This document shows positions 1-64,000 of a stretch of 64,000 bases of DNA, piece by piece. This stretch comes from Syntrophomonas sp. Lineage in GTDB: Bacteria > Bacillota > Syntrophomonadia > Syntrophomonadales > Syntrophomonadaceae. Made by a program: the position numbers and the translations under genes. Each line of letters begins with the position of its first letter. Positions within the stretch are counted from its first letter, which is position 1. The notes under the pieces are model-generated. The model was not told the origin of the DNA and searched no databases. It was given only the letters and a program-made list of their open reading frames with translations. The stretch spans positions 72,475 to 136,474 of the forward strand of contig JAENYG010000007.1 in assembly GCA_016841875.1 (NCBI GenBank), in the 5' to 3' direction.

Positions 1-32
1 ACATTAATGAGGCGGAGAGCCTGGCCGGATAA
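1..32 (+). CDS. Possible C-terminal end of an upstream gene (partial)
   Basis: One frame reads INEAESLAG and stops with TAA at 30-32, 25 bases before ftsY. In Firmicutes smc usually lies directly upstream of ftsY, and such a tail is compatible with an SMC C-terminus. Only nine residues are visible, so identity is inferred from synteny alone. Confidence 0.3.
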   Translation, partial: INEAESLAG

Positions 33-57
33 TAATTGATCAAGGTGGGGGAAAATA

Positions 58-1143
58 ATGGCACTATTTAAACGTAAAAGCAAAAAAAATCAAAAAGAAG
101 TTGCAGTCGAAGAAGAGCAGTTAGTACAGAAAAATGAAGAGCTAACGCAAGTCGTAGAGACTGAGGCAGATGCTCAGACAAGTATAGTTGAAGCTCTAGT
201 GGATGACGATGTAAAGAAAAAGAGTAAAACCGGATTGTTTGATAAATTCAAACAAGGGTTGAGTAAAACCAGAAGCAGCCTTAGTGGAAGAATAAATGAG
301 TTAATCCAAAGTACCAAAAAACTCGATGAAGATTTTTGGGAGGAACTGGAGGAAATTCTGATCCAGGCGGATGTGGGAGTAAATACCTCCCTGGAATTAG
401 TGGAAAAAGTCAAACAAACCGCCCGCAAGAAAAAAATTTCCGATTCTTCAGAAGTTATGAGCATTATAGCTGATGAGGTGCGGGAGATGCTCAATTATGA
501 AGGCGCTGAGCTAAACCTGCAGGCCCATACTCCAGGCATTATTATGGTGGTGGGTGTGAATGGAGCTGGTAAAACTACCTCCATTGCCAAGCTGGCCTAC
601 ATGTTTAAAAATGAGCAGCAGCGGGTTATACTGGCGGCCGCGGACACCTTCAGAGCAGCTGCTATAGACCAGCTGCAGATATGGGCTGACCGGGTAGGGG
701 TGGAGTTGATAAAACATCAGGAAGGTGCTGATCCGGGTGCGGTAGTGTTCGATGCCATAAGTGCTGCTAAGGCACGGAAAGCGGATGTCTTAATTATAGA
801 TACCGCTGGCCGGCTGCAGAATAAAACTAATTTAATGAAGGAAATCAGCAAAATCAGAAAAATCATTGAGAGAGAGATACCCGAAGGACCTCAAGAAGTG
901 CTGCTGGTTTTAGATGCTACTACGGGTCAAAATGCGATAAGTCAGGCTAGAATTTTCGAAGAGGCTACCGGGGTAACAGGTATTGTATTGACTAAACTGG
1001 ACGGTACTGCTAAAGGCGGAATAATACTGGGCATTGCCAGTGAACTCAAGATTCCGGTGAAATTCGTAGGCGTAGGTGAGGGTATGGACGATATGAAGGC
1101 TTTTGATCCGGAAGTATTTGCCCGAGCTCTCTTTGAAGAATAA
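58..1143 (+). CDS. ftsY: Signal recognition particle receptor FtsY
   Basis: SRP receptor GTPase that docks ribosome-nascent chain complexes carrying Ffh at the membrane. The 361-residue product has a charged, Lys/Glu-rich N-terminal A region (about 1-65), the helical N domain (about 70-145) and the NG GTPase core. Visible motifs are the P-loop GVNGAGKTT (about 166-174), DTFRAAA, DTAGRLQNK and TKLDGTAKGG. The ATG follows a GGTGGGGG ribosome binding site. It appears to end the upstream transcription unit, since a 120-base gap precedes the next operon. Confidence 0.97.
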   Translation: MALFKRKSKKNQKEVAVEEEQLVQKNEELTQVVETEADAQTSIVEALVDDDVKKKSKTGLFDKFKQGLSKTRSSLSGRINELIQSTKKLDEDFWEELEEILIQADVGVNTSLELVEKVKQTARKKKISDSSEVMSIIADEVREMLNYEGAELNLQAHTPGIIMVVGVNGAGKTTSIAKLAYMFKNEQQRVILAAADTFRAAAIDQLQIWADRVGVELIKHQEGADPGAVVFDAISAAKARKADVLIIDTAGRLQNKTNLMKEISKIRKIIEREIPEGPQEVLLVLDATTGQNAISQARIFEEATGVTGIVLTKLDGTAKGGIILGIASELKIPVKFVGVGEGMDDMKAFDPEVFARALFEE

Positions 1144-1264
1144 AAATAGATTTCGTAGGATATCGTTTTTACAAGCCTATACTCAGGTTAGTTTAACTAC
1201 TTTTTTTAGAATTATTATTAGACAATATTGATATCAAAAACTCGTATCTAAGGAGGAAGCAAAT

Positions 1265-2056
1265 ATGATAAAGCTAGCCATAATTGGGGGTACAGGGGTT
1301 TATAACCCTAAGATGTTAGATGATATTAGGACCACTATTCAGAATACGCCTTATGGAGATGTGACGGTTACCATTGGCAGTTACGCCGGTGAGGATATAG
1401 CCTTTATTCCCCGACATGGATCTTTGCACAGCGTCCCGCCGCACTTGATAAATTATCGGGCTAATATAATGGCCTTGAACATGTTGGGGGTTAAGAGCAT
1501 CTTAGCCACCGCCGCTGTGGGTTCCTTGAACCTGGATTTGGAACCGGGCATGTTTGTCTTGGCCGACCAGTTTCTGGATTTTACTAAGATCAGAAGAAGC
1601 ACTTTTTATGAAGGCGGTGAAGAGGGAGTAATTCACTGTGATATGACCGTTCCTTATTGCCAGGAACTCAGGCAAGCTCTGGCCAAAGCCGGTGAAGATC
1701 TGGGGTTTTCCATCCAAAATGGCGGTACTTATGTTTGTACTGAAGGACCTCGATTTGAAACTGCGGCTGAAATATCCATGTTTAAGCAGCTGGGCGGTGA
1801 GCTGGTGGGGATGACCAGTGTTCCTGAAGTCTGTTTGGCTAGAGAACTGGGGATCTGTTACGCCAATATTTCCATTATTACCAATCACGCGGCAGGCATC
1901 TCACCCCATTTCCTGACCCACAGCGAAGTACTGCAGGTTATGAAGGACAGCACCTGTGATGTAAGGCAGCTTATGATGGACAGTATTAAATATATTCCAG
2001 CAGATAAAAAATGTGACTGTGCTCAAATTCTAAATGAAACTGGAGTTAATAAATGA
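1265..2056 (+). CDS. mtnP: Methylthioadenosine/methylthioinosine-type nucleoside phosphorylase
   Basis: Trimeric PNP/MTAP-family phosphorylase that releases the base from a 5'-methylthio-nucleoside to give 5-methylthioribose-1-phosphate. Seen: N-terminal GGTGVY, PRHG, TAAVGSL, EGPRFET and GMTSVPEVCLARELG. The usual length is about 260-275 residues (263 here). The base-binding loop reads ITNHAAG, with Asn207 where adenine-specific MTA phosphorylases have Asp; Asn at this point is typical of 6-oxopurine enzymes. With a deaminase (mtaD) in the same operon, methylthioinosine may be the real substrate. RBS AAGGAGG; the gene overlaps mtnA by four bases (ATGA). Confidence 0.9.
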   Translation: MIKLAIIGGTGVYNPKMLDDIRTTIQNTPYGDVTVTIGSYAGEDIAFIPRHGSLHSVPPHLINYRANIMALNMLGVKSILATAAVGSLNLDLEPGMFVLADQFLDFTKIRRSTFYEGGEEGVIHCDMTVPYCQELRQALAKAGEDLGFSIQNGGTYVCTEGPRFETAAEISMFKQLGGELVGMTSVPEVCLARELGICYANISIITNHAAGISPHFLTHSEVLQVMKDSTCDVRQLMMDSIKYIPADKKCDCAQILNETGVNK

Positions 2057-3096
2057 TAAAAACCGTTTTTTTTGAAGAAAATGCGGTAATGCTGCTGGAT
2101 CAGAGTCGACTGCCAGAAAAAGTGGCTTATGTGAAATGCAGCAACAGTCTTCAGGTAGCTGAAGCTATTAATAAATTAAAAGTGAGGGGCGCACCTCTTA
2201 TAGGTGTGGCTTCCGCTTTTGGGTTAGCCATGGCCATAAATAATTATGTCGGTCCCGCTGCAGGATTGGATGAGCATTTTCAAGAGACCAAAAAACTGCT
2301 GGCATCAACCCGACCAACAGCAGTAAATCTATTCTGGGCTCTGGAAAGAATGGATAAGGCTTTTCAAGAAAACCGGCATGAAGACCCGGCTGGAATTGCT
2401 CAGGCATTGATCACTGAGGCGGAAAAGATGTTTGAGGAAGATATCAATATCAATAAAGCTATTGGGGAGTATGGTCAGGAAATAGTAGACCCGGGGGCCA
2501 ATGTTTTAACCATATGTAACGCCGGAGCTCTGGCCACCTGCGGTTACGGGACCGCACTGGGGGTAATACGTTCAGCTGCCAGCCGCGGCAAGTTGGAAAA
2601 GGTATGGGCCTGTGAAACCAGACCCGTGCTCCAAGGTGCACGGTTAACGGTCTGGGAGCTGTTGCAGGACCACATACCAGTAAGCTTGATTACCGATAGC
2701 ATGGCTGGATATACTATGAAACTGGGGCACATCGATCTTGTAATAGTTGGTGCTGATCGTATAGCAGCTAATGGAGATGTGGCCAACAAAATCGGAACTT
2801 ATTCTCTAGCGGTTCTGGCCCATTACAATAATATACCCTTCTATGTTGCTGCACCTTTATCTACCATAGATTTGGGCATCGAAACCGGCCAATCAATTCC
2901 CATTGAAGAGAGACATCAAGATGAGGTAAGGCAGATAGCGGGTAATTATCTTACAGTACCAGAGGTAGAAGTATTTAACCCGGCCTTCGATGTGACCCCC
3001 CATGATTTGATTTCAGGAATTATTACGGAAAAAGGCATAATAAGGCCATCCTACTCTTATGGTTTAAAGCAGGCTAAAATGAATAAAGAGGGGTGA
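2053..3096 (+). CDS. mtnA: Methylthioribose-1-phosphate isomerase
   Basis: Converts 5-methylthioribose-1-phosphate to 5-methylthioribulose-1-phosphate, the second step of methionine salvage or of the DHAP shunt. The 347-residue eIF2B-alpha-like protein shows RGAPLIG near residue 45, the catalytic Cys about 155 in LTICNAGALAT, and the catalytic Asp in VGADRIAANGDVANK about 230-245. It is translationally coupled to mtnP through the ATGA overlap and followed four bases later by the aldolase gene. Later salvage genes (mtnB/W/X/D) are not in this window, which favours the aldolase branch. Confidence 0.95.
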   Translation: MIKTVFFEENAVMLLDQSRLPEKVAYVKCSNSLQVAEAINKLKVRGAPLIGVASAFGLAMAINNYVGPAAGLDEHFQETKKLLASTRPTAVNLFWALERMDKAFQENRHEDPAGIAQALITEAEKMFEEDININKAIGEYGQEIVDPGANVLTICNAGALATCGYGTALGVIRSAASRGKLEKVWACETRPVLQGARLTVWELLQDHIPVSLITDSMAGYTMKLGHIDLVIVGADRIAANGDVANKIGTYSLAVLAHYNNIPFYVAAPLSTIDLGIETGQSIPIEERHQDEVRQIAGNYLTVPEVEVFNPAFDVTPHDLISGIITEKGIIRPSYSYGLKQAKMNKEG

Positions 3097-3100
3097 GAAT

Positions 3101-3760
3101 TTGCTGTACCTCGAAGAACGCCGACAGGTGTTAAATACCGCCCGGGAGATATCGAAAACGGGTATGGTCATGGGAACCTGGGGTAATGTGAGTGCCAGGT
3201 GTGCTGATGATCTAATGGTTATCACCCCCAGTGGGGTGAACTATGATTCCCTGACTATCGAAGACATGGTGGTAGTAAACAGTAGTAATAAAGTGGTGGA
3301 AGGGAGTTTCAAGCCTTCCAGCGAAACTCCTCTGCATATGGAGATATACCAAAAACGTCCGGATGTAACTGCTGTTGTTCATGTGCACAGTCTTTATGCT
3401 ACCGCCTTTGCTGTAGCCCGTAAAAATATTCCGGTGATTTTGGAGGAAACAGCTCAGGTGGTAGGGCATGAGGTACCGGTAGCTGATTATGCCGTTTGTG
3501 GCAGCAACGCCTTGGCAGATACGGTAGTCAGAACTTTAGGGGAGGATAAAAAGACAGTTCTGCTCGCCAATCATGGTCTGCTGGCAGTTGGCTCTTCTAT
3601 GGAAGAAGCCCTGAGGATATGTTATGTAGTAGAGAAAACAGCTCGGGTGGCTATCTACGCCCGGGGAATCGGAGAGATAAACTGTCTTCCGGAAGCGGAG
3701 ATCGTAAAGCTTAACCAGAAATTTAAAAGTTATGGGCAGATTAAAAAACCGGCTTTATAA
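3101..3760 (+). CDS. Class II aldolase (Ald2/FucA type), probable methylthioribulose-1-phosphate aldolase
   Basis: Zinc-dependent class II aldolase of the AraD/FucA family, 219 residues. Seen: the substrate loop GTWGNVSAR (about 24-32), catalytic Glu in SSETPLHME (about 75), and zinc ligands in VVHVHS (His94, His96) and NHGLL (His158). Known: homologous Ald2 enzymes split 5-methylthioribulose-1-phosphate into DHAP and 2-(methylthio)acetaldehyde. The location behind mtnP-mtnA supports that role over fuculose-phosphate cleavage. MtnB dehydratase is a structurally similar alternative that sequence reading cannot rule out. TTG start with a GAGGGGTGAG ribosome binding site. Confidence 0.85.
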   Translation: MLYLEERRQVLNTAREISKTGMVMGTWGNVSARCADDLMVITPSGVNYDSLTIEDMVVVNSSNKVVEGSFKPSSETPLHMEIYQKRPDVTAVVHVHSLYATAFAVARKNIPVILEETAQVVGHEVPVADYAVCGSNALADTVVRTLGEDKKTVLLANHGLLAVGSSMEEALRICYVVEKTARVAIYARGIGEINCLPEAEIVKLNQKFKSYGQIKKPAL

Positions 3761-3808
3761 CCATATTCCTTAAAGGCAGATCTTAATACTTACAAGGAGG
3801 AATTCAAG

Positions 3809-5104
3809 GTGCGTATACTGTTAGAAAATACCTGCATCCTACCTGTAACCGAGCAGAATGATTTTATAGATGAAGGGTACTTGATAATTGAAGAGGAAAT
3901 GATAAAAGAAGTTGGTAAAGGCCAGCCACCAGAGGGGATCTATGATAAAGTCATTGATGGCCGGAATAAGGTGATGATGCCGGGGTTTATTAACACTCAT
4001 ACCCATGCTGCTATGACCCTTATGAGAGGCTATGCTGACGATTTGCCGCTTATGGAGTGGCTGGAAAATAAAATCTGGCCGCTGGAAGCCAAACTGACTG
4101 CAGAAGACGTCTACTGGGGAAGCATGCTGGCAATTCTGGAGATGATTAAATCTGGTACTACTACCTTTAATGACATGTATTTTTTTATGGAAGAAACCGC
4201 CCGGGCCGTGCAGGAAACAGGTATAAGAGCGGTTCTTGCCAGAGGATTAATAGGCGTTGGTCCGGCAGCGGAAAGCGGTTTGGCCGAGAGCCGAGAACTG
4301 GTGAAGAAATGGCACCGGGCTGCTGATGAAAGGATCAGCTTTATGCTGGGACCACATGCTCCCTACACCTGTCCCCCAGATTATCTGAAAAAAGTAATAG
4401 CTCTAGCCCGGGAATTTAATATCGGTATTCATACTCATATTGCCGAAACTAAAGGTGAATTTGAGGATATACAAAGACAATATGGTAAAACACCAGTGGA
4501 ACTAATGGGGGAAGTGGGATTGTTTGAACTAACCACCATTGCTGCCCATTGCGTGCATCTGACCCCAGCTGATATAGCCATACTCAAGAAACATGGGGTA
4601 GGGATTGCCCATAACCCGGAAAGCAATATGAAATTAGCCAGCGGTATTGCTCCGGTACCTGAAATGCTGGCAGCAGGTATTGCGGTGGCTCTGGGCACAG
4701 ATGGAGCCTCCAGCAACAATAACCTGGATATGCTGCAGGAAATGCGAACCGGTGCATTGTTACACAAGGTTAATACTATGGATCCCACTGTTCTGCCGGC
4801 TTATCAAGCTATAGAGATGGCAACCGCTAATGGAGCAAAAGCACTGGGACTAGGAAATGAAACGGGCCGGCTGCAGGCCGGATTAAAAGCGGACTTGATA
4901 CTCATCAGTTTAAATCAACCCCATATGAAGCCAGTTCATGATGTGGTGGCCAATATCGTTTATTCTGCTCAGGCCAGTGATGTAGATACAGTAATTATTA
5001 ACGGAAATATTATTATGGAAAATAGAAGGATAACGACTTTTGATGAAGAACAGGTATTGGAACAGGCTGAAAGAGCAGCTAAAAAACTGGCGGCTTTGCT
5101 ATAA
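3809..5104 (+). CDS. mtaD: 5-methylthioadenosine/S-adenosylhomocysteine deaminase
   Basis: Amidohydrolase that deaminates MTA or SAH to the inosine analogues. The 431-residue metal-dependent hydrolase has NTHTHAAM (His64, His66), IHTHIAET (about 210), a His ligand in AAHCVHL and GTDGASSNNNLDML (about 296). GTG start seven bases after AAGGAGG. Last gene of the salvage operon: with the Asn-type phosphorylase it gives a route MTA to methylthioinosine to methylthioribose-1-phosphate plus hypoxanthine. A hairpin terminator follows. Confidence 0.92.
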   Translation: MRILLENTCILPVTEQNDFIDEGYLIIEEEMIKEVGKGQPPEGIYDKVIDGRNKVMMPGFINTHTHAAMTLMRGYADDLPLMEWLENKIWPLEAKLTAEDVYWGSMLAILEMIKSGTTTFNDMYFFMEETARAVQETGIRAVLARGLIGVGPAAESGLAESRELVKKWHRAADERISFMLGPHAPYTCPPDYLKKVIALAREFNIGIHTHIAETKGEFEDIQRQYGKTPVELMGEVGLFELTTIAAHCVHLTPADIAILKKHGVGIAHNPESNMKLASGIAPVPEMLAAGIAVALGTDGASSNNNLDMLQEMRTGALLHKVNTMDPTVLPAYQAIEMATANGAKALGLGNETGRLQAGLKADLILISLNQPHMKPVHDVVANIVYSAQASDVDTVIINGNIIMENRRITTFDEEQVLEQAERAAKKLAALL

Positions 5105-5117
5105 TCAATCGATTGAT

Positions 5118-5172
5118 AACCCTGTTGGATTAAGACTCTTTAAAAGGATTCTTGCAGAACAGGGTTTATTAA
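5118..5172 (+). terminator. Hairpin terminator after mtaD
   Basis: Nine-base perfect stem AACCCTGTT (5118-5126) with AACAGGGTT (5158-5166), a 31-base A/T-rich loop, then TTATTAATTT. It separates the methylthioadenosine operon from the aldehyde oxidoreductase operon. Confidence 0.65.
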
Positions 5173-5183
5173 TTTATAATTAA

Positions 5184-5240
5184 TTTGTATACAAAATAGT
5201 TGTTAACTAGGCATTATTTATCATATTTTCCAATTGGAAA
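5184..5240 (+). promoter_or_regulatory. Two palindromes and a possible promoter upstream of the AOR operon
   Basis: A 12-base perfect palindrome TTTGTATACAAA (5184-5195) and a 14-base perfect palindrome TTTCCAATTGGAAA (5227-5240) flank TTGTTA (about 5197) and an AT-rich CATATT about 16 bases later, a weak sigma-A-like promoter. The second palindrome would overlap the transcription start, where a repressor would sit. Regulator unknown. Confidence 0.4.
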
Positions 5241-5306
5241 TGGGTCAAAAAATGTATAGGGCTGATTTATAATAAAACATATTGATAGAGAGGGGTGTTT
5301 TACGTA

Positions 5307-7211
5307 ATGAATGATTACCCCGGTAAAATACTGGAGATCAATTTATCCACCGGATCAATTAGTTCAAGGGCAGTAGAACCTGATTTAATAAAGCAGTACT
5401 TGGGCGGCATAGGTTTTAATGCCAGAATCCTATATGATGAAATACCTGTAGGAGCCGATCCTTTAGGCGAAGAGAATGTACTGATATTTGCAGCGGGAAC
5501 TCTGGTAGGTACCCCCTTCCCAACCGCATCACGTACCGAAGCTTCTGCCAAATCTCCCTTAACCGGCCAGTTTGGCACCTCTAACTCTGGCGCATTTTTC
5601 GGTACTCAGCTAAAAACGGCCGGATATGATGCCTTATTAATTAAGGGTACCTCCCAAACACCGGTATATATAGTTATCAGTGATGAGGAAGTTCAGATAC
5701 TTGATGCCGCTTTCCTATGGGGAAAGGAATGCTGGGAAACAGTAGATATACTGGAGCAGAAGCATTACGGAGCAGAAATCGCCTTGGTTGGACCGGCGGG
5801 AGAAAACCTGGTGCGATTTGCCAGCATTGAGAATGGCCGCTATGATGGGTGGGGACGCACCGGACTGGGAGCAGTCATGGGATCCAAAAAACTCAAGGCC
5901 ATTGCCGTTAAAGGAACCCGAGGCAGAAAAGTCCATAATTCGGCAGCGTTACTGGAAGCAGTCAGAAAAGGGCAGCAGCTTATAAAATCGGCTTCTTCTT
6001 ATATGGCATTTACTGAATATGGGACGCTGAATGCCAGTATTCCCTATGGGAAAAATAAAGCCATTTCCGCTCATAATTTTACTTTAGGAACCCTGCCTGA
6101 TTGGAAAGAAATTGGGGGCAGACAAATTGTCGATAAATATGGCAGCCGGCATGTAGCCTGTCAATCCTGTATCATAGCCTGCGGGCACTGGGCAGAGATA
6201 AAGGAAGGTAAATATGCCGGCGTGAAAGTCAAGGATCTGGAAATCACTCCGGTAATGTCTTTCGGGGCTACGGTAGGATTGAATACTGAAGCTATTATTA
6301 AAGCCAGTGAAATCTGTCAGAGATATGGTGTGGATATGGTTAGCACTGGAGGCGTATTGGGTTTTGCTATAGAGCTTTATAAAAAGGGTATCATTACTAC
6401 CGAAGATGTGGGTTTTGAACTTGATTTTGGAGATGATGAGGCAGCTTTTAAGCTTTTACACAAGATTATTGATCGAGAAGGTATCGGAGATATACTGGCA
6501 GAAGGCACCAAAAGGGCCGCAGAACAATTTGCAAATGCAGATAGATATGCCATTCATATAAAGGGCATGGAAATACCCATGATCGATCCCCGGGGCCGCT
6601 GGTCTACCTGGTCCCTGGGTATGCTTACCAACATAAGAGGGGGAGACCATCTGCGCTGTCGCAATCCGGTAGAGAACCTGCGTTATAATGATAAAGATGA
6701 AGAATATATGAAAGAAAGATTTGGGTTCAAGAAGCCTATGTATGATAGATTGGATATGCCGGAAGATCTCAAGAGTAAAGCTATCGATCTTGAAAGTGAT
6801 ACCGTTGATATCGCTGAAATGTCCAAATGGGCTGAGGACCTGATCAACCTTTATAACTCGGTTGGGATTTGTATCAGGCCTCCGGTTATGGAAAAAGTTG
6901 GTCCCACCATCATTGCGGAAGCCTGCCGGGCATTTACCGGGCTAGAAATTTCTGCGGCTGATTTAATGGAAAGCTCCGAACGAACCTGGAATTTGATTAA
7001 GCTCTTTAACCTGAGAGAAGGGGAAGAGGTGGATGCCAGCAAATTCCCCCGCCGTTTTTATGAAGAGGATATCGATGGAAATATTCTGGATGAAGAGAAA
7101 ATACAAGCGGTTCTAGAAAAGTATTATCAGGTCCGGGGCTGGAATGGCAGGACCGGGAAACCCGATGCCAATACCCTGGACAGGCTGAACCTGGTTGATG
7201 ATTTAGGATAA
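5307..7211 (+). CDS. Aldehyde:ferredoxin oxidoreductase, tungsten/molybdenum bis-pterin family
   Basis: Large catalytic subunit of the AOR family (634 residues), oxidising aldehydes to acids, or reducing acids, with low-potential electrons. The N-terminal domain carries the pterin-binding signature region (PLTGQFGTSNSGAFFG). The [4Fe-4S] cysteines are visible as CQSCIIAC near residue 285, and the distal Cys lies in NSVGICIRP near 515. An in-frame GTG exists at 5295, but ATG 5307 is better placed behind GAGAGGGG. The three following genes encode electron-transfer subunits, so this is a multi-subunit enzyme (compare AorABC or YdhV/BamB systems), not a lone ferredoxin-linked AOR. Substrate is not deducible. 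Confidence 0.9.
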   Translation: MNDYPGKILEINLSTGSISSRAVEPDLIKQYLGGIGFNARILYDEIPVGADPLGEENVLIFAAGTLVGTPFPTASRTEASAKSPLTGQFGTSNSGAFFGTQLKTAGYDALLIKGTSQTPVYIVISDEEVQILDAAFLWGKECWETVDILEQKHYGAEIALVGPAGENLVRFASIENGRYDGWGRTGLGAVMGSKKLKAIAVKGTRGRKVHNSAALLEAVRKGQQLIKSASSYMAFTEYGTLNASIPYGKNKAISAHNFTLGTLPDWKEIGGRQIVDKYGSRHVACQSCIIACGHWAEIKEGKYAGVKVKDLEITPVMSFGATVGLNTEAIIKASEICQRYGVDMVSTGGVLGFAIELYKKGIITTEDVGFELDFGDDEAAFKLLHKIIDREGIGDILAEGTKRAAEQFANADRYAIHIKGMEIPMIDPRGRWSTWSLGMLTNIRGGDHLRCRNPVENLRYNDKDEEYMKERFGFKKPMYDRLDMPEDLKSKAIDLESDTVDIAEMSKWAEDLINLYNSVGICIRPPVMEKVGPTIIAEACRAFTGLEISAADLMESSERTWNLIKLFNLREGEEVDASKFPRRFYEEDIDGNILDEEKIQAVLEKYYQVRGWNGRTGKPDANTLDRLNLVDDLG

Positions 7212-7227
7212 AGAGTGAAAAGATGGG

Positions 7228-7716
7228 ATGCAGATGAAGAGAATTGTTGTAAATACTGAGGCCTGTGATGGATGCGGTATATGCCAGCTGGTGTGTTCAG
7301 CGTATAAGGCAGGGCAGTGGCACCCAGCCTTTGCTAGAATAAAAATAAAACAGCTTCAAGAATTTGGGCTCAACGTGCCGGTTGTTTGTATGCACTGCAC
7401 CTATCCCCCTTGTGAGATATTCTGTGTTATGAACCTGATATATAAGGATCCGGATACAGCTTATACCTTGCGCAATGTGGAAAGATGTATAGGATGCCGG
7501 GCCTGTGAGATTGCCTGTCCTTTTTCCGCTGCGGTTTGGGATCCCCTAAATGAAGTGGTTGTGAACTGCGATTTGTGCGGGGGAACCCCTGAGTGTGTAA
7601 ATCACTGTCCTACCGGGGCCCTAATATTTATGGATATATCAGAAGCAGCAGATAAGAAGAGAAGGGAAGCGGCTGGATTACGGATACTGGAGGCATCCAG
7701 GGGCTTTTCTGAGTAG
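7228..7716 (+). CDS. Four-cluster 4Fe-4S ferredoxin subunit of the AOR complex
   Basis: HycB/YdhY/DmsB-like electron-transfer subunit, 162 residues. Four Cys groups are visible in order: CDGCGICQLVC (about 13-23), CMHCTYPPCEIFC (about 54-66), CIGCRACEIAC (about 90-100) and CDLCGGTPECVNHC (about 114-127), enough for up to four [4Fe-4S] clusters. No signal peptide, so cytoplasmic. It lies 16 bases after the AOR subunit and 12 before the FAD subunit, so it probably wires the W/Mo site to the flavin. The start could be ATG 7228 or ATG 7234; neither has a strong ribosome binding site. Confidence 0.88.
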   Translation: MQMKRIVVNTEACDGCGICQLVCSAYKAGQWHPAFARIKIKQLQEFGLNVPVVCMHCTYPPCEIFCVMNLIYKDPDTAYTLRNVERCIGCRACEIACPFSAAVWDPLNEVVVNCDLCGGTPECVNHCPTGALIFMDISEAADKKRREAAGLRILEASRGFSE

Positions 7717-7728
7717 GGGAGGAAACCT

Positions 7729-8982
7729 ATGAGAGTACTAATTATTGGCAATGGCGCTGCAGGTAATCAGGCGGCAGCATGCATAAGAAAACATAGTTCA
7801 GAATGTGAGATCGTCATGTTTGCTAGAGAATCATTTCCAGAATATTCTGCCTGTGCTCTTCCCGATGTTCTGGCTGGATGGATTCCCCTTGATAAGACTT
7901 TCTTAAAAACCTCACTAGATTATGAGCAGCTGCAAATCAAGACTTGTTTTGGACAGGAAGTAAATAATGTAGATATCAACAAGCAATGCCTGGAAGCAGG
8001 AGATAAAAAATATTATTACGACCGGCTTATCATGGCAACCGGAAGCCAACCGATAATACCAAAAATAGATGGCTCACAATTGAACGGCAACTTTGTGGTG
8101 AAGACACCTCAGGATATAGAGAGAATTATCGATCATAAACCAACCCGGGCAGTCATAGTCGGCGCTGGAAATATAGGAGTAGAAACCGCCAGTGCCCTTA
8201 GAAATAGAGGGTGTATAGTATATCTTATAGAAATGCAGGATCGGATAATGCCTCTCCTATATGACAAGAAGCCGGCAGATATAATACAAACAATGCTGGA
8301 ACAGGAAGATATTCGAGTTTTTACTGGTGAACGAGTTACCGGGGTAGCAGGGGAACAGCAGGTAGAAAGACTGCTAACCGACCAGCAGGAGATTGAATGT
8401 GATACAGTTATTTGGGCCGCCGGGGTCAGGCAAAATGTGGAATTAGCTAGGAAGGCAGGTTTGAAAATCGGAGGTCTGGGAGGAATTGAAGTCAATAAAT
8501 ATATGCAGTGCAGTGAACCGGGAGTTTTTGCCTGTGGCGATTGTGTGCAGTCACCCCATGTTTATACCGGAAAACCATCTTTGAGCCTTTTATGGTCGAG
8601 TGCCAAAAGACAGGCTGATGTAGCGGCCGCCAATTGCATGGGGAAGCTGGATGAATATGAAGGCAACTGCAGTGTAGTCATCGAAGAAATAATGGGTATA
8701 CCCTGTGTTGCAATAGGGTTAAACCTTCATGGTTTGGCCGGGTATGAAACAGAGGTTATTGAACACGAGAGTGAAGATCTCTATTACCGTCTTCTAGCAG
8801 TCGATGATAGAGTAGCAGGATTTCAATGTGTCGGCAGCCTGGAAGGTACAGGTTCAATTTTTACCATGATAAAAAAAGGAACACCTCTATCAGAGGCAAG
8901 AAAATTGCTGCATAATAAGGGTTCAATTTCAACTATGGCGTGGTATATGGACAGCAGTAGATATATATTCGGTGAATATTAA
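7729..8982 (+). CDS. FAD-dependent pyridine nucleotide-disulfide oxidoreductase family subunit
   Basis: A 417-residue two-dinucleotide-fold flavoprotein resembling NADH oxidase and nitrite reductase NirB N-terminal domains. Seen: FAD-binding GNGAAGNQAA at residues 7-16, ATGSQP about 103, the NAD(P)-binding GAGNIGVETA about 145, and ACGDCVQ about 268 for the second FAD contact. A Cys at position 42-43 (YSACALP) lies where NADH oxidases carry a redox Cys. In this operon it most likely exchanges electrons between the Fe-S subunits and NAD(H), as the AorC-type subunit does. RBS GGGGAGGAAA. Confidence 0.85.
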   Translation: MRVLIIGNGAAGNQAAACIRKHSSECEIVMFARESFPEYSACALPDVLAGWIPLDKTFLKTSLDYEQLQIKTCFGQEVNNVDINKQCLEAGDKKYYYDRLIMATGSQPIIPKIDGSQLNGNFVVKTPQDIERIIDHKPTRAVIVGAGNIGVETASALRNRGCIVYLIEMQDRIMPLLYDKKPADIIQTMLEQEDIRVFTGERVTGVAGEQQVERLLTDQQEIECDTVIWAAGVRQNVELARKAGLKIGGLGGIEVNKYMQCSEPGVFACGDCVQSPHVYTGKPSLSLLWSSAKRQADVAAANCMGKLDEYEGNCSVVIEEIMGIPCVAIGLNLHGLAGYETEVIEHESEDLYYRLLAVDDRVAGFQCVGSLEGTGSIFTMIKKGTPLSEARKLLHNKGSISTMAWYMDSSRYIFGEY

Positions 8983-9008
8983 ACCAGGCAGCGGTAAAGG
9001 AGGAAAGG

Positions 9009-9476
9009 ATGGATAAACTAATTTTTGTAGATTATCAGAAGTGCGTGGGTTGTGCTACCTGTGAAATGGTGTGTTCTCTGGTTCATGAAGATATATGCTC
9101 ACCAGCCCTATCACGTATAAGAGTAGTAAGGTATCCTACGGAAGCTTCTAATGTACCGATAACCTGTGCTTTTTGTGAATCTCCCCCTTGTGTCAGCGTA
9201 TGTCCTTCAGGCGCCATAACTAAAAATGCTGATAGTGGAGATGTTCTAATTAACCCTGTCCTGTGTATTGGCTGCCGGCAGTGTGTGCAGGCCTGTCCAT
9301 TTGGACATGCAAATTTCAATTTTGCCAGAGGCACAGCATTCAAATGCGATTTGTGCGGCGGATCACCACAATGCGTAGAGTTCTGCTGGACCGAAGCTCT
9401 GCAGTATGTTCCCCTGGAGAGGGCATTGGGAGAGAAAAGGGAGGCAGTAGGCAGGAATATTCTTCAGAGTAGCTAG
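9009..9476 (+). CDS. Second four-cluster 4Fe-4S ferredoxin subunit
   Basis: 155-residue paralogue of the ferredoxin at 7228. Cys groups: CVGCATCEMVC (about 12-22), CAFCESPPCVSVC (about 54-66), CIGCRQCVQAC (about 85-95) and CDLCGGSPQCVEFC (about 109-122). It ends the AOR operon, 26 bases behind the FAD subunit and behind AAAGGAGGAAAGG. Two different multi-cluster subunits in one operon suggest two electron branches (for example NAD and ferredoxin) or alternative partners; this is inference. Confidence 0.85.
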   Translation: MDKLIFVDYQKCVGCATCEMVCSLVHEDICSPALSRIRVVRYPTEASNVPITCAFCESPPCVSVCPSGAITKNADSGDVLINPVLCIGCRQCVQACPFGHANFNFARGTAFKCDLCGGSPQCVEFCWTEALQYVPLERALGEKREAVGRNILQSS

Positions 9477-9517
9477 ACTTTATTATTTTATCCGCTTTTA
9501 AATAGATAACTGCATGT

Positions 9518-9523
9518 TATAAT
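9518..9523 (+). promoter_or_regulatory. Candidate -10 box for the DUF134 gene
   Basis: Perfect TATAAT 44 bases upstream of the DUF134 start codon. No convincing -35 element 17 bases upstream. Confidence 0.3.
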
Positions 9524-9566
9524 ACAATGTAGATAATAACTTGAAGTTAGAAAAAGGAGAATATTA

Positions 9567-9932
9567 ATGCCTAGGAAAGTAAAATGCCGGCGAGTAGGAC
9601 ATATACCCAGATCTAGTTTCTTTAAGCCAGCTGGTATACCCAGTTATGAACTAGAGGAAATCGTATTGAAAATAGAAGAAGCGGAAGCGCTGCGTTTAAA
9701 AGACCTTCAGGGATTAGACCAGATAGATTGTGCGGTTGAGATGGGAGTATCCCGGACTACATTTCAGCGCATCCTGGTACAAGCCAGGCTGAAGGTGGCG
9801 GATGCCTTGATCAACTCGAAGATGCTGATCCTGGAAGGTGGCAATTACGAACTGGTAGACAACTGTCGCTACCACAAGCAGCACCGGAATCGCTGCGGGG
9901 CAGACGGCAATAACAATACTGATGAAGAATAA
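9567..9932 (+). CDS. DUF134 family helix-turn-helix protein
   Basis: 121-residue protein of the DUF134 family (start MPRKVKCRRVG, then IPSYELEEIVLKIEEAEALRLKDLQGLDQ). A sigma-70 region 4-like helix-turn-helix follows (QIDCAVEMGVSRTTFQRILVQARLKVADAL, about 50-80). The C-terminal tail is Cys/His/Asn-rich (CRYHKQHRNRCG) and could hold a metal. Family members commonly sit beside genes for Fe-S or Mo/W-cofactor proteins. The position between the AOR and FDH clusters suggests a metal- or redox-responsive regulator; function is not established. RBS AAAAAGGAG; a terminator follows. Confidence 0.8.
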   Translation: MPRKVKCRRVGHIPRSSFFKPAGIPSYELEEIVLKIEEAEALRLKDLQGLDQIDCAVEMGVSRTTFQRILVQARLKVADALINSKMLILEGGNYELVDNCRYHKQHRNRCGADGNNNTDEE

Positions 9933-9960
9933 TTGATCAAAGCTCATCAAAATAAAATAG

Positions 9961-9995
9961 AGGCCGGACGGTAAATTTACTATCCGGCCTTGTTT
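9961..9995 (+). terminator. Rho-independent terminator after the DUF134 gene
   Basis: Stem AGGCCGGA (9961-9968) with TCCGGCCT (9983-9990), an inner GTAAATTTAC palindrome, followed by TGTTTATT. Confidence 0.75.
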
Positions 9996-10005
9996 ATTGG
10001 TTCAT

Positions 10006-10036
10006 AATAAGTTCGGTACCTGGTACCGAACTTATT
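10006..10036. repeat. Perfect 15-bp inverted repeat with one central base
   Basis: AATAAGTTCGGTACC, a central T, then the exact reverse complement, two bases past the fdhE stop codon. On the minus strand it could end fdhE transcription. The one-base centre would make the hairpin open to a small loop at TACC, so a dimeric protein site is also possible. Confidence 0.6.
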
Positions 10037-10038
10037 GA

Positions 10039-10869
10039 TTAAACATCGTGATTGGTATATCCTTTTTCCTGAGCCAGCATATCCAGGTAAATAGTTTCAA
10101 TATTAGCGATAAACAAGTCAGTACTACGGCCGCCCTGCTTTTCATCATAAGTTTTTAAATAGCCTTTACATTTTTCACAGGTGTAAACCTGGTGAGAATC
10201 ATCATTTTCAATACTTATATACTTGATGGTTCCAGGGGTATCATTGCCGCAGTGAATACACTGCAAATATTTGGCTTCCCACTCGATAAAACAGCGATCA
10301 CAGAACATAAAGCGTCGATTGTCGATCGGCCTGAGTCGGCTGAAATGTGATTTGCTTCCGCAAACCGGGCATAGGGAAGGAAAGTCCCAGTGTTGAAAGG
10401 TGTCTTCACATAACTGCTCTTGATACGGAGCAGCATAAATCCTCAGGAATGGCCTCACAGCATGTTCGAAAAGAAATACCAGCAATTCAGTAGATATACC
10501 ATAAGTTTCTGCCAATGCGGCAAAAGGTTCATACTTGCTGTTTAATAAATCCTTAACCAGCTGTTGGTAGTCCAGTTGTTCGATATCCTTTATCAGGTTA
10601 TCCATCGCTTCTTTAAGTTCTGGTCGGGCTTCAGTCATAAATGCGAGTAAATTACCAAAAACTGCCCTATATTGTATCGGATCAATAATGAATTTGCCCA
10701 GGATCATTATAGGCTTTTTTTGTTCCGAGAGTAATGGAAGAACATTATCCAGCCTATCATAGGAACAGTTTTTCTGCAGTTTAATTTGCTGCTCGTTCTG
10801 CCAGGTCTCTAAATTTTTATAAAACTCCACATATCCCTCGGGAAGATCAACCGGACTATTCCTGTTCAT
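10039..10869 (-). CDS. fdhE: Formate dehydrogenase maturation protein FdhE
   Basis: 276-residue cytoplasmic accessory protein needed for active, Tat-exported formate dehydrogenase. The N-terminal half is helical. The C-terminal half carries four CxxC rubredoxin-like knuckles: CPVCGS, FCDRCF, CIHCGN and CEKCKG (about residues 178-250), the FdhE hallmark. RBS AAGGAGTG eight to nine bases before ATG. It follows fdnI in the same direction but behind a strong hairpin, so expression needs read-through or a local promoter. Confidence 0.92.
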   Translation of the reverse strand: MNRNSPVDLPEGYVEFYKNLETWQNEQQIKLQKNCSYDRLDNVLPLLSEQKKPIMILGKFIIDPIQYRAVFGNLLAFMTEARPELKEAMDNLIKDIEQLDYQQLVKDLLNSKYEPFAALAETYGISTELLVFLFEHAVRPFLRIYAAPYQEQLCEDTFQHWDFPSLCPVCGSKSHFSRLRPIDNRRFMFCDRCFIEWEAKYLQCIHCGNDTPGTIKYISIENDDSHQVYTCEKCKGYLKTYDEKQGGRSTDLFIANIETIYLDMLAQEKGYTNHDV

Positions 10870-10971
10870 AAAATATCACTCCTTGAAGTAGATTCCACGT
10901 AATAGAAGGAAACATTCGCTCTGAAGTTTCCTATACTGTGTCAGCGTTTCAAAATAATTACTTAATAAACA

Positions 10972-10997
10972 TAAAGGGGGAGTATACTCCCCCTTTA
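10972..10997 (-). terminator. 26-base perfect palindrome, terminator of the fdh operon
   Basis: Perfect palindrome centred on GTATAC with arms TAAAGGGGGAG and CTCCCCCTTTA, 21 bases past the fdnI stop. On the minus strand it is followed by T/A-rich sequence (ATGTTTATT). Confidence 0.7.
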
Positions 10998-11018
10998 ACA
11001 GCAACAGGTTATCAGATA

Positions 11019-11702
11019 CTATTCACCGCTGGCTTTATCCCCATAAGTTTCGTCATACCAAGTTTTATGGTGATGTTCAGCCCACTCTTCTCTGACCGTT
11101 CCTTTCCACATACCCCAGAAGGATTCACCGGATCCGGGATGGAAAGATCCCAGGTATCCATGCATACATACCATCATGGTTGCCAGAACCATACTGATAT
11201 CATGAATAGGATAAGCTAGTCTCACCAGACCAGCTGGGAATATAGCGGGGAACCACATGATATAACCGCTCAATATCAAGAATATAACTGCAGTTGGAGT
11301 AAGCATGGAGTTTCCTTTTTCACCCCCGTTAAACTTGGTCTGGGGAGGAATTTTTACCTTGAAACCCAGGAACTCCAGGGGAAATTTCATAATAAAGATA
11401 ATATCGTTCTTGCCAAAGCGAAGAATATCTTTGATCCAGGCGATTAATACTTTGAAATTTCCTACTACGAATACAGCTACTACTATGGTCATTGCTACGG
11501 CAGCTATCCTGTGTACCAGGCCTGCGCCATGGAAACCGCCGAAAATCGCGGCCAGCCAGTCGGCACTATCCAGGAAAAGTGCCAGACCGGTAAAGAGACA
11601 GAGCAAAAAGGTCACGGTATGTCCCCAGTGAGTAAACCTGGACAGGAAATTGAATCTTTCTACTCGAGGAACATCCCCTTTATATTCAGGAATCCATTGC
11701 AT
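11019..11702 (-). CDS. fdnI: Formate dehydrogenase cytochrome b subunit (FdnI-like)
   Basis: Integral membrane cytochrome b of 227 residues, linking FdhAB to the menaquinone pool. Four hydrophobic segments are visible: about 28-48, 63-90, 134-160 and 165-188. Candidate haem ligands are His27/His30 (THWGH), His in LVHRIAA, HDIS and MHGYLG. The start codon shares one base with the fdhB stop (TAATG), and its GGAAGGAGGT ribosome binding site lies inside fdhB, so the two are coupled. Membrane anchoring with a Tat-exported catalytic subunit places formate chemistry outside the membrane. Confidence 0.93.
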   Translation of the reverse strand: MQWIPEYKGDVPRVERFNFLSRFTHWGHTVTFLLCLFTGLALFLDSADWLAAIFGGFHGAGLVHRIAAVAMTIVVAVFVVGNFKVLIAWIKDILRFGKNDIIFIMKFPLEFLGFKVKIPPQTKFNGGEKGNSMLTPTAVIFLILSGYIMWFPAIFPAGLVRLAYPIHDISMVLATMMVCMHGYLGSFHPGSGESFWGMWKGTVREEWAEHHHKTWYDETYGDKASGE

Positions 11703-12502
11703 TACTCATGACCTCCTTCCGTATGGTCTCCATTTTTATTGGCTAATATTCTGGTAGTTACAAAACTGAATGCTGATCCTGCCAGGGCAACTGGGATAAG
11801 CCATCCAAAATAAGGCTGTATCCAATCCTGCCAGAAGGTAATCTGGCCTGGCACCTTGGGATCAATAGGTAACTCGAATTTATCTGGAGTATCGGTAAGA
11901 ACATATAACTTGTTCAAACCACCCAGCTCCAGCTTGCCGTATATAGTGGCACGGGGGAAGCCATTAGCCCGAAGGAATTTTACCCGTTCTTCTGCTACCT
12001 GCAGGAGTTCATCCCGGTTTCCAAACGTCAGAGCTCCGGTCGGGCAGGTGCGAGCACAGGCCGGGGTCAATCCTTCCTCAACGCGGTCCACACAGAGAGT
12101 ACATTTGGTTATTTTGTCTTCTCTCTTACGGTATTTGGGAATCTCAAAGGGACAAGCATAGGTGCAGTACTGGCAACCAATGCATTTGTCCGGGTCATGG
12201 AAGGTGGCTCCCCAGGAGGTTTTGGAATAAGCTCCCTGTGGACAGACCGACATGCAGGCCGGATCTGAACAATGCATACACTGATATTTAAGGAAATTCC
12301 AGTATATGCCATCCACCGGATCCTCGCCTTCCATAAATTTTACAATAGTATAGGTATCCCCGTTAGTACTTTCATGGGTTTGATAATTACCAGTAAAAGG
12401 TTCAATAACTGCCGGCAGTTGATTCCAGTCTTTGCATGCTACCTGGCAACCACGGCAGGCGGTACATTTGCTGACATCATATAAATTAGTCATTCTTGCC
12501 AT
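11702..12502 (-). CDS. fdhB: Formate dehydrogenase iron-sulfur subunit (FdhB/FdnH-like)
   Basis: 266-residue electron-transfer subunit. Four Cys clusters: CTACRGCQVAC, CMHCSDPACMSVC, CIGCQYCTYAC and CTLCVDRVEEGLTPACARTC. It ends with a single transmembrane helix (about 236-256, WLIPVALAGSAFSFV), the membrane anchor seen in FdnH. I chose ATG 12502 rather than the upstream in-frame ATG 12532 because AAGGAGGG lies eight bases before it and only two bases then separate it from the fdhA stop. Confidence 0.94.
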   Translation of the reverse strand: MARMTNLYDVSKCTACRGCQVACKDWNQLPAVIEPFTGNYQTHESTNGDTYTIVKFMEGEDPVDGIYWNFLKYQCMHCSDPACMSVCPQGAYSKTSWGATFHDPDKCIGCQYCTYACPFEIPKYRKREDKITKCTLCVDRVEEGLTPACARTCPTGALTFGNRDELLQVAEERVKFLRANGFPRATIYGKLELGGLNKLYVLTDTPDKFELPIDPKVPGQITFWQDWIQPYFGWLIPVALAGSAFSFVTTRILANKNGDHTEGGHE

Positions 12503-12504
12503 AG

Positions 12505-15500
12505 TTACGCCCTCCTTACATCGCACAGCCATGCTTTATACTCTGGAATCGTCGTGTTCGCGTCACCGACATGCGGTGTTAGCCGATTGGCTGGTTCACC
12601 AGGTGCATATCCATTAAATCCAAAGTGCCACAGTACTCCGACCTGATGCACATAGTTGCCATCTATCAGGAATGGTTTGAATCGTTTGGTAACACAGGCG
12701 AGAGCTTTTATATCACCACGAGTAGTTGAGATAATAACTTCGCTACCATTCTTGATGTCCCTATCTTTGGCTAGTTCTTCACTCATTTCAACAAAGCAGT
12801 TGGGCATGAGCTCAGCTAACCAAGGCTGAGTTCTGGTCATGATACCAGACTGCCAGTGTTCAGAAACTCGGTAAGTAGTACCAATTATTGGATATTTATC
12901 AGTTGTACCTTGCTTGTCTGGTTCAAATACCGTGACGGCAGGGTTAAGATCCTGGTTGTTTAGCAGGTTCTTAATCGGACTTTCCCAGGGTTCATAATGC
13001 TCAGGTAAAGGTCCTTCATTACATTTGCTGTACATGCAGCCAACTAATTCCGGCCGCATGATAAATGCATTTCTGCCACCGGGGCCATTAGGATCAGTGG
13101 TTTTGCCAAAGTCAGGTATATCATTACCTTTCCATTCTTCGCCAGCCCACCAGATGGAAGCACGATTGGGATCCCAGGGTACACCTTCCGGAGTAGACGA
13201 GCAGCGATTGTAAATAATGCGCCGGTTGACAGGCCAGCACCATGACCACTGACTGTAGCTTCCAATCGGAGGATAATTCGGATCAACCTGATCATCTGTA
13301 TTAATCCTTCTCCGGGCCAGATAGTCCACATCGGGGTTTCCAGTATCAGCGGGATAAACACCGGAATAGATCCAGTTACCGCATGCGGTAGTACCATCAT
13401 CCATCAGTTTAGTGAAATTAGCCACCTGAGGACCAGGCTTGCCATCCACTACTGTAAAGCCGTTGATCTCACGGGCGATGATATCGATATCTGGATGATC
13501 GCCGTGACCATATTCCCAGGTCAGGCGGGTGATTGGTTCATCTTCTACTCTGCTGCTTCCCGCATAGAGTTCCTTTATCTTGAGGGCTAATTTATGAACG
13601 ATTTCCAAATCCGCCTTGGATTCTCCTACCGGATCAGCGGCTTTCCAACGGAACTGCATCCAGCGTCCGCTGTTGGAAACAGAACCTTCTTTTTCATAAG
13701 AACCGCAAGCGGGCAGGAAGTATACATCAGTTTTTATCTCTTCTGGAGGCTTAATATCATACTCATCTTTATCAGTTGGACGCTCCAGGGCTTTATAGCT
13801 CCAGAACTCTGAAGTTTCAGTCTGCCACAGGTCAATGGCTACCAGCCATTCCAGATTAGCCAGGGCTTTTTGTTCTTTATTCGCATTAGGGCCGCCAACA
13901 ATCGGGTTAGACCCCCAGATGATCATACCTTTGATGATTCCCTTATACATATCCTCAAACATAGCGATATGCGCATAGTTCTTGCCGTCAATCCGTTTGG
14001 GAAGATAATCATAGGATTTGGCGGGATCATCTTCCATCCAGTAGCATTTCAGCAAGCTGGATAAGAATTTAGGTTTGTTTACCCAGTAACCGGTTTTGGG
14101 AGTTTCTACTGCATTATAGGTAGCATAATCTGGATGCTTCTTAGCTTCAGGAGTATTCAGGTAACCGGGCAGTATGTGATAAAGCAATGCCCAGTCGGTT
14201 GAGCCCTGAACATTGGATTCCCCGCGTAAGGCGTTGACCCCGCCGCCGGCTCTCCCTATATTTCCCAGCAGAAGCTGCAGTATAGCATAACTTCTGACGT
14301 TTTCAGTACCTACGGTATGCTGGGTAGTTCCCATGGCGTACATTATAGTACCTACTTTGTCAGGAGCACCGGTTGCAGCATAGGCTTCAATTACTTCCAT
14401 GTATTTGTTTTTAGGAGTTCCGGTGATTCTGCATACCAGCTCAATGTCATAGCGCTCATAATGTTTCTTCATTATCTGAAGAACACAGCGTGGGTCTTCC
14501 ATGGTCATATCCTTCATGTAAGTGCCATCTTCATTCATTTCGAATGCCCATTTGGCTCCGTCATATTTGCGTTTTTCAGGATCGTAACCGGAAAAGATTC
14601 CATCGTCAAATCCATAAGTATCTTTGACGATAAAGGTGGCATTGGTATACCATCTCACATACTCCTCATGATAGCGTTTATTTTGTAATATATAGTTCAT
14701 CATACCGCCAATAAAGGCAATATCAGTACCAGAACGCAGTGGGGCATAGATATCTGCCCGGGCCGAAGTTCTGGTAAAACGCGGATCAACGTTGATTATC
14801 TTCGCTCCCCGTTTTTCCCTGGCCTGTGTAAGCCATTTAAAGGAAATAGGATGATTTTCAGCGGCATTACTGCCTATTATCAAAGCGCAATCAGTATTTT
14901 TCAAGTCAACCCAGTGATTAGTCATCGCTCCGCGACCATATGTGGGTGCCAGACCGGCAACCGTCGAGGAGTGTCAGATACGGGCCTGATGCTCAATATA
15001 GGTCATGCCCAGAGCTCTGCTTAACTTCGCAATCAACTGGAGTTCTTCGTTATCCAGTGCTGCTCCGCCCATGCTGGCTAAAGCTTCACACCGATTAACA
15101 ATAATTCCATTTTCATCTTTATGTTCGAAGTATTCATCGCGGGTCTGCTTAAATCTGTTTGCTATCTCTTCGAACATCCAATCCCAATCTTTTTCTACCC
15201 ACTTGGTAGTTCCACCTTCTCGAAATAAAGGTTTGGTTCTTCTTTCTGGGTTAATCTCCTGCTCCCCGGTCTCAGGGCTATATATCTCCCGGATATTCAT
15301 CAGCGCAGAACCTTTGCTGCAGGCTCCTCCCCGATTTATTGGGTTGTCCGGGTCTCCCTGAACGCTGAGCAACTGCGGTCCGTCAGCCGGTGCACCTTCC
15401 TTTGAAAAGACCACCAGTCCACAACCAGCTCCGCAAAACGGGCAGATGGTTGGTAATGGTTTTACACCTTTGGTGCGCATGCCTTGGACTTCACTGGCTG

Positions 15501-15600
15501 TTGCAGTCATATCAAATCCCAAATCTATAACTGCAAAGCTTGCCACCGTTGCTCCGGTTACCTTGAGAAATTGTCTACGGGTAACCTTCATAAACTCCAC
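12505..15600 (-). CDS. fdhA: Selenocysteine formate dehydrogenase catalytic subunit, Tat-exported
   Basis: 1031-residue Mo/W-bis-MGD formate dehydrogenase read through an in-frame TGA (14974-14976, residue 209 = Sec). The N-terminus carries a Tat signal, TRRQFLKVTG, followed by a hydrophobic stretch. The [4Fe-4S] motif CPFCGAGC with a distal Cys (GGACSKGSA) lies at about 52-95. Around the active site the sequence runs HQARI, Sec, then HSSTVAGLAPTYGRGAMTNH, the conserved FDH context. The C-terminal pterin-binding domain includes the region around YRVSEHWQSG. Length matches FdnG-type enzymes. A standard gene finder would split it into two genes. Likely used for formate exchange with partner organisms. 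Confidence 0.96.
14945..14976 (-). promoter_or_regulatory. SECIS element directing selenocysteine insertion
   Basis: On the minus strand the TGA (14976-14974) is followed, after 11 bases, by an 18-base hairpin (14962-14945). It pairs GGT/ACC and GCC/GGC with one bulged T and the apical loop GGTCT. The 11-base spacing, bulged U and GGUCU loop match the SelB-binding element of E. coli fdhF. Confidence 0.92.
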
Positions 15601-15928
15601 ACTCTCCTTTCGCCGTATTCAATTTTGTACTGGCTACTTCTTTAGATTGTATCATCCCAGCAAAAAATTGGACACCCTAAAATAAGCACAAAAACCTTTA
15701 ATAGATTCATGTTGCTTACATGCTAATTATGCCAATATTAATATGGGGAAATTAGTATAGGCTATAAATCCCCTCCCCTCACTAGTGAATGTGCTGCGGG
15801 AAAACAGCATAAAAATATTCGCATACCTTCACCTGCTATGTTACTTCGACACGAAGAAGTGAATTCCTTGCAAGTTGTCGCCATCACAGCGTGGTATAAC
15901 AAATCATAATAAATATTATGAAAATAAG
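15601..15928 (-). promoter_or_regulatory. 328-bp leader upstream of fdhA with several hairpins
   Basis: No gene seen. On the minus strand a candidate -10 TACAAT lies about 50 bases before fdhA, and AAAGGAGAG precedes the start codon. Further upstream are small hairpins: CATAATA/TATTATG (15905-15920), CTTCG-ACA-CGAAG (15844-15856), CATA/TATG around it, and GGGGA/TCCCC enclosing TATAG-G-CTATA (15745-15773). A Mo/W-responsive leader is plausible from context, but I cannot match a known Moco riboswitch core. Confidence 0.35.
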
Positions 15929-17848
15929 TTATGGCAAGTTCTGGCAAATTATATTACCGGTGTTTCGAAAGCTGTAACCACCGAAATCCATAACTCTTTT
16001 TTTAAATTCGCTTCCAGTGATGATTTCCATCAGTACTTCGATATTTTTTTTATCCATTAAGTCCGGTAATAGGCATAAATCGTATCTTTCTTCCGAAAAT
16101 GGAATAAAATTCAAATCTAAAGCCTTGGCACTGGCATATATACCCAGACCGCAGTCAGCGGCATCATTTTTTACTGCGGCAGCAACAGCTAGATGGGTGT
16201 ATTCTTCACGTGTATATCCATTAATTTGATCCTGGCTTAAACCTGCCTTATCGAGCAGGTAATCAAATAATACTCTGGTTCCGGCACCCCTTTGCCGGTT
16301 AATATACCGTACATTATATTGTGATAAATCTGTGATATCTTTGATATTCATGGGATTGCCTTTTTTGACTATCAATCCCTGTTCCCGGTATAGCAAGTTA
16401 ACAAGTATCCAGGGGCTATTATTAAGATATTTTGTTATATAGCTGCTGTTATAATCACCTGTTTCTGAATCCAGCAAGTGCACACCTGCAAAATGACATT
16501 CACCCTTCATTAAGGACATTATTCCTCCCATGCTTCCTACATTGGTAGAAACAAGTCTTATATTATGCTTTTGCTGCATGATATCGGCCAGGAAATCCAT
16601 TGATATGTCGTGACTGCCTATGCAGACCAGAGTTCGATCAATCAAATCACGGGGTTTACTCAATACGACTGTGCATCTACTGCCTGCCTCCAGTCCTTCG
16701 TTACCTCGTTCGATGTGCATGACTCCGTCTGCTTTAACCAGGCTGGTGGTGATCCCTGCACCCCGGCTGAGCGGGTAAGATATATAATCATCCTTTATCC
16801 GGGCGGCATTGACATAAATAAATTCGTCTACTCCCATAGAGGAAGCAATTTTCCTCGAAACTCTGCAATCGATAACAGAATCGGCAGGAAGATCAAGACC
16901 CAATTTCTTATAAATGACCGGTCTGGCAAAGAGGGTAAAAACCAGCTGGGCCGATATTGGGTAACCAGGTACGCCTATAACCGGTTTATTATCAATGATT
17001 CCCAGAATGGCTGGTTTCCCGGGTCGTGTTGCTATACCATGGATCAGGAGCTCTCCTGATTCCTGTATTATGGAAGATGTATAATCTTCCCGGCCGGCAG
17101 ATGAACCTGAACAAATGACGATCATATCAGCTTTGCTTTTGACCTGGTTTACTGCTTCCAACAGCCTGGCTTTATCATCGATGACGATGTCATGTCTGAA
17201 AACCTGGGCTCCCCACTTCTGACACATAGCCATCAGCATCCGGCTGTTAGATTCAACGATCTCCCCGGGTTCCATCTCTTCACGGCCCCTGTCACGAAGT
17301 TCGGTACCAGTTGGGATGATTGCAACCAAAGGCTTCTTAACCACCTCAACTTCAGGAACGGCTGCGGTTATGAAGGACGCCAGTTCATAAGGACCTATTA
17401 TGGTGCCGGAAGGCGCAATCATATCCATCGCCACCAGATCTTCTCCTACCGAGCGGATGTGCTGCCAGGGTACAGCTGGTTTAATGATCTCAACCTGCTC
17501 TCCCAGGTAATTTATGTCTTCTATCATTATCACGGCATCAAAGGACTTGGGTACATATTCTCCGGTATCTACTTCCATGTACTGATTTTTATTAAGAGTC
17601 ACCGGACTGCTCTCATTGGCGCCATAAGTGTCGGCCGCTTTTACTGCTATGCCATCCATGGCCGAAGCTGTATAATGCGGTGATGATCTGCGCGCGGTTA
17701 CTGCAGAACACAAGATCCTGTCTACACTGCCCAGAACATCAACAGTTTCAGTTTCTGTTTTTAAATAACCGCGTTTTTCCAGTTGCCCCATAAATAATTC
17801 TATGGCTTGTTCCAGGGGAGTATTCTCTATATATACATTTCTTTTCAT
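15929..17848 (-). CDS. MoeA fused to a periplasmic-binding-protein-like domain
   Basis: 639-residue fusion. Residues about 1-400 are MoeA-like, the molybdopterin molybdenumtransferase that inserts Mo or W: SAMDGIAVKAADTYG, the GTELRDRG block, CSGSSAGREDYT, TRPGKPAILG and GVPGYPISAQLVF. Residues about 420-639 form a PBP_like/LysR-substrate-type domain (CIGSHDISMDFLADIM, RYINRQRGAGTRVLFDYLL) of the kind that binds oxyanions. Start ATG 17848 was chosen over GTG 17857 because AAGGTG is correctly spaced. It is divergent from the two moeA genes; the fusion could sense or channel molybdate or tungstate. Confidence 0.9.
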   Translation of the reverse strand: MKRNVYIENTPLEQAIELFMGQLEKRGYLKTETETVDVLGSVDRILCSAVTARRSSPHYTASAMDGIAVKAADTYGANESSPVTLNKNQYMEVDTGEYVPKSFDAVIMIEDINYLGEQVEIIKPAVPWQHIRSVGEDLVAMDMIAPSGTIIGPYELASFITAAVPEVEVVKKPLVAIIPTGTELRDRGREEMEPGEIVESNSRMLMAMCQKWGAQVFRHDIVIDDKARLLEAVNQVKSKADMIVICSGSSAGREDYTSSIIQESGELLIHGIATRPGKPAILGIIDNKPVIGVPGYPISAQLVFTLFARPVIYKKLGLDLPADSVIDCRVSRKIASSMGVDEFIYVNAARIKDDYISYPLSRGAGITTSLVKADGVMHIERGNEGLEAGSRCTVVLSKPRDLIDRTLVCIGSHDISMDFLADIMQQKHNIRLVSTNVGSMGGIMSLMKGECHFAGVHLLDSETGDYNSSYITKYLNNSPWILVNLLYREQGLIVKKGNPMNIKDITDLSQYNVRYINRQRGAGTRVLFDYLLDKAGLSQDQINGYTREEYTHLAVAAAVKNDAADCGLGIYASAKALDLNFIPFSEERYDLCLLPDLMDKKNIEVLMEIITGSEFKKRVMDFGGYSFRNTGNIICQNLP

Positions 17849-18064
17849 ATTAATCACCTTATTGTAGTATTATTTCCATTGTAAAGTATAACACTATTAA
17901 ATCAAAATATATTAATGCTGGGAACCCAAAGATCTTTTTTTAAACAATTTACAGCAGTAATTCAATTTATACAATAAAGGTAGCTTAACTTGTACAAGAA
18001 AATTGAGGAAAGCTGGTCAGGATAAGAAATATCTATGAAGCGGACAGGCCTGGATAATATCAAG

Positions 18065-18070
18065 TATAAT
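18065..18070 (+). promoter_or_regulatory. Candidate promoter of the moeA pair
   Basis: Perfect TATAAT with CGGACA 18 bases upstream (4 of 6 matches to TTGACA), 40 bases before the first moeA start. A CTTGTACAAG palindrome lies at 17989-17998. The promoter faces away from the MoeA fusion gene. Confidence 0.4.
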
Positions 18071-18109
18071 AAATTATAAAAGCAGAATAAAACCGTGAGG
18101 TGTTATATA

Positions 18110-19318
18110 ATGACGGAATTTTTAAAAGTAGTTAAATATGATGAAGCAGTGGAAAAAATCGGGAAGCATTTTCCTCTTCGTAAGATAGAACGTTCAGGGC
18201 TCCTGTCAGCTTCAGGGCGCGTACTGGCCGAGGATATTATTGGGCCGGAAGACCTGCCCTCCTTTGATAGATCCACCGTAGATGGGTATGCGGTAAGGGC
18301 GGAAGATAGCTTTGGCAGCAGTGAATCGCTGCCGGCTTATCTTGATTACCAGGGTGAGATAAAGATGGGTGAGCTGGCGGGAATCAAGATTGTAAAAGGC
18401 CAGTGCGGATGGATACCGACCGGAGGGATGATGCCTCCCGGTACTGATGCGGTTGTAATGGTCGAATATACTGAGAGACTGGGTGATGACACGATATTAA
18501 TTTATCGTCCGGTGGGACCAGGAGAAAATCTGATGCTCAGAGGTGAGGATGTTAAGAGGGGTCAGTCCCTGTTTAACCCCGGGAAAATATTACGGCCTCA
18601 GGATGTTGGTTTTCTGGCCTCACTGGGCATTGATAGAATTGATGTATACCAGCCCTATAAGATAGGAATAATTTCGACGGGTGATGAGATTGTTCCGATT
18701 GATGTTGATCCCGCCGCAGGGCAGGTCCGGGATGTTAATACCCATGCTCTGGCCTCGGCTGTACATGGCTGTGGCAGCATACCCTGTACCTATCCTATCG
18801 TTAAAGATGAATTTCAAGCGCTAAACGCTGCCGTCTTAAAAGCCCTGGAAGAAAATGATGTACTGCTGCTGTCGGGTGGGAGCTCGGTAGGAATTATGGA
18901 CGTAACCATTGATGTGCTGCTGTCAATTCCCGGCTCAGAACTTCTGTTTCATGGTCTGGCGGTAAAGCCAGGCAAGCCTACCCTGGCCGTTAAGGTGAAC
19001 GAAAAACTGGTCATCGGGCTGCCCGGACATCCGGTATCGGCTCTGATGATGTTTAATATCGTCTGCAGTCCTTTTCTTAAGCCGGATGCCGGGCGGGAAA
19101 TAAGGGTAAAGGTCACCCAGAATATCGCATCCCAGCCAGGCAGAGATGATTTTATTCCGGTAGTACTGGAAGAAGATGATAAGCAATTATTAGGCCGGCC
19201 GCTGCTGGGCAAATCGGGTTTAATGAGCATTTTGTCTCTGGCGGATGCCTTTATTCATATTCCTTATGAGCAGCAGGGAATTTTAGCAGGCAGTATTACT
19301 AGCGCGTGGCTCTTTTAA
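18110..19318 (+). CDS. moeA: Molybdopterin molybdenumtransferase MoeA, copy 1
   Basis: 402-residue MoeA: inserts molybdenum or tungsten into adenylated molybdopterin. Seen: FDRSTVDGYAVRAEDSFG (about 50-67), IPTGGMMPPGTDAVVMVE, the GEDVKRGQ loop, ISTGDEIVP, LSGGSSVGIMDVT (the catalytic SGG/D block), GLAVKPGKPTL and GLPGHPVSAL. ATG 18110 follows GTGAGGTG; a GTG five codons upstream overlaps that site and is less likely. It lies 13 bases before the second moeA. Two MoeA copies often mean one for Mo and one for W, which fits the AOR and FDH genes here. Confidence 0.94.
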   Translation: MTEFLKVVKYDEAVEKIGKHFPLRKIERSGLLSASGRVLAEDIIGPEDLPSFDRSTVDGYAVRAEDSFGSSESLPAYLDYQGEIKMGELAGIKIVKGQCGWIPTGGMMPPGTDAVVMVEYTERLGDDTILIYRPVGPGENLMLRGEDVKRGQSLFNPGKILRPQDVGFLASLGIDRIDVYQPYKIGIISTGDEIVPIDVDPAAGQVRDVNTHALASAVHGCGSIPCTYPIVKDEFQALNAAVLKALEENDVLLLSGGSSVGIMDVTIDVLLSIPGSELLFHGLAVKPGKPTLAVKVNEKLVIGLPGHPVSALMMFNIVCSPFLKPDAGREIRVKVTQNIASQPGRDDFIPVVLEEDDKQLLGRPLLGKSGLMSILSLADAFIHIPYEQQGILAGSITSAWLF

Positions 19319-19331
19319 TGAGGTGGATTTA

Positions 19332-20534
19332 ATGAATAGTGCAATAAGCCTGGAAGACGCAGTTTCCTTATGTATAAAGAATGTTTGCCCGCTGGAAAAA
19401 GAACAAATTAGCCTGGAAAATGCCTGCCAGCGCGTATCTGCCCGGGATATAGCAGCTGAGTCTAATGTTCCAGGTTTTAACCGTTCGGCAGTAGATGGTT
19501 TTGCTGTATGCATGGAGGATTTATTTAAGATAAACAGTGATCATATTCCGCCTCTGAAGGTGATTGCCGAATGGCCTGCCGGCAGCAGTTGCGATATAGC
19601 TCTTAAGCCCGGAGAAACGGTTAAAATCATGACTGGAGCGGTATTGCCTGACGGTACCGCTGCAGTTATCAAGCAGGAGCATGTTGAACCATGCGGAAGC
19701 ATCATTTATCCTGCTAAAAAGTCTAGGCGGGGCGAAAACATACAGCAGGCAGGAAGTGAAATACCGGCAGGAACACACTTGGTTAAAACGGGAGAGATTT
19801 TGGACCCGGAAAGGATTGAACGTATAGCTTGCTGCGGGTTGGAAAAGTTATTGGTTCATAAGATCCCTCGCATATATATCATTAACACCGGAAGTGAGCT
19901 GGTTTTGCCAGGGCTTCCGCTGCAGCGAGGTCAGATCTATCATAGCAATCGCAGTCTCCTTTCGGCAAAAGTTATAACGGCCGGGGGAGTGCCGGTATTT
20001 TCGGAAACTGGGGTCAAAGATGATAGGGACTCTATAGCAGATGAAATAACCAAGGGCACGGACTCTTCAGATATGGTCATTATAAGCGGGGGAACCGGCC
20101 ATGGGAAATATGACCTGGTCTATGATTCACTGAAGGAGATAGGGGCAGAACCCCTCTTCAAAGGGTTAGATATCATACCTGGAAAAGGGGCAACCGTTGC
20201 AGTTCATGAAGGAAGCTTAATATATAACCTGGCCGGCCATCCCGGCGCAGTCAGCTTACTTTTTGAAGTTTTAATTAAACCCGCTATTCTAGGCTTAATG
20301 GGAATTATTGGTGCATCAGACAGCTGGTTTGATATTAAACTGCACCGTCCGGTTAAAAAAATATCGGATCGGCGCAGTCTGCGCCGGGCTGAAATGATAT
20401 TTATGGAACATGGCTATGTTTTCGCCCGGCCCTTGAACGAAGCCAATAGTTTCAATAGCCAGCCCCCATTGATTCTGGATCTTAAACCGGGGCAGGGAAA
20501 GCAGGGAGATGTAGTTAGAGCCATGATGATATAA
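19332..20534 (+). CDS. moeA: Molybdopterin molybdenumtransferase MoeA, copy 2
   Basis: 400-residue MoeA paralogue in the same operon. Seen: FNRSAVDGFAV, GAVLPDGTAAVIKQEHV, INTGSELVLPG, ISGGTGHGKYDLV, GLDIIPGKGATVAV and NLAGHPGAVSLLF. Its catalytic block reads ISGGTGHGKYD rather than LSGGSSVG-D, and it is more diverged from typical MoeA than copy 1, which suggests a different metal or substrate preference (inference). ATG 19332 follows GAGGTGG; the in-frame GTG at 19323 is part of that site. Confidence 0.92.
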   Translation: MNSAISLEDAVSLCIKNVCPLEKEQISLENACQRVSARDIAAESNVPGFNRSAVDGFAVCMEDLFKINSDHIPPLKVIAEWPAGSSCDIALKPGETVKIMTGAVLPDGTAAVIKQEHVEPCGSIIYPAKKSRRGENIQQAGSEIPAGTHLVKTGEILDPERIERIACCGLEKLLVHKIPRIYIINTGSELVLPGLPLQRGQIYHSNRSLLSAKVITAGGVPVFSETGVKDDRDSIADEITKGTDSSDMVIISGGTGHGKYDLVYDSLKEIGAEPLFKGLDIIPGKGATVAVHEGSLIYNLAGHPGAVSLLFEVLIKPAILGLMGIIGASDSWFDIKLHRPVKKISDRRSLRRAEMIFMEHGYVFARPLNEANSFNSQPPLILDLKPGQGKQGDVVRAMMI

Positions 20535-20573
20535 AATGCGACAGGGGACGGTTCTCGATTTGTCGCATTTTCG
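20533..20573 (+). terminator. Terminator after moeA copy 2, with a GGGGACGGTTCTC loop
   Basis: Perfect 11-base stem AAAATGCGACA (20533-20543) with TGTCGCATTTT (20561-20571), overlapping the moeA stop codon. The loop GGGGACGGTTCTC resembles the other GGGGAC-type palindromes at 22087 and 37376. Confidence 0.7.
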
Positions 20574-20776
20574 CTATAGCAACATATTGGGGCTCCAGGT
20601 ATTATCCAGGAAAGTGGATGGCAGCTATCGGACTCTTTTTTACCCCCATGGAAAGCGCTTATTATAATCTGTAGTGAAATATTTTAGTCATAGTGCAGCT
20701 TGGTACAGATGCTATGTTCTTATTCCGGTTATCGACTTTGCGAAAAGCTTTTCGTCATTATTGATATAAGTCAGTA

Positions 20777-20834
20777 ATAAAGATAAGAACCTTTACCCGG
20801 AAGGAGACACCAGGCTAGAGGTTCTTATCTTTAT
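20777..20834. terminator. Bidirectional terminator between the moeA pair and the ATPase gene
   Basis: 16-base perfect arms (20777-20792 and 20819-20834; core AAAGATAAGAACCT) around a 26-base loop, with A/T-rich ends on both sides. It faces the convergent minus-strand ATPase gene. The rest of 20574-20869 holds no gene that I can see. Confidence 0.65.
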
Positions 20835-20869
20835 ATTAACGCACCATATTCAGTTTTTTATGAAGATAT

Positions 20870-21964
20870 CTACAATTCCCCGAGCAGTTCTTCCTGCAGC
20901 TGCTCACGAAAAGCATCGATTGCTTCAAAATCCATAGCTGGGATGTAATACAATTCCAATTCATCATGGGTTTTCTTGGCTGATTCAATGAAATAAACTG
21001 CATCTCTTATTCCTGCTTCCATCCTGTCCTGGGACTGTGAAATCGATTTAGCGTATTGCTCGATTTCAGATATATCCAAAAATTTATCAAAATCTAATAT
21101 TCGACGGTATTTAGAAGTTTGCAGTTTATTCTCATAGGCGAAAATATTTGAACTGGTATCTAGAAGTGCTTTTCTGCTTCCGGGCAGAATAATAAGGTCG
21201 ATCTCTGAGGGATCAAAGGGATTATGAAAAATTTCCGCATATATTCCAGCCAGTTCCAGCATTCCCTCAACATACTTAAATAAATCTTTAAGACCACTTC
21301 CCGGACTTCCTTTTACAGCAAAAAGGGAAGCATCTTTAGGAATCAGACTGTCTATCTTGGTATTCAGGCCGCTGGGAGTGATAGCACCTGCGAAAAGATG
21401 CCGGGGTTTTTGAAAAGATGAAGTTTCGCTCCCCAGGAAGTCGGAAGCCAGGGCCTGTATATTTCTGCTTAATGATCGTTCATCTACGCTTCTGCTGTGA
21501 TATGATTTTAGTTCATCATACGCAATTCCGCTTTCCTGCAGACGCCGATAAGCCAGATTGAAATAGCGGCCTATATTACCGGTGAGTTTAATAATGTTTT
21601 CACGGGCGGGTTTGATCTTTCCGCGGTCCCAATATTCACCAAGATTTATTATCTCGTCTACTGCTCCTGGATAGACGGGATCTACAACGTGTGGGGCTGT
21701 ACCATCCACAAGACATATCTGATGGTCTCCTATTACTAATCCATCCAGGGAATTATCGTCAGATGAGCACCAGTGGAATTCGATATCAAAGCCTTTTTCG
21801 AAAAAATAATTTCCCACTTTTTTCATGAATGTAGATTTGCCAACTCCCGGACCACCTTTTAAGACTATTTTCCGTTCTACCCGGGGCAGAACCAGATCGT
21901 GATACAGTGAATAAAACCCATAACGAGTATTGCCGCCCGGATACATGTGTCTAATACCTGCCAA
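20870..21964 (-). CDS. P-loop ATPase-like protein with duplicated nucleotide-binding fold
   Basis: Conserved Firmicute protein of unknown function, 364 residues (PRK06851-like, from memory of the family). The first P-loop is intact: KGGPGVGKSTFMKK near residue 35. The second half repeats the fold, but its loop reads VKGSPGSGLKDLFK, where Lys of Walker A is replaced by Leu, so only the first site should bind ATP normally. Start: TTG 21964 sits six bases after AGGAGGTG; the GTG at 21973 overlaps that site. It stands alone between repeats. Confidence 0.75.
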   Translation of the reverse strand: MAGIRHMYPGGNTRYGFYSLYHDLVLPRVERKIVLKGGPGVGKSTFMKKVGNYFFEKGFDIEFHWCSSDDNSLDGLVIGDHQICLVDGTAPHVVDPVYPGAVDEIINLGEYWDRGKIKPARENIIKLTGNIGRYFNLAYRRLQESGIAYDELKSYHSRSVDERSLSRNIQALASDFLGSETSSFQKPRHLFAGAITPSGLNTKIDSLIPKDASLFAVKGSPGSGLKDLFKYVEGMLELAGIYAEIFHNPFDPSEIDLIILPGSRKALLDTSSNIFAYENKLQTSKYRRILDFDKFLDISEIEQYAKSISQSQDRMEAGIRDAVYFIESAKKTHDELELYYIPAMDFEAIDAFREQLQEELLGEL

Positions 21965-22086
21965 AACCAGCACCTCCTGCTATACACATAATTACACCGT
22001 GGTCACATCATTAATATCTATGTTGTATACACAAGAATACGCACAGGTTTTTTATGGAAATGGAGGAAAAGGTAGATGGGGAAACA

Positions 22087-22161
22087 GGTGGGACGCGGGG
22101 ACAGGTTCCTTGTCCCACAAATAATTTAGGTGGGACAAGGAACCTGTCCCCGCGTCCCACC
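22087..22161. repeat. Long palindromic repeat, 32-bp perfect arms
   Basis: Arms 22087-22118 and 22130-22161 are exact reverse complements with an 11-base A/T loop. Each arm contains the core GGGGACAGGTTCCTTGTCCC, itself an imperfect palindrome. This is a REP-like element; related cores occur at 20544-20556 and 37376-37392. Confidence 0.85.
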
Positions 22162-22178
22162 AGGCTGCCATTATTACC

Positions 22179-22394
22179 TTAATGGCTATGTTTGCAGTTA
22201 GGATCACCACAGGAACAAGAGCCGGGTGGGTTTTTGGATGCTGCCTCATCTAATTGAGCCCTGACTTGGCCTTTGATCCAATCTATATACTGCCGGTAAA
22301 GCACTTTCTGCTCCTGTTCTTCTTCCGCTGTAAGTCCGGTTTCCTTTTTGATCCGGGCCAGTTCGTTAAGACGATTGATCTGCTCCTGATTCAC
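22179..22394 (-). CDS. DUF896 family small protein (YnzC-like)
   Basis: 71-residue cytoplasmic protein: NQEQINRLNELARIKKETGLTAEE is the family signature, followed by EQKVLYRQYIDWIKGQVRAQLD. The tail SCSCGDPNCKHSH is Cys/His-rich and may bind metal. I placed the start at GTG 22394 (family proteins begin at about this point) rather than an upstream in-frame codon at 22466; GGGGGCC precedes it. Function in the family is unknown; the B. subtilis relative is linked to the SOS-induced operon. Confidence 0.85.
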   Translation of the reverse strand: MNQEQINRLNELARIKKETGLTAEEEQEQKVLYRQYIDWIKGQVRAQLDEAASKNPPGSCSCGDPNCKHSH

Positions 22395-22517
22395 TCTACA
22401 GGCCCCCTTTCTTTTACAATATTGTATATGTAAACCGTTGAATATGGCAAATCTGTGCTCAACCATTCCTATATTGTGAAAAAATTATACAAAGCAGGAA
22501 AGAAATGTAAGATATAG

Positions 22518-22717
22518 AATTATATAAAAGGAAAAAGTTGCAATCCAGCTAGATTTAGAAGTAAAGAAAAAAACTGGGGTCATGAGCACTGTGAGTTCTG
22601 TTGGGAAAAGTTCTGTAATGAAGATTTAGATTACTGCATCTGGATGAATATTGTTGGGTATGTGAAAAATGTTTTGAAGATCTTAAAACTCTTTTCGACT
22701 GGAAACTTATTGAATAA
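22518..22717 (+). pseudogene. Frameshifted remnant of a small Cys-rich protein gene
   Basis: Frame 1 reads NWGHEHCEFCWEKF then CNEDLDYC up to about 22640. One frame over, the sequence continues LDEYCWVCEKCFEDL then KTLFDWKLIE and stops at 22715-22717. Together they form a CxxC...CxxC protein end that is broken by a frameshift near 22630-22645. I recall similar HCEFCW...ICEECF tails in small proteins near polymorphic toxins, but I cannot name the family. No start codon or ribosome binding site is evident. Confidence 0.6.
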
Positions 22718-22802
22718 ACGACTGCGTTTGTCTATGATGCCAATTACACTATTACCAAACGCAAATAAAGTAACAAGTGAATTTGATTTTAGAGGTGAAA
22801 GA

Positions 22803-23156
22803 ATGGCCGATTTATATCAAATTAGTTTTCACGATAGCATTATCAAGAATATTAGTATTAGACCAGAAAACAGAAGTGTTGTTATTGAACTTTACCACTT
22901 GACTGATCAAGTGATTGAAAAAGATGAGGTTCCTCATGAAGCAAAATATTGTCAAGCGATTTTAGCTTTGTTAGATTATAAAAGAATCGATTTCGATGTA
23001 AAAGGTGATATAAATAAAGAAATCGTTTTAACAACAAATGTTACCATGGGTAATAATTCCAAGGAAGGATTAATTCATTTAAATCTATACACTACGTCCG
23101 ATTCTACAATTAGTATATATTGCAATGATTATTCCTTTGAGGAAATAGATTCATAG
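22803..23156 (+). CDS. Hypothetical protein, possible immunity-type orphan
   Basis: 117-residue protein beginning MADLYQISFHDSIIKNI, with no signal peptide or membrane segment and predicted mostly beta from alternating pattern. ATG 22803 follows GAGGTGAAAG at good spacing. The same frame is open further upstream, but that part belongs to the frameshifted remnant, so I do not extend it. A+T-rich relative to its neighbours and lying between a broken Cys-rich gene and an Rhs fragment. An immunity protein of a lost toxin is a guess from context, not from a motif. Confidence 0.6.
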   Translation: MADLYQISFHDSIIKNISIRPENRSVVIELYHLTDQVIEKDEVPHEAKYCQAILALLDYKRIDFDVKGDINKEIVLTTNVTMGNNSKEGLIHLNLYTTSDSTISIYCNDYSFEEIDS

Positions 23157-23269
23157 GGGATGATATTTTTGTGCTTCGATCTTCTCATGTCTAGTTCATC
23201 TGATGTGAGCGTTGAACTTATCGTAAAATAAAGTAGGTAACTAACATAGAATTAGCCGCGTTTGGATGA

Positions 23270-23440
23270 AGCAGTTACCGCTTTTACTTCAGCTACGATG
23301 ACAAAGGCTGCCTCACCTCAGCAGACAATAAGGATTATTCCTACGACTGTGAAAACCGATTGGTAGAGATTGATGATGGTACTAACCCTTATCAATTTCT
23401 TTTATTTGTTAAATACACTGGTGCCAGAAGATGGGATTAA
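23270..23440 (+). pseudogene. Rhs/YD-repeat protein fragment
   Basis: In-frame stretch reads YFSYDDKGCLTSADNKDYSY then DCENRLVEIDDGTNP and stops at 23438-23440. The pattern YD..G.LTS...K.YSYD.ENRLVEI is the YD repeat of Rhs/wall-associated proteins. An in-frame stop at 23267 precedes it, so only about 56 codons remain. It is a remnant of a large polymorphic toxin or surface protein. Confidence 0.75.
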
Positions 23441-23445
23441 ACCTG

Positions 23446-23790
23446 TTAAAATTCCGGGGTAGTTTCTTTTTTTAATGCCATAAAAGCAGCATACAGGGCA
23501 ACACTTAATAGCACCCCGGCCATTATTATTGGGAGCAATTTAATTCCTCTAAATATATACAGTGTAAAGCATGATAAAACCACCCCACCTACCAGCAGGT
23601 TCTGCAAAAAGAGGTCCCAATGCATTACCCACTTTCCAGGACAATTTTTCTGTTCACGGAGATGAATGCCTATGAAGGATACACTGCCAACAATAAGCAG
23701 TAAGATCCAGAGTGTTATATTGACAACCGGAGTCCAGAAAAATAGCACAACAAATATTATTCCTCCCAATACCCGCCAGACACTATTCAT
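23446..23790 (-). CDS. Small integral membrane protein of unknown function
   Basis: 114 residues with about four hydrophobic helices (roughly 5-25, 27-44, 60-80 and 83-106) and a short soluble loop HLREQKNCPGKW in the middle. ATG preceded by GGGGGAAGGA. No family recognised. It ends six bases from the Rhs remnant stop on the other strand. Codon pattern and ribosome binding site support a real gene. Confidence 0.6.
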   Translation of the reverse strand: MNSVWRVLGGIIFVVLFFWTPVVNITLWILLLIVGSVSFIGIHLREQKNCPGKWVMHWDLFLQNLLVGGVVLSCFTLYIFRGIKLLPIIMAGVLLSVALYAAFMALKKETTPEF

Positions 23791-23842
23791 AGATTCCTTC
23801 CCCCTTTTTGCGGTTTCTGTATTATTACATTATATTATACGC

Positions 23843-24106
23843 CTAATCTTGCCATGTATATATAAAAAGGGCCTTTGCGGCAGCCCTCCTGGAGATATTA
23901 CTTTTTAATTTGATTATACCTATCAAGCCGCCAACAATTCTTTGCCGGGTCAACCTGGGCGTTTGATGGTCAATGGAGCGTAATTTATTAAAATAGTAAA
24001 AGCTTCCCCCTCCTAATAAAAAAATCCCGCAGATTAAGCACAATCGGGTATAATTGATTTTAATAAATATGGCTGTATCTACCACCAGCCCACCGGAATC
24101 TTTCAA
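23843..24106 (-). pseudogene. Doubtful small membrane ORF running through a terminator
   Basis: An 87-codon frame with one hydrophobic helix (RLCLICGIFLLGGGSFYYF). Only a TTG or internal GTG start is available, and the last 15 codons read through the hairpin terminator at 23861-23887. A one-base shift would end it at a stop just before that hairpin (after IIKLK). I read it as a decayed or mis-framed small gene. Confidence 0.3.
23861..23887 (-). terminator. Minus-strand hairpin terminator
   Basis: On the minus strand AGGGC pairs with GCCCT across a ten-base loop, followed directly by TTTTTATATATA. It lies upstream of the membrane protein gene at 23790, insulating it. Confidence 0.6.
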
Positions 24107-24226
24107 CGACTCATTGATAAGGACTTAATTCCTATAAGAGTAGATGGGCGGGTATAAAAAAACCGGCTGCATTTGCAGAATCCTAATGTTCCAAACTGTT
24201 CTATCCAGCACTAATTGGAGGTTTTT

Positions 24227-27043
24227 ATGCATGTGAGATCTTACTGGCAATTTAAGGCTTTCGATGAATCAAAAGCCTTGCAGCTGCAAAATGAGCTGAA
24301 TATTTCACCTATTGTAGCCCGGCTGTTAGTACAAAGAGGGATAGATACTTATCCCAGGGCACAAGGGTTCTTATTCGGGGAAGTGGCGGATTTGAGTGAT
24401 CCTTTCTTATTGGGAGGGATTCAGGCTGCTGTTGAACGGATCAACCAGGCCATAAAAGAACGCGAAAAAATAATTATCTACGGAGATTATGATGTGGACG
24501 GGATATGCAGTGTGGTCCTATTGAAGAGCTGTTTTGACCGACTGGGGTATCCGGTTGACTATTATGTTCCCGGGCGATTTACTGAAGGTTACGGATTGAA
24601 TCTGGATGCGGTCGAAAAGCTGGCCAGGCAGGGTTATTCACTGGTAATAAGTGTGGACTGTGGGATTAAATCAGTGCAGGAAGTACAAACTGCAGCTGGA
24701 TTTGGATTAGACATAATAATAACCGATCACCATACTCCAGGAGAGGAGCTTCCCAAAGCGGTTGCAATTGTAAATCCAAGGATCGATGGGAACGAGAAAA
24801 ATCGTAATTTAGCGGGGGTCGGAGTTGCATTCAAATTAGCTCAGGCTATCTGCCGGATAAGGAATATTGACCTGGATGAGTACGAATGGCTGGATTTGGT
24901 GGCCCTGGCTACGATTGCTGATATTGTTCCCTTAACCGGGGATAACAGAATATATGTAAAATATGGTCTGGAAAAAATACAAAAAACTAAACGAATAGGT
25001 TTACAGGCTTTAATAACAGAATGTGGACTGCAGGGCAGGCAGCTCCTTCCTTCACATGTAGGCTTTGCTCTGGCCCCTCGCTTGAATTCAGCTGGCCGTT
25101 TACAGAATGCAGGAACCAGTATTGAATTGCTGTTGGCCCGGGATAAAAAAACAGCCGAGGAACTGGTCCATATGCTGAGTGAAATGAATACCGAACGCAG
25201 AGCAATAGAAGAAGAGATTTTTAAAGAAGCAGTTGCACAGATTGAAAAAGAGAATATGTCCCATGATAGGGTACTGGTGCTGGGAGGGGAAGATTGGCAT
25301 CAGGGAGTTACTGGAATCGTAGCATCCCGCCTGTGCGATAAATATAATCGACCCAGCATTTTAATATCCTGGGATAGCCAGGTGGGGAAAGGGTCAGGCC
25401 GCAGTATAATCGGTTTTGACCTGTACCAAGCCCTGGAAAATTGCAGCAGATATTTAGTTCAATTTGGCGGACATAAGCTGGCCGCTGGCTTGACTATGAA
25501 CAAAAACGACTATCAAGATTTCAGACGAAATATAAATGAATGGTGTGAAAACAATTATCAGATCGAGGAGTTCAGGCGCCGGCAGTTTATAGATTTAGAG
25601 GTAGAATTAGATGATATAGACAGAGGGCTGTTAAATGAACTTCAGCAGTTCCAACCTTGTGGAGAAGGAAACCCCATACCAGTGCTGGCTCTAAGGAATA
25701 CGCCCGTATACTCGCCTACCCTGGTAGGCCAGGGCCATTTTAAGGGAAAAGTGGGCAGCAGACGTTTGGCTGCCATAGCCTTTAACCGGGCTGATCTCAT
25801 GAATTGTCCTACCAGCCTCTGCTATCACGATCAGGTCTTTGAGCTTACTGAAAATGAATTTCGGGGGCAGAAGAATCTGCAGCTCAAGATAAAAGACATG
25901 AAACCTTCCTATCGGCCAGATATACTTCCCCAAAGCAACAGCTTCAGTTCCGGATTAATAAGGGCGGTTGAGAAATGTCTGCTGGAAATGGATGAATGCA
26001 GGCCAGTGCTCTTCATATGTCCTACCTATAGGAGTCTTATCAGACATGTCAATGTTCTGCAAAGTTTTTTCCGGCCGGATATCATAGCTGAGCTTCATGG
26101 TAAACTGCCGACAGCTAAGAGAAAAATGAATGAAGATGAATTTATTAACGGCAGGAACAAAATCTATGTTATGTCGGTTCCCTATTTGCGCTATTTTTTG
26201 GAGAACAAACAATTGCCAGGCAAGCTCAGGTTGCTGGTACAGGCCTGGCCGGATACCATTGAAGAGAATTTGCTGTATTGGATAAGGAATTGTGAAATTG
26301 AGACTATTGAAGAGACTATCAAAAATACAGAATGGACCGCAGCTCATGTAATAAGCGATTACCCCGGAAGAACATTGATCTATGCCAACCGAAAAAAAAC
26401 TATACAAAATATCGTTAAACAATTTCCAGGAAGTAAGGTGGAAGCAGGTCTGGCCAATATCAGTGAGCGACGAAAAATAAGGCAGGATTTCTGGCAAACC
26501 AGGAGCAGTGCGCTGGTTACTGATGGGGCATACAGCGGGTGCAATACCTACGATTTAGAATTCGATCAGATATTGTTTGCAGATGCACCCTTCAGCCATT
26601 ATGAGGCCAGATTTGTACTGGAACAGGTGAAGGAAGACTGCTTAACTGCAGGGGTATTATTCACTTCAAGAGATATTAAGTTGAACCGCAATTTCTTAAA
26701 TAGAATGTACCCTGAACCGGAAATCCTCGAGGCTGTATTAGAATACTTTCAATACTGTGAGAAAAATCCAATTAATATGGAAATTACAGATCTGGCATTG
26801 ATGATAGGGAAATATGTTGGCAAGGCTTTTTCGCCTTTTGATTTGTTCCCAGTGCTGTATATTCTCATTGATCTTGGCTTGTGTCAAATAGATAAAAAGG
26901 GTAGTATTATTGAAATAAAGTGCAAAAGTGTAGAAAAAACGCATTTAACTACTAATAGATCACCTTATTACCTGGAAGGAAAGCATGAAAAAAAAGCATT
27001 TGCAAGATTAGTTGATGATTTAAATAAAATTCTTATAGGGTGA
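24227..27043 (+). CDS. recJ: Single-stranded-DNA-specific exonuclease RecJ
   Basis: 5'-3' ssDNA exonuclease in recombination and base excision repair, 938 residues. The DHH core shows YGDYDVDGIC (about 87), SVDCGIKS, ITDHHTPGEE (about 167), ATIADIVPL and the DHHA1 motif QFGGHKLAAGLTM (about 415). An OB-type domain follows to about 560. The last 370 residues form a large C-terminal domain typical of Gram-positive RecJ, with a helicase-like look (VLFICPTYRSL, TLIYANRKKTIQNIV, LVTDGAYSG) but no Walker A. ATG 24227 follows TTGGAGG. It is directly upstream of relA. Confidence 0.95.
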   Translation: MHVRSYWQFKAFDESKALQLQNELNISPIVARLLVQRGIDTYPRAQGFLFGEVADLSDPFLLGGIQAAVERINQAIKEREKIIIYGDYDVDGICSVVLLKSCFDRLGYPVDYYVPGRFTEGYGLNLDAVEKLARQGYSLVISVDCGIKSVQEVQTAAGFGLDIIITDHHTPGEELPKAVAIVNPRIDGNEKNRNLAGVGVAFKLAQAICRIRNIDLDEYEWLDLVALATIADIVPLTGDNRIYVKYGLEKIQKTKRIGLQALITECGLQGRQLLPSHVGFALAPRLNSAGRLQNAGTSIELLLARDKKTAEELVHMLSEMNTERRAIEEEIFKEAVAQIEKENMSHDRVLVLGGEDWHQGVTGIVASRLCDKYNRPSILISWDSQVGKGSGRSIIGFDLYQALENCSRYLVQFGGHKLAAGLTMNKNDYQDFRRNINEWCENNYQIEEFRRRQFIDLEVELDDIDRGLLNELQQFQPCGEGNPIPVLALRNTPVYSPTLVGQGHFKGKVGSRRLAAIAFNRADLMNCPTSLCYHDQVFELTENEFRGQKNLQLKIKDMKPSYRPDILPQSNSFSSGLIRAVEKCLLEMDECRPVLFICPTYRSLIRHVNVLQSFFRPDIIAELHGKLPTAKRKMNEDEFINGRNKIYVMSVPYLRYFLENKQLPGKLRLLVQAWPDTIEENLLYWIRNCEIETIEETIKNTEWTAAHVISDYPGRTLIYANRKKTIQNIVKQFPGSKVEAGLANISERRKIRQDFWQTRSSALVTDGAYSGCNTYDLEFDQILFADAPFSHYEARFVLEQVKEDCLTAGVLFTSRDIKLNRNFLNRMYPEPEILEAVLEYFQYCEKNPINMEITDLALMIGKYVGKAFSPFDLFPVLYILIDLGLCQIDKKGSIIEIKCKSVEKTHLTTNRSPYYLEGKHEKKAFARLVDDLNKILIG

Positions 27044-27047
27044 TAAT

Positions 27048-29231
27048 ATGTGTATAGATGTTCAGCCTTTGCTGGATAGTGTGCTGAGCTATGATCCGGG
27101 GGCTAATACAGAATTAATAGTCAAAGCCTTTGAATTGGCTCATAAAGCACATGAAGGACAAAAAAGGATATCGGGAGATCCTTATATAACCCATCCACTG
27201 GAAGTGGCACTTATATTGGCTGATATCGAAATGGATACCGCCTCAATATGTGCTGCGCTTCTGCACGATGTGGTGGAGGATACCAGCTATACCTATAATG
27301 ATATACTCAGCATGTTTGGTGAGGAGATCGCGCTGTTGGTTGATGGAGTAACCAAACTAAGCCGTATTAATTTTAAATCCAGAGAGGATGCCCAGGCCGA
27401 AAACCTGCGCAAGATGTTTATGGCTATGGCCAGAGACATCAGGGTTTTATTGATCAAACTAGCTGATCGAATGCACAATATGCGAACCTTGAATTACCAG
27501 ACTGATCGTAAACAGCAGGAAATAGCCCGTGAGACTATGGAGATATTTGCACCGCTGGCTCATCGTCTGGGAATATTTAAATTTAAATGGGAATTAGAAG
27601 ATCTTGCCTTTTCTTACCTGGATAATAATATGTACCGGGAAGTTGCCAGTCGTCTCAAAAAGAAAAGACGGGAGAGGGAAGAGTATGTTAATGATTTGAT
27701 ACAGCAGCTGCGGGAAGGGCTTGATAAAGCTGGGATACACGCCGAGATAAAGGGGCGTCCTAAGAACATATATAGTATTTATAAGAAGATGATAAAACAG
27801 AATAAAGATGTAGATGAAATTTATGATAAAATTGCTATTCGGGTAGTTGTTGATGATATTTGGGTTTGTTATGGTGTGCTAGGGGTCATACACACTATGT
27901 GGACCCCGCTGCCAGGACGTTTTAAGGATTATATTGCTACTCCTAAACCCAATATGTATCAATCCCTGCATACTACTGTTATTGGAAAAGGTGGTGAGCC
28001 CTTTGAGGTGCAGGTCCGAACCTGGGAAATGCACAGAACTGCTGAATTTGGTATAGCAGCCCACTGGAGATACAAGGAAGGCGAGATTGCAGCTGAGAAA
28101 AAATTAGATAAAAAGCTGGCCTGGCTGCGAAGTATTCTGGAGTGGCAGCAGGACATCAACGATACCGGTGAATTCATGGAGTCCCTCAAGATAGATCTGT
28201 TTGATGATACGGTATACGTCTTCACTCCTAAAAGCGATGTATACGAACTTCCTAAAGGAGCCTGTCCAGTAGATTTTGCCTATCGGGTTCACACCGAGGT
28301 TGGCCACCGCTGTACTGGTGCCAGAGTTAACGGCAGGATCGTGCCCTTGGATTATCAGCTCAGCAACGGTGATATAGTTGAAATAATCACCTCCAAAAAC
28401 TCCCCGGGTCCTTCCCATGACTGGTTGAATTTTGTGAAAACATCTTCGACTAGAAACAGGATAAAACAGTGGTTTAAAAAAGAGCAGCGGCAGTCCAATA
28501 TTCTCAAGGGACATGACCTGCTGGAAGATGAAATGAAAAAAAAGCATCTCTCCCCCAAAGAACTGCTTAAAGAAGATAAACTGCTGGAGGTGACTAAACG
28601 ATTCAGCTTAACTAACATTGATGATCTGTTTGCTGCAGTTGGAGACGGCACCATTACTGTTAATCAAGTTATTAACAAGCAGAAGGAACTATATTTTCAC
28701 GATGCCCAGGTGGAAGATATTGCAAATTTACCTATACACAGCAATGTCGTACAGCATGAGCGAGAAACCACCGCCCTGCGCATAAAAGGGGTAGATGATG
28801 TGGCCATAAGGCTGGCCAGATGCTGTAATCCGCTTCCGGGAGACAGCGTTTTAGGTTACATAACCAGGGGTAGAGGAGTATCTGTGCATCGCCGAGACTG
28901 TCCTAATATGCTCAATTATTTAAAAAATGAGAAAGAGCGGACTATTGAGGTAGAGTGGGCGGATGATAAAGGGCTGTATAGTGTGGAATTGGAAGTTAGG
29001 GCATTGGATAGACCGCGCCTGACTGCCGATGTCATGGTGGAAATAAATGAGACTAGAGTCCATATTCTCTCGGTATTTTCGAGAGTTACCAAAAACAATT
29101 GGGTAGTAATGAATTTTAAATTAGAAATAAAGGACATTGGCCATCTGCAGGCGGTAATGCAGAGAATACAAAAGATAAGAGATGTAGTGGAAGTCAGGAG
29201 AGTGCTGCCAGGCGAAATAAGGAGCGATTAG
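27048..29231 (+). CDS. relA: Bifunctional (p)ppGpp synthetase/hydrolase
   Basis: Stringent-response enzyme of the long Rel family, 727 residues. HD hydrolase domain: HPLEVALILA and ALLHDVVEDT (about 73), intact catalytic HD. Synthetase domain: GRPKNIYSIYKKM, the RFKD motif (about 290, the Gram-positive bifunctional form, not ExDD) and EVQVRTWEMHRTAEFGIAAHW. Then the TGS domain (DTVYVFTPKSDVYELPKGA), the conserved CCNPLPGD zinc-finger-like region, and a C-terminal ACT domain. The gene starts two bases after the recJ stop; dtd follows immediately. Confidence 0.97.
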   Translation: MCIDVQPLLDSVLSYDPGANTELIVKAFELAHKAHEGQKRISGDPYITHPLEVALILADIEMDTASICAALLHDVVEDTSYTYNDILSMFGEEIALLVDGVTKLSRINFKSREDAQAENLRKMFMAMARDIRVLLIKLADRMHNMRTLNYQTDRKQQEIARETMEIFAPLAHRLGIFKFKWELEDLAFSYLDNNMYREVASRLKKKRREREEYVNDLIQQLREGLDKAGIHAEIKGRPKNIYSIYKKMIKQNKDVDEIYDKIAIRVVVDDIWVCYGVLGVIHTMWTPLPGRFKDYIATPKPNMYQSLHTTVIGKGGEPFEVQVRTWEMHRTAEFGIAAHWRYKEGEIAAEKKLDKKLAWLRSILEWQQDINDTGEFMESLKIDLFDDTVYVFTPKSDVYELPKGACPVDFAYRVHTEVGHRCTGARVNGRIVPLDYQLSNGDIVEIITSKNSPGPSHDWLNFVKTSSTRNRIKQWFKKEQRQSNILKGHDLLEDEMKKKHLSPKELLKEDKLLEVTKRFSLTNIDDLFAAVGDGTITVNQVINKQKELYFHDAQVEDIANLPIHSNVVQHERETTALRIKGVDDVAIRLARCCNPLPGDSVLGYITRGRGVSVHRRDCPNMLNYLKNEKERTIEVEWADDKGLYSVELEVRALDRPRLTADVMVEINETRVHILSVFSRVTKNNWVVMNFKLEIKDIGHLQAVMQRIQKIRDVVEVRRVLPGEIRSD

Positions 29232-29232
29232 A

Positions 29233-29682
29233 TTGAGGGCGGTTATCCAAAGGACTACCGGCAGTAAAGTTACAGTACAAGGTGAAATTACTGGACAGAT
29301 CAATAGAGGCTTAATGGTGCTGCTGGGAATAAAAAAAGGTGATACAGAAAAAGAAGCCGAATACATGATGGATAAAATAGTTCATCTGAGGATCTTCCCG
29401 GATGAGGAGGGCAAGATGAACCGCTCCCTGATTGATAACGGTGGGGAGATATTGCTGGTAAGCCAGTTTACACTTTATGGAGATGTGCGTAAAGGTAGGA
29501 GACCAGGTTTTAGTGAGGCAGCTTTGCCCGAGCTGGCACTGCCGCTTTTCGAATATAGTGTTAAGTATTTGCAGGACCTGGGCATAAAAGTTGCTACCGG
29601 TATATTTGGAGCTGAAATGCTGGTCAGAATAGATAACGATGGGCCAGTTACCATTCTGCTTGATAGTGAGAAAGTGTTTTAG
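29233..29682 (+). CDS. dtd: D-aminoacyl-tRNA deacylase
   Basis: 149-residue homodimeric enzyme that hydrolyses D-amino acids from mischarged tRNA. Seen: MRAVIQRTTGSKVTV start, SQFTLYGDVRKGRRPGF (about 78-94, the SQFTLY motif) and NDGPVTILLDS (about 136) with the cross-subunit Gly-Pro pair. TTG start one base after the relA stop codon, with AAGGAGCG as ribosome binding site. Same gene order (relA-dtd) as in Bacillus. Confidence 0.96.
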   Translation: MRAVIQRTTGSKVTVQGEITGQINRGLMVLLGIKKGDTEKEAEYMMDKIVHLRIFPDEEGKMNRSLIDNGGEILLVSQFTLYGDVRKGRRPGFSEAALPELALPLFEYSVKYLQDLGIKVATGIFGAEMLVRIDNDGPVTILLDSEKVF

Positions 29683-29697
29683 TAGGAGGTAGATATA

Positions 29698-30330
29698 ATG
29701 ATATTAAGAGGCTTAGAGATAAGCGCCATGGCAGTTAATTGTTACATTATCGGCTGTGAAGAAACCAGGGAGGCGGCAGTAATCGATCCGGGTGGAAATG
29801 CTCCGGCAATACTGAGACTGCTGGAACAGGAAAATCTGAAAGCAGTCTACATTATCAATACCCATGGTCATATCGATCATATCGGTGCCAACCGAGAAGT
29901 TAAAGAGGCAACCGGGGCGAAAATTTTAATTCATAAAAACGATGCAAAGATGTTGGAGAACGCAGCTTCCAATTTTTCATTGATGATGGGAAGCAAAGTA
30001 ACCAGTCCGGCTGCTGACCAGTTTATTGATGAGGGAGATATTATAAAAATAGGCAATACCGTAGAACTGGAAGTTATTCACACCCCCGGGCATAGTCAGG
30101 GAGGTATCTGTCTCAAGGTTGGAAAAATAATTTTCGTGGGGGATACCCTGTTCCAGGGCTCTATAGGCAGGACCGATTTTCCTGGAGGATCTTATCCTCA
30201 AATAATAAAGAATATAAAAGAAAAATTATTGTGTTATGAGGACGATGTAGTATGTTACCCTGGGCATGGACCTGGTACGACTATAGGGTTTGAAAGGCAG
30301 CACAATCCTTTTATCAACGGAACCATGTAA
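29698..30330 (+). CDS. Metallo-beta-lactamase fold hydrolase, glyoxalase II-like
   Basis: 210-residue cytoplasmic hydrolase. The binuclear zinc motif THGHIDHIG (about 57-65), HTPGHSQGGICL (about 127), GDTLFQGSIGRTDFPGG (about 148) and a final YPGHGPGTTIGFE are all present. This is the YqgX/glyoxalase II-like subgroup common after dtd in Firmicutes; the substrate is probably a glutathione-independent thioester, but not defined. RBS TAGGAGG. A 13-base imperfect hairpin at 30336-30383 follows. Confidence 0.85.
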   Translation: MILRGLEISAMAVNCYIIGCEETREAAVIDPGGNAPAILRLLEQENLKAVYIINTHGHIDHIGANREVKEATGAKILIHKNDAKMLENAASNFSLMMGSKVTSPAADQFIDEGDIIKIGNTVELEVIHTPGHSQGGICLKVGKIIFVGDTLFQGSIGRTDFPGGSYPQIIKNIKEKLLCYEDDVVCYPGHGPGTTIGFERQHNPFINGTM

Positions 30331-30335
30331 GATTG

Positions 30336-30383
30336 ACTGTCCCGGCCCGATGGATATAAATGGGTCAGTTGGGGCGGGGCAGT
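30336..30383 (+). terminator. GC-rich hairpin after the hydrolase gene
   Basis: ACTGTCCCGGCCC pairs with GGGGCGGGGCAGT with one mismatch and one G-T pair. No good T-run follows, so termination is probable but not certain. Confidence 0.4.
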
Positions 30384-30446
30384 ACCCAAATTTAAGACTT
30401 TACTTTTGAATTTATTTATGATAACCTGTAATCCAATAAACTAAAT

Positions 30447-30720
30447 GTGATGAACGAGTAAAGTAGGTATGTGGAATTAGTCAGAGAAGAGATGTCACCG
30501 GCTGAAAGCATCTCTATAAGGAAGCATATTGAAGTTCACTCTGGAGCACCCGGCTGAAACGTTTGCAAGTAGGTCGCGGCGGATCTCTTACCGTTAAAAG
30601 AGAGGGGATATCGGATATGTCCTGTATCTTTTCTAAGCGGGCCAAAAGGCAATTTGGGTGGTACCGCGGGCAGCATAAATGCTTCTCGTCCCATAGAGGA
30701 TGGAGAAGTTTTTTGTTTTG
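30447..30720 (+). promoter_or_regulatory. T-box riboswitch, probably tRNA-Phe responsive
   Basis: A complete T-box leader. Stem I begins near 30447 and carries GAACGAGTAAAGTAGGTA and the AGAGATG/CATCTCT arm. The specifier candidate is TTC at 30535-30537, in the GAAG-TTC-A context. The antiterminator T-box GGGTGGTACCGCGG starts at 30656. The terminator is CTTCTC (from 30682) with GAGAAG (to about 30708) and T-run 30709-30720. The downstream genes make phenylalanine precursors, which agrees with a Phe codon. Confidence 0.88.
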
Positions 30721-30770
30721 TTAGATGGATTTATCCCGTATCTTATGCAAGTGGGTATCTATGCCAATCA

Positions 30771-30836
30771 GGGTGGTACCGCGGGAAGTTTTAGTACCTC
30801 TCGTCCCTAGACGGATGAGAGGTTATTTGTATTTTT
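30771..30836 (+). promoter_or_regulatory. Second T-box antiterminator/terminator without its own stem I
   Basis: A repeat of the T-box core GGGTGGTACCGCGG (30771-30784) followed by a terminator CCTCTCGTCC / GGATGAGAGG (30797-30822) and a T-rich tail. Only about 50 bases separate it from the first terminator, too few for a stem I with specifier. Either a duplicated decision module or a decayed second T-box. Confidence 0.8.
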
Positions 30837-30851
30837 AAGGAGGTATTGCAT

Positions 30852-31694
30852 ATGAAAAACTTATTAGTGAAAGAAGGTAATGATCTTCTGGTCTCCCGCA
30901 TGCAGCAGACGGAGAATACGCAATTTGAGGTAAAAGGCTGTGTTATTGGCGGAGAAAAAACTATCGTGATAGCAGGACCATGCGCTATAGAAAGCGAGGA
31001 TATTCTCAAGGAAACAGCTTTCAAAGTCAGGGCATCCGGGGCTTCCATGCTTAGAGGAGGTGCGTATAAACCACGGACTTCACCATACAGCTTCCAGGGA
31101 CATGGTGAGGAGGGACTTAAAATACTGGCCCGAGTCGGTCAGGATATGAACATGCCGGTAGTGACCGAAGTTATGGATAGTGAAGATATTGGGTTGGTTG
31201 CTGAGTATTCAGATATTCTGCAGGTAGGGGCCCGCAATATGTATAATTATTCTTTGCTCAAGAAACTGGGAAGATTAGATATACCGGTGGTTTTAAAAAG
31301 AGGGTTATCAGCTACCATAGAGGAATGGCTTCTGGCAGCAGAATATATCATGGCGGGAGGAAACTGCCGGGTGGTTTTGTGCGAGAGGGGTATACGATCC
31401 TCTGAGACCTGGACGCGAAATACCATAGATTTGTCAGCAGTAGCATTGGTTAAGGAATTATCCCACCTGCCGGTCATGGTTGATCCCAGTCATGGAACCG
31501 GGGTAAGAAGTCTGGTAACTCCCATGTCTAAAGCAGCCATAGCTGCTGGAGCAGATGTTCTTATGATTGAAGTGCATCCTAATCCGGAAAAGGCGCTTTC
31601 TGATGGACCTCAGTCGCTGACCCCAAGGGGATTCAGCCAATTGATGCGGGAAATTGAACCTATCGCCCGTGCCTGTGGAAGGAGGGTTAAGTAG
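30852..31694 (+). CDS. aroF: DAHP synthase, short core form
   Basis: 3-deoxy-7-phosphoheptulonate synthase, first step of the shikimate pathway, 280 residues. Seen: IAGPCAIES (about 42), [18 protein letters not shown] (about 66), [39 protein letters not shown] and [15 protein letters not shown]. The leader is too short for the N-terminal ferredoxin-like feedback domain of Thermotoga-type enzymes (about 338 residues), so allosteric control by Phe/Tyr may be absent and replaced by the T-box. ATG 30852 lies eight bases after AAGGAGG. Confidence 0.94.
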
Positions 31695-32522
31695 ATGTTA
31701 TGTGCAGTTTTGGGTCCGGCTGGGACTTTCAGTGAAGAAGCCGCTCATCTATACTGGGGAGATGGTGTGGTGGTATCGGCAGCCCCTAGTATACCAGAAC
31801 TGTTTCGTATGCTGGCAGGAGGAGAAGTTGAAGATGTTCTGGTTCCCATAGATAATTCTCAAGCCGGTTCAATTGATGTCTGTATCAGGTGTTTACAAGA
31901 ATACCAGGTAAGTATTAAAGGGGAAATAGTGATCCCTATTCGTCAGCATTTGATCGCGGCCAGGAAATATCAACTGGAAGATATTGAACTAATTGTATCG
32001 CAGCCAACTGCCCTGGCGCAGTGCGGTGATTTTATCGACCGCAGTTTAAATGGGGTCAGAACAGAAATAACCAGCAGTACCACTAGAGCTTTACAGATAA
32101 TAGGTGCCGAGAGCAAAAAGGCCGCCGCGATAGGTAATCAGAAGGCGGCAGCTATTTATGGATTGGAAATAATAAAAAAGGATATACAAAATCAAGATAA
32201 TACTACCCGCTTTGTACACATTACCAATAACAGCGCATCTATGGAGTGTGGGGAAAAGGCTAGTTTGATATGTTCCCTGCCTGATATCCCGGGAGCCTTA
32301 TATAAAGCTCTGGAGATATTTGCGGTGAAAAATTTGAATCTAAATAAGATTGAATCTAGACCCGATAGGATTAAACAGGGCAGTTTTTGCTTCTATATCG
32401 AAGTTGAGGTTGGCGGTAATATGCAAATGCTGGTGCAAGCCCTGGAAGAATTGCAGCAATACTGTAACAGTGTGAAGTACCTTGGTTCATATAACAGAAG
32501 AAATGGGGATGGTCGATGTTAA
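31695..32522 (+). CDS. pheA: Prephenate dehydratase
   Basis: Converts prephenate to phenylpyruvate, 275 residues. The PBP-like catalytic domain starts CAVLGPAGTFSEEAA and contains the TTRF motif (NTTRFVHI, about 173) with the essential Thr. The ACT domain (about 190-265) has GALYKAL and ESRPDR, the Phe-binding region. ATG directly follows the aroF stop, so the two are cotranscribed under the T-box. It overlaps hemZ by seven bases. Confidence 0.95.
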   Translation: MLCAVLGPAGTFSEEAAHLYWGDGVVVSAAPSIPELFRMLAGGEVEDVLVPIDNSQAGSIDVCIRCLQEYQVSIKGEIVIPIRQHLIAARKYQLEDIELIVSQPTALAQCGDFIDRSLNGVRTEITSSTTRALQIIGAESKKAAAIGNQKAAAIYGLEIIKKDIQNQDNTTRFVHITNNSASMECGEKASLICSLPDIPGALYKALEIFAVKNLNLNKIESRPDRIKQGSFCFYIEVEVGGNMQMLVQALEELQQYCNSVKYLGSYNRRNGDGRC

Positions 32523-34000
32523 TCCACTGTGATTTTAAACCGGAACAGCTTTATTATTCCTTGCATGAACTGGTCCGTCTGGCTTTTCCAGGATGCCAGA
32601 TAATACAGGAAAAAGGTGGGCACCATGCAACCGTTATCCATATCAGCCTGGAAACCCAGGAAAAGTCGGCGGTAATCAGGGGAGCAGTATTTTCACCCGA
32701 GGGCAATACCATACTGCGGGAAGAATATAATTTCAGGAGATCGGGAGCAGACTCCGATGATGAAGCCAGGTGGTTTGCCCGCCGGTTTACTTATCAACTG
32801 CTGTGCCAGCATATGGATAAGAATATCAATTCTTATGGGCTCTTAACCGGCGTTCGGCCAGTAAAGCTGGTTCATCGTTTAATAGATAGAGGACTTAACA
32901 AAAGAGATATAACAGATATTCTAAAAGATGATTATATGCTGAATCAGGAAAAAGCGGCTTTGTTATTGGAAGTGGCTGAGAACAATCGGTCGTTCCTCTT
33001 GACTCCAGAAAAGGCTAAGAAGATGGTTAGTATATATATTGGCATCCCGTTTTGCCCCAGTCGGTGTTACTATTGTTCCTTTCCCGGTGCGGTGCTAAAA
33101 GATTACGATGCAGACCTAAAGCCATTTTTGAAAGCATTGTTTAGTGAAATGAACAGCATGGCAGACTGCTTGCAAGAGCAGGATATATCGATACAGTCCG
33201 TATATATTGGTGGAGGTACCCCTACCGTGCTCTCTGCAAAAGATCTGGAGGATATGCTGGATATATTAAATAAGCGTTACATTACCCATAGAACGCAAGA
33301 GATCACGGTAGAGGCAGGCAGACCGGATACCCTTAATAGAGAAAAATTAGAAATTTTAAAACAGGCAGGAATCAACCGGATCTGCATTAATCCTCAAAGT
33401 ATGAATGATTCCACTCTAAAACTTATTGGGAGGAATCATGATCAGGAAGGAGTGGTGCGATCGATCGAGTGGGTTAGAGAAGCAGGTATTAGACAAATTA
33501 ATATGGATCTAATAGTGGGATTACCGGGAGAAAAACTTCCGGAAAACACCAACACAGCAGATGAGATTCTCAAATTAGGCCCGGAAAACGTCACGGTTCA
33601 CACTTTATCTCTTAAAAGGGGCTCGAAAATGGCAGCTGAGGAAGATAAGAGTGAAATTGACGACCGGGTAAACGAAGTGCAAAAAGGCGTAGATTACTTT
33701 TCCAGCAAATTGCGGGAAGCCGGTTATATGCCTTATTACATGTATCGGCAGAAATATATGAAAGCGGGAATGGAAAATACCGGTTATACCCTTCCCGGCC
33801 ATGAATGTCTGTATAACATCCAGATGATTGAAGAAAGACAGACTATTATCGGCATGGGTGGAGGTGCGGCCAGCAAGTTTATCAATACCGCTGATTGGAA
33901 ACTAACTTCATCTCACAATCCTAAAGATCCTGCAGCTTATTGCGAATCGATAGAAAAGCTGATAAAACGCAAAGTTGACAAGCTCTGGGCCTTAAATTAG
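32516..34000 (+). CDS. hemZ: Radical SAM coproporphyrinogen III oxidase-like protein HemZ
   Basis: 494-residue HemN-family radical SAM enzyme, HemZ subgroup. The cluster motif is CPSRCYYC (Cys at about 180, 184 and 187), then GGGTPTVLS (about 237), NPQSMND, MDLIVGLPGE and the HemN-specific tail YYMYRQKYMKAGMENTGY. The N-terminal 170 residues are the HemZ extension. Known family role: anaerobic coproporphyrinogen decarboxylation; the exact role of HemZ is less clear than HemN. It is fused to the aromatic operon by overlap. Confidence 0.9.
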   Translation: MLIHCDFKPEQLYYSLHELVRLAFPGCQIIQEKGGHHATVIHISLETQEKSAVIRGAVFSPEGNTILREEYNFRRSGADSDDEARWFARRFTYQLLCQHMDKNINSYGLLTGVRPVKLVHRLIDRGLNKRDITDILKDDYMLNQEKAALLLEVAENNRSFLLTPEKAKKMVSIYIGIPFCPSRCYYCSFPGAVLKDYDADLKPFLKALFSEMNSMADCLQEQDISIQSVYIGGGTPTVLSAKDLEDMLDILNKRYITHRTQEITVEAGRPDTLNREKLEILKQAGINRICINPQSMNDSTLKLIGRNHDQEGVVRSIEWVREAGIRQINMDLIVGLPGEKLPENTNTADEILKLGPENVTVHTLSLKRGSKMAAEEDKSEIDDRVNEVQKGVDYFSSKLREAGYMPYYMYRQKYMKAGMENTGYTLPGHECLYNIQMIEERQTIIGMGGGAASKFINTADWKLTSSHNPKDPAAYCESIEKLIKRKVDKLWALN

Positions 34001-34054
34001 AATTATCCAAGGAATGAAAACTATACCTTGTAGGATAAGGTTCGGAGGAAGTAT

Positions 34055-35323
34055 ATGCTGATAAAAGCTCCCAGAGGAACATACGACATTTTACCAGAGG
34101 ATTCATCTAGATGGCAGTATATTGAAAAAATCATGAAAGAAACTGCTGAAATCTTTGGTTATCGGGAAATAAGAATACCAATATTTGAACATACCGAGTT
34201 GTTTGAACGTGGTGTAGGTGAGACTACTGATATAGTAAGCAAAGAGATGTATACTTTTAGTGATAAAGCAGGAAGGAGCCTTACCTTACGGCCAGAGGGT
34301 ACTGCATCCTGTGTGCGGGCACTCATTGAACACAGTCAATATGGAGGTCTGCTGCCCATTAAATGGTACTATGTAGGCCCCATGTTCAGGTATGATCGCC
34401 CCCAGACCGGCAGGTACAGGCAGTTCCATCAGTTTGGAGTAGAAGCCTTTGGCAGCAACAACCCCTATATTGACGCGGAAGTAATAATACTCTTAATAGA
34501 GGTCTTGCTGCGTCTCGGCTTAGAAGAATATGAACTGCACCTGAACTCCGTAGGATGCCCTGAATGCCGCGGTGAATACCGGCAGAAGCTGATAGAACAT
34601 ATCGAACCTTACCAGGACAGGTTATGTAAGGACTGCCAGACTAGATATACGCAAAATCCGCTCCGAGTACTGGACTGCAAGAACGAAGCCTGTCACCAGG
34701 CCATCGAGGGATATCCGACCCTATTTTCCAACCTGTGCGATAAATGCCAGGAACACTATGCGAAAGTAAAAGAGACCCTGATAGAAAATGAGGTTTCTTT
34801 TATGCATGATGACAACCTGGTGCGCGGTCTTGATTACTACACTAATACGGCATTTGAAATACATATACCAGGAATAGGAGCTCAGAGCGCCGTCGGTGGT
34901 GGAGGAAGGTATAACGGGTTGGTTGAAGAGTGTGGGGGGCCTGATTTACCGGGAATAGGATTTGCTATGGGTATGGAAAGGCTTCTGCTGGCGGTAGATA
35001 AACTGGGAGAAAAATTTGCGGAAGATAAGGAACCTGATGTATTTATAGCAGTAATGGATCCTGCTTATGAATCCCAGGGCATGAAAATACTGCAGCTGCT
35101 CCGAAAGGCGGGCATCAAGGCGGAAAAGGATTATAACCAGCGCAAGGCCAAGGCGCAAATGAAATATGCGGATAAAATCGGTGCCAGAGCTGTTATCCTG
35201 ATTGGAGAAGAAGAAGTCGAGAAAGGCTTTCTAACCTTAAGGAATATGCGCAGTAAGGAACAGTTTCAGGTTGACCCCCAAGATCTGGTTCGCAGTGTAT
35301 GCAAAACTTTGCTGATAGATTAG
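34055..35323 (+). CDS. hisS: Histidyl-tRNA synthetase
   Basis: Class II synthetase, 422 residues. Seen: PRGTYDILP (residues 5-13), motif 2 TLRPEGTASCVRA (about 79) and YYVGPMFRYDRPQTGRYRQFHQFG (about 108), LVRGLDYYTNTAFEI (about 257), GGGGRYNGL and the anticodon-binding C-terminal domain. RBS TTCGGAGGAAG. It is 15 bases upstream of aspS, the Bacillus order. Confidence 0.98.
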   Translation: MLIKAPRGTYDILPEDSSRWQYIEKIMKETAEIFGYREIRIPIFEHTELFERGVGETTDIVSKEMYTFSDKAGRSLTLRPEGTASCVRALIEHSQYGGLLPIKWYYVGPMFRYDRPQTGRYRQFHQFGVEAFGSNNPYIDAEVIILLIEVLLRLGLEEYELHLNSVGCPECRGEYRQKLIEHIEPYQDRLCKDCQTRYTQNPLRVLDCKNEACHQAIEGYPTLFSNLCDKCQEHYAKVKETLIENEVSFMHDDNLVRGLDYYTNTAFEIHIPGIGAQSAVGGGGRYNGLVEECGGPDLPGIGFAMGMERLLLAVDKLGEKFAEDKEPDVFIAVMDPAYESQGMKILQLLRKAGIKAEKDYNQRKAKAQMKYADKIGARAVILIGEEEVEKGFLTLRNMRSKEQFQVDPQDLVRSVCKTLLID

Positions 35324-35337
35324 GAGGATAAAGGCAG

Positions 35338-37098
35338 ATGAAAAGAACTCATAACGCTACTAGCCTGGATGTCAATGATATTGGAGTCGAGGTGGTATTA
35401 AATGGCTGGGTAGATAGCCGAAGAGATCATGGAGGACTTATTTTTATTGATTTACGCGATCGCTCTGGCATCATACAGGTAGTTTTTAGCCCCGAAGTAA
35501 ATGTAGAAGCTTTCCACCTGGCAGAACAGGTAAGAAGCGAATACGTAGTAGGCGTGCAGGGGAGGGTCAGCCATCGGCCGGCTGATACTGAAAACCCTAA
35601 CTTGAAGACGGGGAAGATCGAAATATACGTTGATAAAATGGAGATCATGAATTCTGCTAAGACTCCTCCATTCTATATCGAAGATGGCATAGAAGTGGAC
35701 GAAAACTTGCGTCTGAAATATCGCTACCTGGACTTGAGAAGAGGAGAAATGAGGGGAAACCTTATGCTCAGACACCGGGTAGTGAAAACCATGCGTGATT
35801 ATTTAGATGATAAGGGGTTTATTGAAGTAGAGACCCCCATTTTGACCAAGAGCAGTCCAGAAGGAGCGCGTGACTATCTGGTACCCAGTCGAGTTCATCA
35901 CGGGGAATTTTTTGCCCTGCCACAATCTCCTCAAATATTCAAGCAGCTCCTGATGGTTTCAGGCCTGGAGAAATATTTTCAGGTGGCCAGATGTTTTCGA
36001 GATGAAGACTTGCGGGCTGACCGGCAGCCGGAATTTACTCAGATGGATATAGAAATGTCTTTCGTAGATGAAGAGGATATAATCACCTTGATCGAAGAAA
36101 TGATGGTATTGATATTTGAACAGGGCATGAAAAGAGAGATTACCATTCCCTTTCCCCGCATATCATATGACGAAGCTATGAAAAAATATGGCAGTGATGC
36201 GCCCGACCTCCGATTCGGACTAGAAATAGTAGATTTGACAGAACTGCTGGCAGACGTAGAATTTAAAGTCTTTTCCAGTGCTATAAATGGTGGGGGAGCA
36301 GTGCGAGCCATCAATGCTAAAGGCTGCGCATCATTTAAACGCCGGGAGATCGACAGTCTGGGCAGCATGGCGGTAGAATATGGAGCCCGGGGTATGGCCT
36401 GGATCGTAGTGGCAGAAAACGAATTGAAATCTCCTATTACCAAATTTTTGAGCGAAACTCAGATAGAGCAGATTCTAGATACCTTATCAGCAGAACCAGG
36501 AGACCTTATTTTATTTGCAGCAGACAGCCATGAAGTAGTATCGCGGGTACTGGGAGTTCTTAGATTGGAACTGGCCAAAAGGCTGGAGCTAATCGATAAA
36601 AACGAGCTGAATTTCGTCTGGATCCATGATTTTCCTCTGTTCGAGTATGATAAGGACGAGGAACGTTATGTGGCAGTTCATCATATGTTTACCTCCCCCC
36701 GAGTATCTGACCTGGACCTTTTGGATAGCAATCCGGGTGCAGTTAAAGCACGTGCCTATGATTTAGTCTTGAACGGTACTGAAATTGGGGGTGGCAGCAT
36801 AAGAATACACAGAAGAGATTGGCAGGAGAAGATGTTTGCACTCCTGGGTATGTCCATGGAAGAAGCTCGGGATAAATTTGGATATATGCTGGACGCCTTT
36901 GAATATGGGACCCCTCCCCATGGGGGCATTGCCTTTGGAATTGACCGCCTGATAATGATTATGGGCGGCAGAAACAGTATCCGGGACGTAATAGCATTCC
37001 CCAAAACCCAGAGCGCTGCTTGTCCTTTAACGGATGCTCCCTCAACAGTCAGTGCCAAACAATTGAGGGAATTGGCTCTAAAAATACGGGATAAGTAG
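35338..37098 (+). CDS. aspS: Aspartyl-tRNA synthetase
   Basis: Bacterial-type AspRS of 586 residues. N-terminal OB anticodon domain (LNGWVDSRRDHGGLIFIDLRDRSGI), the catalytic core with FIEVETPILTKSSPEGARDYLVPSR and FQVARCFRDEDLRADRQPEFTQMD, the inserted GAD domain (about 280-420), and motif 3 GIAFGIDRLIMIMGG. RBS TAGGAGGATAAAG. Whether it is discriminating or also charges tRNA-Asn cannot be told here. Confidence 0.98.
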   Translation: MKRTHNATSLDVNDIGVEVVLNGWVDSRRDHGGLIFIDLRDRSGIIQVVFSPEVNVEAFHLAEQVRSEYVVGVQGRVSHRPADTENPNLKTGKIEIYVDKMEIMNSAKTPPFYIEDGIEVDENLRLKYRYLDLRRGEMRGNLMLRHRVVKTMRDYLDDKGFIEVETPILTKSSPEGARDYLVPSRVHHGEFFALPQSPQIFKQLLMVSGLEKYFQVARCFRDEDLRADRQPEFTQMDIEMSFVDEEDIITLIEEMMVLIFEQGMKREITIPFPRISYDEAMKKYGSDAPDLRFGLEIVDLTELLADVEFKVFSSAINGGGAVRAINAKGCASFKRREIDSLGSMAVEYGARGMAWIVVAENELKSPITKFLSETQIEQILDTLSAEPGDLILFAADSHEVVSRVLGVLRLELAKRLELIDKNELNFVWIHDFPLFEYDKDEERYVAVHHMFTSPRVSDLDLLDSNPGAVKARAYDLVLNGTEIGGGSIRIHRRDWQEKMFALLGMSMEEARDKFGYMLDAFEYGTPPHGGIAFGIDRLIMIMGGRNSIRDVIAFPKTQSAACPLTDAPSTVSAKQLRELALKIRDK

Positions 37099-37137
37099 TA
37101 TACCCAACTGCTGGATGATAATAACAGCCCAGCTTTC

Positions 37138-37166
37138 TTGCTGAAAAGACGATTCTGTGGTATATT
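37138..37166 (+). promoter_or_regulatory. Sigma-A-like promoter of the 6S RNA
   Basis: TTGCTG (37138-37143), 17-base spacer, TATATT (37161-37166). Start expected near 37173. Confidence 0.65.
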
Positions 37167-37172
37167 TTTGCT

Positions 37173-37372
37173 AACCAGAGGAATTGAAAGAGAATCCCTG
37201 CTGTGTGCGTGAGAAGCCGGTCAAGTTTTTCCAACACCAACACTTAGGGAGCCTGGACTCCGCGTAAGGCCTGTATGCCCTTTTTAGGGACACATCAAAT
37301 TATGCGGGAGGGCACCCACCTGCAATGCAGGTTAAACCCACGGCGACCACGGCTCGGTGGGGTGTTTTTTAT
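37173..37372 (+). ncRNA. ssrS: 6S RNA (SsrS/BsrA) candidate
   Basis: A 330-base gap between aspS and tcdA holds its own promoter, about 200 bases of G+C-richer, foldable sequence (for example CCTGCA/TGCAGG at 37319-37331) and a terminator (CCCAC...GTGGG then GTTTTTT at 37363-37368). In B. subtilis the 6S RNA bsrA lies between the same two genes. Length, position, promoter and terminator fit 6S RNA, which binds RNA polymerase. I did not verify the large central bubble base by base. Confidence 0.65.
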
Positions 37373-37375
37373 ATT

Positions 37376-37392
37376 AAGGGGACAGTCCCCTT
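37376..37392. repeat. GGGGAC palindrome
   Basis: AAGGGGAC, central A, GTCCCCTT: a 17-base palindrome sharing the GGGGAC core with the repeat at 22087 and the loop at 20544. Confidence 0.6.
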
Positions 37393-37428
37393 GTTTCCAG
37401 ATTAAAATAACGAGGTCAATAGAGGGTT

Positions 37429-38130
37429 ATGAACAGGAATGACAGCTATTTTCAAAGGACCCAGCTGCTGGTAGGAAAAGAAGGAATGGAGAAGCTGGAA
37501 CACTCTCGGATCACTGTCGTAGGAGTCGGCGGAGTAGGATCACATGCGGCAGAAGCATTATGCCGATGCGGTGTAGGAAGTATAACTATCATCGACCCTG
37601 ACCGAATCGAGGACAGCAACATCAATCGTCAGATCCCAGCCTTAAGTTCGACTATAGGCCGATATAAAACCGAGGTTATGGCTGAAAGAATGCAGCAAAT
37701 AAATCCTTCGCTCCAGATAAATCATTACCCTGGCTGTTATAATTCGGAAAATAGCACCATGATTGACAGGGAAACCTGCGATTATGTAATTGATGCCATA
37801 GACTCTCTAAAAGATAAAATACATTTGATAAAAACCTGCCTTGAACAAGAAATTCCCATTATTAGTTCCATGGGTACCGCTAATCGGGTTAACCCTCTGC
37901 TGCTTAAAATAGCAGATATAAAAGACACCAATATATGTCCGGTAGCTCGCAAAGTAAGGCATGAGCTCAGAGGATATGGTATACATGCAGGACTTACGGT
38001 AGTATACTCACAGGAAACTCCTTTGAGAAAAGGAGCCCAACTGGGAAGTATAGTATATGTGACAGCGACTGCAGGTTTACTTCTGGCTGCTTATGCAGTT
38101 AATAGTATTCTGGGCCTGGATAAGAGCTGA
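37429..38130 (+). CDS. tcdA: tRNA threonylcarbamoyladenosine dehydratase TcdA
   Basis: E1-like ATP-dependent enzyme that cyclises t6A37 to ct6A in tRNA, 233 residues. The N-terminus has YFQRTQLLVGKEGMEKL, then the nucleotide-binding VVGVGGVGSHAAEAL (about 27-41), IDPDRIEDSNINRQ (about 57) and SSMGTANRVNP. The position behind aspS matches yrvM (tcdA) of Bacillus. RBS AGAGGG. Confidence 0.93.
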   Translation: MNRNDSYFQRTQLLVGKEGMEKLEHSRITVVGVGGVGSHAAEALCRCGVGSITIIDPDRIEDSNINRQIPALSSTIGRYKTEVMAERMQQINPSLQINHYPGCYNSENSTMIDRETCDYVIDAIDSLKDKIHLIKTCLEQEIPIISSMGTANRVNPLLLKIADIKDTNICPVARKVRHELRGYGIHAGLTVVYSQETPLRKGAQLGSIVYVTATAGLLLAAYAVNSILGLDKS

Positions 38131-38152
38131 TCATATTGGAAGAGGATTAGGA

Positions 38153-38827
38153 ATGAGTGCCAATAAAGCTGCTGTTACTCAGATATATAGACTGCTCTTC
38201 AACCATTATGGACCCAGGGGCTGGTGGCCGGGAGAAAGCAGGCTGGAAATAATTGTAGGAGCCATATTAACTCAAGCCGTGGCGTGGAAAAATGTTGAAA
38301 AGGCCATACACAATCTGAAAATGGCGAAGGTATTAGCATTTCAGCCCTTGCTGGATATACCGGAAGAAAACCTGGCCGTTTTTATAAAACCGGCTCTGTA
38401 CCATCGGCAGAAAGCCAAAAAGATTAAAGCCATGATAAACTTTATTGAAAGCGAATATAACGGGGAACTTGATTTGATGTTTCAGGTTCCGCTGCCAGTT
38501 TTACGAGATAAGCTCATCAGCATATGGGGAATTGGCCCGGAGACCGCTGATTCGATTCTATTGTACGCAGGAGATAAACCAATATTTGTGGTGGATGCCT
38601 ATACTAAAAGAATTTTTAACCGACTGGGTATGGTCGATGAAAATATCACTTACCAGCAAATGCAGGATTTTATGCATGAGAATGTAGAAGCCAATACATA
38701 TATTTATAATGAATATCATGCACTCCTGGTAGCTCTGGGTGCAGACTGCTGCAGAAAAAAACGTGCAGATTGTCTATTATGCCCTATCATGAGCTTTTGC
38801 GAACAATCCCCCCATTTGCAGGAATAA
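38153..38827 (+). CDS. HhH-GPD family DNA glycosylase with 4Fe-4S cluster (endonuclease III-related)
   Basis: 224-residue base-excision protein. The helix-hairpin-helix reads [16 protein letters not shown] (about 125-140), and the conserved Asp follows in VVDAYTKR. The C-terminal cluster C-x6-C-x2-C-x5-C is visible ([17 protein letters not shown]). Where Nth has the catalytic Lys after GVGR, this protein has Glu (GPET), so it is probably a monofunctional glycosylase of the COG2231 type, perhaps for alkylated bases, not a Nth lyase. ATG 38153 follows AGAGGATTAGGA; an earlier in-frame start would overlap tcdA. Confidence 0.85.
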
Positions 38828-38846
38828 GAAAACAGGAGGTAGAATA

Positions 38847-40148
38847 ATGACTTATTGGGATAAAGAAAAAGAATGTATGCCCAGGGAACAACTGCAAAAA
38901 TTGCAACTCAGGAGATTGCAGGAAACTGTATACCGAGCTTATGCATTTGTTCCGGCTTATAAAGAAAAAATGGATCAGGTAGGAGTTAAACCTGAGGATA
39001 TAAAGAGTATCGAGGACATTAATAAACTTCCTTTCACCACCAAACAAGATTTGAGAGATAATTATCCCTTTGGGCTGTTTGCCGTTCCTATGAGTGATGT
39101 AGTCAGGATACATTCATCATCTGGAACCACCGGCAAACCAACCGTGGTTGGATATACCAGCAAAGATATTGATACCTGGGCTGAGTTAATGGCCAGAGCG
39201 TTATATTGTGCAGGTGCAAGTAAACATTCAGTTGTTCAAGTTTCATACGGTTATGGTCTATTTACCGGGGGGCTGGGAGCACATTACGGGGCTGAAAGGG
39301 TAGGAGCTTCAGTTATACCTACTTCCGGGGGAAATACTCACAGACAGATCATGCTGATGCAGGATTTCGAGACCACTGAATTGATGTGCACTCCTTCATA
39401 TGCCCTTTTCATGTATGAAGTTATGCGGGAAATGGGGATTGACCCCTCTGATTTAAAATTAAGAGCTGGTATTTTTGGAGCAGAACCCTGGTCTGAGAAT
39501 ATGCGCCGGGAAATCGAAAATAAGCTGAAAATAGATGCCTATGATATATATGGTTTAAGTGAAATAATAGGCCCGGGGGTAGCAATTGAATGTAATAGAA
39601 AAGCCGGACTGCACATAGGTGAAGATCATTTTATCCCGGAAATCATTGATCCCGAGACCTGTGAAGTACTGTCAGAGGGTGAAGAAGGTGAACTGGTTTT
39701 AACTACCATCACTAAAGAAGCCCTTCCTATAATAAGGTACCGGACCCGGGATCTAACCACGCTAAATATGGAAAGATGTGAATGTGGAAGGACTCATGCC
39801 CGGATGGCAAAAGTACTGGGACGTTCTGACGACATGGTTATTATCCGCGGGGTTAATGTATTTCCATCCATGGTCGAAAGTGTGCTGCTGAATATACCAG
39901 GAGTAGAACCACATTACCTCTTGGTAGTTGACAGAAAGGGTAATCTGGATGAACTTGAAGTTCATGTGGAGGTATCAGAACAGGTATTCAGTGACGAAGT
40001 GCGAAAAATGGAGAGTCTGGGACTGCAGATAAGTAAAGAGCTGGAAAGCGCACTGGGTATAGCTGTTAGGGTGCGCCTGGTGGAACATAAAACAATTGAA
40101 CGAAGTGAGGGTAAAGCGAAAAGAGTAATCGATAAAAGGAATATTTAA
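38847..40148 (+). CDS. paaK: Phenylacetate-CoA ligase family AMP-forming enzyme
   Basis: 433-residue adenylate-forming acyl-CoA ligase. Seen: [15 protein letters not shown] (about 91-105, the ATP loop), [10 protein letters not shown] (about 235), YRTRDLT (about 299) and [17 protein letters not shown] (about 330). Members of this family activate phenylacetate and related aryl acids, including indole-3-acetate in anaerobes. It is paired with an ACT-domain protein 13 bases downstream, a recurrent arrangement, and could recycle CoA thioesters of amino-acid fermentation products. Confidence 0.9.
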
Positions 40149-40161
40149 AGGAGGTATAGTT

Positions 40162-40590
40162 ATGGCAAAACAGATATCTGTATTCCTGGAAAACAAAGTG
40201 GGACGACTGGCTCATGTAACCAGGGTGTTAGGTGAAGCGGGAATCAACATCCGGGCTTTATCTATAGCCGATACGTCAGATTTTGGAATTTTAAGGCTGA
40301 TTGTCAGTGACCCAGCCAAAGCTTATCAAGTTTTGAAGGATGCCAGGTTTACTGTGAGTGAGACCGAAGTAATAGCAGTACAAGTACCTGATTCACCTGG
40401 AGGACTGGCTTCAGTTCTTGAGCAGATGACGGAACAGGAGCTGAGTATCGAATACCTTTATGCTTTTCTGGGAACCAGAGGGGATGATGCCCTGGTTATT
40501 TTTAAAGTTGAAGATATAAGCAGAGCCAGAAAAATATTTAACGAAAAAGGAATAAAATTTCTGGATGAGAACACTCTATATAAACTGTAG
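40162..40590 (+). CDS. Tandem ACT-domain protein
   Basis: 142-residue protein of two ACT domains (about 3-68 and 72-140), beginning KQISVFLENKVGRLAHVTRVLGEAGINIRAL. ACT modules bind amino acids. It has no catalytic part, so it probably senses an amino acid or aryl compound and controls the paaK-type ligase. RBS AAAGGAGG. A terminator follows. Confidence 0.9.
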   Translation: MAKQISVFLENKVGRLAHVTRVLGEAGINIRALSIADTSDFGILRLIVSDPAKAYQVLKDARFTVSETEVIAVQVPDSPGGLASVLEQMTEQELSIEYLYAFLGTRGDDALVIFKVEDISRARKIFNEKGIKFLDENTLYKL

Positions 40591-40628
40591 CCATTATCTC
40601 TATCGCAATAGTGGGTATAAGAAATATG

Positions 40629-40668
40629 AAGGTAGTAAGCGCTTTATCGCTCTACCTTTTATTTTTTA
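40629..40668 (+). terminator. Terminator of the paaK-ACT operon
   Basis: AAGGTAG / CTACCTT outer stem with an inner AGCG/CGCT, followed by TTTTATTTTTTA. Confidence 0.8.
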
Positions 40669-40778
40669 TATAACTTAAAAAATTGAATGTTGATAAGGTG
40701 GTTTATGAAGCAATCGTCCTATGTAAATGAGGAAGCGTAAAAGGCAGCTTCATTATTGAGCAGCCTGACCCCGAATTT

Positions 40779-40808
40779 TTGTCAACTACCTGAATCAAAT
40801 AATATAAT
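40779..40808 (+). promoter_or_regulatory. Sigma-A-like promoter upstream of the structured leader
   Basis: TTGTCA (40779-40784), 18-base spacer, perfect TATAAT (40803-40808), with a second TATAAT overlapping at 40808-40813. A transcript would start near 40816-40820. Confidence 0.6.
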
Positions 40809-40815
40809 ATAATAA

Positions 40816-41150
40816 AATTTCGATATTAGGTGATTCCACTGCAAAATTCGTGATATGTGGTTGGCAGGCATAAATATTCCGCTTTAACATACTCTGACTG
40901 GGCAGTGCCAGCTCTGAGTTGACGGAGAGAGGGATACCGATTCGATTCTCATCCGTGCTCAGTGGATTCCTCGCCCCATCCATGGGGATAATAGCCTGGT
41001 GCCATCTTTTGCGGCACTGGATGGCAAAGCATCCAGAGTAATATAGAAGTGCCCTGGAGGTTGATCATGTGCCATGTTGTATCGATAACTCATTAATATT
41101 TATGTATACCGATCAGATAACTTAACTTGTGGGAATTAAGGTGGATATAA
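40816..41150 (+). ncRNA. Unassigned structured RNA leader upstream of the PHP gene
   Basis: No protein gene is convincing here. Five hairpins follow one another: CTGG/CCAG (40898-40911); CTGAG, ACGGA, GAGA with TCTC, TCCGT, CTCAG (40914-40962, 14 pairs); CCCCAT/ATGGGG (40974-40987); GTGCC/GGCAC (40999-41017); CTGGATG/CATCCAG with loop GCAAAG (41017-41036). The density is far above background. It may be a riboswitch-type leader of the PHP gene or a separate small RNA; I could match no known class. Confidence 0.45.
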
Positions 41151-42194
41151 ATGTACGAATACGCTGGTAATATGCACATACACTCATCATATTCAGATGG
41201 TTCTCTGGAAATAATGGATATTGCTGCAAAGGCTTCCAGGGCCGGATTAAATTTCATTATTATTACGGATCACTATACCCTGAACGGTTTGTATGATGCC
41301 AAAGAAGGTTATCAACAGAATGTGCTGGTCCTGATAGGGATGGAAGCAAACGAAACCAAGAACCATTATCTCTGCCTGGATATCGATAAAGAAGTGAAAA
41401 ACAACAACGAGAATCCCCAGGTGGTTATTGATGAGGTGAACATGCAGCACGGGATAGGAATTATCGCACATCCATTTGAAAAGGGATCCCCTTTGTTTGC
41501 AGACGGAATTAATTTTCCGTGGACCGACTGGAATGTACATAGTTTTCAGGGGATTGAAATATGGAACTTCACCTCACAGTGGAAAGATCATGTCACCAGC
41601 ACCCTCAAAGGGGTGTTCTTGATTTTTTATCCCCATGCAGCCCTTCCAGGCCCTTGCCCTCAAGCTTTAGCTAAACTAGATGAGTATCAATGTCGGGGAG
41701 AAAAAATCATTGCTACCGGTGGGTCTGATGCCCATGGGTATTCAATGAAACTGGGGATGTTTCATTTGCAGGTGTCCCCTTATGAGACTTCATTCAAGTG
41801 TATCAATGTACATGTTTTAACGGAACTGCCTCTGACCGGGGAAGTTAAAGCAGACCGAGAGATGTTGTATGCGGCGATAAGAAAAGGGGCTTTTTGGATA
41901 GGTTATGATTACTTCATTGACAGCAGAGGATTCAGATTTTCTATTCAAGACAATGATAAGAGCTGGCAGATGGGAGATACCGTACCATTAAGCAGACATC
42001 TGAAGGCTCAGGTAGTAACGACTGCCCCAGCTAGAGTAAAAATGATAAAAAATGGAAAAGAATGGCAGGTGAGTTCTGGAAAGAGTCATATATTCTCTAA
42101 TATTGACCCGGGGGTATACCGGATTGAAGTATACCACCGTTATTTACTAGGATATCGTCCCTGGATATTTTCCAATTCAATATGGGTAGAGTAA
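41151..42194 (+). CDS. PHP-domain metal-dependent phosphoesterase
   Basis: 347-residue protein. PHP motifs: MHIHSSYSDGSLE (about 8-20), IITDHYTLNG (about 38), IIAHPFEKGSP (about 104) and GGSDAHG (about 191), which bind two or three metals for phosphoester hydrolysis. The last 80 residues form a beta-rich domain (LKAQVVTTAPARVKMIKNG). Relatives include nucleoside 3',5'-bisphosphate phosphatases and histidinol-phosphatase-like enzymes; substrate not deducible. Single gene behind a long structured leader, with its own terminator. Confidence 0.8.
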   Translation: MYEYAGNMHIHSSYSDGSLEIMDIAAKASRAGLNFIIITDHYTLNGLYDAKEGYQQNVLVLIGMEANETKNHYLCLDIDKEVKNNNENPQVVIDEVNMQHGIGIIAHPFEKGSPLFADGINFPWTDWNVHSFQGIEIWNFTSQWKDHVTSTLKGVFLIFYPHAALPGPCPQALAKLDEYQCRGEKIIATGGSDAHGYSMKLGMFHLQVSPYETSFKCINVHVLTELPLTGEVKADREMLYAAIRKGAFWIGYDYFIDSRGFRFSIQDNDKSWQMGDTVPLSRHLKAQVVTTAPARVKMIKNGKEWQVSSGKSHIFSNIDPGVYRIEVYHRYLLGYRPWIFSNSIWVE

Positions 42195-42262
42195 CCCTTT
42201 AGTGCCATTCCTTCTTGTTCTTGTCATCCTTCCCCCTGAGAAAATTCATTTATTCCTGCTCT

Positions 42263-42287
42263 AGTCCTTAAATTTATAGGACTTTTA
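42263..42287 (+). terminator. Terminator of the PHP gene
   Basis: AGTCCT / AGGACT with a nine-base A/T loop, then TTTTA. It isolates the PHP gene from the dcw cluster. The remainder up to 42436 shows no gene. Confidence 0.7.
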
Positions 42288-42436
42288 TACAATTTTTCTA
42301 TAGGCCAATAAAATATGATCGTGACAATAAGGCGGTTAAATCGCGATATTATGGGTTTTGTATTAAATGCCAGGCTGATTATGTCTGAATTTTGTTGTTT
42401 GTTACTATGTTCACAAAGAAGGGGATTATAAAACTA

Positions 42437-42472
42437 AAGTAGAATAGAGTGGAGTAAAGTGGTTCATAGTGG
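42437..42472 (+). promoter_or_regulatory. MraZ-box direct repeats upstream of mraZ
   Basis: AGTGG occurs at 42448, 42458 and 42468, exactly ten bases apart, with a weaker AGTAG at 42438. Tandem GTGG/TGGG-type repeats with a ten-base period are the known binding site through which MraZ represses its own dcw operon. The last repeat ends 39 bases before the mraZ start codon. Confidence 0.8.
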
Positions 42473-42511
42473 ATGATAATCCCTAAGAATAAACGAGAAA
42501 GGACAAGGCTT

Positions 42512-42943
42512 ATGTTTCTGGGAGAGTATCAGCATGCGCTTGATATTAAAGGCCGCATCACAATTCCAGCCAGATTTCGTGAACTGTTAGGTGAACGATT
42601 TGTAGCGACTAAAGGGCTGGATAATTGTATCTTCCTTTATCCCCAGGATGAGTGGAAGGTTATAGAAGAAAAACTACATGCTCTTCCATTAACCAGAGCA
42701 GATGTCAGATCCTATGTACGCTTTTTTTTCTCAGGGGCTTCGGAACTTGAACTAGACAAACAGGGCAGAACCGTATTAAGCGTTAATCTCAGGAATTATG
42801 CCGGGATAGATAAAGATGTAACAGTTATCGGGGTGGGAGCAAGAATTGAGATTTGGTCCACGGATAAGTGGGAAAGCTATAACGAAATTGCTGAAGCATC
42901 ATATGAAGAAATAGCAGAGAAAATGGTAGATCTCGGCATATAG
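42512..42943 (+). CDS. mraZ: Transcriptional regulator MraZ
   Basis: 143-residue DNA-binding regulator of the dcw cluster, made of two swapped-hairpin MraZ domains: MFLGEYQHALDIKGRITIPA at the start and LELDKQGRTVLSVNLR (about 76-91). ATG 42512 follows AAAGGACAAGG and gives the standard MFLGEY start; an in-frame ATG at 42473 would add 13 residues inside the operator and is rejected. rsmH follows after ten bases. Confidence 0.96.
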   Translation: MFLGEYQHALDIKGRITIPARFRELLGERFVATKGLDNCIFLYPQDEWKVIEEKLHALPLTRADVRSYVRFFFSGASELELDKQGRTVLSVNLRNYAGIDKDVTVIGVGARIEIWSTDKWESYNEIAEASYEEIAEKMVDLGI

Positions 42944-42953
42944 GAGTGTATTT

Positions 42954-43877
42954 ATGGCACATCAACCGGTTTTGCTCCAGGAAACTATCGACTATATACT
43001 TGGTGACCCAAATGGATTATATATTGACTGTACTCTGGGAGGAGGCGGACATTTACAGGAATTAATGGTCCGTTTAGGTGAGAAGGCCAGAGTCATAGCT
43101 ATAGATAAGGACATAAATATTTTAAGGCAAACCAGCCAGCAGCTGGCTGATGATAGAATAAGATTTGTCCATGCTGACTTCAGAGACTTGAAACAGGTCC
43201 TGAATCAAGATGAATCTGGTAATGTGGATGGAATAATAATAGATCTGGGTGTTTCCTCATTTCAACTGGATACCCCGGAGAGGGGTTTTAGCTTTCATTC
43301 TGATGCAGACCTGGATATGAGGATGGATACCAGCCAGAAATTAAAAGCCTGGGACATTATTAATACTTATTCAGAAGCTGAACTGGCGAATATTATTTTT
43401 AAATATGGCGAAGAACGATATGGCAGGAAAATATCCCGGGCTATTGTTCAGGAAAGGGATAAAAAAAATATTGATACCACCCTGGAACTGGCAGAAATTA
43501 TAAAGAACGCGGTGCCGGCTAAATATAGGAGAGAAAAGCACCCTGCCCGCAAGACTTTTCAAGCTGTAAGAATCGCAGTAAATGATGAATTGGGAGCAAT
43601 AGAAAGGGTACTGCCTCAGGCTTTAGAGGTCTTGAAATCAGGAGGCAAAGTAGGCATAATTACCTTTCACTCCCTGGAAGATCGGATAGTCAAAAGGTTT
43701 TTTAATGAAAAGAGCAGGAACTGCGTATGCCCTCCCCAGTTGCCAGTATGTACATGCGGCGGACAGCGGGCAGAAATTAAACTTATAAAACGTAAACCTG
43801 TAATGCCTAATGAAGACGAATGCTTGATCAACCGTCGGGCTAGAAGCGCTAAGCTTAGGATTGCCCAGAAAATATAG
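42954..43877 (+). CDS. rsmH: 16S rRNA (cytosine1402-N4)-methyltransferase
   Basis: RsmH/MraW, 307 residues: AdoMet-dependent N4 methylation of C1402 in the ribosomal P site. Seen: HQPVLLQETIDYI start, YIDCTLGGGGHLQELM (motif I, about 23-38), DGIIIDLGVSSFQLDTPERGFSF (about 97-119), KTFQAVRIAVNDELGAIE and HSLEDRIVKRFF. C-terminal RARSAKLRIA ends the protein as usual. Second gene of the dcw operon. Confidence 0.98.
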   Translation: MAHQPVLLQETIDYILGDPNGLYIDCTLGGGGHLQELMVRLGEKARVIAIDKDINILRQTSQQLADDRIRFVHADFRDLKQVLNQDESGNVDGIIIDLGVSSFQLDTPERGFSFHSDADLDMRMDTSQKLKAWDIINTYSEAELANIIFKYGEERYGRKISRAIVQERDKKNIDTTLELAEIIKNAVPAKYRREKHPARKTFQAVRIAVNDELGAIERVLPQALEVLKSGGKVGIITFHSLEDRIVKRFFNEKSRNCVCPPQLPVCTCGGQRAEIKLIKRKPVMPNEDECLINRRARSAKLRIAQKI

Positions 43878-43904
43878 TTCTAGATTGAAGGAGGACAGAA
43901 TAAT

Positions 43905-44405
43905 ATGGTACAGGTGGGCTACAACTATGCACCACAATGGGAAGAGGAACCAGCGGTGGTGTCACCTAGACCCGGTAGAATGGTGAAAAAGGTTACCAAA
44001 AGAAAAGTGAATACCCGGAAAAAACTGCTGGGTAAAATAGGAATGGCATTATTTCTATATGGATTATTTCTGGTCTTTCTGTGTATCAAATCTGCAACGC
44101 TTGGCTATCAGATAGTGCAATTAGAACAGGACATTAGTGATCTGCAAACCGCTAATGAAAGAATAGAATACCAGATAGCTCAGATGACTTCCCTGCAGAG
44201 AATAGAAGAAGTAGCCCAAAATGAGCTGAACATGTGTAAACCAGATACTAATATTAATGTGGCAGTTTTAAACACCGATAATTCATCCTCACAGCATAAT
44301 TCGAATACAGCCTCAATATCCGAAGAAATGGCTAGTGCAGATGTTAATGGAAGTTCTCTGGAAAAATTATATGCCAGCTTAATGCAGCTCGCTGATAATA
44401 ACTAA
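43905..44405 (+). CDS. ftsL: Cell division protein FtsL
   Basis: 166-residue bitopic protein: basic cytoplasmic N-terminus, one transmembrane helix (about 46-66, IGMALFLYGLFLVFLCI), then a leucine-zipper-like coiled coil (about 67-105, QLEQDISDLQTANERIEYQIA) outside the membrane. A low-complexity Asn/Ser tail follows. It is recognised mainly by position between rsmH and the PBP gene and by topology. It bridges FtsQ/DivIC with the septal PBP-SEDS synthase. RBS AAGGAGGAC. Confidence 0.85.
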   Translation: MVQVGYNYAPQWEEEPAVVSPRPGRMVKKVTKRKVNTRKKLLGKIGMALFLYGLFLVFLCIKSATLGYQIVQLEQDISDLQTANERIEYQIAQMTSLQRIEEVAQNELNMCKPDTNINVAVLNTDNSSSQHNSNTASISEEMASADVNGSSLEKLYASLMQLADNN

Positions 44406-44428
44406 TAATAAAATGGGGTGCCGGAAAA

Positions 44429-46552
44429 ATGCAAACCAGCAATCTTATTGTGAGGAAGCGTATAATAACGCTTTTTTTATTATTTGCGGTAGGATTTTTT
44501 GGCCTGGGATTCAGGATTTTCTGGGTTCAATTTGTACGTGGAACCGAGTTGTCTGAAAAAGCTATGCAAAATAGAATGAGGGATGTGCCGGTAGAATCCA
44601 AACGAGGCATTATATTTGATCGGAATGGGCAGGAGTTAGCCATATCAATCAGCAGCGATTCTATTTATGCCATTCCTGCTGAAGTTCTGGCTAGCGGACA
44701 GGCAGAGGTGATTGCTCAAAAACTTGCTGATGTGCTTGATATGGACCAGGCTGCATTGTTAGAGCGGATAAGCAAACAGAGTTCTTTTGAATGGGTGAAG
44801 CGTCAGGTCGATCCGGATAAATCGGCGGCTATAAGGGATATGGACCTCCCAGGCATAGATATGACTGAAGAAAGCCGCAGGTATTACCCCAAAGGTACTC
44901 TGGCCAGTCATGTGCTTGGAATTGCGGGTATGGACAATACCGGACTGGAGGGAATCGATTATTACTATAACGACCTGGTGGGTGGCACTCCCGGACGTAT
45001 TGTAATAGAGCATGATGCTGCCAACCGACCGATACCAGAAGCAACTCATAAATATATTGCCCCGGTTGATGGAGCTAACCTCATTCTTACCATAGATGAA
45101 ACTATACAATATATTACCGAAAGAGAATTGGATAAAGTCTTTACAGAACGACAGGCCAAGGCCGCGGCAGCAATAGTCATGGACCCGGCTACCGGTGAGA
45201 TACTAGCCCTGGCCAATCGACCTACTTTTGATCCTAATAATTTTGGAGATTATCCTGACAAAAACCGGCGTAACTGGTGTATTAGCGACGTTTATGAACC
45301 CGGGTCGACCATGAAAATTACCACAGCAGCCATGGCCCTGGAAGAAAATATCGTGGATGAGAATACCAAGTTTTACTGTCCTGGTTATATTAAGGTAGGT
45401 AAAGAGACCATAGGCTGTCCTGACCGCAAGGCTCATGGAGACCAGACTTTTGCCGAGATAGTTGAAAACTCATGTAATGTTGGTTTTGTGCAGGTAGGTC
45501 TGGAATTGGGCTTGTCTAGATATTTTAACTATGTAGAAAAGTTTGGTTTTGGTAAAGTTACCGGAATAGATCTTCCGGGTGAGGCAGCAGGCATATTGGT
45601 AAACAAAACTAATGCCAAGCAGATCGATCTGGCTACTATGGCTATGGGGCAGGCCAATGCCGTCACCCCCTTGCAGTTGATCACAGCTGTAGCTGCGGTA
45701 GCCAACAATGGTATGAAGATGCAGCCGCATCTGGTGAAACAGGTGGTCAACAATGAAGGGGAAATAATAAAAGAAAATCAGCCGGTAATGGTACAGCAGG
45801 TGGTATCAGAGAATACCGCCGATCGTTTGTGTCTGATTCTGGAAGGTGAGGTTATAAACGGTACCGGGAAAAATGCTTATCTGGAAGGATATCGATGTGC
45901 AGGCAAAACGGGTACAGCTCAAAAAATATCTCCCACAGGTGGTTACATGGCTAACGAATATGTGGGTTCATTTGTTGGTTTTGCCCCTGCCAATGACCCC
46001 CGCCTGGTTTGCCTGGTAGCAGTGGATGCACCTCAGGGGTATCCTTATTATGGTGGATGGGTAGCCGCTCCGGCGTTCCGGGAAATAATGAGAGACTCTC
46101 TGCGCTATTTAGAAGAACCTATGAGCGAAACTAAAAATAGCGATAATCAAAGCGATGTAGAAAAAACGGAACAGGTTATTGCTCCGGATGTGGTTAATCT
46201 TCCGCTGGCAGAGGCGATATCTACTGTAAAGGACCGTGGTCTGGAGGTGAAAGTATCTGGAACCGGGAATATTGTCTGGCAGCAGACGCCGGTAGCGGGA
46301 AGTAAAATTAATAAGGGATCTCAGGTAATTATCAAAATGTCACCCTTTGATGAAGAGAATAATACTGGAGAAGTAACTGTCCCTGATCTACAGGGCAAAT
46401 CCATGAAAGAAGTGGCCAGTATACTGGCTGAACTTGGTCTTCATTTAATCCCGGATGGTTCTGGTCTGGCATATGAACAGCTGCCAGAAGCGGGTAAAGT
46501 TATCAGCGCCGGTTCCAGTTTGAAGGTTAAGTTTCAGCCTATAGGAGAATAA
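44429..46552 (+). CDS. spoVD: Class B penicillin-binding protein with two PASTA domains (SpoVD/FtsI type)
   Basis: 707-residue septal transpeptidase. N-terminal transmembrane helix (about 13-32) and a dimerisation domain with RGIIFDRNG. The transpeptidase shows SxxK in EPGSTMKIT (Ser about 293), SCN in ENSCNVGFV (about 348) and KTG in CAGKTGTAQK (about 493). Two C-terminal PASTA domains follow (about 585-640 and 650-705). It is the only PBP in this dcw cluster, so it may serve vegetative division (FtsI role), spore cortex synthesis (SpoVD role), or both. Confidence 0.95.
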   Translation: MQTSNLIVRKRIITLFLLFAVGFFGLGFRIFWVQFVRGTELSEKAMQNRMRDVPVESKRGIIFDRNGQELAISISSDSIYAIPAEVLASGQAEVIAQKLADVLDMDQAALLERISKQSSFEWVKRQVDPDKSAAIRDMDLPGIDMTEESRRYYPKGTLASHVLGIAGMDNTGLEGIDYYYNDLVGGTPGRIVIEHDAANRPIPEATHKYIAPVDGANLILTIDETIQYITERELDKVFTERQAKAAAAIVMDPATGEILALANRPTFDPNNFGDYPDKNRRNWCISDVYEPGSTMKITTAAMALEENIVDENTKFYCPGYIKVGKETIGCPDRKAHGDQTFAEIVENSCNVGFVQVGLELGLSRYFNYVEKFGFGKVTGIDLPGEAAGILVNKTNAKQIDLATMAMGQANAVTPLQLITAVAAVANNGMKMQPHLVKQVVNNEGEIIKENQPVMVQQVVSENTADRLCLILEGEVINGTGKNAYLEGYRCAGKTGTAQKISPTGGYMANEYVGSFVGFAPANDPRLVCLVAVDAPQGYPYYGGWVAAPAFREIMRDSLRYLEEPMSETKNSDNQSDVEKTEQVIAPDVVNLPLAEAISTVKDRGLEVKVSGTGNIVWQQTPVAGSKINKGSQVIIKMSPFDEENNTGEVTVPDLQGKSMKEVASILAELGLHLIPDGSGLAYEQLPEAGKVISAGSSLKVKFQPIGE

Positions 46553-46636
46553 AGCAGCGTAACGTGGCAAGAATTCAAATAACAGGACAACAAATTACTT
46601 AAATAGAGTGATTTATTATATAAGGGAGGGACGAAA

Positions 46637-48094
46637 ATGAAATTAATAGAACTGTTCCAGGACGTAGAATATGATATTATCTCTGGAGACCCTGATGTTG
46701 AGATAAGTGGTGTCCAATACGATTCTAGAAAAGCGACCCCGGGTTCTCTTTTTGTGTGTATCGTTGGTTTTAAAACGGACGGGCATTTGTTTGCTCCTGA
46801 AGCAATTACTAAAGGAGCAGCAGCAGTTCTTGTGGAGAAGATAGTTGATGTTCCTGCCGGGGTGGTAGTGATTCAGACTTCCAATACCAGAAAAGCCCTT
46901 GCTGTACTGGCAAGAAACTATTATGGGAAACCTGACCGTGCATTAAGGGTTATAGGTGTAACCGGTACCAACGGGAAGACAACCACAACCCACCTGATAA
47001 AGGCTATACTGGAAGAAGCAGGTAAAAAAACCGCAATTTTAGGAACCTTATATGCTAAGATCGGTCAAATAGAAATGGATCTTGGACGAACCACACCTGA
47101 GGCACTGGAAATCGAGGAATTTATGAGTCTTTGCTGCCGCGAAAAGGCAGAATATGTAGTAATGGAAGTCTCATCTCATGCCCTGGATCTACACCGAGTT
47201 GATGAAATACAATTCAATGCTGCCGTTTATACTAATCTGACTCAAGATCATCTCGATTATCATCAGGATATGGAACATTATCTGCAATCGAAAATAAAAC
47301 TTTTTAAAATGGTAGACGGCGAAGATAGTTTTAGTATAATAAACGCTGATGACCAATATGCCGACTATTTTATAGAGGCAGCCGGAGACCAATATCATAC
47401 TTATGGCGTTGACCAGCCGGCCGATGTTCAGGCCAGCGAACTGAGTTTTAGTCTTAAAGGAAGCAGTTTCAAATTTAACTACCAGGGCAAAGCGGTTTCT
47501 CTCAATATGCAGCTCATTGGTCGTTTCAGCGTATATAATGCTCTGGCAGCTATAGCATATGCAGTGGCAGAGGGAGTAGAAACGAAGGTTATTAAAAAAG
47601 CTATAGAAAAGGTGCAGGGGGTGTCCGGCCGTTTTGAACAGGTTCCGTCTGGACGTGATTTTACAGTAATTGTAGATTATGCACATACTCCTGACGGCCT
47701 GGAGAATATATTAAAAACATCTCGACAGATAGTAGAAAATCGGCTTATTACCGTATTTGGCTGTGGAGGAGATAGGGATCGGACCAAGCGTCCTTTAATG
47801 GGAGAAATAGCTGCACGCTATAGTGATTTCTGTGTGGTAACTTCTGACAACCCCCGCAGTGAAGAACCGGAGGCTATAATTGCCGATATTATACCCGGTT
47901 TGGACCGGGTGGAAAATTCGCGTTATGCTATTATCGTAGATCGCAGGGAGGCTATCCGGCATGCGATAAACTTTGGTAAAAAGGGTGATTTAATCATAGT
48001 TGCAGGAAAAGGACATGAAACATATCAATTGGTCAAGGATAAGGTCCTGGAATTCGATGATAGGAAAGTTGCAGCGGAGTTTTTGAAAGGATAG
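46637..48094 (+). CDS. murE: UDP-MurNAc-L-Ala-D-Glu:meso-diaminopimelate ligase
   Basis: 485-residue Mur ligase adding the third peptide residue. ATP loop GVTGTNGKTTTTHL (about 113), VMEVSSHALDLHRV (about 175) and the amino-acid-selecting motif SDNPRSEEP (about 408). DNPR is the known signature for meso-DAP rather than lysine, so the peptidoglycan is DAP-type. RBS GGGAGGGACG; an 85-base gap separates it from spoVD, and five bases separate it from murF. Confidence 0.98.
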   Translation: MKLIELFQDVEYDIISGDPDVEISGVQYDSRKATPGSLFVCIVGFKTDGHLFAPEAITKGAAAVLVEKIVDVPAGVVVIQTSNTRKALAVLARNYYGKPDRALRVIGVTGTNGKTTTTHLIKAILEEAGKKTAILGTLYAKIGQIEMDLGRTTPEALEIEEFMSLCCREKAEYVVMEVSSHALDLHRVDEIQFNAAVYTNLTQDHLDYHQDMEHYLQSKIKLFKMVDGEDSFSIINADDQYADYFIEAAGDQYHTYGVDQPADVQASELSFSLKGSSFKFNYQGKAVSLNMQLIGRFSVYNALAAIAYAVAEGVETKVIKKAIEKVQGVSGRFEQVPSGRDFTVIVDYAHTPDGLENILKTSRQIVENRLITVFGCGGDRDRTKRPLMGEIAARYSDFCVVTSDNPRSEEPEAIIADIIPGLDRVENSRYAIIVDRREAIRHAINFGKKGDLIIVAGKGHETYQLVKDKVLEFDDRKVAAEFLKG

Positions 48095-48099
48095 ATCTT

Positions 48100-49482
48100 A
48101 TGAATTTGTCACTGGCGACTATCTGCAAAAATATAAATGGGAAATTATTAACAGGAAATCCAGAATTGAATATCAATTCAATAGAGACAGATTCTAGAAA
48201 AATAACTGCAGGCAGCCTGTTTTTTGCACTTAAGGGTGAAAATTTTGATGGGCATGATTATGTAACTCAAGCTTTTTCGGCAGGAGCTTCAGCAGCAGTT
48301 ATATCCCGATATATCGATATTGGGCCTTCTGAACTGCATGACAAGGCTTTGATCAAAGTAGATGATACCCTGCAGGCTTTACAAGATCTAGCTCGTTTTT
48401 ATCGGCAATTATTTGATATTCCTGTAATAGCAGTCACCGGAAGTGTGGGGAAGACTACTACTAAAGATCTGATCTATTCGTGTTTAAATACCAGGTTAAA
48501 GGTCATGAAAACCGAGGCAAACTTTAATAATGATATAGGGCTGCCTCTGACAGTATTTCGATTAGAAAGAGGATATGAGGCGGCAGTACTCGAGATGGCT
48601 ATGAGAGGAAAAGGCGAAATACTAAGATTAGCGAAAATTGCCAGGCCTACCTGCTCAATAATAACTAATGTTGAGGGAGTACACCTGGAAACCCTGGGAA
48701 GCCTGGAAAACATTGCTGATGCCAAATGCGAAATATTGACTTTTTTAGAAGAGCAGCATTTTGCTCTAATAAATGGAGATAATGAAATACTGCTAAGGGC
48801 AGCATCAAATTATCCCTGCCGCTTATATACTTTTGGTTTTAATGATATTTGTGATTTCAAGATCAATGAGATTAAATCAGATACCCGGGGGATGCATATT
48901 TATATGCATCTTATGGGCCAGCCGGCCCAGTTCGATTTTCCGATTCCCTCTAAGCGTATGGCATCCAATATTGCCGCTTGTGTCGGGGTAGCATTTCTAA
49001 TGGAAATTGATATAGATTCTATTCGGGCCGGTCTGGAAGCCTATAAGCCTACCGGAAACCGATTAAATATAACCCGTTTTGCGGAGGGGGGAGCACTGAT
49101 CAATGATACCTATAATGCCAATCCATTATCTATGTCTGCCGCCCTGGAAACCGGCCGGGAGATAGCAGGAGACGGTAAGCTGCTGGCAGTTTTAGGTGAT
49201 ATGTTCGAACTGGGAGAACATGAAATTGAAGGACATCTTGAGGTAGGGAAAAAAGCTGCAGCGCTTAAACTGGACACTCTGGTAGCCGTGGGTAACCTGG
49301 CTAGATATATTAGCCGGGGAGCACTGGAGGCAGGAATGGCTGCTGAAAAGGTTCACCATTTTAAAGATAAAAGTTCGAGTATAAAATTTATTCAGCAAAT
49401 TTTTAATAAAAGAGATACAATAATTTTTAAAGCATCCCGGGGTATGCAGTTGGAAACTCTGGTAGATGAGCTGCTGCAATAG
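48100..49482 (+). CDS. murF: UDP-MurNAc-tripeptide:D-Ala-D-Ala ligase
   Basis: 460-residue Mur ligase that completes the pentapeptide. ATP loop VTGSVGKTTTKDLI (about 111), EMAMRGKGEI (about 164), the domain-3 stretch INDTYNANPLSMSAAL (about 330) and VLGDMFELGEHE. Adjacent to murE and mraY in pathway order. Confidence 0.97.
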   Translation: MNLSLATICKNINGKLLTGNPELNINSIETDSRKITAGSLFFALKGENFDGHDYVTQAFSAGASAAVISRYIDIGPSELHDKALIKVDDTLQALQDLARFYRQLFDIPVIAVTGSVGKTTTKDLIYSCLNTRLKVMKTEANFNNDIGLPLTVFRLERGYEAAVLEMAMRGKGEILRLAKIARPTCSIITNVEGVHLETLGSLENIADAKCEILTFLEEQHFALINGDNEILLRAASNYPCRLYTFGFNDICDFKINEIKSDTRGMHIYMHLMGQPAQFDFPIPSKRMASNIAACVGVAFLMEIDIDSIRAGLEAYKPTGNRLNITRFAEGGALINDTYNANPLSMSAALETGREIAGDGKLLAVLGDMFELGEHEIEGHLEVGKKAAALKLDTLVAVGNLARYISRGALEAGMAAEKVHHFKDKSSSIKFIQQIFNKRDTIIFKASRGMQLETLVDELLQ

Positions 49483-49560
49483 GTTGCGATACAATCAGGA
49501 CAGGATAGTAAACAATTGTAATAAAACACTGGTTACGCAGTATCCGGAGGAGATAAGTTG

Positions 49561-50541
49561 ATGCAGGGATATGAATTTATAATCAATACTATACTGGCAG
49601 CGGGCATCTCAATACTAATATGTATATCTATGGGGCCATTTATGATACCTTTTTTAAGCAGGTTAAAAGTGGGGCAGAACATTAGAGAAGATGGGCCCAA
49701 AAGACATTTGCAAAAAGCTGGCACACCTACTATGGGCGGTATTATCATAATTACCGCGGTGATGGTATCCAGTTTTATTATGGCTGGGGCAAGTGTGGAG
49801 GTCTTAGTGGCGGTTCTGGTTATGCTGGCTTTAGGAGGAATTGGTTTCTGGGATGATTACATTAAAGTAGTTCTCAAACGTTCACTGGGATTGAGAGCCC
49901 GGGAAAAGGTGGGCTTGCAGCTCCTGGTGGGAATATTATTTGCCCTTTTTCTGATTTTTTACTTGGAGCGGGGAACCAGTATAATAATTCCCTTTAGTGG
50001 TAATTCCATTGACCTGGGATATTTATATATTCCTTTTTTAGTGATTGTTTTACTATCGGCATCGAACGCGGTTAATCTTACTGATGGCCTGGATGGCCTG
50101 GCCAGTGGGGTTACCTTTTTAGTGGCTATTGCTTTTGCAATAGTCTCATTGATGTCTGCCCATTATAATTTGACCATATTTTGTGGTGCCGTAGCCGGGG
50201 CTTGTCTGGGATTTTTAGTCTTTAACCGTCATCCGGCACGACTTTTTATGGGGGATACCGGATCGATGGCTTTGGGCGGGGCAGTTGCCGCTGTGGCAGC
50301 TATAACCCGGTCAGAAATCGCCCTCATACTTATTGGCGGGGTATATGTTATTGAAACGCTCAGTGTCCTTCTGCAAATAATATCTTACCAGACTACTGGG
50401 AAAAGGATGTTTCTAATGGCTCCCCTTCACCATCATTATGAATTAAAAGGGTGGTCAGAGAAGAAAGTGGTGCGAATATTCTGGATTGCAGGGCTCTTTT
50501 TCATATTAGTAGGATTGTGGAGCTTCAAAGGACTGGGATAA
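49561..50541 (+). CDS. mraY: Phospho-MurNAc-pentapeptide transferase
   Basis: 326-residue polytopic membrane enzyme making lipid I on undecaprenyl phosphate. About ten hydrophobic helices. Seen: GPKRHLQKAGTPTMGG (about 42), the DDxxK catalytic site FWDDYIKV (about 100), NLTDGLDGLASG (about 175) and the HHHYELKGWSE loop (about 289). ATG 49561 follows GGAGGAGATAAG; the TTG just before it at 49558 is less likely. Confidence 0.98.
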   Translation: MQGYEFIINTILAAGISILICISMGPFMIPFLSRLKVGQNIREDGPKRHLQKAGTPTMGGIIIITAVMVSSFIMAGASVEVLVAVLVMLALGGIGFWDDYIKVVLKRSLGLRAREKVGLQLLVGILFALFLIFYLERGTSIIIPFSGNSIDLGYLYIPFLVIVLLSASNAVNLTDGLDGLASGVTFLVAIAFAIVSLMSAHYNLTIFCGAVAGACLGFLVFNRHPARLFMGDTGSMALGGAVAAVAAITRSEIALILIGGVYVIETLSVLLQIISYQTTGKRMFLMAPLHHHYELKGWSEKKVVRIFWIAGLFFILVGLWSFKGLG

Positions 50542-50591
50542 GTGGCATAAAATAGTCTTTTTCAGCAGCATACAGAAGGAAGTGTTATTCG

Positions 50592-51956
50592 ATGAACCTG
50601 GAAAATAGAAGAGTACTGGTTATAGGTCTAGGGAGAAGTGGTGCGGCAGCGGCAGAGATTCTAAAACGACGCCAGGCTCAGGTCAGTGTGTGTGATAGAA
50701 AAGCGGCAGATGAACTCAATGCCGATCTTGAAAGGCTGAAGTCTGCTGGGATTCAAGTATATGCAGGTGAATATCCGCTGGTAAGCAGAGAAAAATACGA
50801 CCTGCTAGTTGCCAGTCCCGGGATATCTCTGGATATCCAACCTTTTCAGCAAGCGGATAAAGAAGGTATTCCTATTATTGGAGAATTGGAACTAGCCTAC
50901 CAGTTAAAAAATGATAAGACACAAATATTTGCTATCAGCGGCACTAATGGTAAGACTACAACTACTGCACTTCTGCAGCAAATTTTTGCCAGAGATGGCA
51001 GAAGGTCTTTTTGTGCTGGAAATATTGGGATTGCATTAACAACTCTGGTAGATGAGGTGGAGGATGCAGTCATTGCTGTTGAGGTTTCTAGTTTTCAGCT
51101 GGAAACCATTGTTGACTTTCGGCCCTGGGTTTGCGGACTATTGAATATTACTCCCGACCATCTGGATAGACATAAAAGCATGGCAGCATATATTAAGGCC
51201 AAGGAAAGAATATTCAGCCAGCAAACTGAGGATGACTTTGCAGTATTGAATTACGAAGACCGGACTATAAGAGAGATAGCTGCCAGATGCCCATCCCGGA
51301 TATTCTACTTTTCTTCCGAACAGATACTCCAGGAAGGCGCCTACATAGAGGACAATTATCTAGTCATTGCTGCGGATGATAAAAAACAAAGAATCTGTTC
51401 TCTAGACCGCATCCAATTAAGAGGCAGACATAACCTGGAAAATATTTTGTGTGCCGCGATGATGGCCTACCTGGGAGGGGTGCGAGCGCAGTCTATAGCA
51501 GATACATTGGCAGAATTTAAGGGTGTAAGACATCGTATGGAAGAAGTAGGAGTTAAGGATGGCATACTCTATATAAATGATTCCAAGGCAACCAATCCAG
51601 AATCAGCTATTAAGGCATTGGAATCTTTTGATAACCACATTATACTTATTGCCGGAGGCAGAAACAAAGGTTCCGATTTTGGGCAGCTGGCTTCGTTGAT
51701 AAAAAAGAAGGTAAAAGACCTGGTTCTTCTGGGAGAAGCAAAAAACGAGATCAAACAGGCAGTCATGGATATGAACTACAAGAATATACATGAGGTAGAA
51801 GGTTTCGAAGAGGCAGTTGTTGCTGCTCAAAAACTGGCTCAAGCGGGAGACGTCGTTTTATTATCACCGGCCTGCGCGAGCTGGGATATGTTTCCCAGTT
51901 ATGAACATCGAGGGGATTTATTTTGTCAGGTAGTTAAGTCCATAATGGAGTCATAG
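50592..51956 (+). CDS. murD: UDP-MurNAc-L-alanine:D-glutamate ligase
   Basis: 454-residue Mur ligase adding D-Glu. N-terminal Rossmann domain VLVIGLGRSGAAAAEIL, ATP loop ISGTNGKTTTTALLQ (about 117), VEVSSFQLETI, NITPDHLDRHKSM and the C-terminal INDSKATNPESAIKAL and LLSPACASWDMF. Follows mraY after 50 bases and precedes the SEDS gene. Confidence 0.98.
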   Translation: MNLENRRVLVIGLGRSGAAAAEILKRRQAQVSVCDRKAADELNADLERLKSAGIQVYAGEYPLVSREKYDLLVASPGISLDIQPFQQADKEGIPIIGELELAYQLKNDKTQIFAISGTNGKTTTTALLQQIFARDGRRSFCAGNIGIALTTLVDEVEDAVIAVEVSSFQLETIVDFRPWVCGLLNITPDHLDRHKSMAAYIKAKERIFSQQTEDDFAVLNYEDRTIREIAARCPSRIFYFSSEQILQEGAYIEDNYLVIAADDKKQRICSLDRIQLRGRHNLENILCAAMMAYLGGVRAQSIADTLAEFKGVRHRMEEVGVKDGILYINDSKATNPESAIKALESFDNHIILIAGGRNKGSDFGQLASLIKKKVKDLVLLGEAKNEIKQAVMDMNYKNIHEVEGFEEAVVAAQKLAQAGDVVLLSPACASWDMFPSYEHRGDLFCQVVKSIMES

Positions 51957-51999
51957 CCAAGAGGTAGGCTGACGTATAATTTCAGGGAGGAAAGGTAAT

Positions 52000-53100
52000 T
52001 TGAGATTAAAAAAAGGACCGCCTGATTTTATTCTCTTTGTAACTACATTGGTACTGCTGGGTATTGGACTGGTAATGGTTTTTAGCTCCAGTGCAGTAAC
52101 TGCAGGAGTCAAATACGATGATCCTTATTTTTTCTTCAAAAAGCAGCTGTTGTGGGATGTAATAGGTATTACTGCTATGATAGTTGTAATGAAGATAAAT
52201 TATCTTCGTTTGCGGGAATTAGCTTTGCCTCTGATGGTGGTAGCAGTAGTATGCCTTATATTGGTCATCACTCCACTGGGAATTGAAACCAAGGGTGCCA
52301 GCCGCTGGTTGGACCTTGGCTTTACTGGTTTTGCCCCCTCTGAGCTAGCTAAACTGGCTATGGTTATGTTTCTGGCCAGGACCATGGACATCAATCTCGA
52401 TAAAATGAAAGAGTTTAAATCTGGAATAATTCCCTATATACTATTGGTAGGACTAGTGTGTGGTCTTATTATGTGCCAGCCTGACCTGGGAACATCTTTT
52501 GCTATTGCCGGGACAGCATTTTTTATGATGGTAGTCGCCGGAGCCAGAATGAGTCATCTGGGTATGCTGGCTCTAGCAGGCGCTGCAGCGGTTGGAGCGC
52601 TTATTATAAAAGCACCCTACCGTATGGAACGGATGATTGCTTTCCTTGATCCCTGGAAATATGCAAGTGATGAAGGCTTTCAAACGATTCAGTCTCTCTA
52701 TGCCCTGGGTTCAGGCGGATTATTTGGACTGGGCTTAGGAAGGAGCAGGCAGAAGTTTTTTTATCTTCCTGAACAGCATACGGATTTTATCTTTGCAATT
52801 TTGGGAGAAGAATTAGGTTTTATCGGAGCTTCATTAATTGTGGCTTTATTTCTTTTATTTGCCTGGCGTGGATTTAAAACGGCTATTTATGCCCCTGATA
52901 CTTTTGGAAGCCTCTTGGCTGCGGGAATTACTATAATGATTGTATTTCAGGCCGCAATAAATATTGGCGTCGTCTCCGGGGTGCTGCCGGTTACAGGAAT
53001 TACTCTGCCCTTTATCAGCTATGGGGGGTCTTCTTTGTTATTTACCATGGTAGGTGTTGGCCTGCTCCTGAATATTTCTCGATATAGTTCAAATCGTTAG
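52000..53100 (+). CDS. ftsW: SEDS peptidoglycan glycosyltransferase FtsW/SpoVE
   Basis: 366-residue polytopic membrane glycosyltransferase, partner of the class B PBP. About ten helices. Seen: FSSSAVTAG, KGASRWLDLGFTGFAPSELAKLA (about 87-109), the CQPDLGTSFAI loop, FIFAILGEELGFIG and GVLPVTGITLPFISYGGSSLL (about 328-348). TTG start after GGAGGAAAG. The position between murD and murG is that of spoVE in Bacillus; no second SEDS gene is in this window, so both roles are possible. Confidence 0.95.
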   Translation: MRLKKGPPDFILFVTTLVLLGIGLVMVFSSSAVTAGVKYDDPYFFFKKQLLWDVIGITAMIVVMKINYLRLRELALPLMVVAVVCLILVITPLGIETKGASRWLDLGFTGFAPSELAKLAMVMFLARTMDINLDKMKEFKSGIIPYILLVGLVCGLIMCQPDLGTSFAIAGTAFFMMVVAGARMSHLGMLALAGAAAVGALIIKAPYRMERMIAFLDPWKYASDEGFQTIQSLYALGSGGLFGLGLGRSRQKFFYLPEQHTDFIFAILGEELGFIGASLIVALFLLFAWRGFKTAIYAPDTFGSLLAAGITIMIVFQAAINIGVVSGVLPVTGITLPFISYGGSSLLFTMVGVGLLLNISRYSSNR

Positions 53101-53471
53101 AAGTTCTGTGAAAAAACTATGACGGCAAGGGGAGGATCTGTGTTCAAGTAGAGTGCAGCGGGAAAGGCGATTCGGGAACGGTGCTGCATTACTCCATACC
53201 ACGAGACCACGGGGCATCTCCCAAACAGGTAATTTCACTGACTGGAGACCGGCCGCGAACGGGCTTTAATACAGAGCATCTCCCTAACCTGCAGACTGTT
53301 TAACAATACTTTTAGGGGTGCTAGGTATTGAATTATGCTTATTTACATATGGCTGGCTAATGGCTAATGGAAACAGGTTCTCTAGACACATTGGAGAAGT
53401 AATTTGATAGCGAGATTAATAGAGCAACCCCTTGACAATTATTCAAATACCAAGATAGGAGATTGAATTTA
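53101..53471 (+). other. 370-bp gene-free leader upstream of murG with hairpins and direct repeats
   Basis: No coding frame. Seen: stem AGTGCAGC/GCTGCATT (53152-53159 with 53183-53190), hairpin CAATACT/GGTATTG (53304-53330), direct repeat GCATCTCCCWAAC at 53214 and 53276, tandem GGCTAATGG near 53354, and TTGACA at 53432 near murG, with no clear -10 box. The dcw cluster is otherwise tightly packed. An RNA element or decayed gene is possible; I cannot name it. Confidence 0.4.
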
Positions 53472-54560
53472 ATGAAGGTTGTAATAAGCGGAGGAGGCAC
53501 GGGAGGACATATTTATCCTGCCCTGGCAGTAGCCAGAGGGATAAAGAACAGGCTTCCTGATACTGATATTTTGTATGTAGGCACCCGGGAGGGCTTGGAA
53601 AACAAAATCGTTCCCGCGGCAGGATTCGATTTTACTACCATAGATATTTCAGGACTCAACAGGTCTTCTATCCTCAAGGCTTCTGCATCACTGGCCAAGT
53701 TTCCCAAGAGTATATTTCAGTCCTGGAGTATAATCAAGCAGTTTCAACCTGATATGGTTCTGGGAACCGGTGGTTATGTGTCTTTTCCGGTGGTATCAGC
53801 GGGTACCCTTTTTCCCGGTTGCAGGACTTTTATTCATGAACAAAATGCATTTCCAGGGATAGCCAACCGAAACCTGGCTAAAAAAGTTGACTGCACTATG
53901 ATCAATTTTCCCGAGGCCGCCCGGCACCTGAAGGCAAAAAATATAAAGGTTACTGGTCTGCCGGTAAGACAAGAAATTATGGAAGTTGATAAAGGACAGG
54001 CAATGAGCAAACTGGGTCTGGAGGGGAATACATTCACCCTGCTAGCTTTTGGAGGAAGCAAGGGAGCTGCTTCGATCAATCGGGCCATGTTCCAATTACT
54101 GCAGGGATACCCCATTAATGATATACAGATTATCTGGCTAACCGGTGATGATGCTTATGAGGATATCGTTAAGCAAATGGGAGATACCACAGCGAGCCCG
54201 AACAAAGTGATGATAAAACCTTTTATGAATAATATAGAGGATGCCCTGGCTGCAGCTGATCTAGCCATATGCAGGGCAGGGGCAAGCACTCTAAGTGAGT
54301 TAGCCATACTGGGTCTGCCTGCTATTTTGGTACCTTATCCTTATGCTGCCGAAAGCCATCAGGAAAAGAATGCCCGAGCCTTGATCGAAAAAAAAGCTGC
54401 TGAGATGGTTATTGATGAGTTCCTCGATGGAGATACTCTATATAAAAAATTGGAAGAACTGAGGAAAAATAAAAATGGGTTACAGAAAATGAGCCTGAAT
54501 ATGAAAAAAGAAGCCCGACCTGATGCGTTGAACAAGATACTGGATATAATATTAAAATAG
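53472..54560 (+). CDS. murG: UDP-GlcNAc:lipid I N-acetylglucosaminyltransferase
   Basis: 362-residue GT28 enzyme making lipid II. N-terminal [15 protein letters not shown] loop (about 8-22), [11 protein letters not shown] (about 97), [12 protein letters not shown] (about 124), [14 protein letters not shown] (about 184) and the GlcNAc-binding [12 protein letters not shown] and [14 protein letters not shown] (about 262-300). ATG 53472 was chosen since the TTG at 53463 abuts its ribosome binding site. Followed by a terminator. Confidence 0.97.
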
Positions 54561-54569
54561 GGTATACTT

Positions 54570-54592
54570 AAAAACCATGCCCGGGTTTTTTA
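54570..54592 (+). terminator. Terminator between murG and murC
   Basis: AAAAACC / GGTTTTT stem with a seven-base loop, then TATTATTAAT, ten bases after the murG stop. It implies a separate promoter for murC in the following 115 bases. Confidence 0.65.
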
Positions 54593-54706
54593 TTATTAAT
54601 AAAGGCATTTTTGTAGAGGACAGGCTCTTTAGAAATGTAACCACTTCTATTAATTGTGCATACTATAAGGTGTGATTCTTAATATAAGGCATAAGGAGAT
54701 GAGGGT

Positions 54707-56074
54707 ATGGCCGCTGCCGCGGGACAATGGGTTCACATGGTAGGTATTGCAGGGGCAGGCATGAGCGGTATCGCCAGGGTTTTAGCTGAAGAAGGATATC
54801 GTGTAAGCGGGTCTGACCTGCAGAGTAATAGTATAACAGAAAAACTTGCTAAATTAGGAGTAGAAGTGTTCCAGGGCCATTCTTCATCCTATGTCAGGGA
54901 AGGGATCGACTGGCTGGTTGTATCATCGGCTATTCCTGGCGATAACCATGAATTAGCCGCAGCTCGCGATAAAAATATTCCGGTTTTATCAAGAGGGCAG
55001 ATGCTGGCTGAGTTGGTTAATAAAAGAAAAGGAATAGCAGTTGCCGGGGCGCATGGCAAAACTACTACTACCTCCATGATTTATATGTGTCTCTCCTATA
55101 GTGGTTTTGATCCGACATTTATTGTAGGAGGAGAACTGCAGGGCAGCAGATTAAATGCATGTTTGGGAAAAGGCAATTATGCTGTAGTTGAAGCAGATGA
55201 AAGTGATGCTTCATTCCTGGAACTAAATCCTCATATTGCAGTTATTACCAATATAGAAGATGATCATCTGGACTACTATAAATCGGTTGAAAATATCCAG
55301 AAAGCTTTTAGACAGTATATAGATCAAGTTAGTCCAGATGGGTTTGCAGTGCTGTATGGCGAAGATGAATATAATAAGATAATTAAATCACTTACTTCCA
55401 CCCGGGTTATTACTTATGGTGAAGATAATTCCAATGATTATTATCTTTCTAATTGGAAGCCTTCAGGTATGGGATCAATATTCGATATATACCAGAAGGG
55501 TAAGAGTGTGGGAAACATGGAGCTTTCAGTTCCAGGAAAACACAATGCTATCAATGCACTGGCAGCTGTGGCTATCACCCTGGAATTAGGCGGCAGCTTG
55601 GAGGAGACCAAAAAGGCCATTAAAGATTTCAAGGGAGCTGGTCGGCGCTTTGAACTTACCGGCAGCAAGTATGGCATTACAGTAATCGATGATTATGCCC
55701 ATCATCCTACAGAAATAAAAGTTACCATCGAAGCTGCCCGAAAGGTTCATGATGGCAGAATCATAGTGGTATTTCAACCGCATCGTTATACCAGAACCCA
55801 GTTGCTGGGGGAAAAACTGGGAGAATCTCTGCAAGAGGCTGATTTGATAGTCATTACGGATGTCTATTCCGCTGGTGAAATACCCATTAACGGAATAAGC
55901 GGCGCCACCGTTTTTCAAGCAGCCACGAAAACCGGGTGCGATACCGTCTACCTACCAACTTTTGTTGATATCGAACAATATCTGGTGGAAATACTCGAAG
56001 AAAACGATATGGTGATAACTATGGGAGCTGGTGACATATGGAAGATTGGAAAAGAACTACTGGAGAAACTATAA
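54707..56074 (+). CDS. murC: UDP-N-acetylmuramate:L-alanine ligase
   Basis: 455-residue Mur ligase, first amino-acid addition. N-terminal MVGIAGAGMSGIARVL, ATP loop AGAHGKTTTTSMIY (about 117), EADESDASFL (about 162), DDYAHHPTEIKVTI (about 328) and FQPHRYTRTQ (about 349). RBS AAGGAGATGAG. In most dcw clusters murB follows; here murA does. Confidence 0.98.
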   Translation: MAAAAGQWVHMVGIAGAGMSGIARVLAEEGYRVSGSDLQSNSITEKLAKLGVEVFQGHSSSYVREGIDWLVVSSAIPGDNHELAAARDKNIPVLSRGQMLAELVNKRKGIAVAGAHGKTTTTSMIYMCLSYSGFDPTFIVGGELQGSRLNACLGKGNYAVVEADESDASFLELNPHIAVITNIEDDHLDYYKSVENIQKAFRQYIDQVSPDGFAVLYGEDEYNKIIKSLTSTRVITYGEDNSNDYYLSNWKPSGMGSIFDIYQKGKSVGNMELSVPGKHNAINALAAVAITLELGGSLEETKKAIKDFKGAGRRFELTGSKYGITVIDDYAHHPTEIKVTIEAARKVHDGRIIVVFQPHRYTRTQLLGEKLGESLQEADLIVITDVYSAGEIPINGISGATVFQAATKTGCDTVYLPTFVDIEQYLVEILEENDMVITMGAGDIWKIGKELLEKL

Positions 56075-56122
56075 ATAATATTAATAGATTTTCCTCGGCA
56101 AAATTCTGGCGGAGGTGTTTAT

Positions 56123-57373
56123 TTGGAAACCTTAGTAATAAAAGGAGGCAGCTCCTTAAAAGGTCAGGTTAAAGTCAGTGGTGCCAAGAATGCAATACTG
56201 CCAATAATGGCGGCCAGTCTGCTTTCCGCGGGTGAGGTGGTTTTGTCAGGGGTGCCGGACCTGGAAGATATTAAGGTCATGTCTGATGCTTTGACCATAC
56301 TAGGTGCCAGAATAAAAAGAGAAGCAGATTCTTTAGTTGTTGACGGAAGATACATTCAATCCTGCGAGCTGCCGGAGAATATTTCTCGCAAAATGCGGGC
56401 TTCCAATCTGGTCATGGGTGCATTGCTGGCTCGTTTTGGATTTGCCAAAGTAGCTCATTCCGGGGGATGTGCCATTGGCAGCAGGCCGGTAGATCTGCAT
56501 TTAAAAGGTTTTAATAATCTTGGATATAAAGTATTTGAAAAAGGCGGCTTCATGGTCGGAGAGGGTAAGCCCAGAGCAGGCCGGGAAATTTTGCTGGATT
56601 TTCCCAGTGTTGGTGCAACCGAAAATCTAATAATGGCTGCCAGTACTATACCCGGCACCACTATAATCCGCAACGCGGCCCGGGAACCGGAAATTATCGA
56701 TTTACAAAATTTCTTAAATCGGATGGGGGCTAAGATCAGGGGGGCAGGCCTGGATTCAATAAGAATAGAAGGTGTAAAGCAGTTTGGAGGCATAAACCAT
56801 GTAGTGATACCTGATCGCATAGAAGCAGGAACCTTCATGATTGCGGCAGCCATAACCCGGGGTGATATATTTATTGAAAATGTTGCCAATGAACATGTTC
56901 AACCCCTGGCAGCCAAACTAAGGGAAATTGGGGTTGAAATAATGCCTACCAGTACCGGATTGAGAGTCATGGGCAGCAGGTGTCTAAGGCCAGCAGACTT
57001 CAAGACTATGCCGTATCCTGGTTTCCCGACTGATATGCAGCCCCAGACCATGGCCCTGTTGTCTACAATAAAGGGAACCAGTATAGTAGTTGAAACTATT
57101 TTTGAGAATAGATATATGCATGTTGGTGAGCTGCGCCGTATGGGAGCAGAAATAAAAGTGGAAGGCCGGGTAGCCATAATAAAGGGCAAAGACCAGTTGG
57201 AGGGAGCCAGTGTTGAGGCCAGTGATTTGAGAGCAGGAGCTGCACTTATATTGGCAGGTTTATTTGCTAACGGGGAGACTCAAATTACCAACTTGAGGCA
57301 TATTGACCGAGGGTATGAAAATATTCATCTTAAGTTAAAAAGTATTGGAGCCGATATACAGAGGAGGCCGTAG
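56123..57373 (+). CDS. murA: UDP-N-acetylglucosamine 1-carboxyvinyltransferase
   Basis: 416-residue EPSP-synthase-fold enzyme that transfers enolpyruvate to UDP-GlcNAc, the first committed step of peptidoglycan synthesis and the fosfomycin target. Seen: VSGAKNAILPIMAASLL (about 18-34), HSGGCAIGSRPVDLHLKG (about 112-129) with the catalytic Cys intact, FPSVGATENLIMAA and GFPTDMQPQTMALL. TTG start after GGCGGAGG. Its stop codon lies inside a terminator stem. Confidence 0.97.
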   Translation: METLVIKGGSSLKGQVKVSGAKNAILPIMAASLLSAGEVVLSGVPDLEDIKVMSDALTILGARIKREADSLVVDGRYIQSCELPENISRKMRASNLVMGALLARFGFAKVAHSGGCAIGSRPVDLHLKGFNNLGYKVFEKGGFMVGEGKPRAGREILLDFPSVGATENLIMAASTIPGTTIIRNAAREPEIIDLQNFLNRMGAKIRGAGLDSIRIEGVKQFGGINHVVIPDRIEAGTFMIAAAITRGDIFIENVANEHVQPLAAKLREIGVEIMPTSTGLRVMGSRCLRPADFKTMPYPGFPTDMQPQTMALLSTIKGTSIVVETIFENRYMHVGELRRMGAEIKVEGRVAIIKGKDQLEGASVEASDLRAGAALILAGLFANGETQITNLRHIDRGYENIHLKLKSIGADIQRRP

Positions 57374-57398
57374 TCTGAGGGCTGCGGATTTCTTTTTT
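57368..57398 (+). terminator. Terminator at the murA stop codon
   Basis: CCGTAG (57368-57373) with CTGCGG (57382-57387), one G-T pair, followed by ATTTCTTTTTT. Confidence 0.65.
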
Positions 57399-57443
57399 AA
57401 TGAACAATATATAAACTATATAATAATGATTTTCCCATAGATT

Positions 57444-57454
57444 TCTGGTATAAT
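57444..57454 (+). promoter_or_regulatory. Extended -10 promoter for the ftsQ-ftsZ group
   Basis: TCTGGTATAAT with perfect TATAAT at 57449-57454 and TGn extension, 30 bases before ftsQ. No good -35 box. The same 11 bases occur before spoIIGA. Confidence 0.55.
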
Positions 57455-57484
57455 CATCACAGTAATTGTGGGGCAGGAGAAAAA

Positions 57485-58222
57485 ATGACAAAGCATAGAT
57501 CCCGCAGGTTTTTTATGATTTCCATACTATTTTTTATTTCGCTGATTTGTGTTTTTCTGTTCTTGTACAGCTCTTTTTTTTATATTGATTCAATTACAGT
57601 GAACGGTATTGAAAAAGTTTCAGAAAGCGAGGTCTTAAAACTTTCTGAAATAAAGAAGGGCACTAACATTTTTAAACTGGATAATCGACTGTGTGCCCGC
57701 GCGATTGAGGTTCATCCCATAATAAAATCAGCTCAGGTAACCCGACATCTGCCGCGGGAGATACAAATTAGTATAGTTGAACGGGAAATGTGGGCGGTAA
57801 TGCCATATAATGATGTTTTTCTAGTTCTGGATCCGGAAGGAATCTGTATAGACAAAATGGTTAATTTCCCGGCAGGCAATTATTGTCTGATCACTATGGA
57901 TAACTGCCCTGAGCAAGTAAACCTTGGACATGCCGTAGTGTCTCCGGGGATTGAAATGGTTAGAAAAGTATATGAGGTGATTCCGGAAGAAGATCTTCAG
58001 AACATTTCCGAGTTCCATTATGATTCTATCAAGGAAGAAATTATAATATATACCTTAAAAGGAACTGAGATAAAATTTGGCAACCTGGACCGGATGGAAG
58101 AAAAAACAGAATTAATAGGTCAGGTGTTTTCAATGGAAATTGATCTGGAGGAAAATGGTACTGGCATATTAGAATACATAGACCTCCGGTTTACTGGCCA
58201 ACCGGTACTTAAAATGAAGTAG
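57485..58222 (+). CDS. ftsQ: Cell division protein FtsQ/DivIB
   Basis: 245-residue bitopic membrane protein: basic N-terminus KHRSRRFF, one transmembrane helix (about 10-33), then a POTRA domain (about 35-105, FFYIDSITVNGIEKVSESEVLKLS, IQISIVEREMWAVM) and a beta domain outside the membrane. It forms the division complex with FtsL and DivIC. A terminator and an extended -10 promoter just upstream make it the first gene of a new unit. Confidence 0.92.
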   Translation: MTKHRSRRFFMISILFFISLICVFLFLYSSFFYIDSITVNGIEKVSESEVLKLSEIKKGTNIFKLDNRLCARAIEVHPIIKSAQVTRHLPREIQISIVEREMWAVMPYNDVFLVLDPEGICIDKMVNFPAGNYCLITMDNCPEQVNLGHAVVSPGIEMVRKVYEVIPEEDLQNISEFHYDSIKEEIIIYTLKGTEIKFGNLDRMEEKTELIGQVFSMEIDLEENGTGILEYIDLRFTGQPVLKMK

Positions 58223-58245
58223 ATGGATGCATAGAAGGTGGTTTT

Positions 58246-58965
58246 ATGAAAAGCAAAAATGCTCAAATTTCTATAGCTTTGGTTTGCCTGGTTATGGGTG
58301 TGCTGTTGGCCATCCAATTTAAAGCCACCGAAAATTATCAGACGGATCTGATACCGGAGAGACTTGATGAATTAACCCAAAAACTAAATACGGTAACTCA
58401 GCAAAGAGACGCTCTGGAAGAAGAGGTATTGTCATTAAGGGATAAATTGATAAATGTGCGTGAAACGGACAAGGCCATGAAAGACCTGCAGGATGAATTA
58501 CAGAAGGCCCAGATGGCGGCTGGCACTATTCCGGTTGAAGGTCCAGGTGTTGCAGTTTCTCTTGATGATAGCACCCTTAGCATCCAGCCTGGAGATAATG
58601 CTAATTATTCTATTGTACACGATACCGATTTATTAATTTTAGTAAATGAACTAAAAGCTTCAGGAGCTGAAGCTATAGCTATAAATGGTGAACGACTTAC
58701 TGCCATGTCAGAGATTCGGTGCGCAGGCACCTTGATTCTGGTTAACTGGACCAAAATCGGACCTCCTTTTCTTATTGAGGCCATTGGAGATCCTGATATG
58801 CTCCAGAGCGGACTTATGTTAAATGGAGGTCACCTGACCACCCTGAAATTTTTGGGACTGCAGACCAGCGTGCAAAAAATGGAAAACATTAAACTTCCGG
58901 CCTATAGCGGTCCCACGAAGATAACATACGCAGTTCCTTCTCAGTATAAAGAAAAGGCGGAGTAG
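58246..58965 (+). CDS. DUF881 family protein
   Basis: 239-residue protein found next to ftsQ/sbp in many Firmicutes and Actinobacteria. One N-terminal transmembrane helix (about 7-25), a coiled coil (about 40-90, LTQKLNTVTQQRDALEEEVLSLR), then the DUF881 fold (VEGPGVAVSLDD, VHDTDLLILVNELKASGAEAIAINGERL, and the C-terminal YAVPSQ). Envelope-associated, function unknown; the location suggests a role in division or sporulation. Confidence 0.88.
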   Translation: MKSKNAQISIALVCLVMGVLLAIQFKATENYQTDLIPERLDELTQKLNTVTQQRDALEEEVLSLRDKLINVRETDKAMKDLQDELQKAQMAAGTIPVEGPGVAVSLDDSTLSIQPGDNANYSIVHDTDLLILVNELKASGAEAIAINGERLTAMSEIRCAGTLILVNWTKIGPPFLIEAIGDPDMLQSGLMLNGGHLTTLKFLGLQTSVQKMENIKLPAYSGPTKITYAVPSQYKEKAE

Positions 58966-58969
58966 ATTT

Positions 58970-59305
58970 ATGTGGGTATTAGTGATTTTTTGTTTATTGG
59001 TGGGACTAGTATTAGGTTTTCAATTACCAGTACTTCTGCCCCTGGTATATACCAAGTACATGTCTATAGCAGTCCTGGCAGCTCTGGACTCTGTTTTCGG
59101 CGGTATTCGAGCTTATATGGAAGAAAGCTTTGATAATATTATTTTCCTAAGTGGTTTTTTTGTAAATATGCTTTTAGCTGCAGGTCTGGCCTATATGGGC
59201 GACCGACTGGGAGTAGAACTTTACCTGGCCGCGGTAATAGTGTTCGGTGTACGCTTGTTCAATAATTTAGGTATAATTCGTCGATATCTATTAAAAAAAC
59301 ACTAA
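58970..59305 (+). CDS. sbp: Small basic protein Sbp (DUF1290)
   Basis: 111-residue integral membrane protein with three hydrophobic segments (about 1-22, 26-46 and 57-100) and signature VYTKYMSIAVLAALDSVFGGIRA and NMLLAAGLAYMGDRLGVELYLA. DUF1290 sits between DUF881 and ftsA/ftsZ in Firmicutes. Role unknown. GTG-free ATG start four bases after the DUF881 stop. Confidence 0.9.
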   Translation: MWVLVIFCLLVGLVLGFQLPVLLPLVYTKYMSIAVLAALDSVFGGIRAYMEESFDNIIFLSGFFVNMLLAAGLAYMGDRLGVELYLAAVIVFGVRLFNNLGIIRRYLLKKH

Positions 59306-59385
59306 ATAAAATTCTGCCTAATTAAAGGAATAGCAAAGCATTTGTGGTATTTTAAAGTATAAGTATTCATAAGGGGTGCGTTGTT

Positions 59386-60612
59386 ATCAAGAAGAGAAAT
59401 ATAGTTGTTAGCCTGGACATCGGCAGTAGTCTGATTAAAGCCGCCATGGGAGAGGTTAACTACGGTGAGGATATTCATATATTAGGGATAACAACGGTAG
59501 ATAGTCAGGGTTTAAGAAAAGGCAATATCATTGATATAGAAACTGCAGCCAGATCCATAGATGAATGTCTGCATAAACTGGAGAGAATGGCTGGAGTAGA
59601 AATAAGCAATGCTCTGGTAGGCTATTCAGGCAGCAGCATTAATACTCTTAATAACCGTGCGGTGGTAGCAGTAGGTAATTCCAATTATGAAATAACCTCA
59701 GAGGATAAGGCCCGTGTACTGCAATCCGCTCGAAATGTAGCCCTTCCCCTGGACAGGTGTGTAGTGCAGACTATTGAGAGACAATATATTATTGATGGAT
59801 ATGACGGGGTAAAGGATCCCATTGGTATGGTAGGCAGCCGCTTGGAAGCTGAAGTAACCATTGTTATTGCGGCCACCGCTGCGGTACAGAATCTGCAGAG
59901 AAGTACCGGGAAAATCGACCTGCAAATCAACAAACTGGTATATAATTCCATTCTTGCCGCTGAATCTGTATTGCTTCCGGCTGAGAGAGAAATGGGGGTA
60001 GCCCTGATTGATATTGGAGGGGGAACTACAGATATAAGTTATTTCGAGGGTGGAAACCTGTTATGTGCCTCAGTGCTGCCGGTGGGCGGTGATTATATTA
60101 CCAGAGATCTGGCTATCGTATTAAAAACTTCATTAGAAGATGCAGCGAAAATCAAGGAGACTGATGGGGTGGCCGGGCCATCCCAGGCCTCTGATGATGT
60201 TATGGTTAATGTACATAACCTGCATGGAAAAGAGATCAGGCAGGTATCCCAGCAGGTAATAGCCGACATCATTTATGCCCGGGTACTGGAAATGATGGAA
60301 ATGATATATACGGAATTAAAACAGTTTAATTGTTTGGATAAGCTGCCGGGTGGAATTGTGCTTACGGGTGGCGGAGCTCATCTGGCAGGGATCGAAGAAA
60401 TAATGGAAGACTATATGGATATTACGGTAAGATCCGGTATACCCGAAAACTTAAGAGGTGTTCAATCAGATATTAGCCGCCCTGAATATGCGACGGTTAT
60501 CGGGGGACTAATTTATTCTGGTAAAAATATCGATATAAGTTATGAGAACAAGCATGGTGTTTCAGGCCTATTAAATAAGGTCAACTACTGGTTAAGAGAA
60601 TTTTTTGGGTAA
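59386..60612 (+). CDS. ftsA: Cell division protein FtsA, with an apparent AUC start codon
   Basis: 408-residue actin-fold protein that tethers FtsZ to the membrane. The essential phosphate-1 motif VVSLDIGSSLIKAA lies upstream of the first in-frame ATG (59446), so translation must begin earlier. Between the in-frame stop at 59353 and 59446 there is no ATG, GTG or TTG in frame. ATC at 59386 follows AAGGGGTG by seven bases and gives a perfectly normal FtsA start, (M)KKRNIVVSLDIGSS. Other motifs: VALIDIGGGTTDISYF, GGDYITRDLA, GGIVLTGGGAHL, and a C-terminal amphipathic helix (VNYWLREFF). Confidence 0.93.
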   Translation: MKKRNIVVSLDIGSSLIKAAMGEVNYGEDIHILGITTVDSQGLRKGNIIDIETAARSIDECLHKLERMAGVEISNALVGYSGSSINTLNNRAVVAVGNSNYEITSEDKARVLQSARNVALPLDRCVVQTIERQYIIDGYDGVKDPIGMVGSRLEAEVTIVIAATAAVQNLQRSTGKIDLQINKLVYNSILAAESVLLPAEREMGVALIDIGGGTTDISYFEGGNLLCASVLPVGGDYITRDLAIVLKTSLEDAAKIKETDGVAGPSQASDDVMVNVHNLHGKEIRQVSQQVIADIIYARVLEMMEMIYTELKQFNCLDKLPGGIVLTGGGAHLAGIEEIMEDYMDITVRSGIPENLRGVQSDISRPEYATVIGGLIYSGKNIDISYENKHGVSGLLNKVNYWLREFFG

Positions 60613-60631
60613 ATTTAGAGGAGGTTATTAA

Positions 60632-61699
60632 ATGCCATTAGATTTTGATGTAGATATGCAGCAGTTTGCGAACATCAAGGTTATCGGTATTGGGGGAGGC
60701 GGCAACAACGCCATTAACCGCATGATTGAAGCGGGGCTGAAAGGGGTTGAATTTATTGCCGTTAATACTGACGCACAGGCATTGTATCTTTCCCGTGCTG
60801 AAAAGAAAATACAGGTAGGTGGAAAGCTAACCAAAGGTTTAGGAGCAGGGGCAGATCCGGAAATTGGCATGAAAGCTGCCGAGGAAAATTCCGATGAAAT
60901 AAAAGCAGCTCTGCAAGGTGCTGATATGGTTTTTGTTACTGCCGGTATGGGTGGTGGTACTGGAACCGGAGGAGCACCAATTGTGGCCAGGATAGCCAGG
61001 CAAATAGGTGCATTAACAGTTGGAGTAGTAACTAAACCATTTACTTTTGAAGGCAGAAAAAGAAACAACCAGGCTGAGAATGGAATCAGTACTCTAAGAG
61101 CAGAAGTTGACAGCCTGATTACCATACCCAATGATCGTCTTTTGCAGGTAGTAGATAAAAATACTGCCTTTAATGATGCATTTAAGATAGCGGACGATAT
61201 TCTCCGGCAGGGAGTACAGGGTATATCTGATTTGATTGCAGTACCCGGGGTTATCAATTGTGATTTTGCCGATGTTCAGACAGTGATGCAGAATACTGGT
61301 TCTGCATTAATGGGAATAGGGCAGGCCAAGGGTGAAAACCGGGCCGCAGAAGCTGCTAGATTGTCGATTTCAAGTCCCCTGCTGGAAACGTCTATCGAAG
61401 GTGCCAAAGGTGTATTATTTAATATCAGCGGTGGAAGTGATCTAACTTTGTTTGAAATCAATGAAGCTGCGGAAATAATTCACCAGGCTGCTGATATGGA
61501 AGCCAATATAATATTTGGTGCGAATATTGATGAAGCCTTGAACGATGAGGTGCGGGTTACAGTAATAGCAACCGGGTTTAATACGGTAAAGCCATCTATA
61601 ATGGGTGAAACCTCTAAGAATAGGGGCATGGAGCCACCTCCAACTTTTCTAGATAAAGGTGACCTTGAAATACCTCCTTTCTTAAGACGAAATAGGTAG
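60632..61699 (+). CDS. ftsZ: Cell division protein FtsZ
   Basis: 355-residue tubulin-like GTPase forming the division ring. Seen: [16 protein letters not shown] (about 12-27), the tubulin signature [12 protein letters not shown] (about 106-117), [10 protein letters not shown] and the T7 loop [11 protein letters not shown] (about 205). A short linker leads to the C-terminal peptide [12 protein letters not shown] that binds FtsA. RBS GAGGAGG. Stands 19 bases behind ftsA; a strong terminator follows. Confidence 0.99.
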
Positions 61700-61767
61700 A
61701 AATAGGTCTGGTGATGTAATTATTACCAATAATTTTAGCGACTAATTGATCAAGCTTTTGAGGGCCG

Positions 61768-61797
61768 AACCGGGATCTTTGAGATTCCCGGTTTTTC
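61768..61797 (+). terminator. Terminator of the dcw cluster after ftsZ
   Basis: AACCGGGA with TCCCGGTT plus inner ATC/GAT pairs around TTTGA, followed by TTTTTCCTGTTTT. Confidence 0.85.
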
Positions 61798-61860
61798 CTG
61801 TTTTATGGAGTATTATGAGGGATGTTTAATCGCATAAATATACAAAAAACCATATAGCCC

Positions 61861-61871
61861 TCTGGTATAAT
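61861..61871 (+). promoter_or_regulatory. Extended -10 promoter for spoIIGA-sigE
   Basis: TCTGGTATAAT with TATAAT at 61866-61871, 120 bases before spoIIGA. No clear TTGACA. In Bacillus spoIIG is a Spo0A-activated sigma-A promoter lacking a well-placed -35; a clear 0A box was not found by eye. Confidence 0.45.
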
Positions 61872-61990
61872 TTGGAATACATGCAGGCACTAAGACCGGA
61901 ATAGTTATTTAGTAGTGTGAGTTTGGCATTGAATGCGGCATAAATGCAGCAGTAGGGTATAAAATAATTGATGGATAAGATGGTGATTTA

Positions 61991-62872
61991 ATGGATAGGC
62001 CTGAGGTTTATGCCGATATAACGCTGCTGATAAATTTTGTTATGGACTTTATTATTCTATGGGCGACAGCCAGACTTGCCAGAATCACTCCTGTGATAAG
62101 CAGGATAGGAATCGCAGCCTTTCTGGGGGGACTATATGCTGTAGGATACCTGTTTCCACAACTCCATTTCTTTTATAGCTTTCCTGCTAAAGTCATTTTT
62201 TCGTGTCTGATGGTTATGGTGGCTCTGCCTATCGAAAATTGGGACATATTTAAAAGAGCCTTCATTTTATTTTATGCTATCAACTTTACTGTAGCCGGTG
62301 CCACAATAGCATTTTCATACATGATAAAAGCCGATGCTATCAATTTCAATTCTAACTATGTTTGGTTGGCAGGGGGAGTTGTATGTGCGTTATTGATAGG
62401 AATTTTCGGAGGAAAATTTATCGGTAACCGGATTATACCCAACCTGCTCAGATTCAGGGTCGAAATGAAATTCGACCAGAAGACCTGTGCTGGGAAAGGC
62501 TTTCTTGATACTGGAAACAGCCTCCGGGATCCGTTGACTAACAAACCGGTAATAGTGGCTGAGTATGATTTCCTGAAGGAGTGCCTGCCGGGAGACGTTC
62601 AAGAAGCCATGGAAAATAACCAGGATGAAGGAATGATGCTTGATGAATTGATACTCTCCAGCTGGTCCAGGCGTTTGCGGCTGATCCCTTTTACATCAAT
62701 TGGCAAGAGCAATGGAATGCTGGTAGGTATACGGGCCGATGAAGTTAAGGTGGACCTGGGTAAAAATCATCCCCTGTATAAAAATATGGTTATTGGTATT
62801 TATAAAGGGAAATTGACCTCCCAAAATAAGTATCAGATGTTGGTGCCGGCGGAAATAGTTGAGGGTGGATAG
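61991..62872 (+). CDS. spoIIGA: Sporulation sigma-E factor-processing peptidase SpoIIGA
   Basis: 293-residue membrane aspartic protease that removes the pro-sequence of SigE in the mother cell. Five N-terminal transmembrane helices (about 5-130) precede a cytoplasmic protease domain with the catalytic motif GFLDTGNSLRDP (about 172-183), followed by KPVIV and IPFTSIG. It is 12 bases upstream of sigE, as in all sporulating Firmicutes. Confidence 0.95.
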   Translation: MDRPEVYADITLLINFVMDFIILWATARLARITPVISRIGIAAFLGGLYAVGYLFPQLHFFYSFPAKVIFSCLMVMVALPIENWDIFKRAFILFYAINFTVAGATIAFSYMIKADAINFNSNYVWLAGGVVCALLIGIFGGKFIGNRIIPNLLRFRVEMKFDQKTCAGKGFLDTGNSLRDPLTNKPVIVAEYDFLKECLPGDVQEAMENNQDEGMMLDELILSSWSRRLRLIPFTSIGKSNGMLVGIRADEVKVDLGKNHPLYKNMVIGIYKGKLTSQNKYQMLVPAEIVEGG

Positions 62873-62884
62873 GAGGAGAAGGTT

Positions 62885-63607
62885 ATGAGATGGGCAGCAG
62901 ATTTTAGTAAGTTCAGACTCCGGATAATAAAAATTATTCTTTCACTCAAGTTAAGCAGGGCTATACATTATATTGGCTCTACTGAGGTACTGCCACCTCC
63001 CCTGGGAGAACGGCAGGAAATGGATTTGATTTTCAGGTTGGGACAGGGTGAAATGACGGTTAAGTCAACGCTGATAGAGCATAACCTGAGATTGGTAGTT
63101 TATATAGCTAAAAAATTCGAAAATACCGGTATAAATATTGAAGATCTGGTTTCAATAGGAACTATTGGCTTGATCAAGGCAGTTAATACCTTTGAGCCCA
63201 GTAAAAACATAAAACTTGCCACCTATGCATCTCGCTGTATAGAAAATGAGATATTAATGTATTTACGCAGAAATTTGAAAAACCGAGGTGACATATCACT
63301 GGATGAACCCCTGAATGTGGATTGGGATGGGAATGAGCTTTTACTCTCAGACGTTTTAGGGACTGAAAGTGACATGATTTACAAAAAAATTGAAGGAGAA
63401 GTTGAAAAAAGCCTTTTATGGCAGGCTATGCACAAGCTGAGCAACCGGGAAAAGACCATCATTCAATTACGCTTTGGCTTAATGGGCAGTAGCGAGAAGA
63501 CACAGAAAGAAGTCGCTGATATTTTAGGTATTTCTCAATCCTATATATCGCGGCTGGAAAAGCGTATTTTAAAACGGCTGCAGCGGGAAATTCGAAAAAT
63601 AGAATAA
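62885..63607 (+). CDS. sigE: RNA polymerase sporulation sigma factor SigE (pro-form)
   Basis: Mother-cell sigma factor, 240 residues. The N-terminal pro-sequence (about 1-28, with [15 protein letters not shown]) and the conserved cleavage region [13 protein letters not shown] are present. Region 2 has [33 protein letters not shown]. Region 4 helix-turn-helix is [39 protein letters not shown]. The adjacent palindromic terminator separates it from sigG. Confidence 0.98.
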
Positions 63608-63617
63608 GAATAATAAT

Positions 63618-63688
63618 GGTGCCAGGCACTAACTTACTAACTTATTCATTAATCTATCAGGATAATAAGTTAGTGCCGGCACCTTTTT
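63618..63688. repeat. GGTGCC-type palindromic element, also the sigE terminator
   Basis: Left arm 63618-63636 (GGTGCCAGGCACTAACTTA) and right arm 63666-63683 pair fully apart from one bulged A. TTTTT follows at 63684. The GGTGCC/GGCACC core resembles REP-like elements of many Firmicutes. Confidence 0.75.
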
Positions 63689-63835
63689 GACATAGAATAA
63701 CCTTTGATTACCGGTTTGCCGAATAATTTCTAATATAAGCGTTAATAATTTAATAAAACCTTTTTGTTAATCCAAAGCCAAGCTTAAAAAGTAGAAGTAC
63801 CCTTCAAGAATTAAACTTAGCAGGGGATGTGTTAG

Positions 63836-64000
63836 GTGTTGACAAACAAGGTAGAGATTTGTGGAGTTAATACTTCCAAACTTCCAGTACTAAAAAATGA
63901 CAAAATGAGAATATTATTTGCACAGATGCAGGAAGGTGATAATGAAGCCAGGGAAACACTAATACAGGGCAATTTAAGATTGGTACTAAGCGTAATTCAG
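63836..64000 (+). CDS. sigG: RNA polymerase sporulation sigma factor SigG (partial, cut by window end)
   Basis: First 55 codons of the forespore sigma factor. The sequence reads NKVEICGVNTSKLPVLKND and then RETLIQGNLRLVLSVIQ, matching the conserved SigG N-terminus (NKVEICGVDTSKLPVL) and region 2.1. The start is GTG 63836 or TTG 63839; AGGGGATG precedes both. Follows sigE as in Bacillus spoIIG-sigG. Confidence 0.95.
   Translation, partial: MLTNKVEICGVNTSKLPVLKNDKMRILFAQMQEGDNEARETLIQGNLRLVLSVIQ

What the first reader, a model, noticed from the sequence alone, without database searches (positions are those of the whole stretch)
59356..59460. ftsA appears to start at an AUC codon
The actin-fold phosphate-1 motif (LDIGSSLIKA) is in frame upstream of the first ATG at 59446. 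No ATG, GTG or TTG exists in frame back to the stop at 59353. The only start with a good ribosome binding site (AAGGGGTG, seven bases away) and a family-like beginning (KKRNIVVSLDIG) is ATC at 59386. Non-AUG starts of the AUU/AUC kind are rare and, in infC, used for translational control. Here it could hold FtsA low relative to FtsZ. A one-base change from ATG is the simple alternative.
Basis: partly seen in the sequence, partly recalled or inferred. Interest (0 to 1): 0.6.

Follow-up and report, generated by a model that had tools for sequence, protein, structure and literature searches.

The report
Conserved AUU/AUC start codon of ftsA
In a whole family of syntrophic bacteria (Syntrophomonadaceae) the gene for the cell-division protein FtsA begins not with ATG but with the rare, inefficient start codon ATT or ATC, kept across 20 genera like the one that controls initiation factor IF3, which suggests that FtsA output is deliberately held low and may be tied to the state of the translation machinery.

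Summary
In the window ftsA (59386-60612) has no in-frame ATG/GTG/TTG between the stop at 59353 and the phosphate-1 motif; ATC 59386 follows the Shine-Dalgarno AAGGGGTG (59371-59378) by 7 nt. It is not a sequencing error. In 46 of 47 readable ftsA genes of the GTDB family (20/20 genera, FtsA identity down to ~39%) the aligned codon is ATT (36) or ATC (10), never ATA or ATG; one has GTG. The sister families start with GTG or ATG, and 60/60 sampled outgroups of the phylum use TTG (41), GTG (14) or ATG (5). Parsimony gives one gain and one loss. Neighbouring genes are normal: ftsZ is ATG in 45/45. infC (IF3) in the same family also starts ATC/ATT. Body Ile codons are 37% ATA, so 0 ATA in 46 points to selection on start function. 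Best explanation: a conserved IF3-sensitive start that limits FtsA relative to FtsZ. The start assignment is near certain (about 0.95); the regulatory role is inferred. AUU/AUC starts are known (infC, pcnB, cvfC1; GTC in sigR), but I found none reported for ftsA: a new member of a known kind.

The parts
59324..59352 (+). Conserved promoter-like element AAAGGAATA-N11-GTGGTATTT, resembling a SigH (early sporulation) promoter, in the sbp-ftsA gap; would give a leader of about 26 nt
   Evidence: Alignment of 47 upstream regions; match to the SigH consensus RNAGGAWWW-N11/12-RNNGAATWW with one mismatch (consensus from own knowledge). B. subtilis ftsAZ has a sigma-H promoter site (PMC12421865). Not tested experimentally.
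59371..59378 (+). Shine-Dalgarno AAGGGGTG, 7 nt from the start codon
   Evidence: Sequence; conserved in the family
59386..59388 (+). ATC start codon of ftsA
   Evidence: ATT/ATC in 46/47 family genomes, 20/20 genera; no canonical in-frame codon between the stop at 59353 and the motif
59386..60612 (+). ftsA coding sequence (408 codons plus stop)
   Evidence: TIGR01174 347 bits; PDB FtsA matches
59413..59442 (+). Actin phosphate-1 motif LDIGSSLIKA, upstream of the first ATG (59446)
   Evidence: Translation and alignment to FtsA structures
60632..61699 (+). ftsZ, ATG start with GAGGAGGT Shine-Dalgarno (control)
   Evidence: ATG in 45/45 family loci
58970..59305 (+). sbp (DUF1290 small basic protein), ATG start, next gene upstream (control)
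   Evidence: ATG at the expected place in 46/48

Best explanation
ftsA of this organism and of the whole family (Syntrophomonadaceae by named relatives) is translated from a non-canonical AUC/AUU start codon placed 6-8 nt after a conserved, start-proximal Shine-Dalgarno (shown by sequence and conservation). The codon was gained once at the base of the family and has been kept by purifying selection (inferred from tree, codon choice and control genes). It most likely works as infC does. 30S complexes on AUU/AUC are destabilised by IF3, so FtsA is initiated at a small fraction of the AUG rate. This keeps FtsA well below FtsZ, which is made from AUG on the same strand, and makes FtsA output fall when free IF3 rises (inferred). 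Because infC in these genomes also starts with AUC/AUU, the two genes would share one control. The weak start is the extreme form of a phylum-wide habit of using weak ftsA starts, mostly TTG.
For: 46/47 family ftsA genes have ATT/ATC at the aligned codon in 20/20 genera; 31/47 have no canonical in-frame codon back to the stop, 17/47 none from the stop to the LD(I/V)G motif, and L044 has an in-frame TAG two codons upstream. No ATA or ATG in 46, although ATA is 37% of Ile codons in the gene bodies (Fisher p=1.5e-9; one per genus p=1e-4) and the Ile site five codons on is freely ATA/ATT/ATC/ATG/GTG. Tree: canonical to ATH 1 gain and 1 loss, ATT/ATC 5 switches. ftsZ ATG 45/45 and sbp ATG 46/48. 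The hslU start wanders between ATG, GTG, TTG and CTG in the same genomes. infC starts ATC 17, ATT 2 of 19. Outgroup ftsA: TTG 41, GTG 14, ATG 5 of 60; 20/20 TTG where ftsZ is ATG 12, GTG 5, TTG 3. Precedents: sigR GTC repressed by IF3, ATG change raises expression about 4-fold (PMC5472188); cvfC1 AUU and ccpN AUA at about 10% of AUG, with extended SD (PMC13009471).
Against: No protein or ribosome-profiling data for any member. Nine of 47 genomes have a canonical codon within 8 codons upstream. In five of these (L048, L015, L016, L019, L058) it is a GTG overlapping or abutting the SD; in L047, L041, L046 and L061 it could be a real replacement start. Genus 22 has an ATG five codons downstream, though far from the SD. 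IF3 dependence and any change with conditions are untested. The five observed switches alone would not exclude a transition bias. FtsA:FtsZ levels in these organisms are unknown.
Confidence: 0.8

Rival explanations
1. Sequencing or assembly error, or a one-strain mutation from ATG.
For: A single-base difference from ATG would explain one genome.
Against: The same codon class is found in 46 independent assemblies of 20 genera, including complete single-contig genomes G034 and G037.
Confidence: 0.01
2. FtsA starts at a downstream canonical codon (ATG 59446 in the window) or at GTG/ATG codons 5-6 positions after ATT in some relatives.
For: Some genomes have GTG or ATG 5-6 codons after ATT, e.g. 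genus 22 (ATT ATC aaa aga aac ATG).
Against: ATG 59446 lies after LDIGSSLIKA and would remove the first strand and phosphate-1 loop. The downstream codons are not conserved, 17/47 genomes have none at all, and the SD would be about 22 nt away.
Confidence: 0.04
3. Translation begins at the GTG embedded in the SD (GGGGTGC) and shifts frame into ftsA.
For: GTG occurs near the SD in 42/47 genomes.
Against: Its distance to the ATT varies (10, 8, 9, 16, 3, 6 nt), so the frame differs; the ORF from it is 2-27 codons of unrelated length where out of frame; five genomes lack it; it would have no SD of its own. Sequence pairing to 16S explains GGTG.
Confidence: 0.02
4. The AUU/AUC start is real and maintained, but only as a fixed low gain set by codon and SD, without regulation by IF3 level.
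For: Outgroups use weak but IF3-tolerated TTG, so low output alone may be the selected trait. cvfC1 AUU in S. aureus showed no media effect (PMC13009471).
Against: A simple low setting could be reached by many start/SD combinations, yet the AUU/AUC class never reverts except once. infC shares the start class.
Confidence: 0.4

Closest known systems
infC (IF3) AUU/AUC/AUA start, autoregulated by IF3
   Same: Non-canonical Ile-type start codon after a good SD, conserved over a clade; in this family infC itself starts ATC/ATT.
   Different: ftsA encodes a divisome protein, so control would be of another gene, not feedback on IF3; ftsA has the SD AAGGGGTG rather than GGAGGTGA.
sigR GTC start in Streptomyces, repressed by IF3 (PMC5472188)
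   Same: One gene of a same-strand pair held below its partner by a conserved rare start codon (GTC or GTT in 34/34 Streptomyces).
   Different: Different codon and genus-level depth, with experimental proof of IF3 control; here the depth is a family of 20 genera and there is no experiment.
cvfC1 (AUU), ccpN (AUA) in Staphylococcus aureus and ccpN in Bacillus (PMC13009471)
   Same: Conserved AUU/AUA starts with start-proximal extended SD; about 10% of AUG output.
   Different: Not cell-division genes; found by ribosome profiling.
pcnB AUU in E. coli (Binns and Masters 2002, cited in PMC9410913)
   Same: AUU start that translationally limits a protein.
   Different: Poly(A) polymerase, non-essential, different clade.

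Membership tests
FtsA (TIGR01174) | Match above the curated cut-off over the whole protein | tested here: met
   347 bits against 175.85, profile 2-367/371
FtsA (TIGR01174) | Actin phosphate-1 loop in the N-terminus, in frame | tested here: met
   LDIGSSLIKA upstream of the first ATG, aligned to FtsA structures
Genes initiated at conserved non-canonical AUU/AUC codons (infC class) | No canonical start compatible with SD and homology | tested here: met
   Window, and 31/47 family genes (window included) with none back to the stop
Genes initiated at conserved non-canonical AUU/AUC codons (infC class) | Codon conserved over a clade against reversion to ATG | tested here: met
   46/47, 20 genera, one loss on the tree
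Genes initiated at conserved non-canonical AUU/AUC codons (infC class) | Shine-Dalgarno at productive spacing | tested here: met
   6-8 nt spacing, conserved GGGGTG/GGAGTG
Genes initiated at conserved non-canonical AUU/AUC codons (infC class) | Initiation at this codon seen by proteomics or profiling | not testable with these tools
   No such data held
IF3-repressed start codons | Output rises in IF3 fidelity mutants or with ATG substitution | not testable with these tools
   Needs a reporter experiment
SigH-dependent ftsA promoter (B. subtilis ftsAZ type) | Conserved SigH -35/-10 at SigH spacing | tested here: inconclusive
   AAAGGAATA-N11-GTGGTATTT conserved, one mismatch to a consensus recalled from memory; no transcript data

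The most novel reading that the evidence does not exclude
ftsA of Syntrophomonadaceae belongs with infC to an IF3-governed set of genes, so that division-protein synthesis is coupled to free IF3 and hence to ribosome state. This would be a direct translational link between growth and division in slow-growing syntrophs.
Probability: 0.35. Interest if true: 0.78.

Novelty: new member of a known kind. Interest (0 to 1): 0.62.

Why it matters
A non-canonical start codon kept across a family in a core divisome gene shows that AUU/AUC initiation is used beyond infC and a handful of other genes, for setting protein stoichiometry. Because common gene finders assume ATG/GTG/TTG, FtsA in these genomes is likely to be annotated with a truncated or wrongly extended N-terminus. 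It also makes testable a possible link between IF3, translation capacity and the FtsA:FtsZ ratio.

Tried and rejected
Rfam scan of 58900-60000: nothing. RNA structure around the start: no better than shuffled (z 1.22); the alignment fold gives -0.02 kcal/mol with no compensatory pairs, so no RNA switch is supported. SD-embedded GTG with frameshift: frame and ORF length not conserved. Downstream starts: not conserved and remove or crowd the motif. That scan is conservative and noisy: shadow ORFs appeared, and ftsA itself was not flagged (likely because of a non-conserved upstream TTG in G004 and the internal ATG). Literature: no paper holding both 'ftsA' and 'AUU start codon'; other searches gave precedents only for other genes.

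Full report
WHAT IS THERE. ftsA lies between sbp (58970-59305) and ftsZ (60632-61699) in a murG-murC-murA-divIB-DUF881-sbp-ftsA-ftsZ-spoIIGA-sigE cluster (gene names by recognition of the translations). In the ftsA frame the stop is TAA at 59353. The next ATG/GTG/TTG is ATG 59446, which is already downstream of the actin phosphate-1 motif LDIGSSLIKA. AAGGGGTG (59371-59378) stands 7 nt before ATC 59386. The protein is FtsA by TIGR01174 (347 bits, cut-off 175.85), and solved FtsA structures align from residue 13 of P0001, that is upstream of the ATG.

RELATIVES. The window's genome has 54 family members among the held genomes, itself included; 48 gave an FtsA match. In the 47 genes with a readable 5' end, the codon aligned with ATC 59386 is ATT in 36, ATC in 10, and replaced in one (G026, with GTG one codon upstream), covering 20 of 20 genera. 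Thirty-one have no canonical in-frame codon back to the upstream stop, 38 have none within 8 codons upstream, and 17 have none anywhere between the stop and the motif. In G017 an in-frame TAG two codons before the ATT pins the start. In five genomes (L015, L016, L019, L048, L058) the nearby canonical codon is a GTG that overlaps or abuts the SD and so is a poor candidate. L047, L041, L046 and L061 may truly use a neighbouring GTG or ATG.

SELECTION. Isoleucine codons in the bodies of these ftsA genes are 44% ATT, 37% ATA and 19% ATC, yet no start is ATA (0/46; Fisher p=1.5e-9 ignoring relatedness; p=1e-4 with one independent draw per genus). The neighbouring Ile position (NIVV) is ATA 18, ATT 7, ATC 7, ATG 5 and others. 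A tree of FtsA without the N-terminal codons needs one gain of the ATH start at the base of the family and one loss; ATT and ATC interchange at least five times without any ATG. Sister families f2 and f3 start with GTG and ATG. Sixty outgroup genomes of the phylum all have a canonical start: TTG 41, GTG 14, ATG 5.

CONTROLS. ftsZ is ATG in 45/45 and sbp is ATG at the expected place in 46/48 of the same loci. murC, murA, divIB, DUF881 and spoIIGA have a canonical start nearby in all or all but one locus. The murG test was spoiled by a wrong expected start and is not used. hslU in the same genomes shows ordinary drift between ATG, GTG, TTG and CTG. A comparison of 138 gene pairs on the window's contig with G004 found no other clear case than hslU (CTG or ATA in the window's genus), though the scan is conservative. 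infC, the textbook AUU gene, starts ATC (17) or ATT (2) in 19 readable family members.

MECHANISM. Shown: a conserved AUU/AUC codon in start position with a conserved SD. Inferred: initiation there is inefficient and repressed by IF3. Basis: infC, pcnB, sigR (GTC; change to ATG raises a reporter about 4-fold, and IF3 mutants de-repress it; PMC5472188) and S. aureus cvfC1/ccpN (about 10% of AUG, with extended start-proximal SD; PMC13009471). FtsA is therefore expected to be made well below FtsZ. That outgroups use TTG for ftsA 20/20 times where ftsZ is mostly ATG suggests that low FtsA initiation is an old habit of the phylum, and that Syntrophomonadaceae have taken it further into the IF3-discriminated class. 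Whether IF3 level varies enough to make this regulation rather than a fixed setting is open.

UPSTREAM. The only other conserved block is AAAGGAATA-N11-GTGGTATTT at 59324-59352, which resembles a SigH promoter. B. subtilis has a sigma-H-dependent site in the ftsAZ promoter (PMC12421865). A transcript from it would have a leader of about 26 nt. No RNA structure is supported.

VERDICT. Observation confirmed; start-codon reading about 0.95; IF3-type translational limitation likely but unmeasured. New member of a known kind, notable because the gene is a core division gene and the conservation spans a family. Taxonomic names rest on the record titles. The SigH consensus, and the general statement that IF3 discriminates against AUU/AUC, rest partly on own knowledge and partly on the cited papers.

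Noticed in passing
G000:C38:146248 (outside the window; L266 and relatives L257, L260, L265, L276): hslU of the window's genus lacks a well-placed ATG/GTG/TTG start: TTAGGAGGCGTTA ATA CTG CAT AAC LTPREIV; CTG replaces the TTG used by most other genera of the family.
   Followed up: partly
window 59324-59352: Conserved SigH-like promoter AAAGGAATA-N11-GTGGTATTT directly before ftsA in nearly all family members.
   Followed up: partly
L147-L206, L227-L246: ftsA starts with TTG in 41 of 60 sampled outgroup genomes of the phylum, and in 20/20 of a subset in which ftsZ is mostly ATG: weak ftsA starts look phylum-wide.
   Followed up: partly
L047 (G026), L041 (G053), L046 (G043), L061 (G005): Family members with a canonical GTG or ATG within 1-7 codons upstream of the ATT/ATC position; possible recent losses of the non-canonical start.
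   Followed up: partly
L049 (G011), L058 (G048): ftsA alignment is interrupted or begins late (G011 match starts at residue 58; G048 match is in two pieces with an open frame of 480 aa); possible frameshift or insertion, or assembly error.
   Followed up: no
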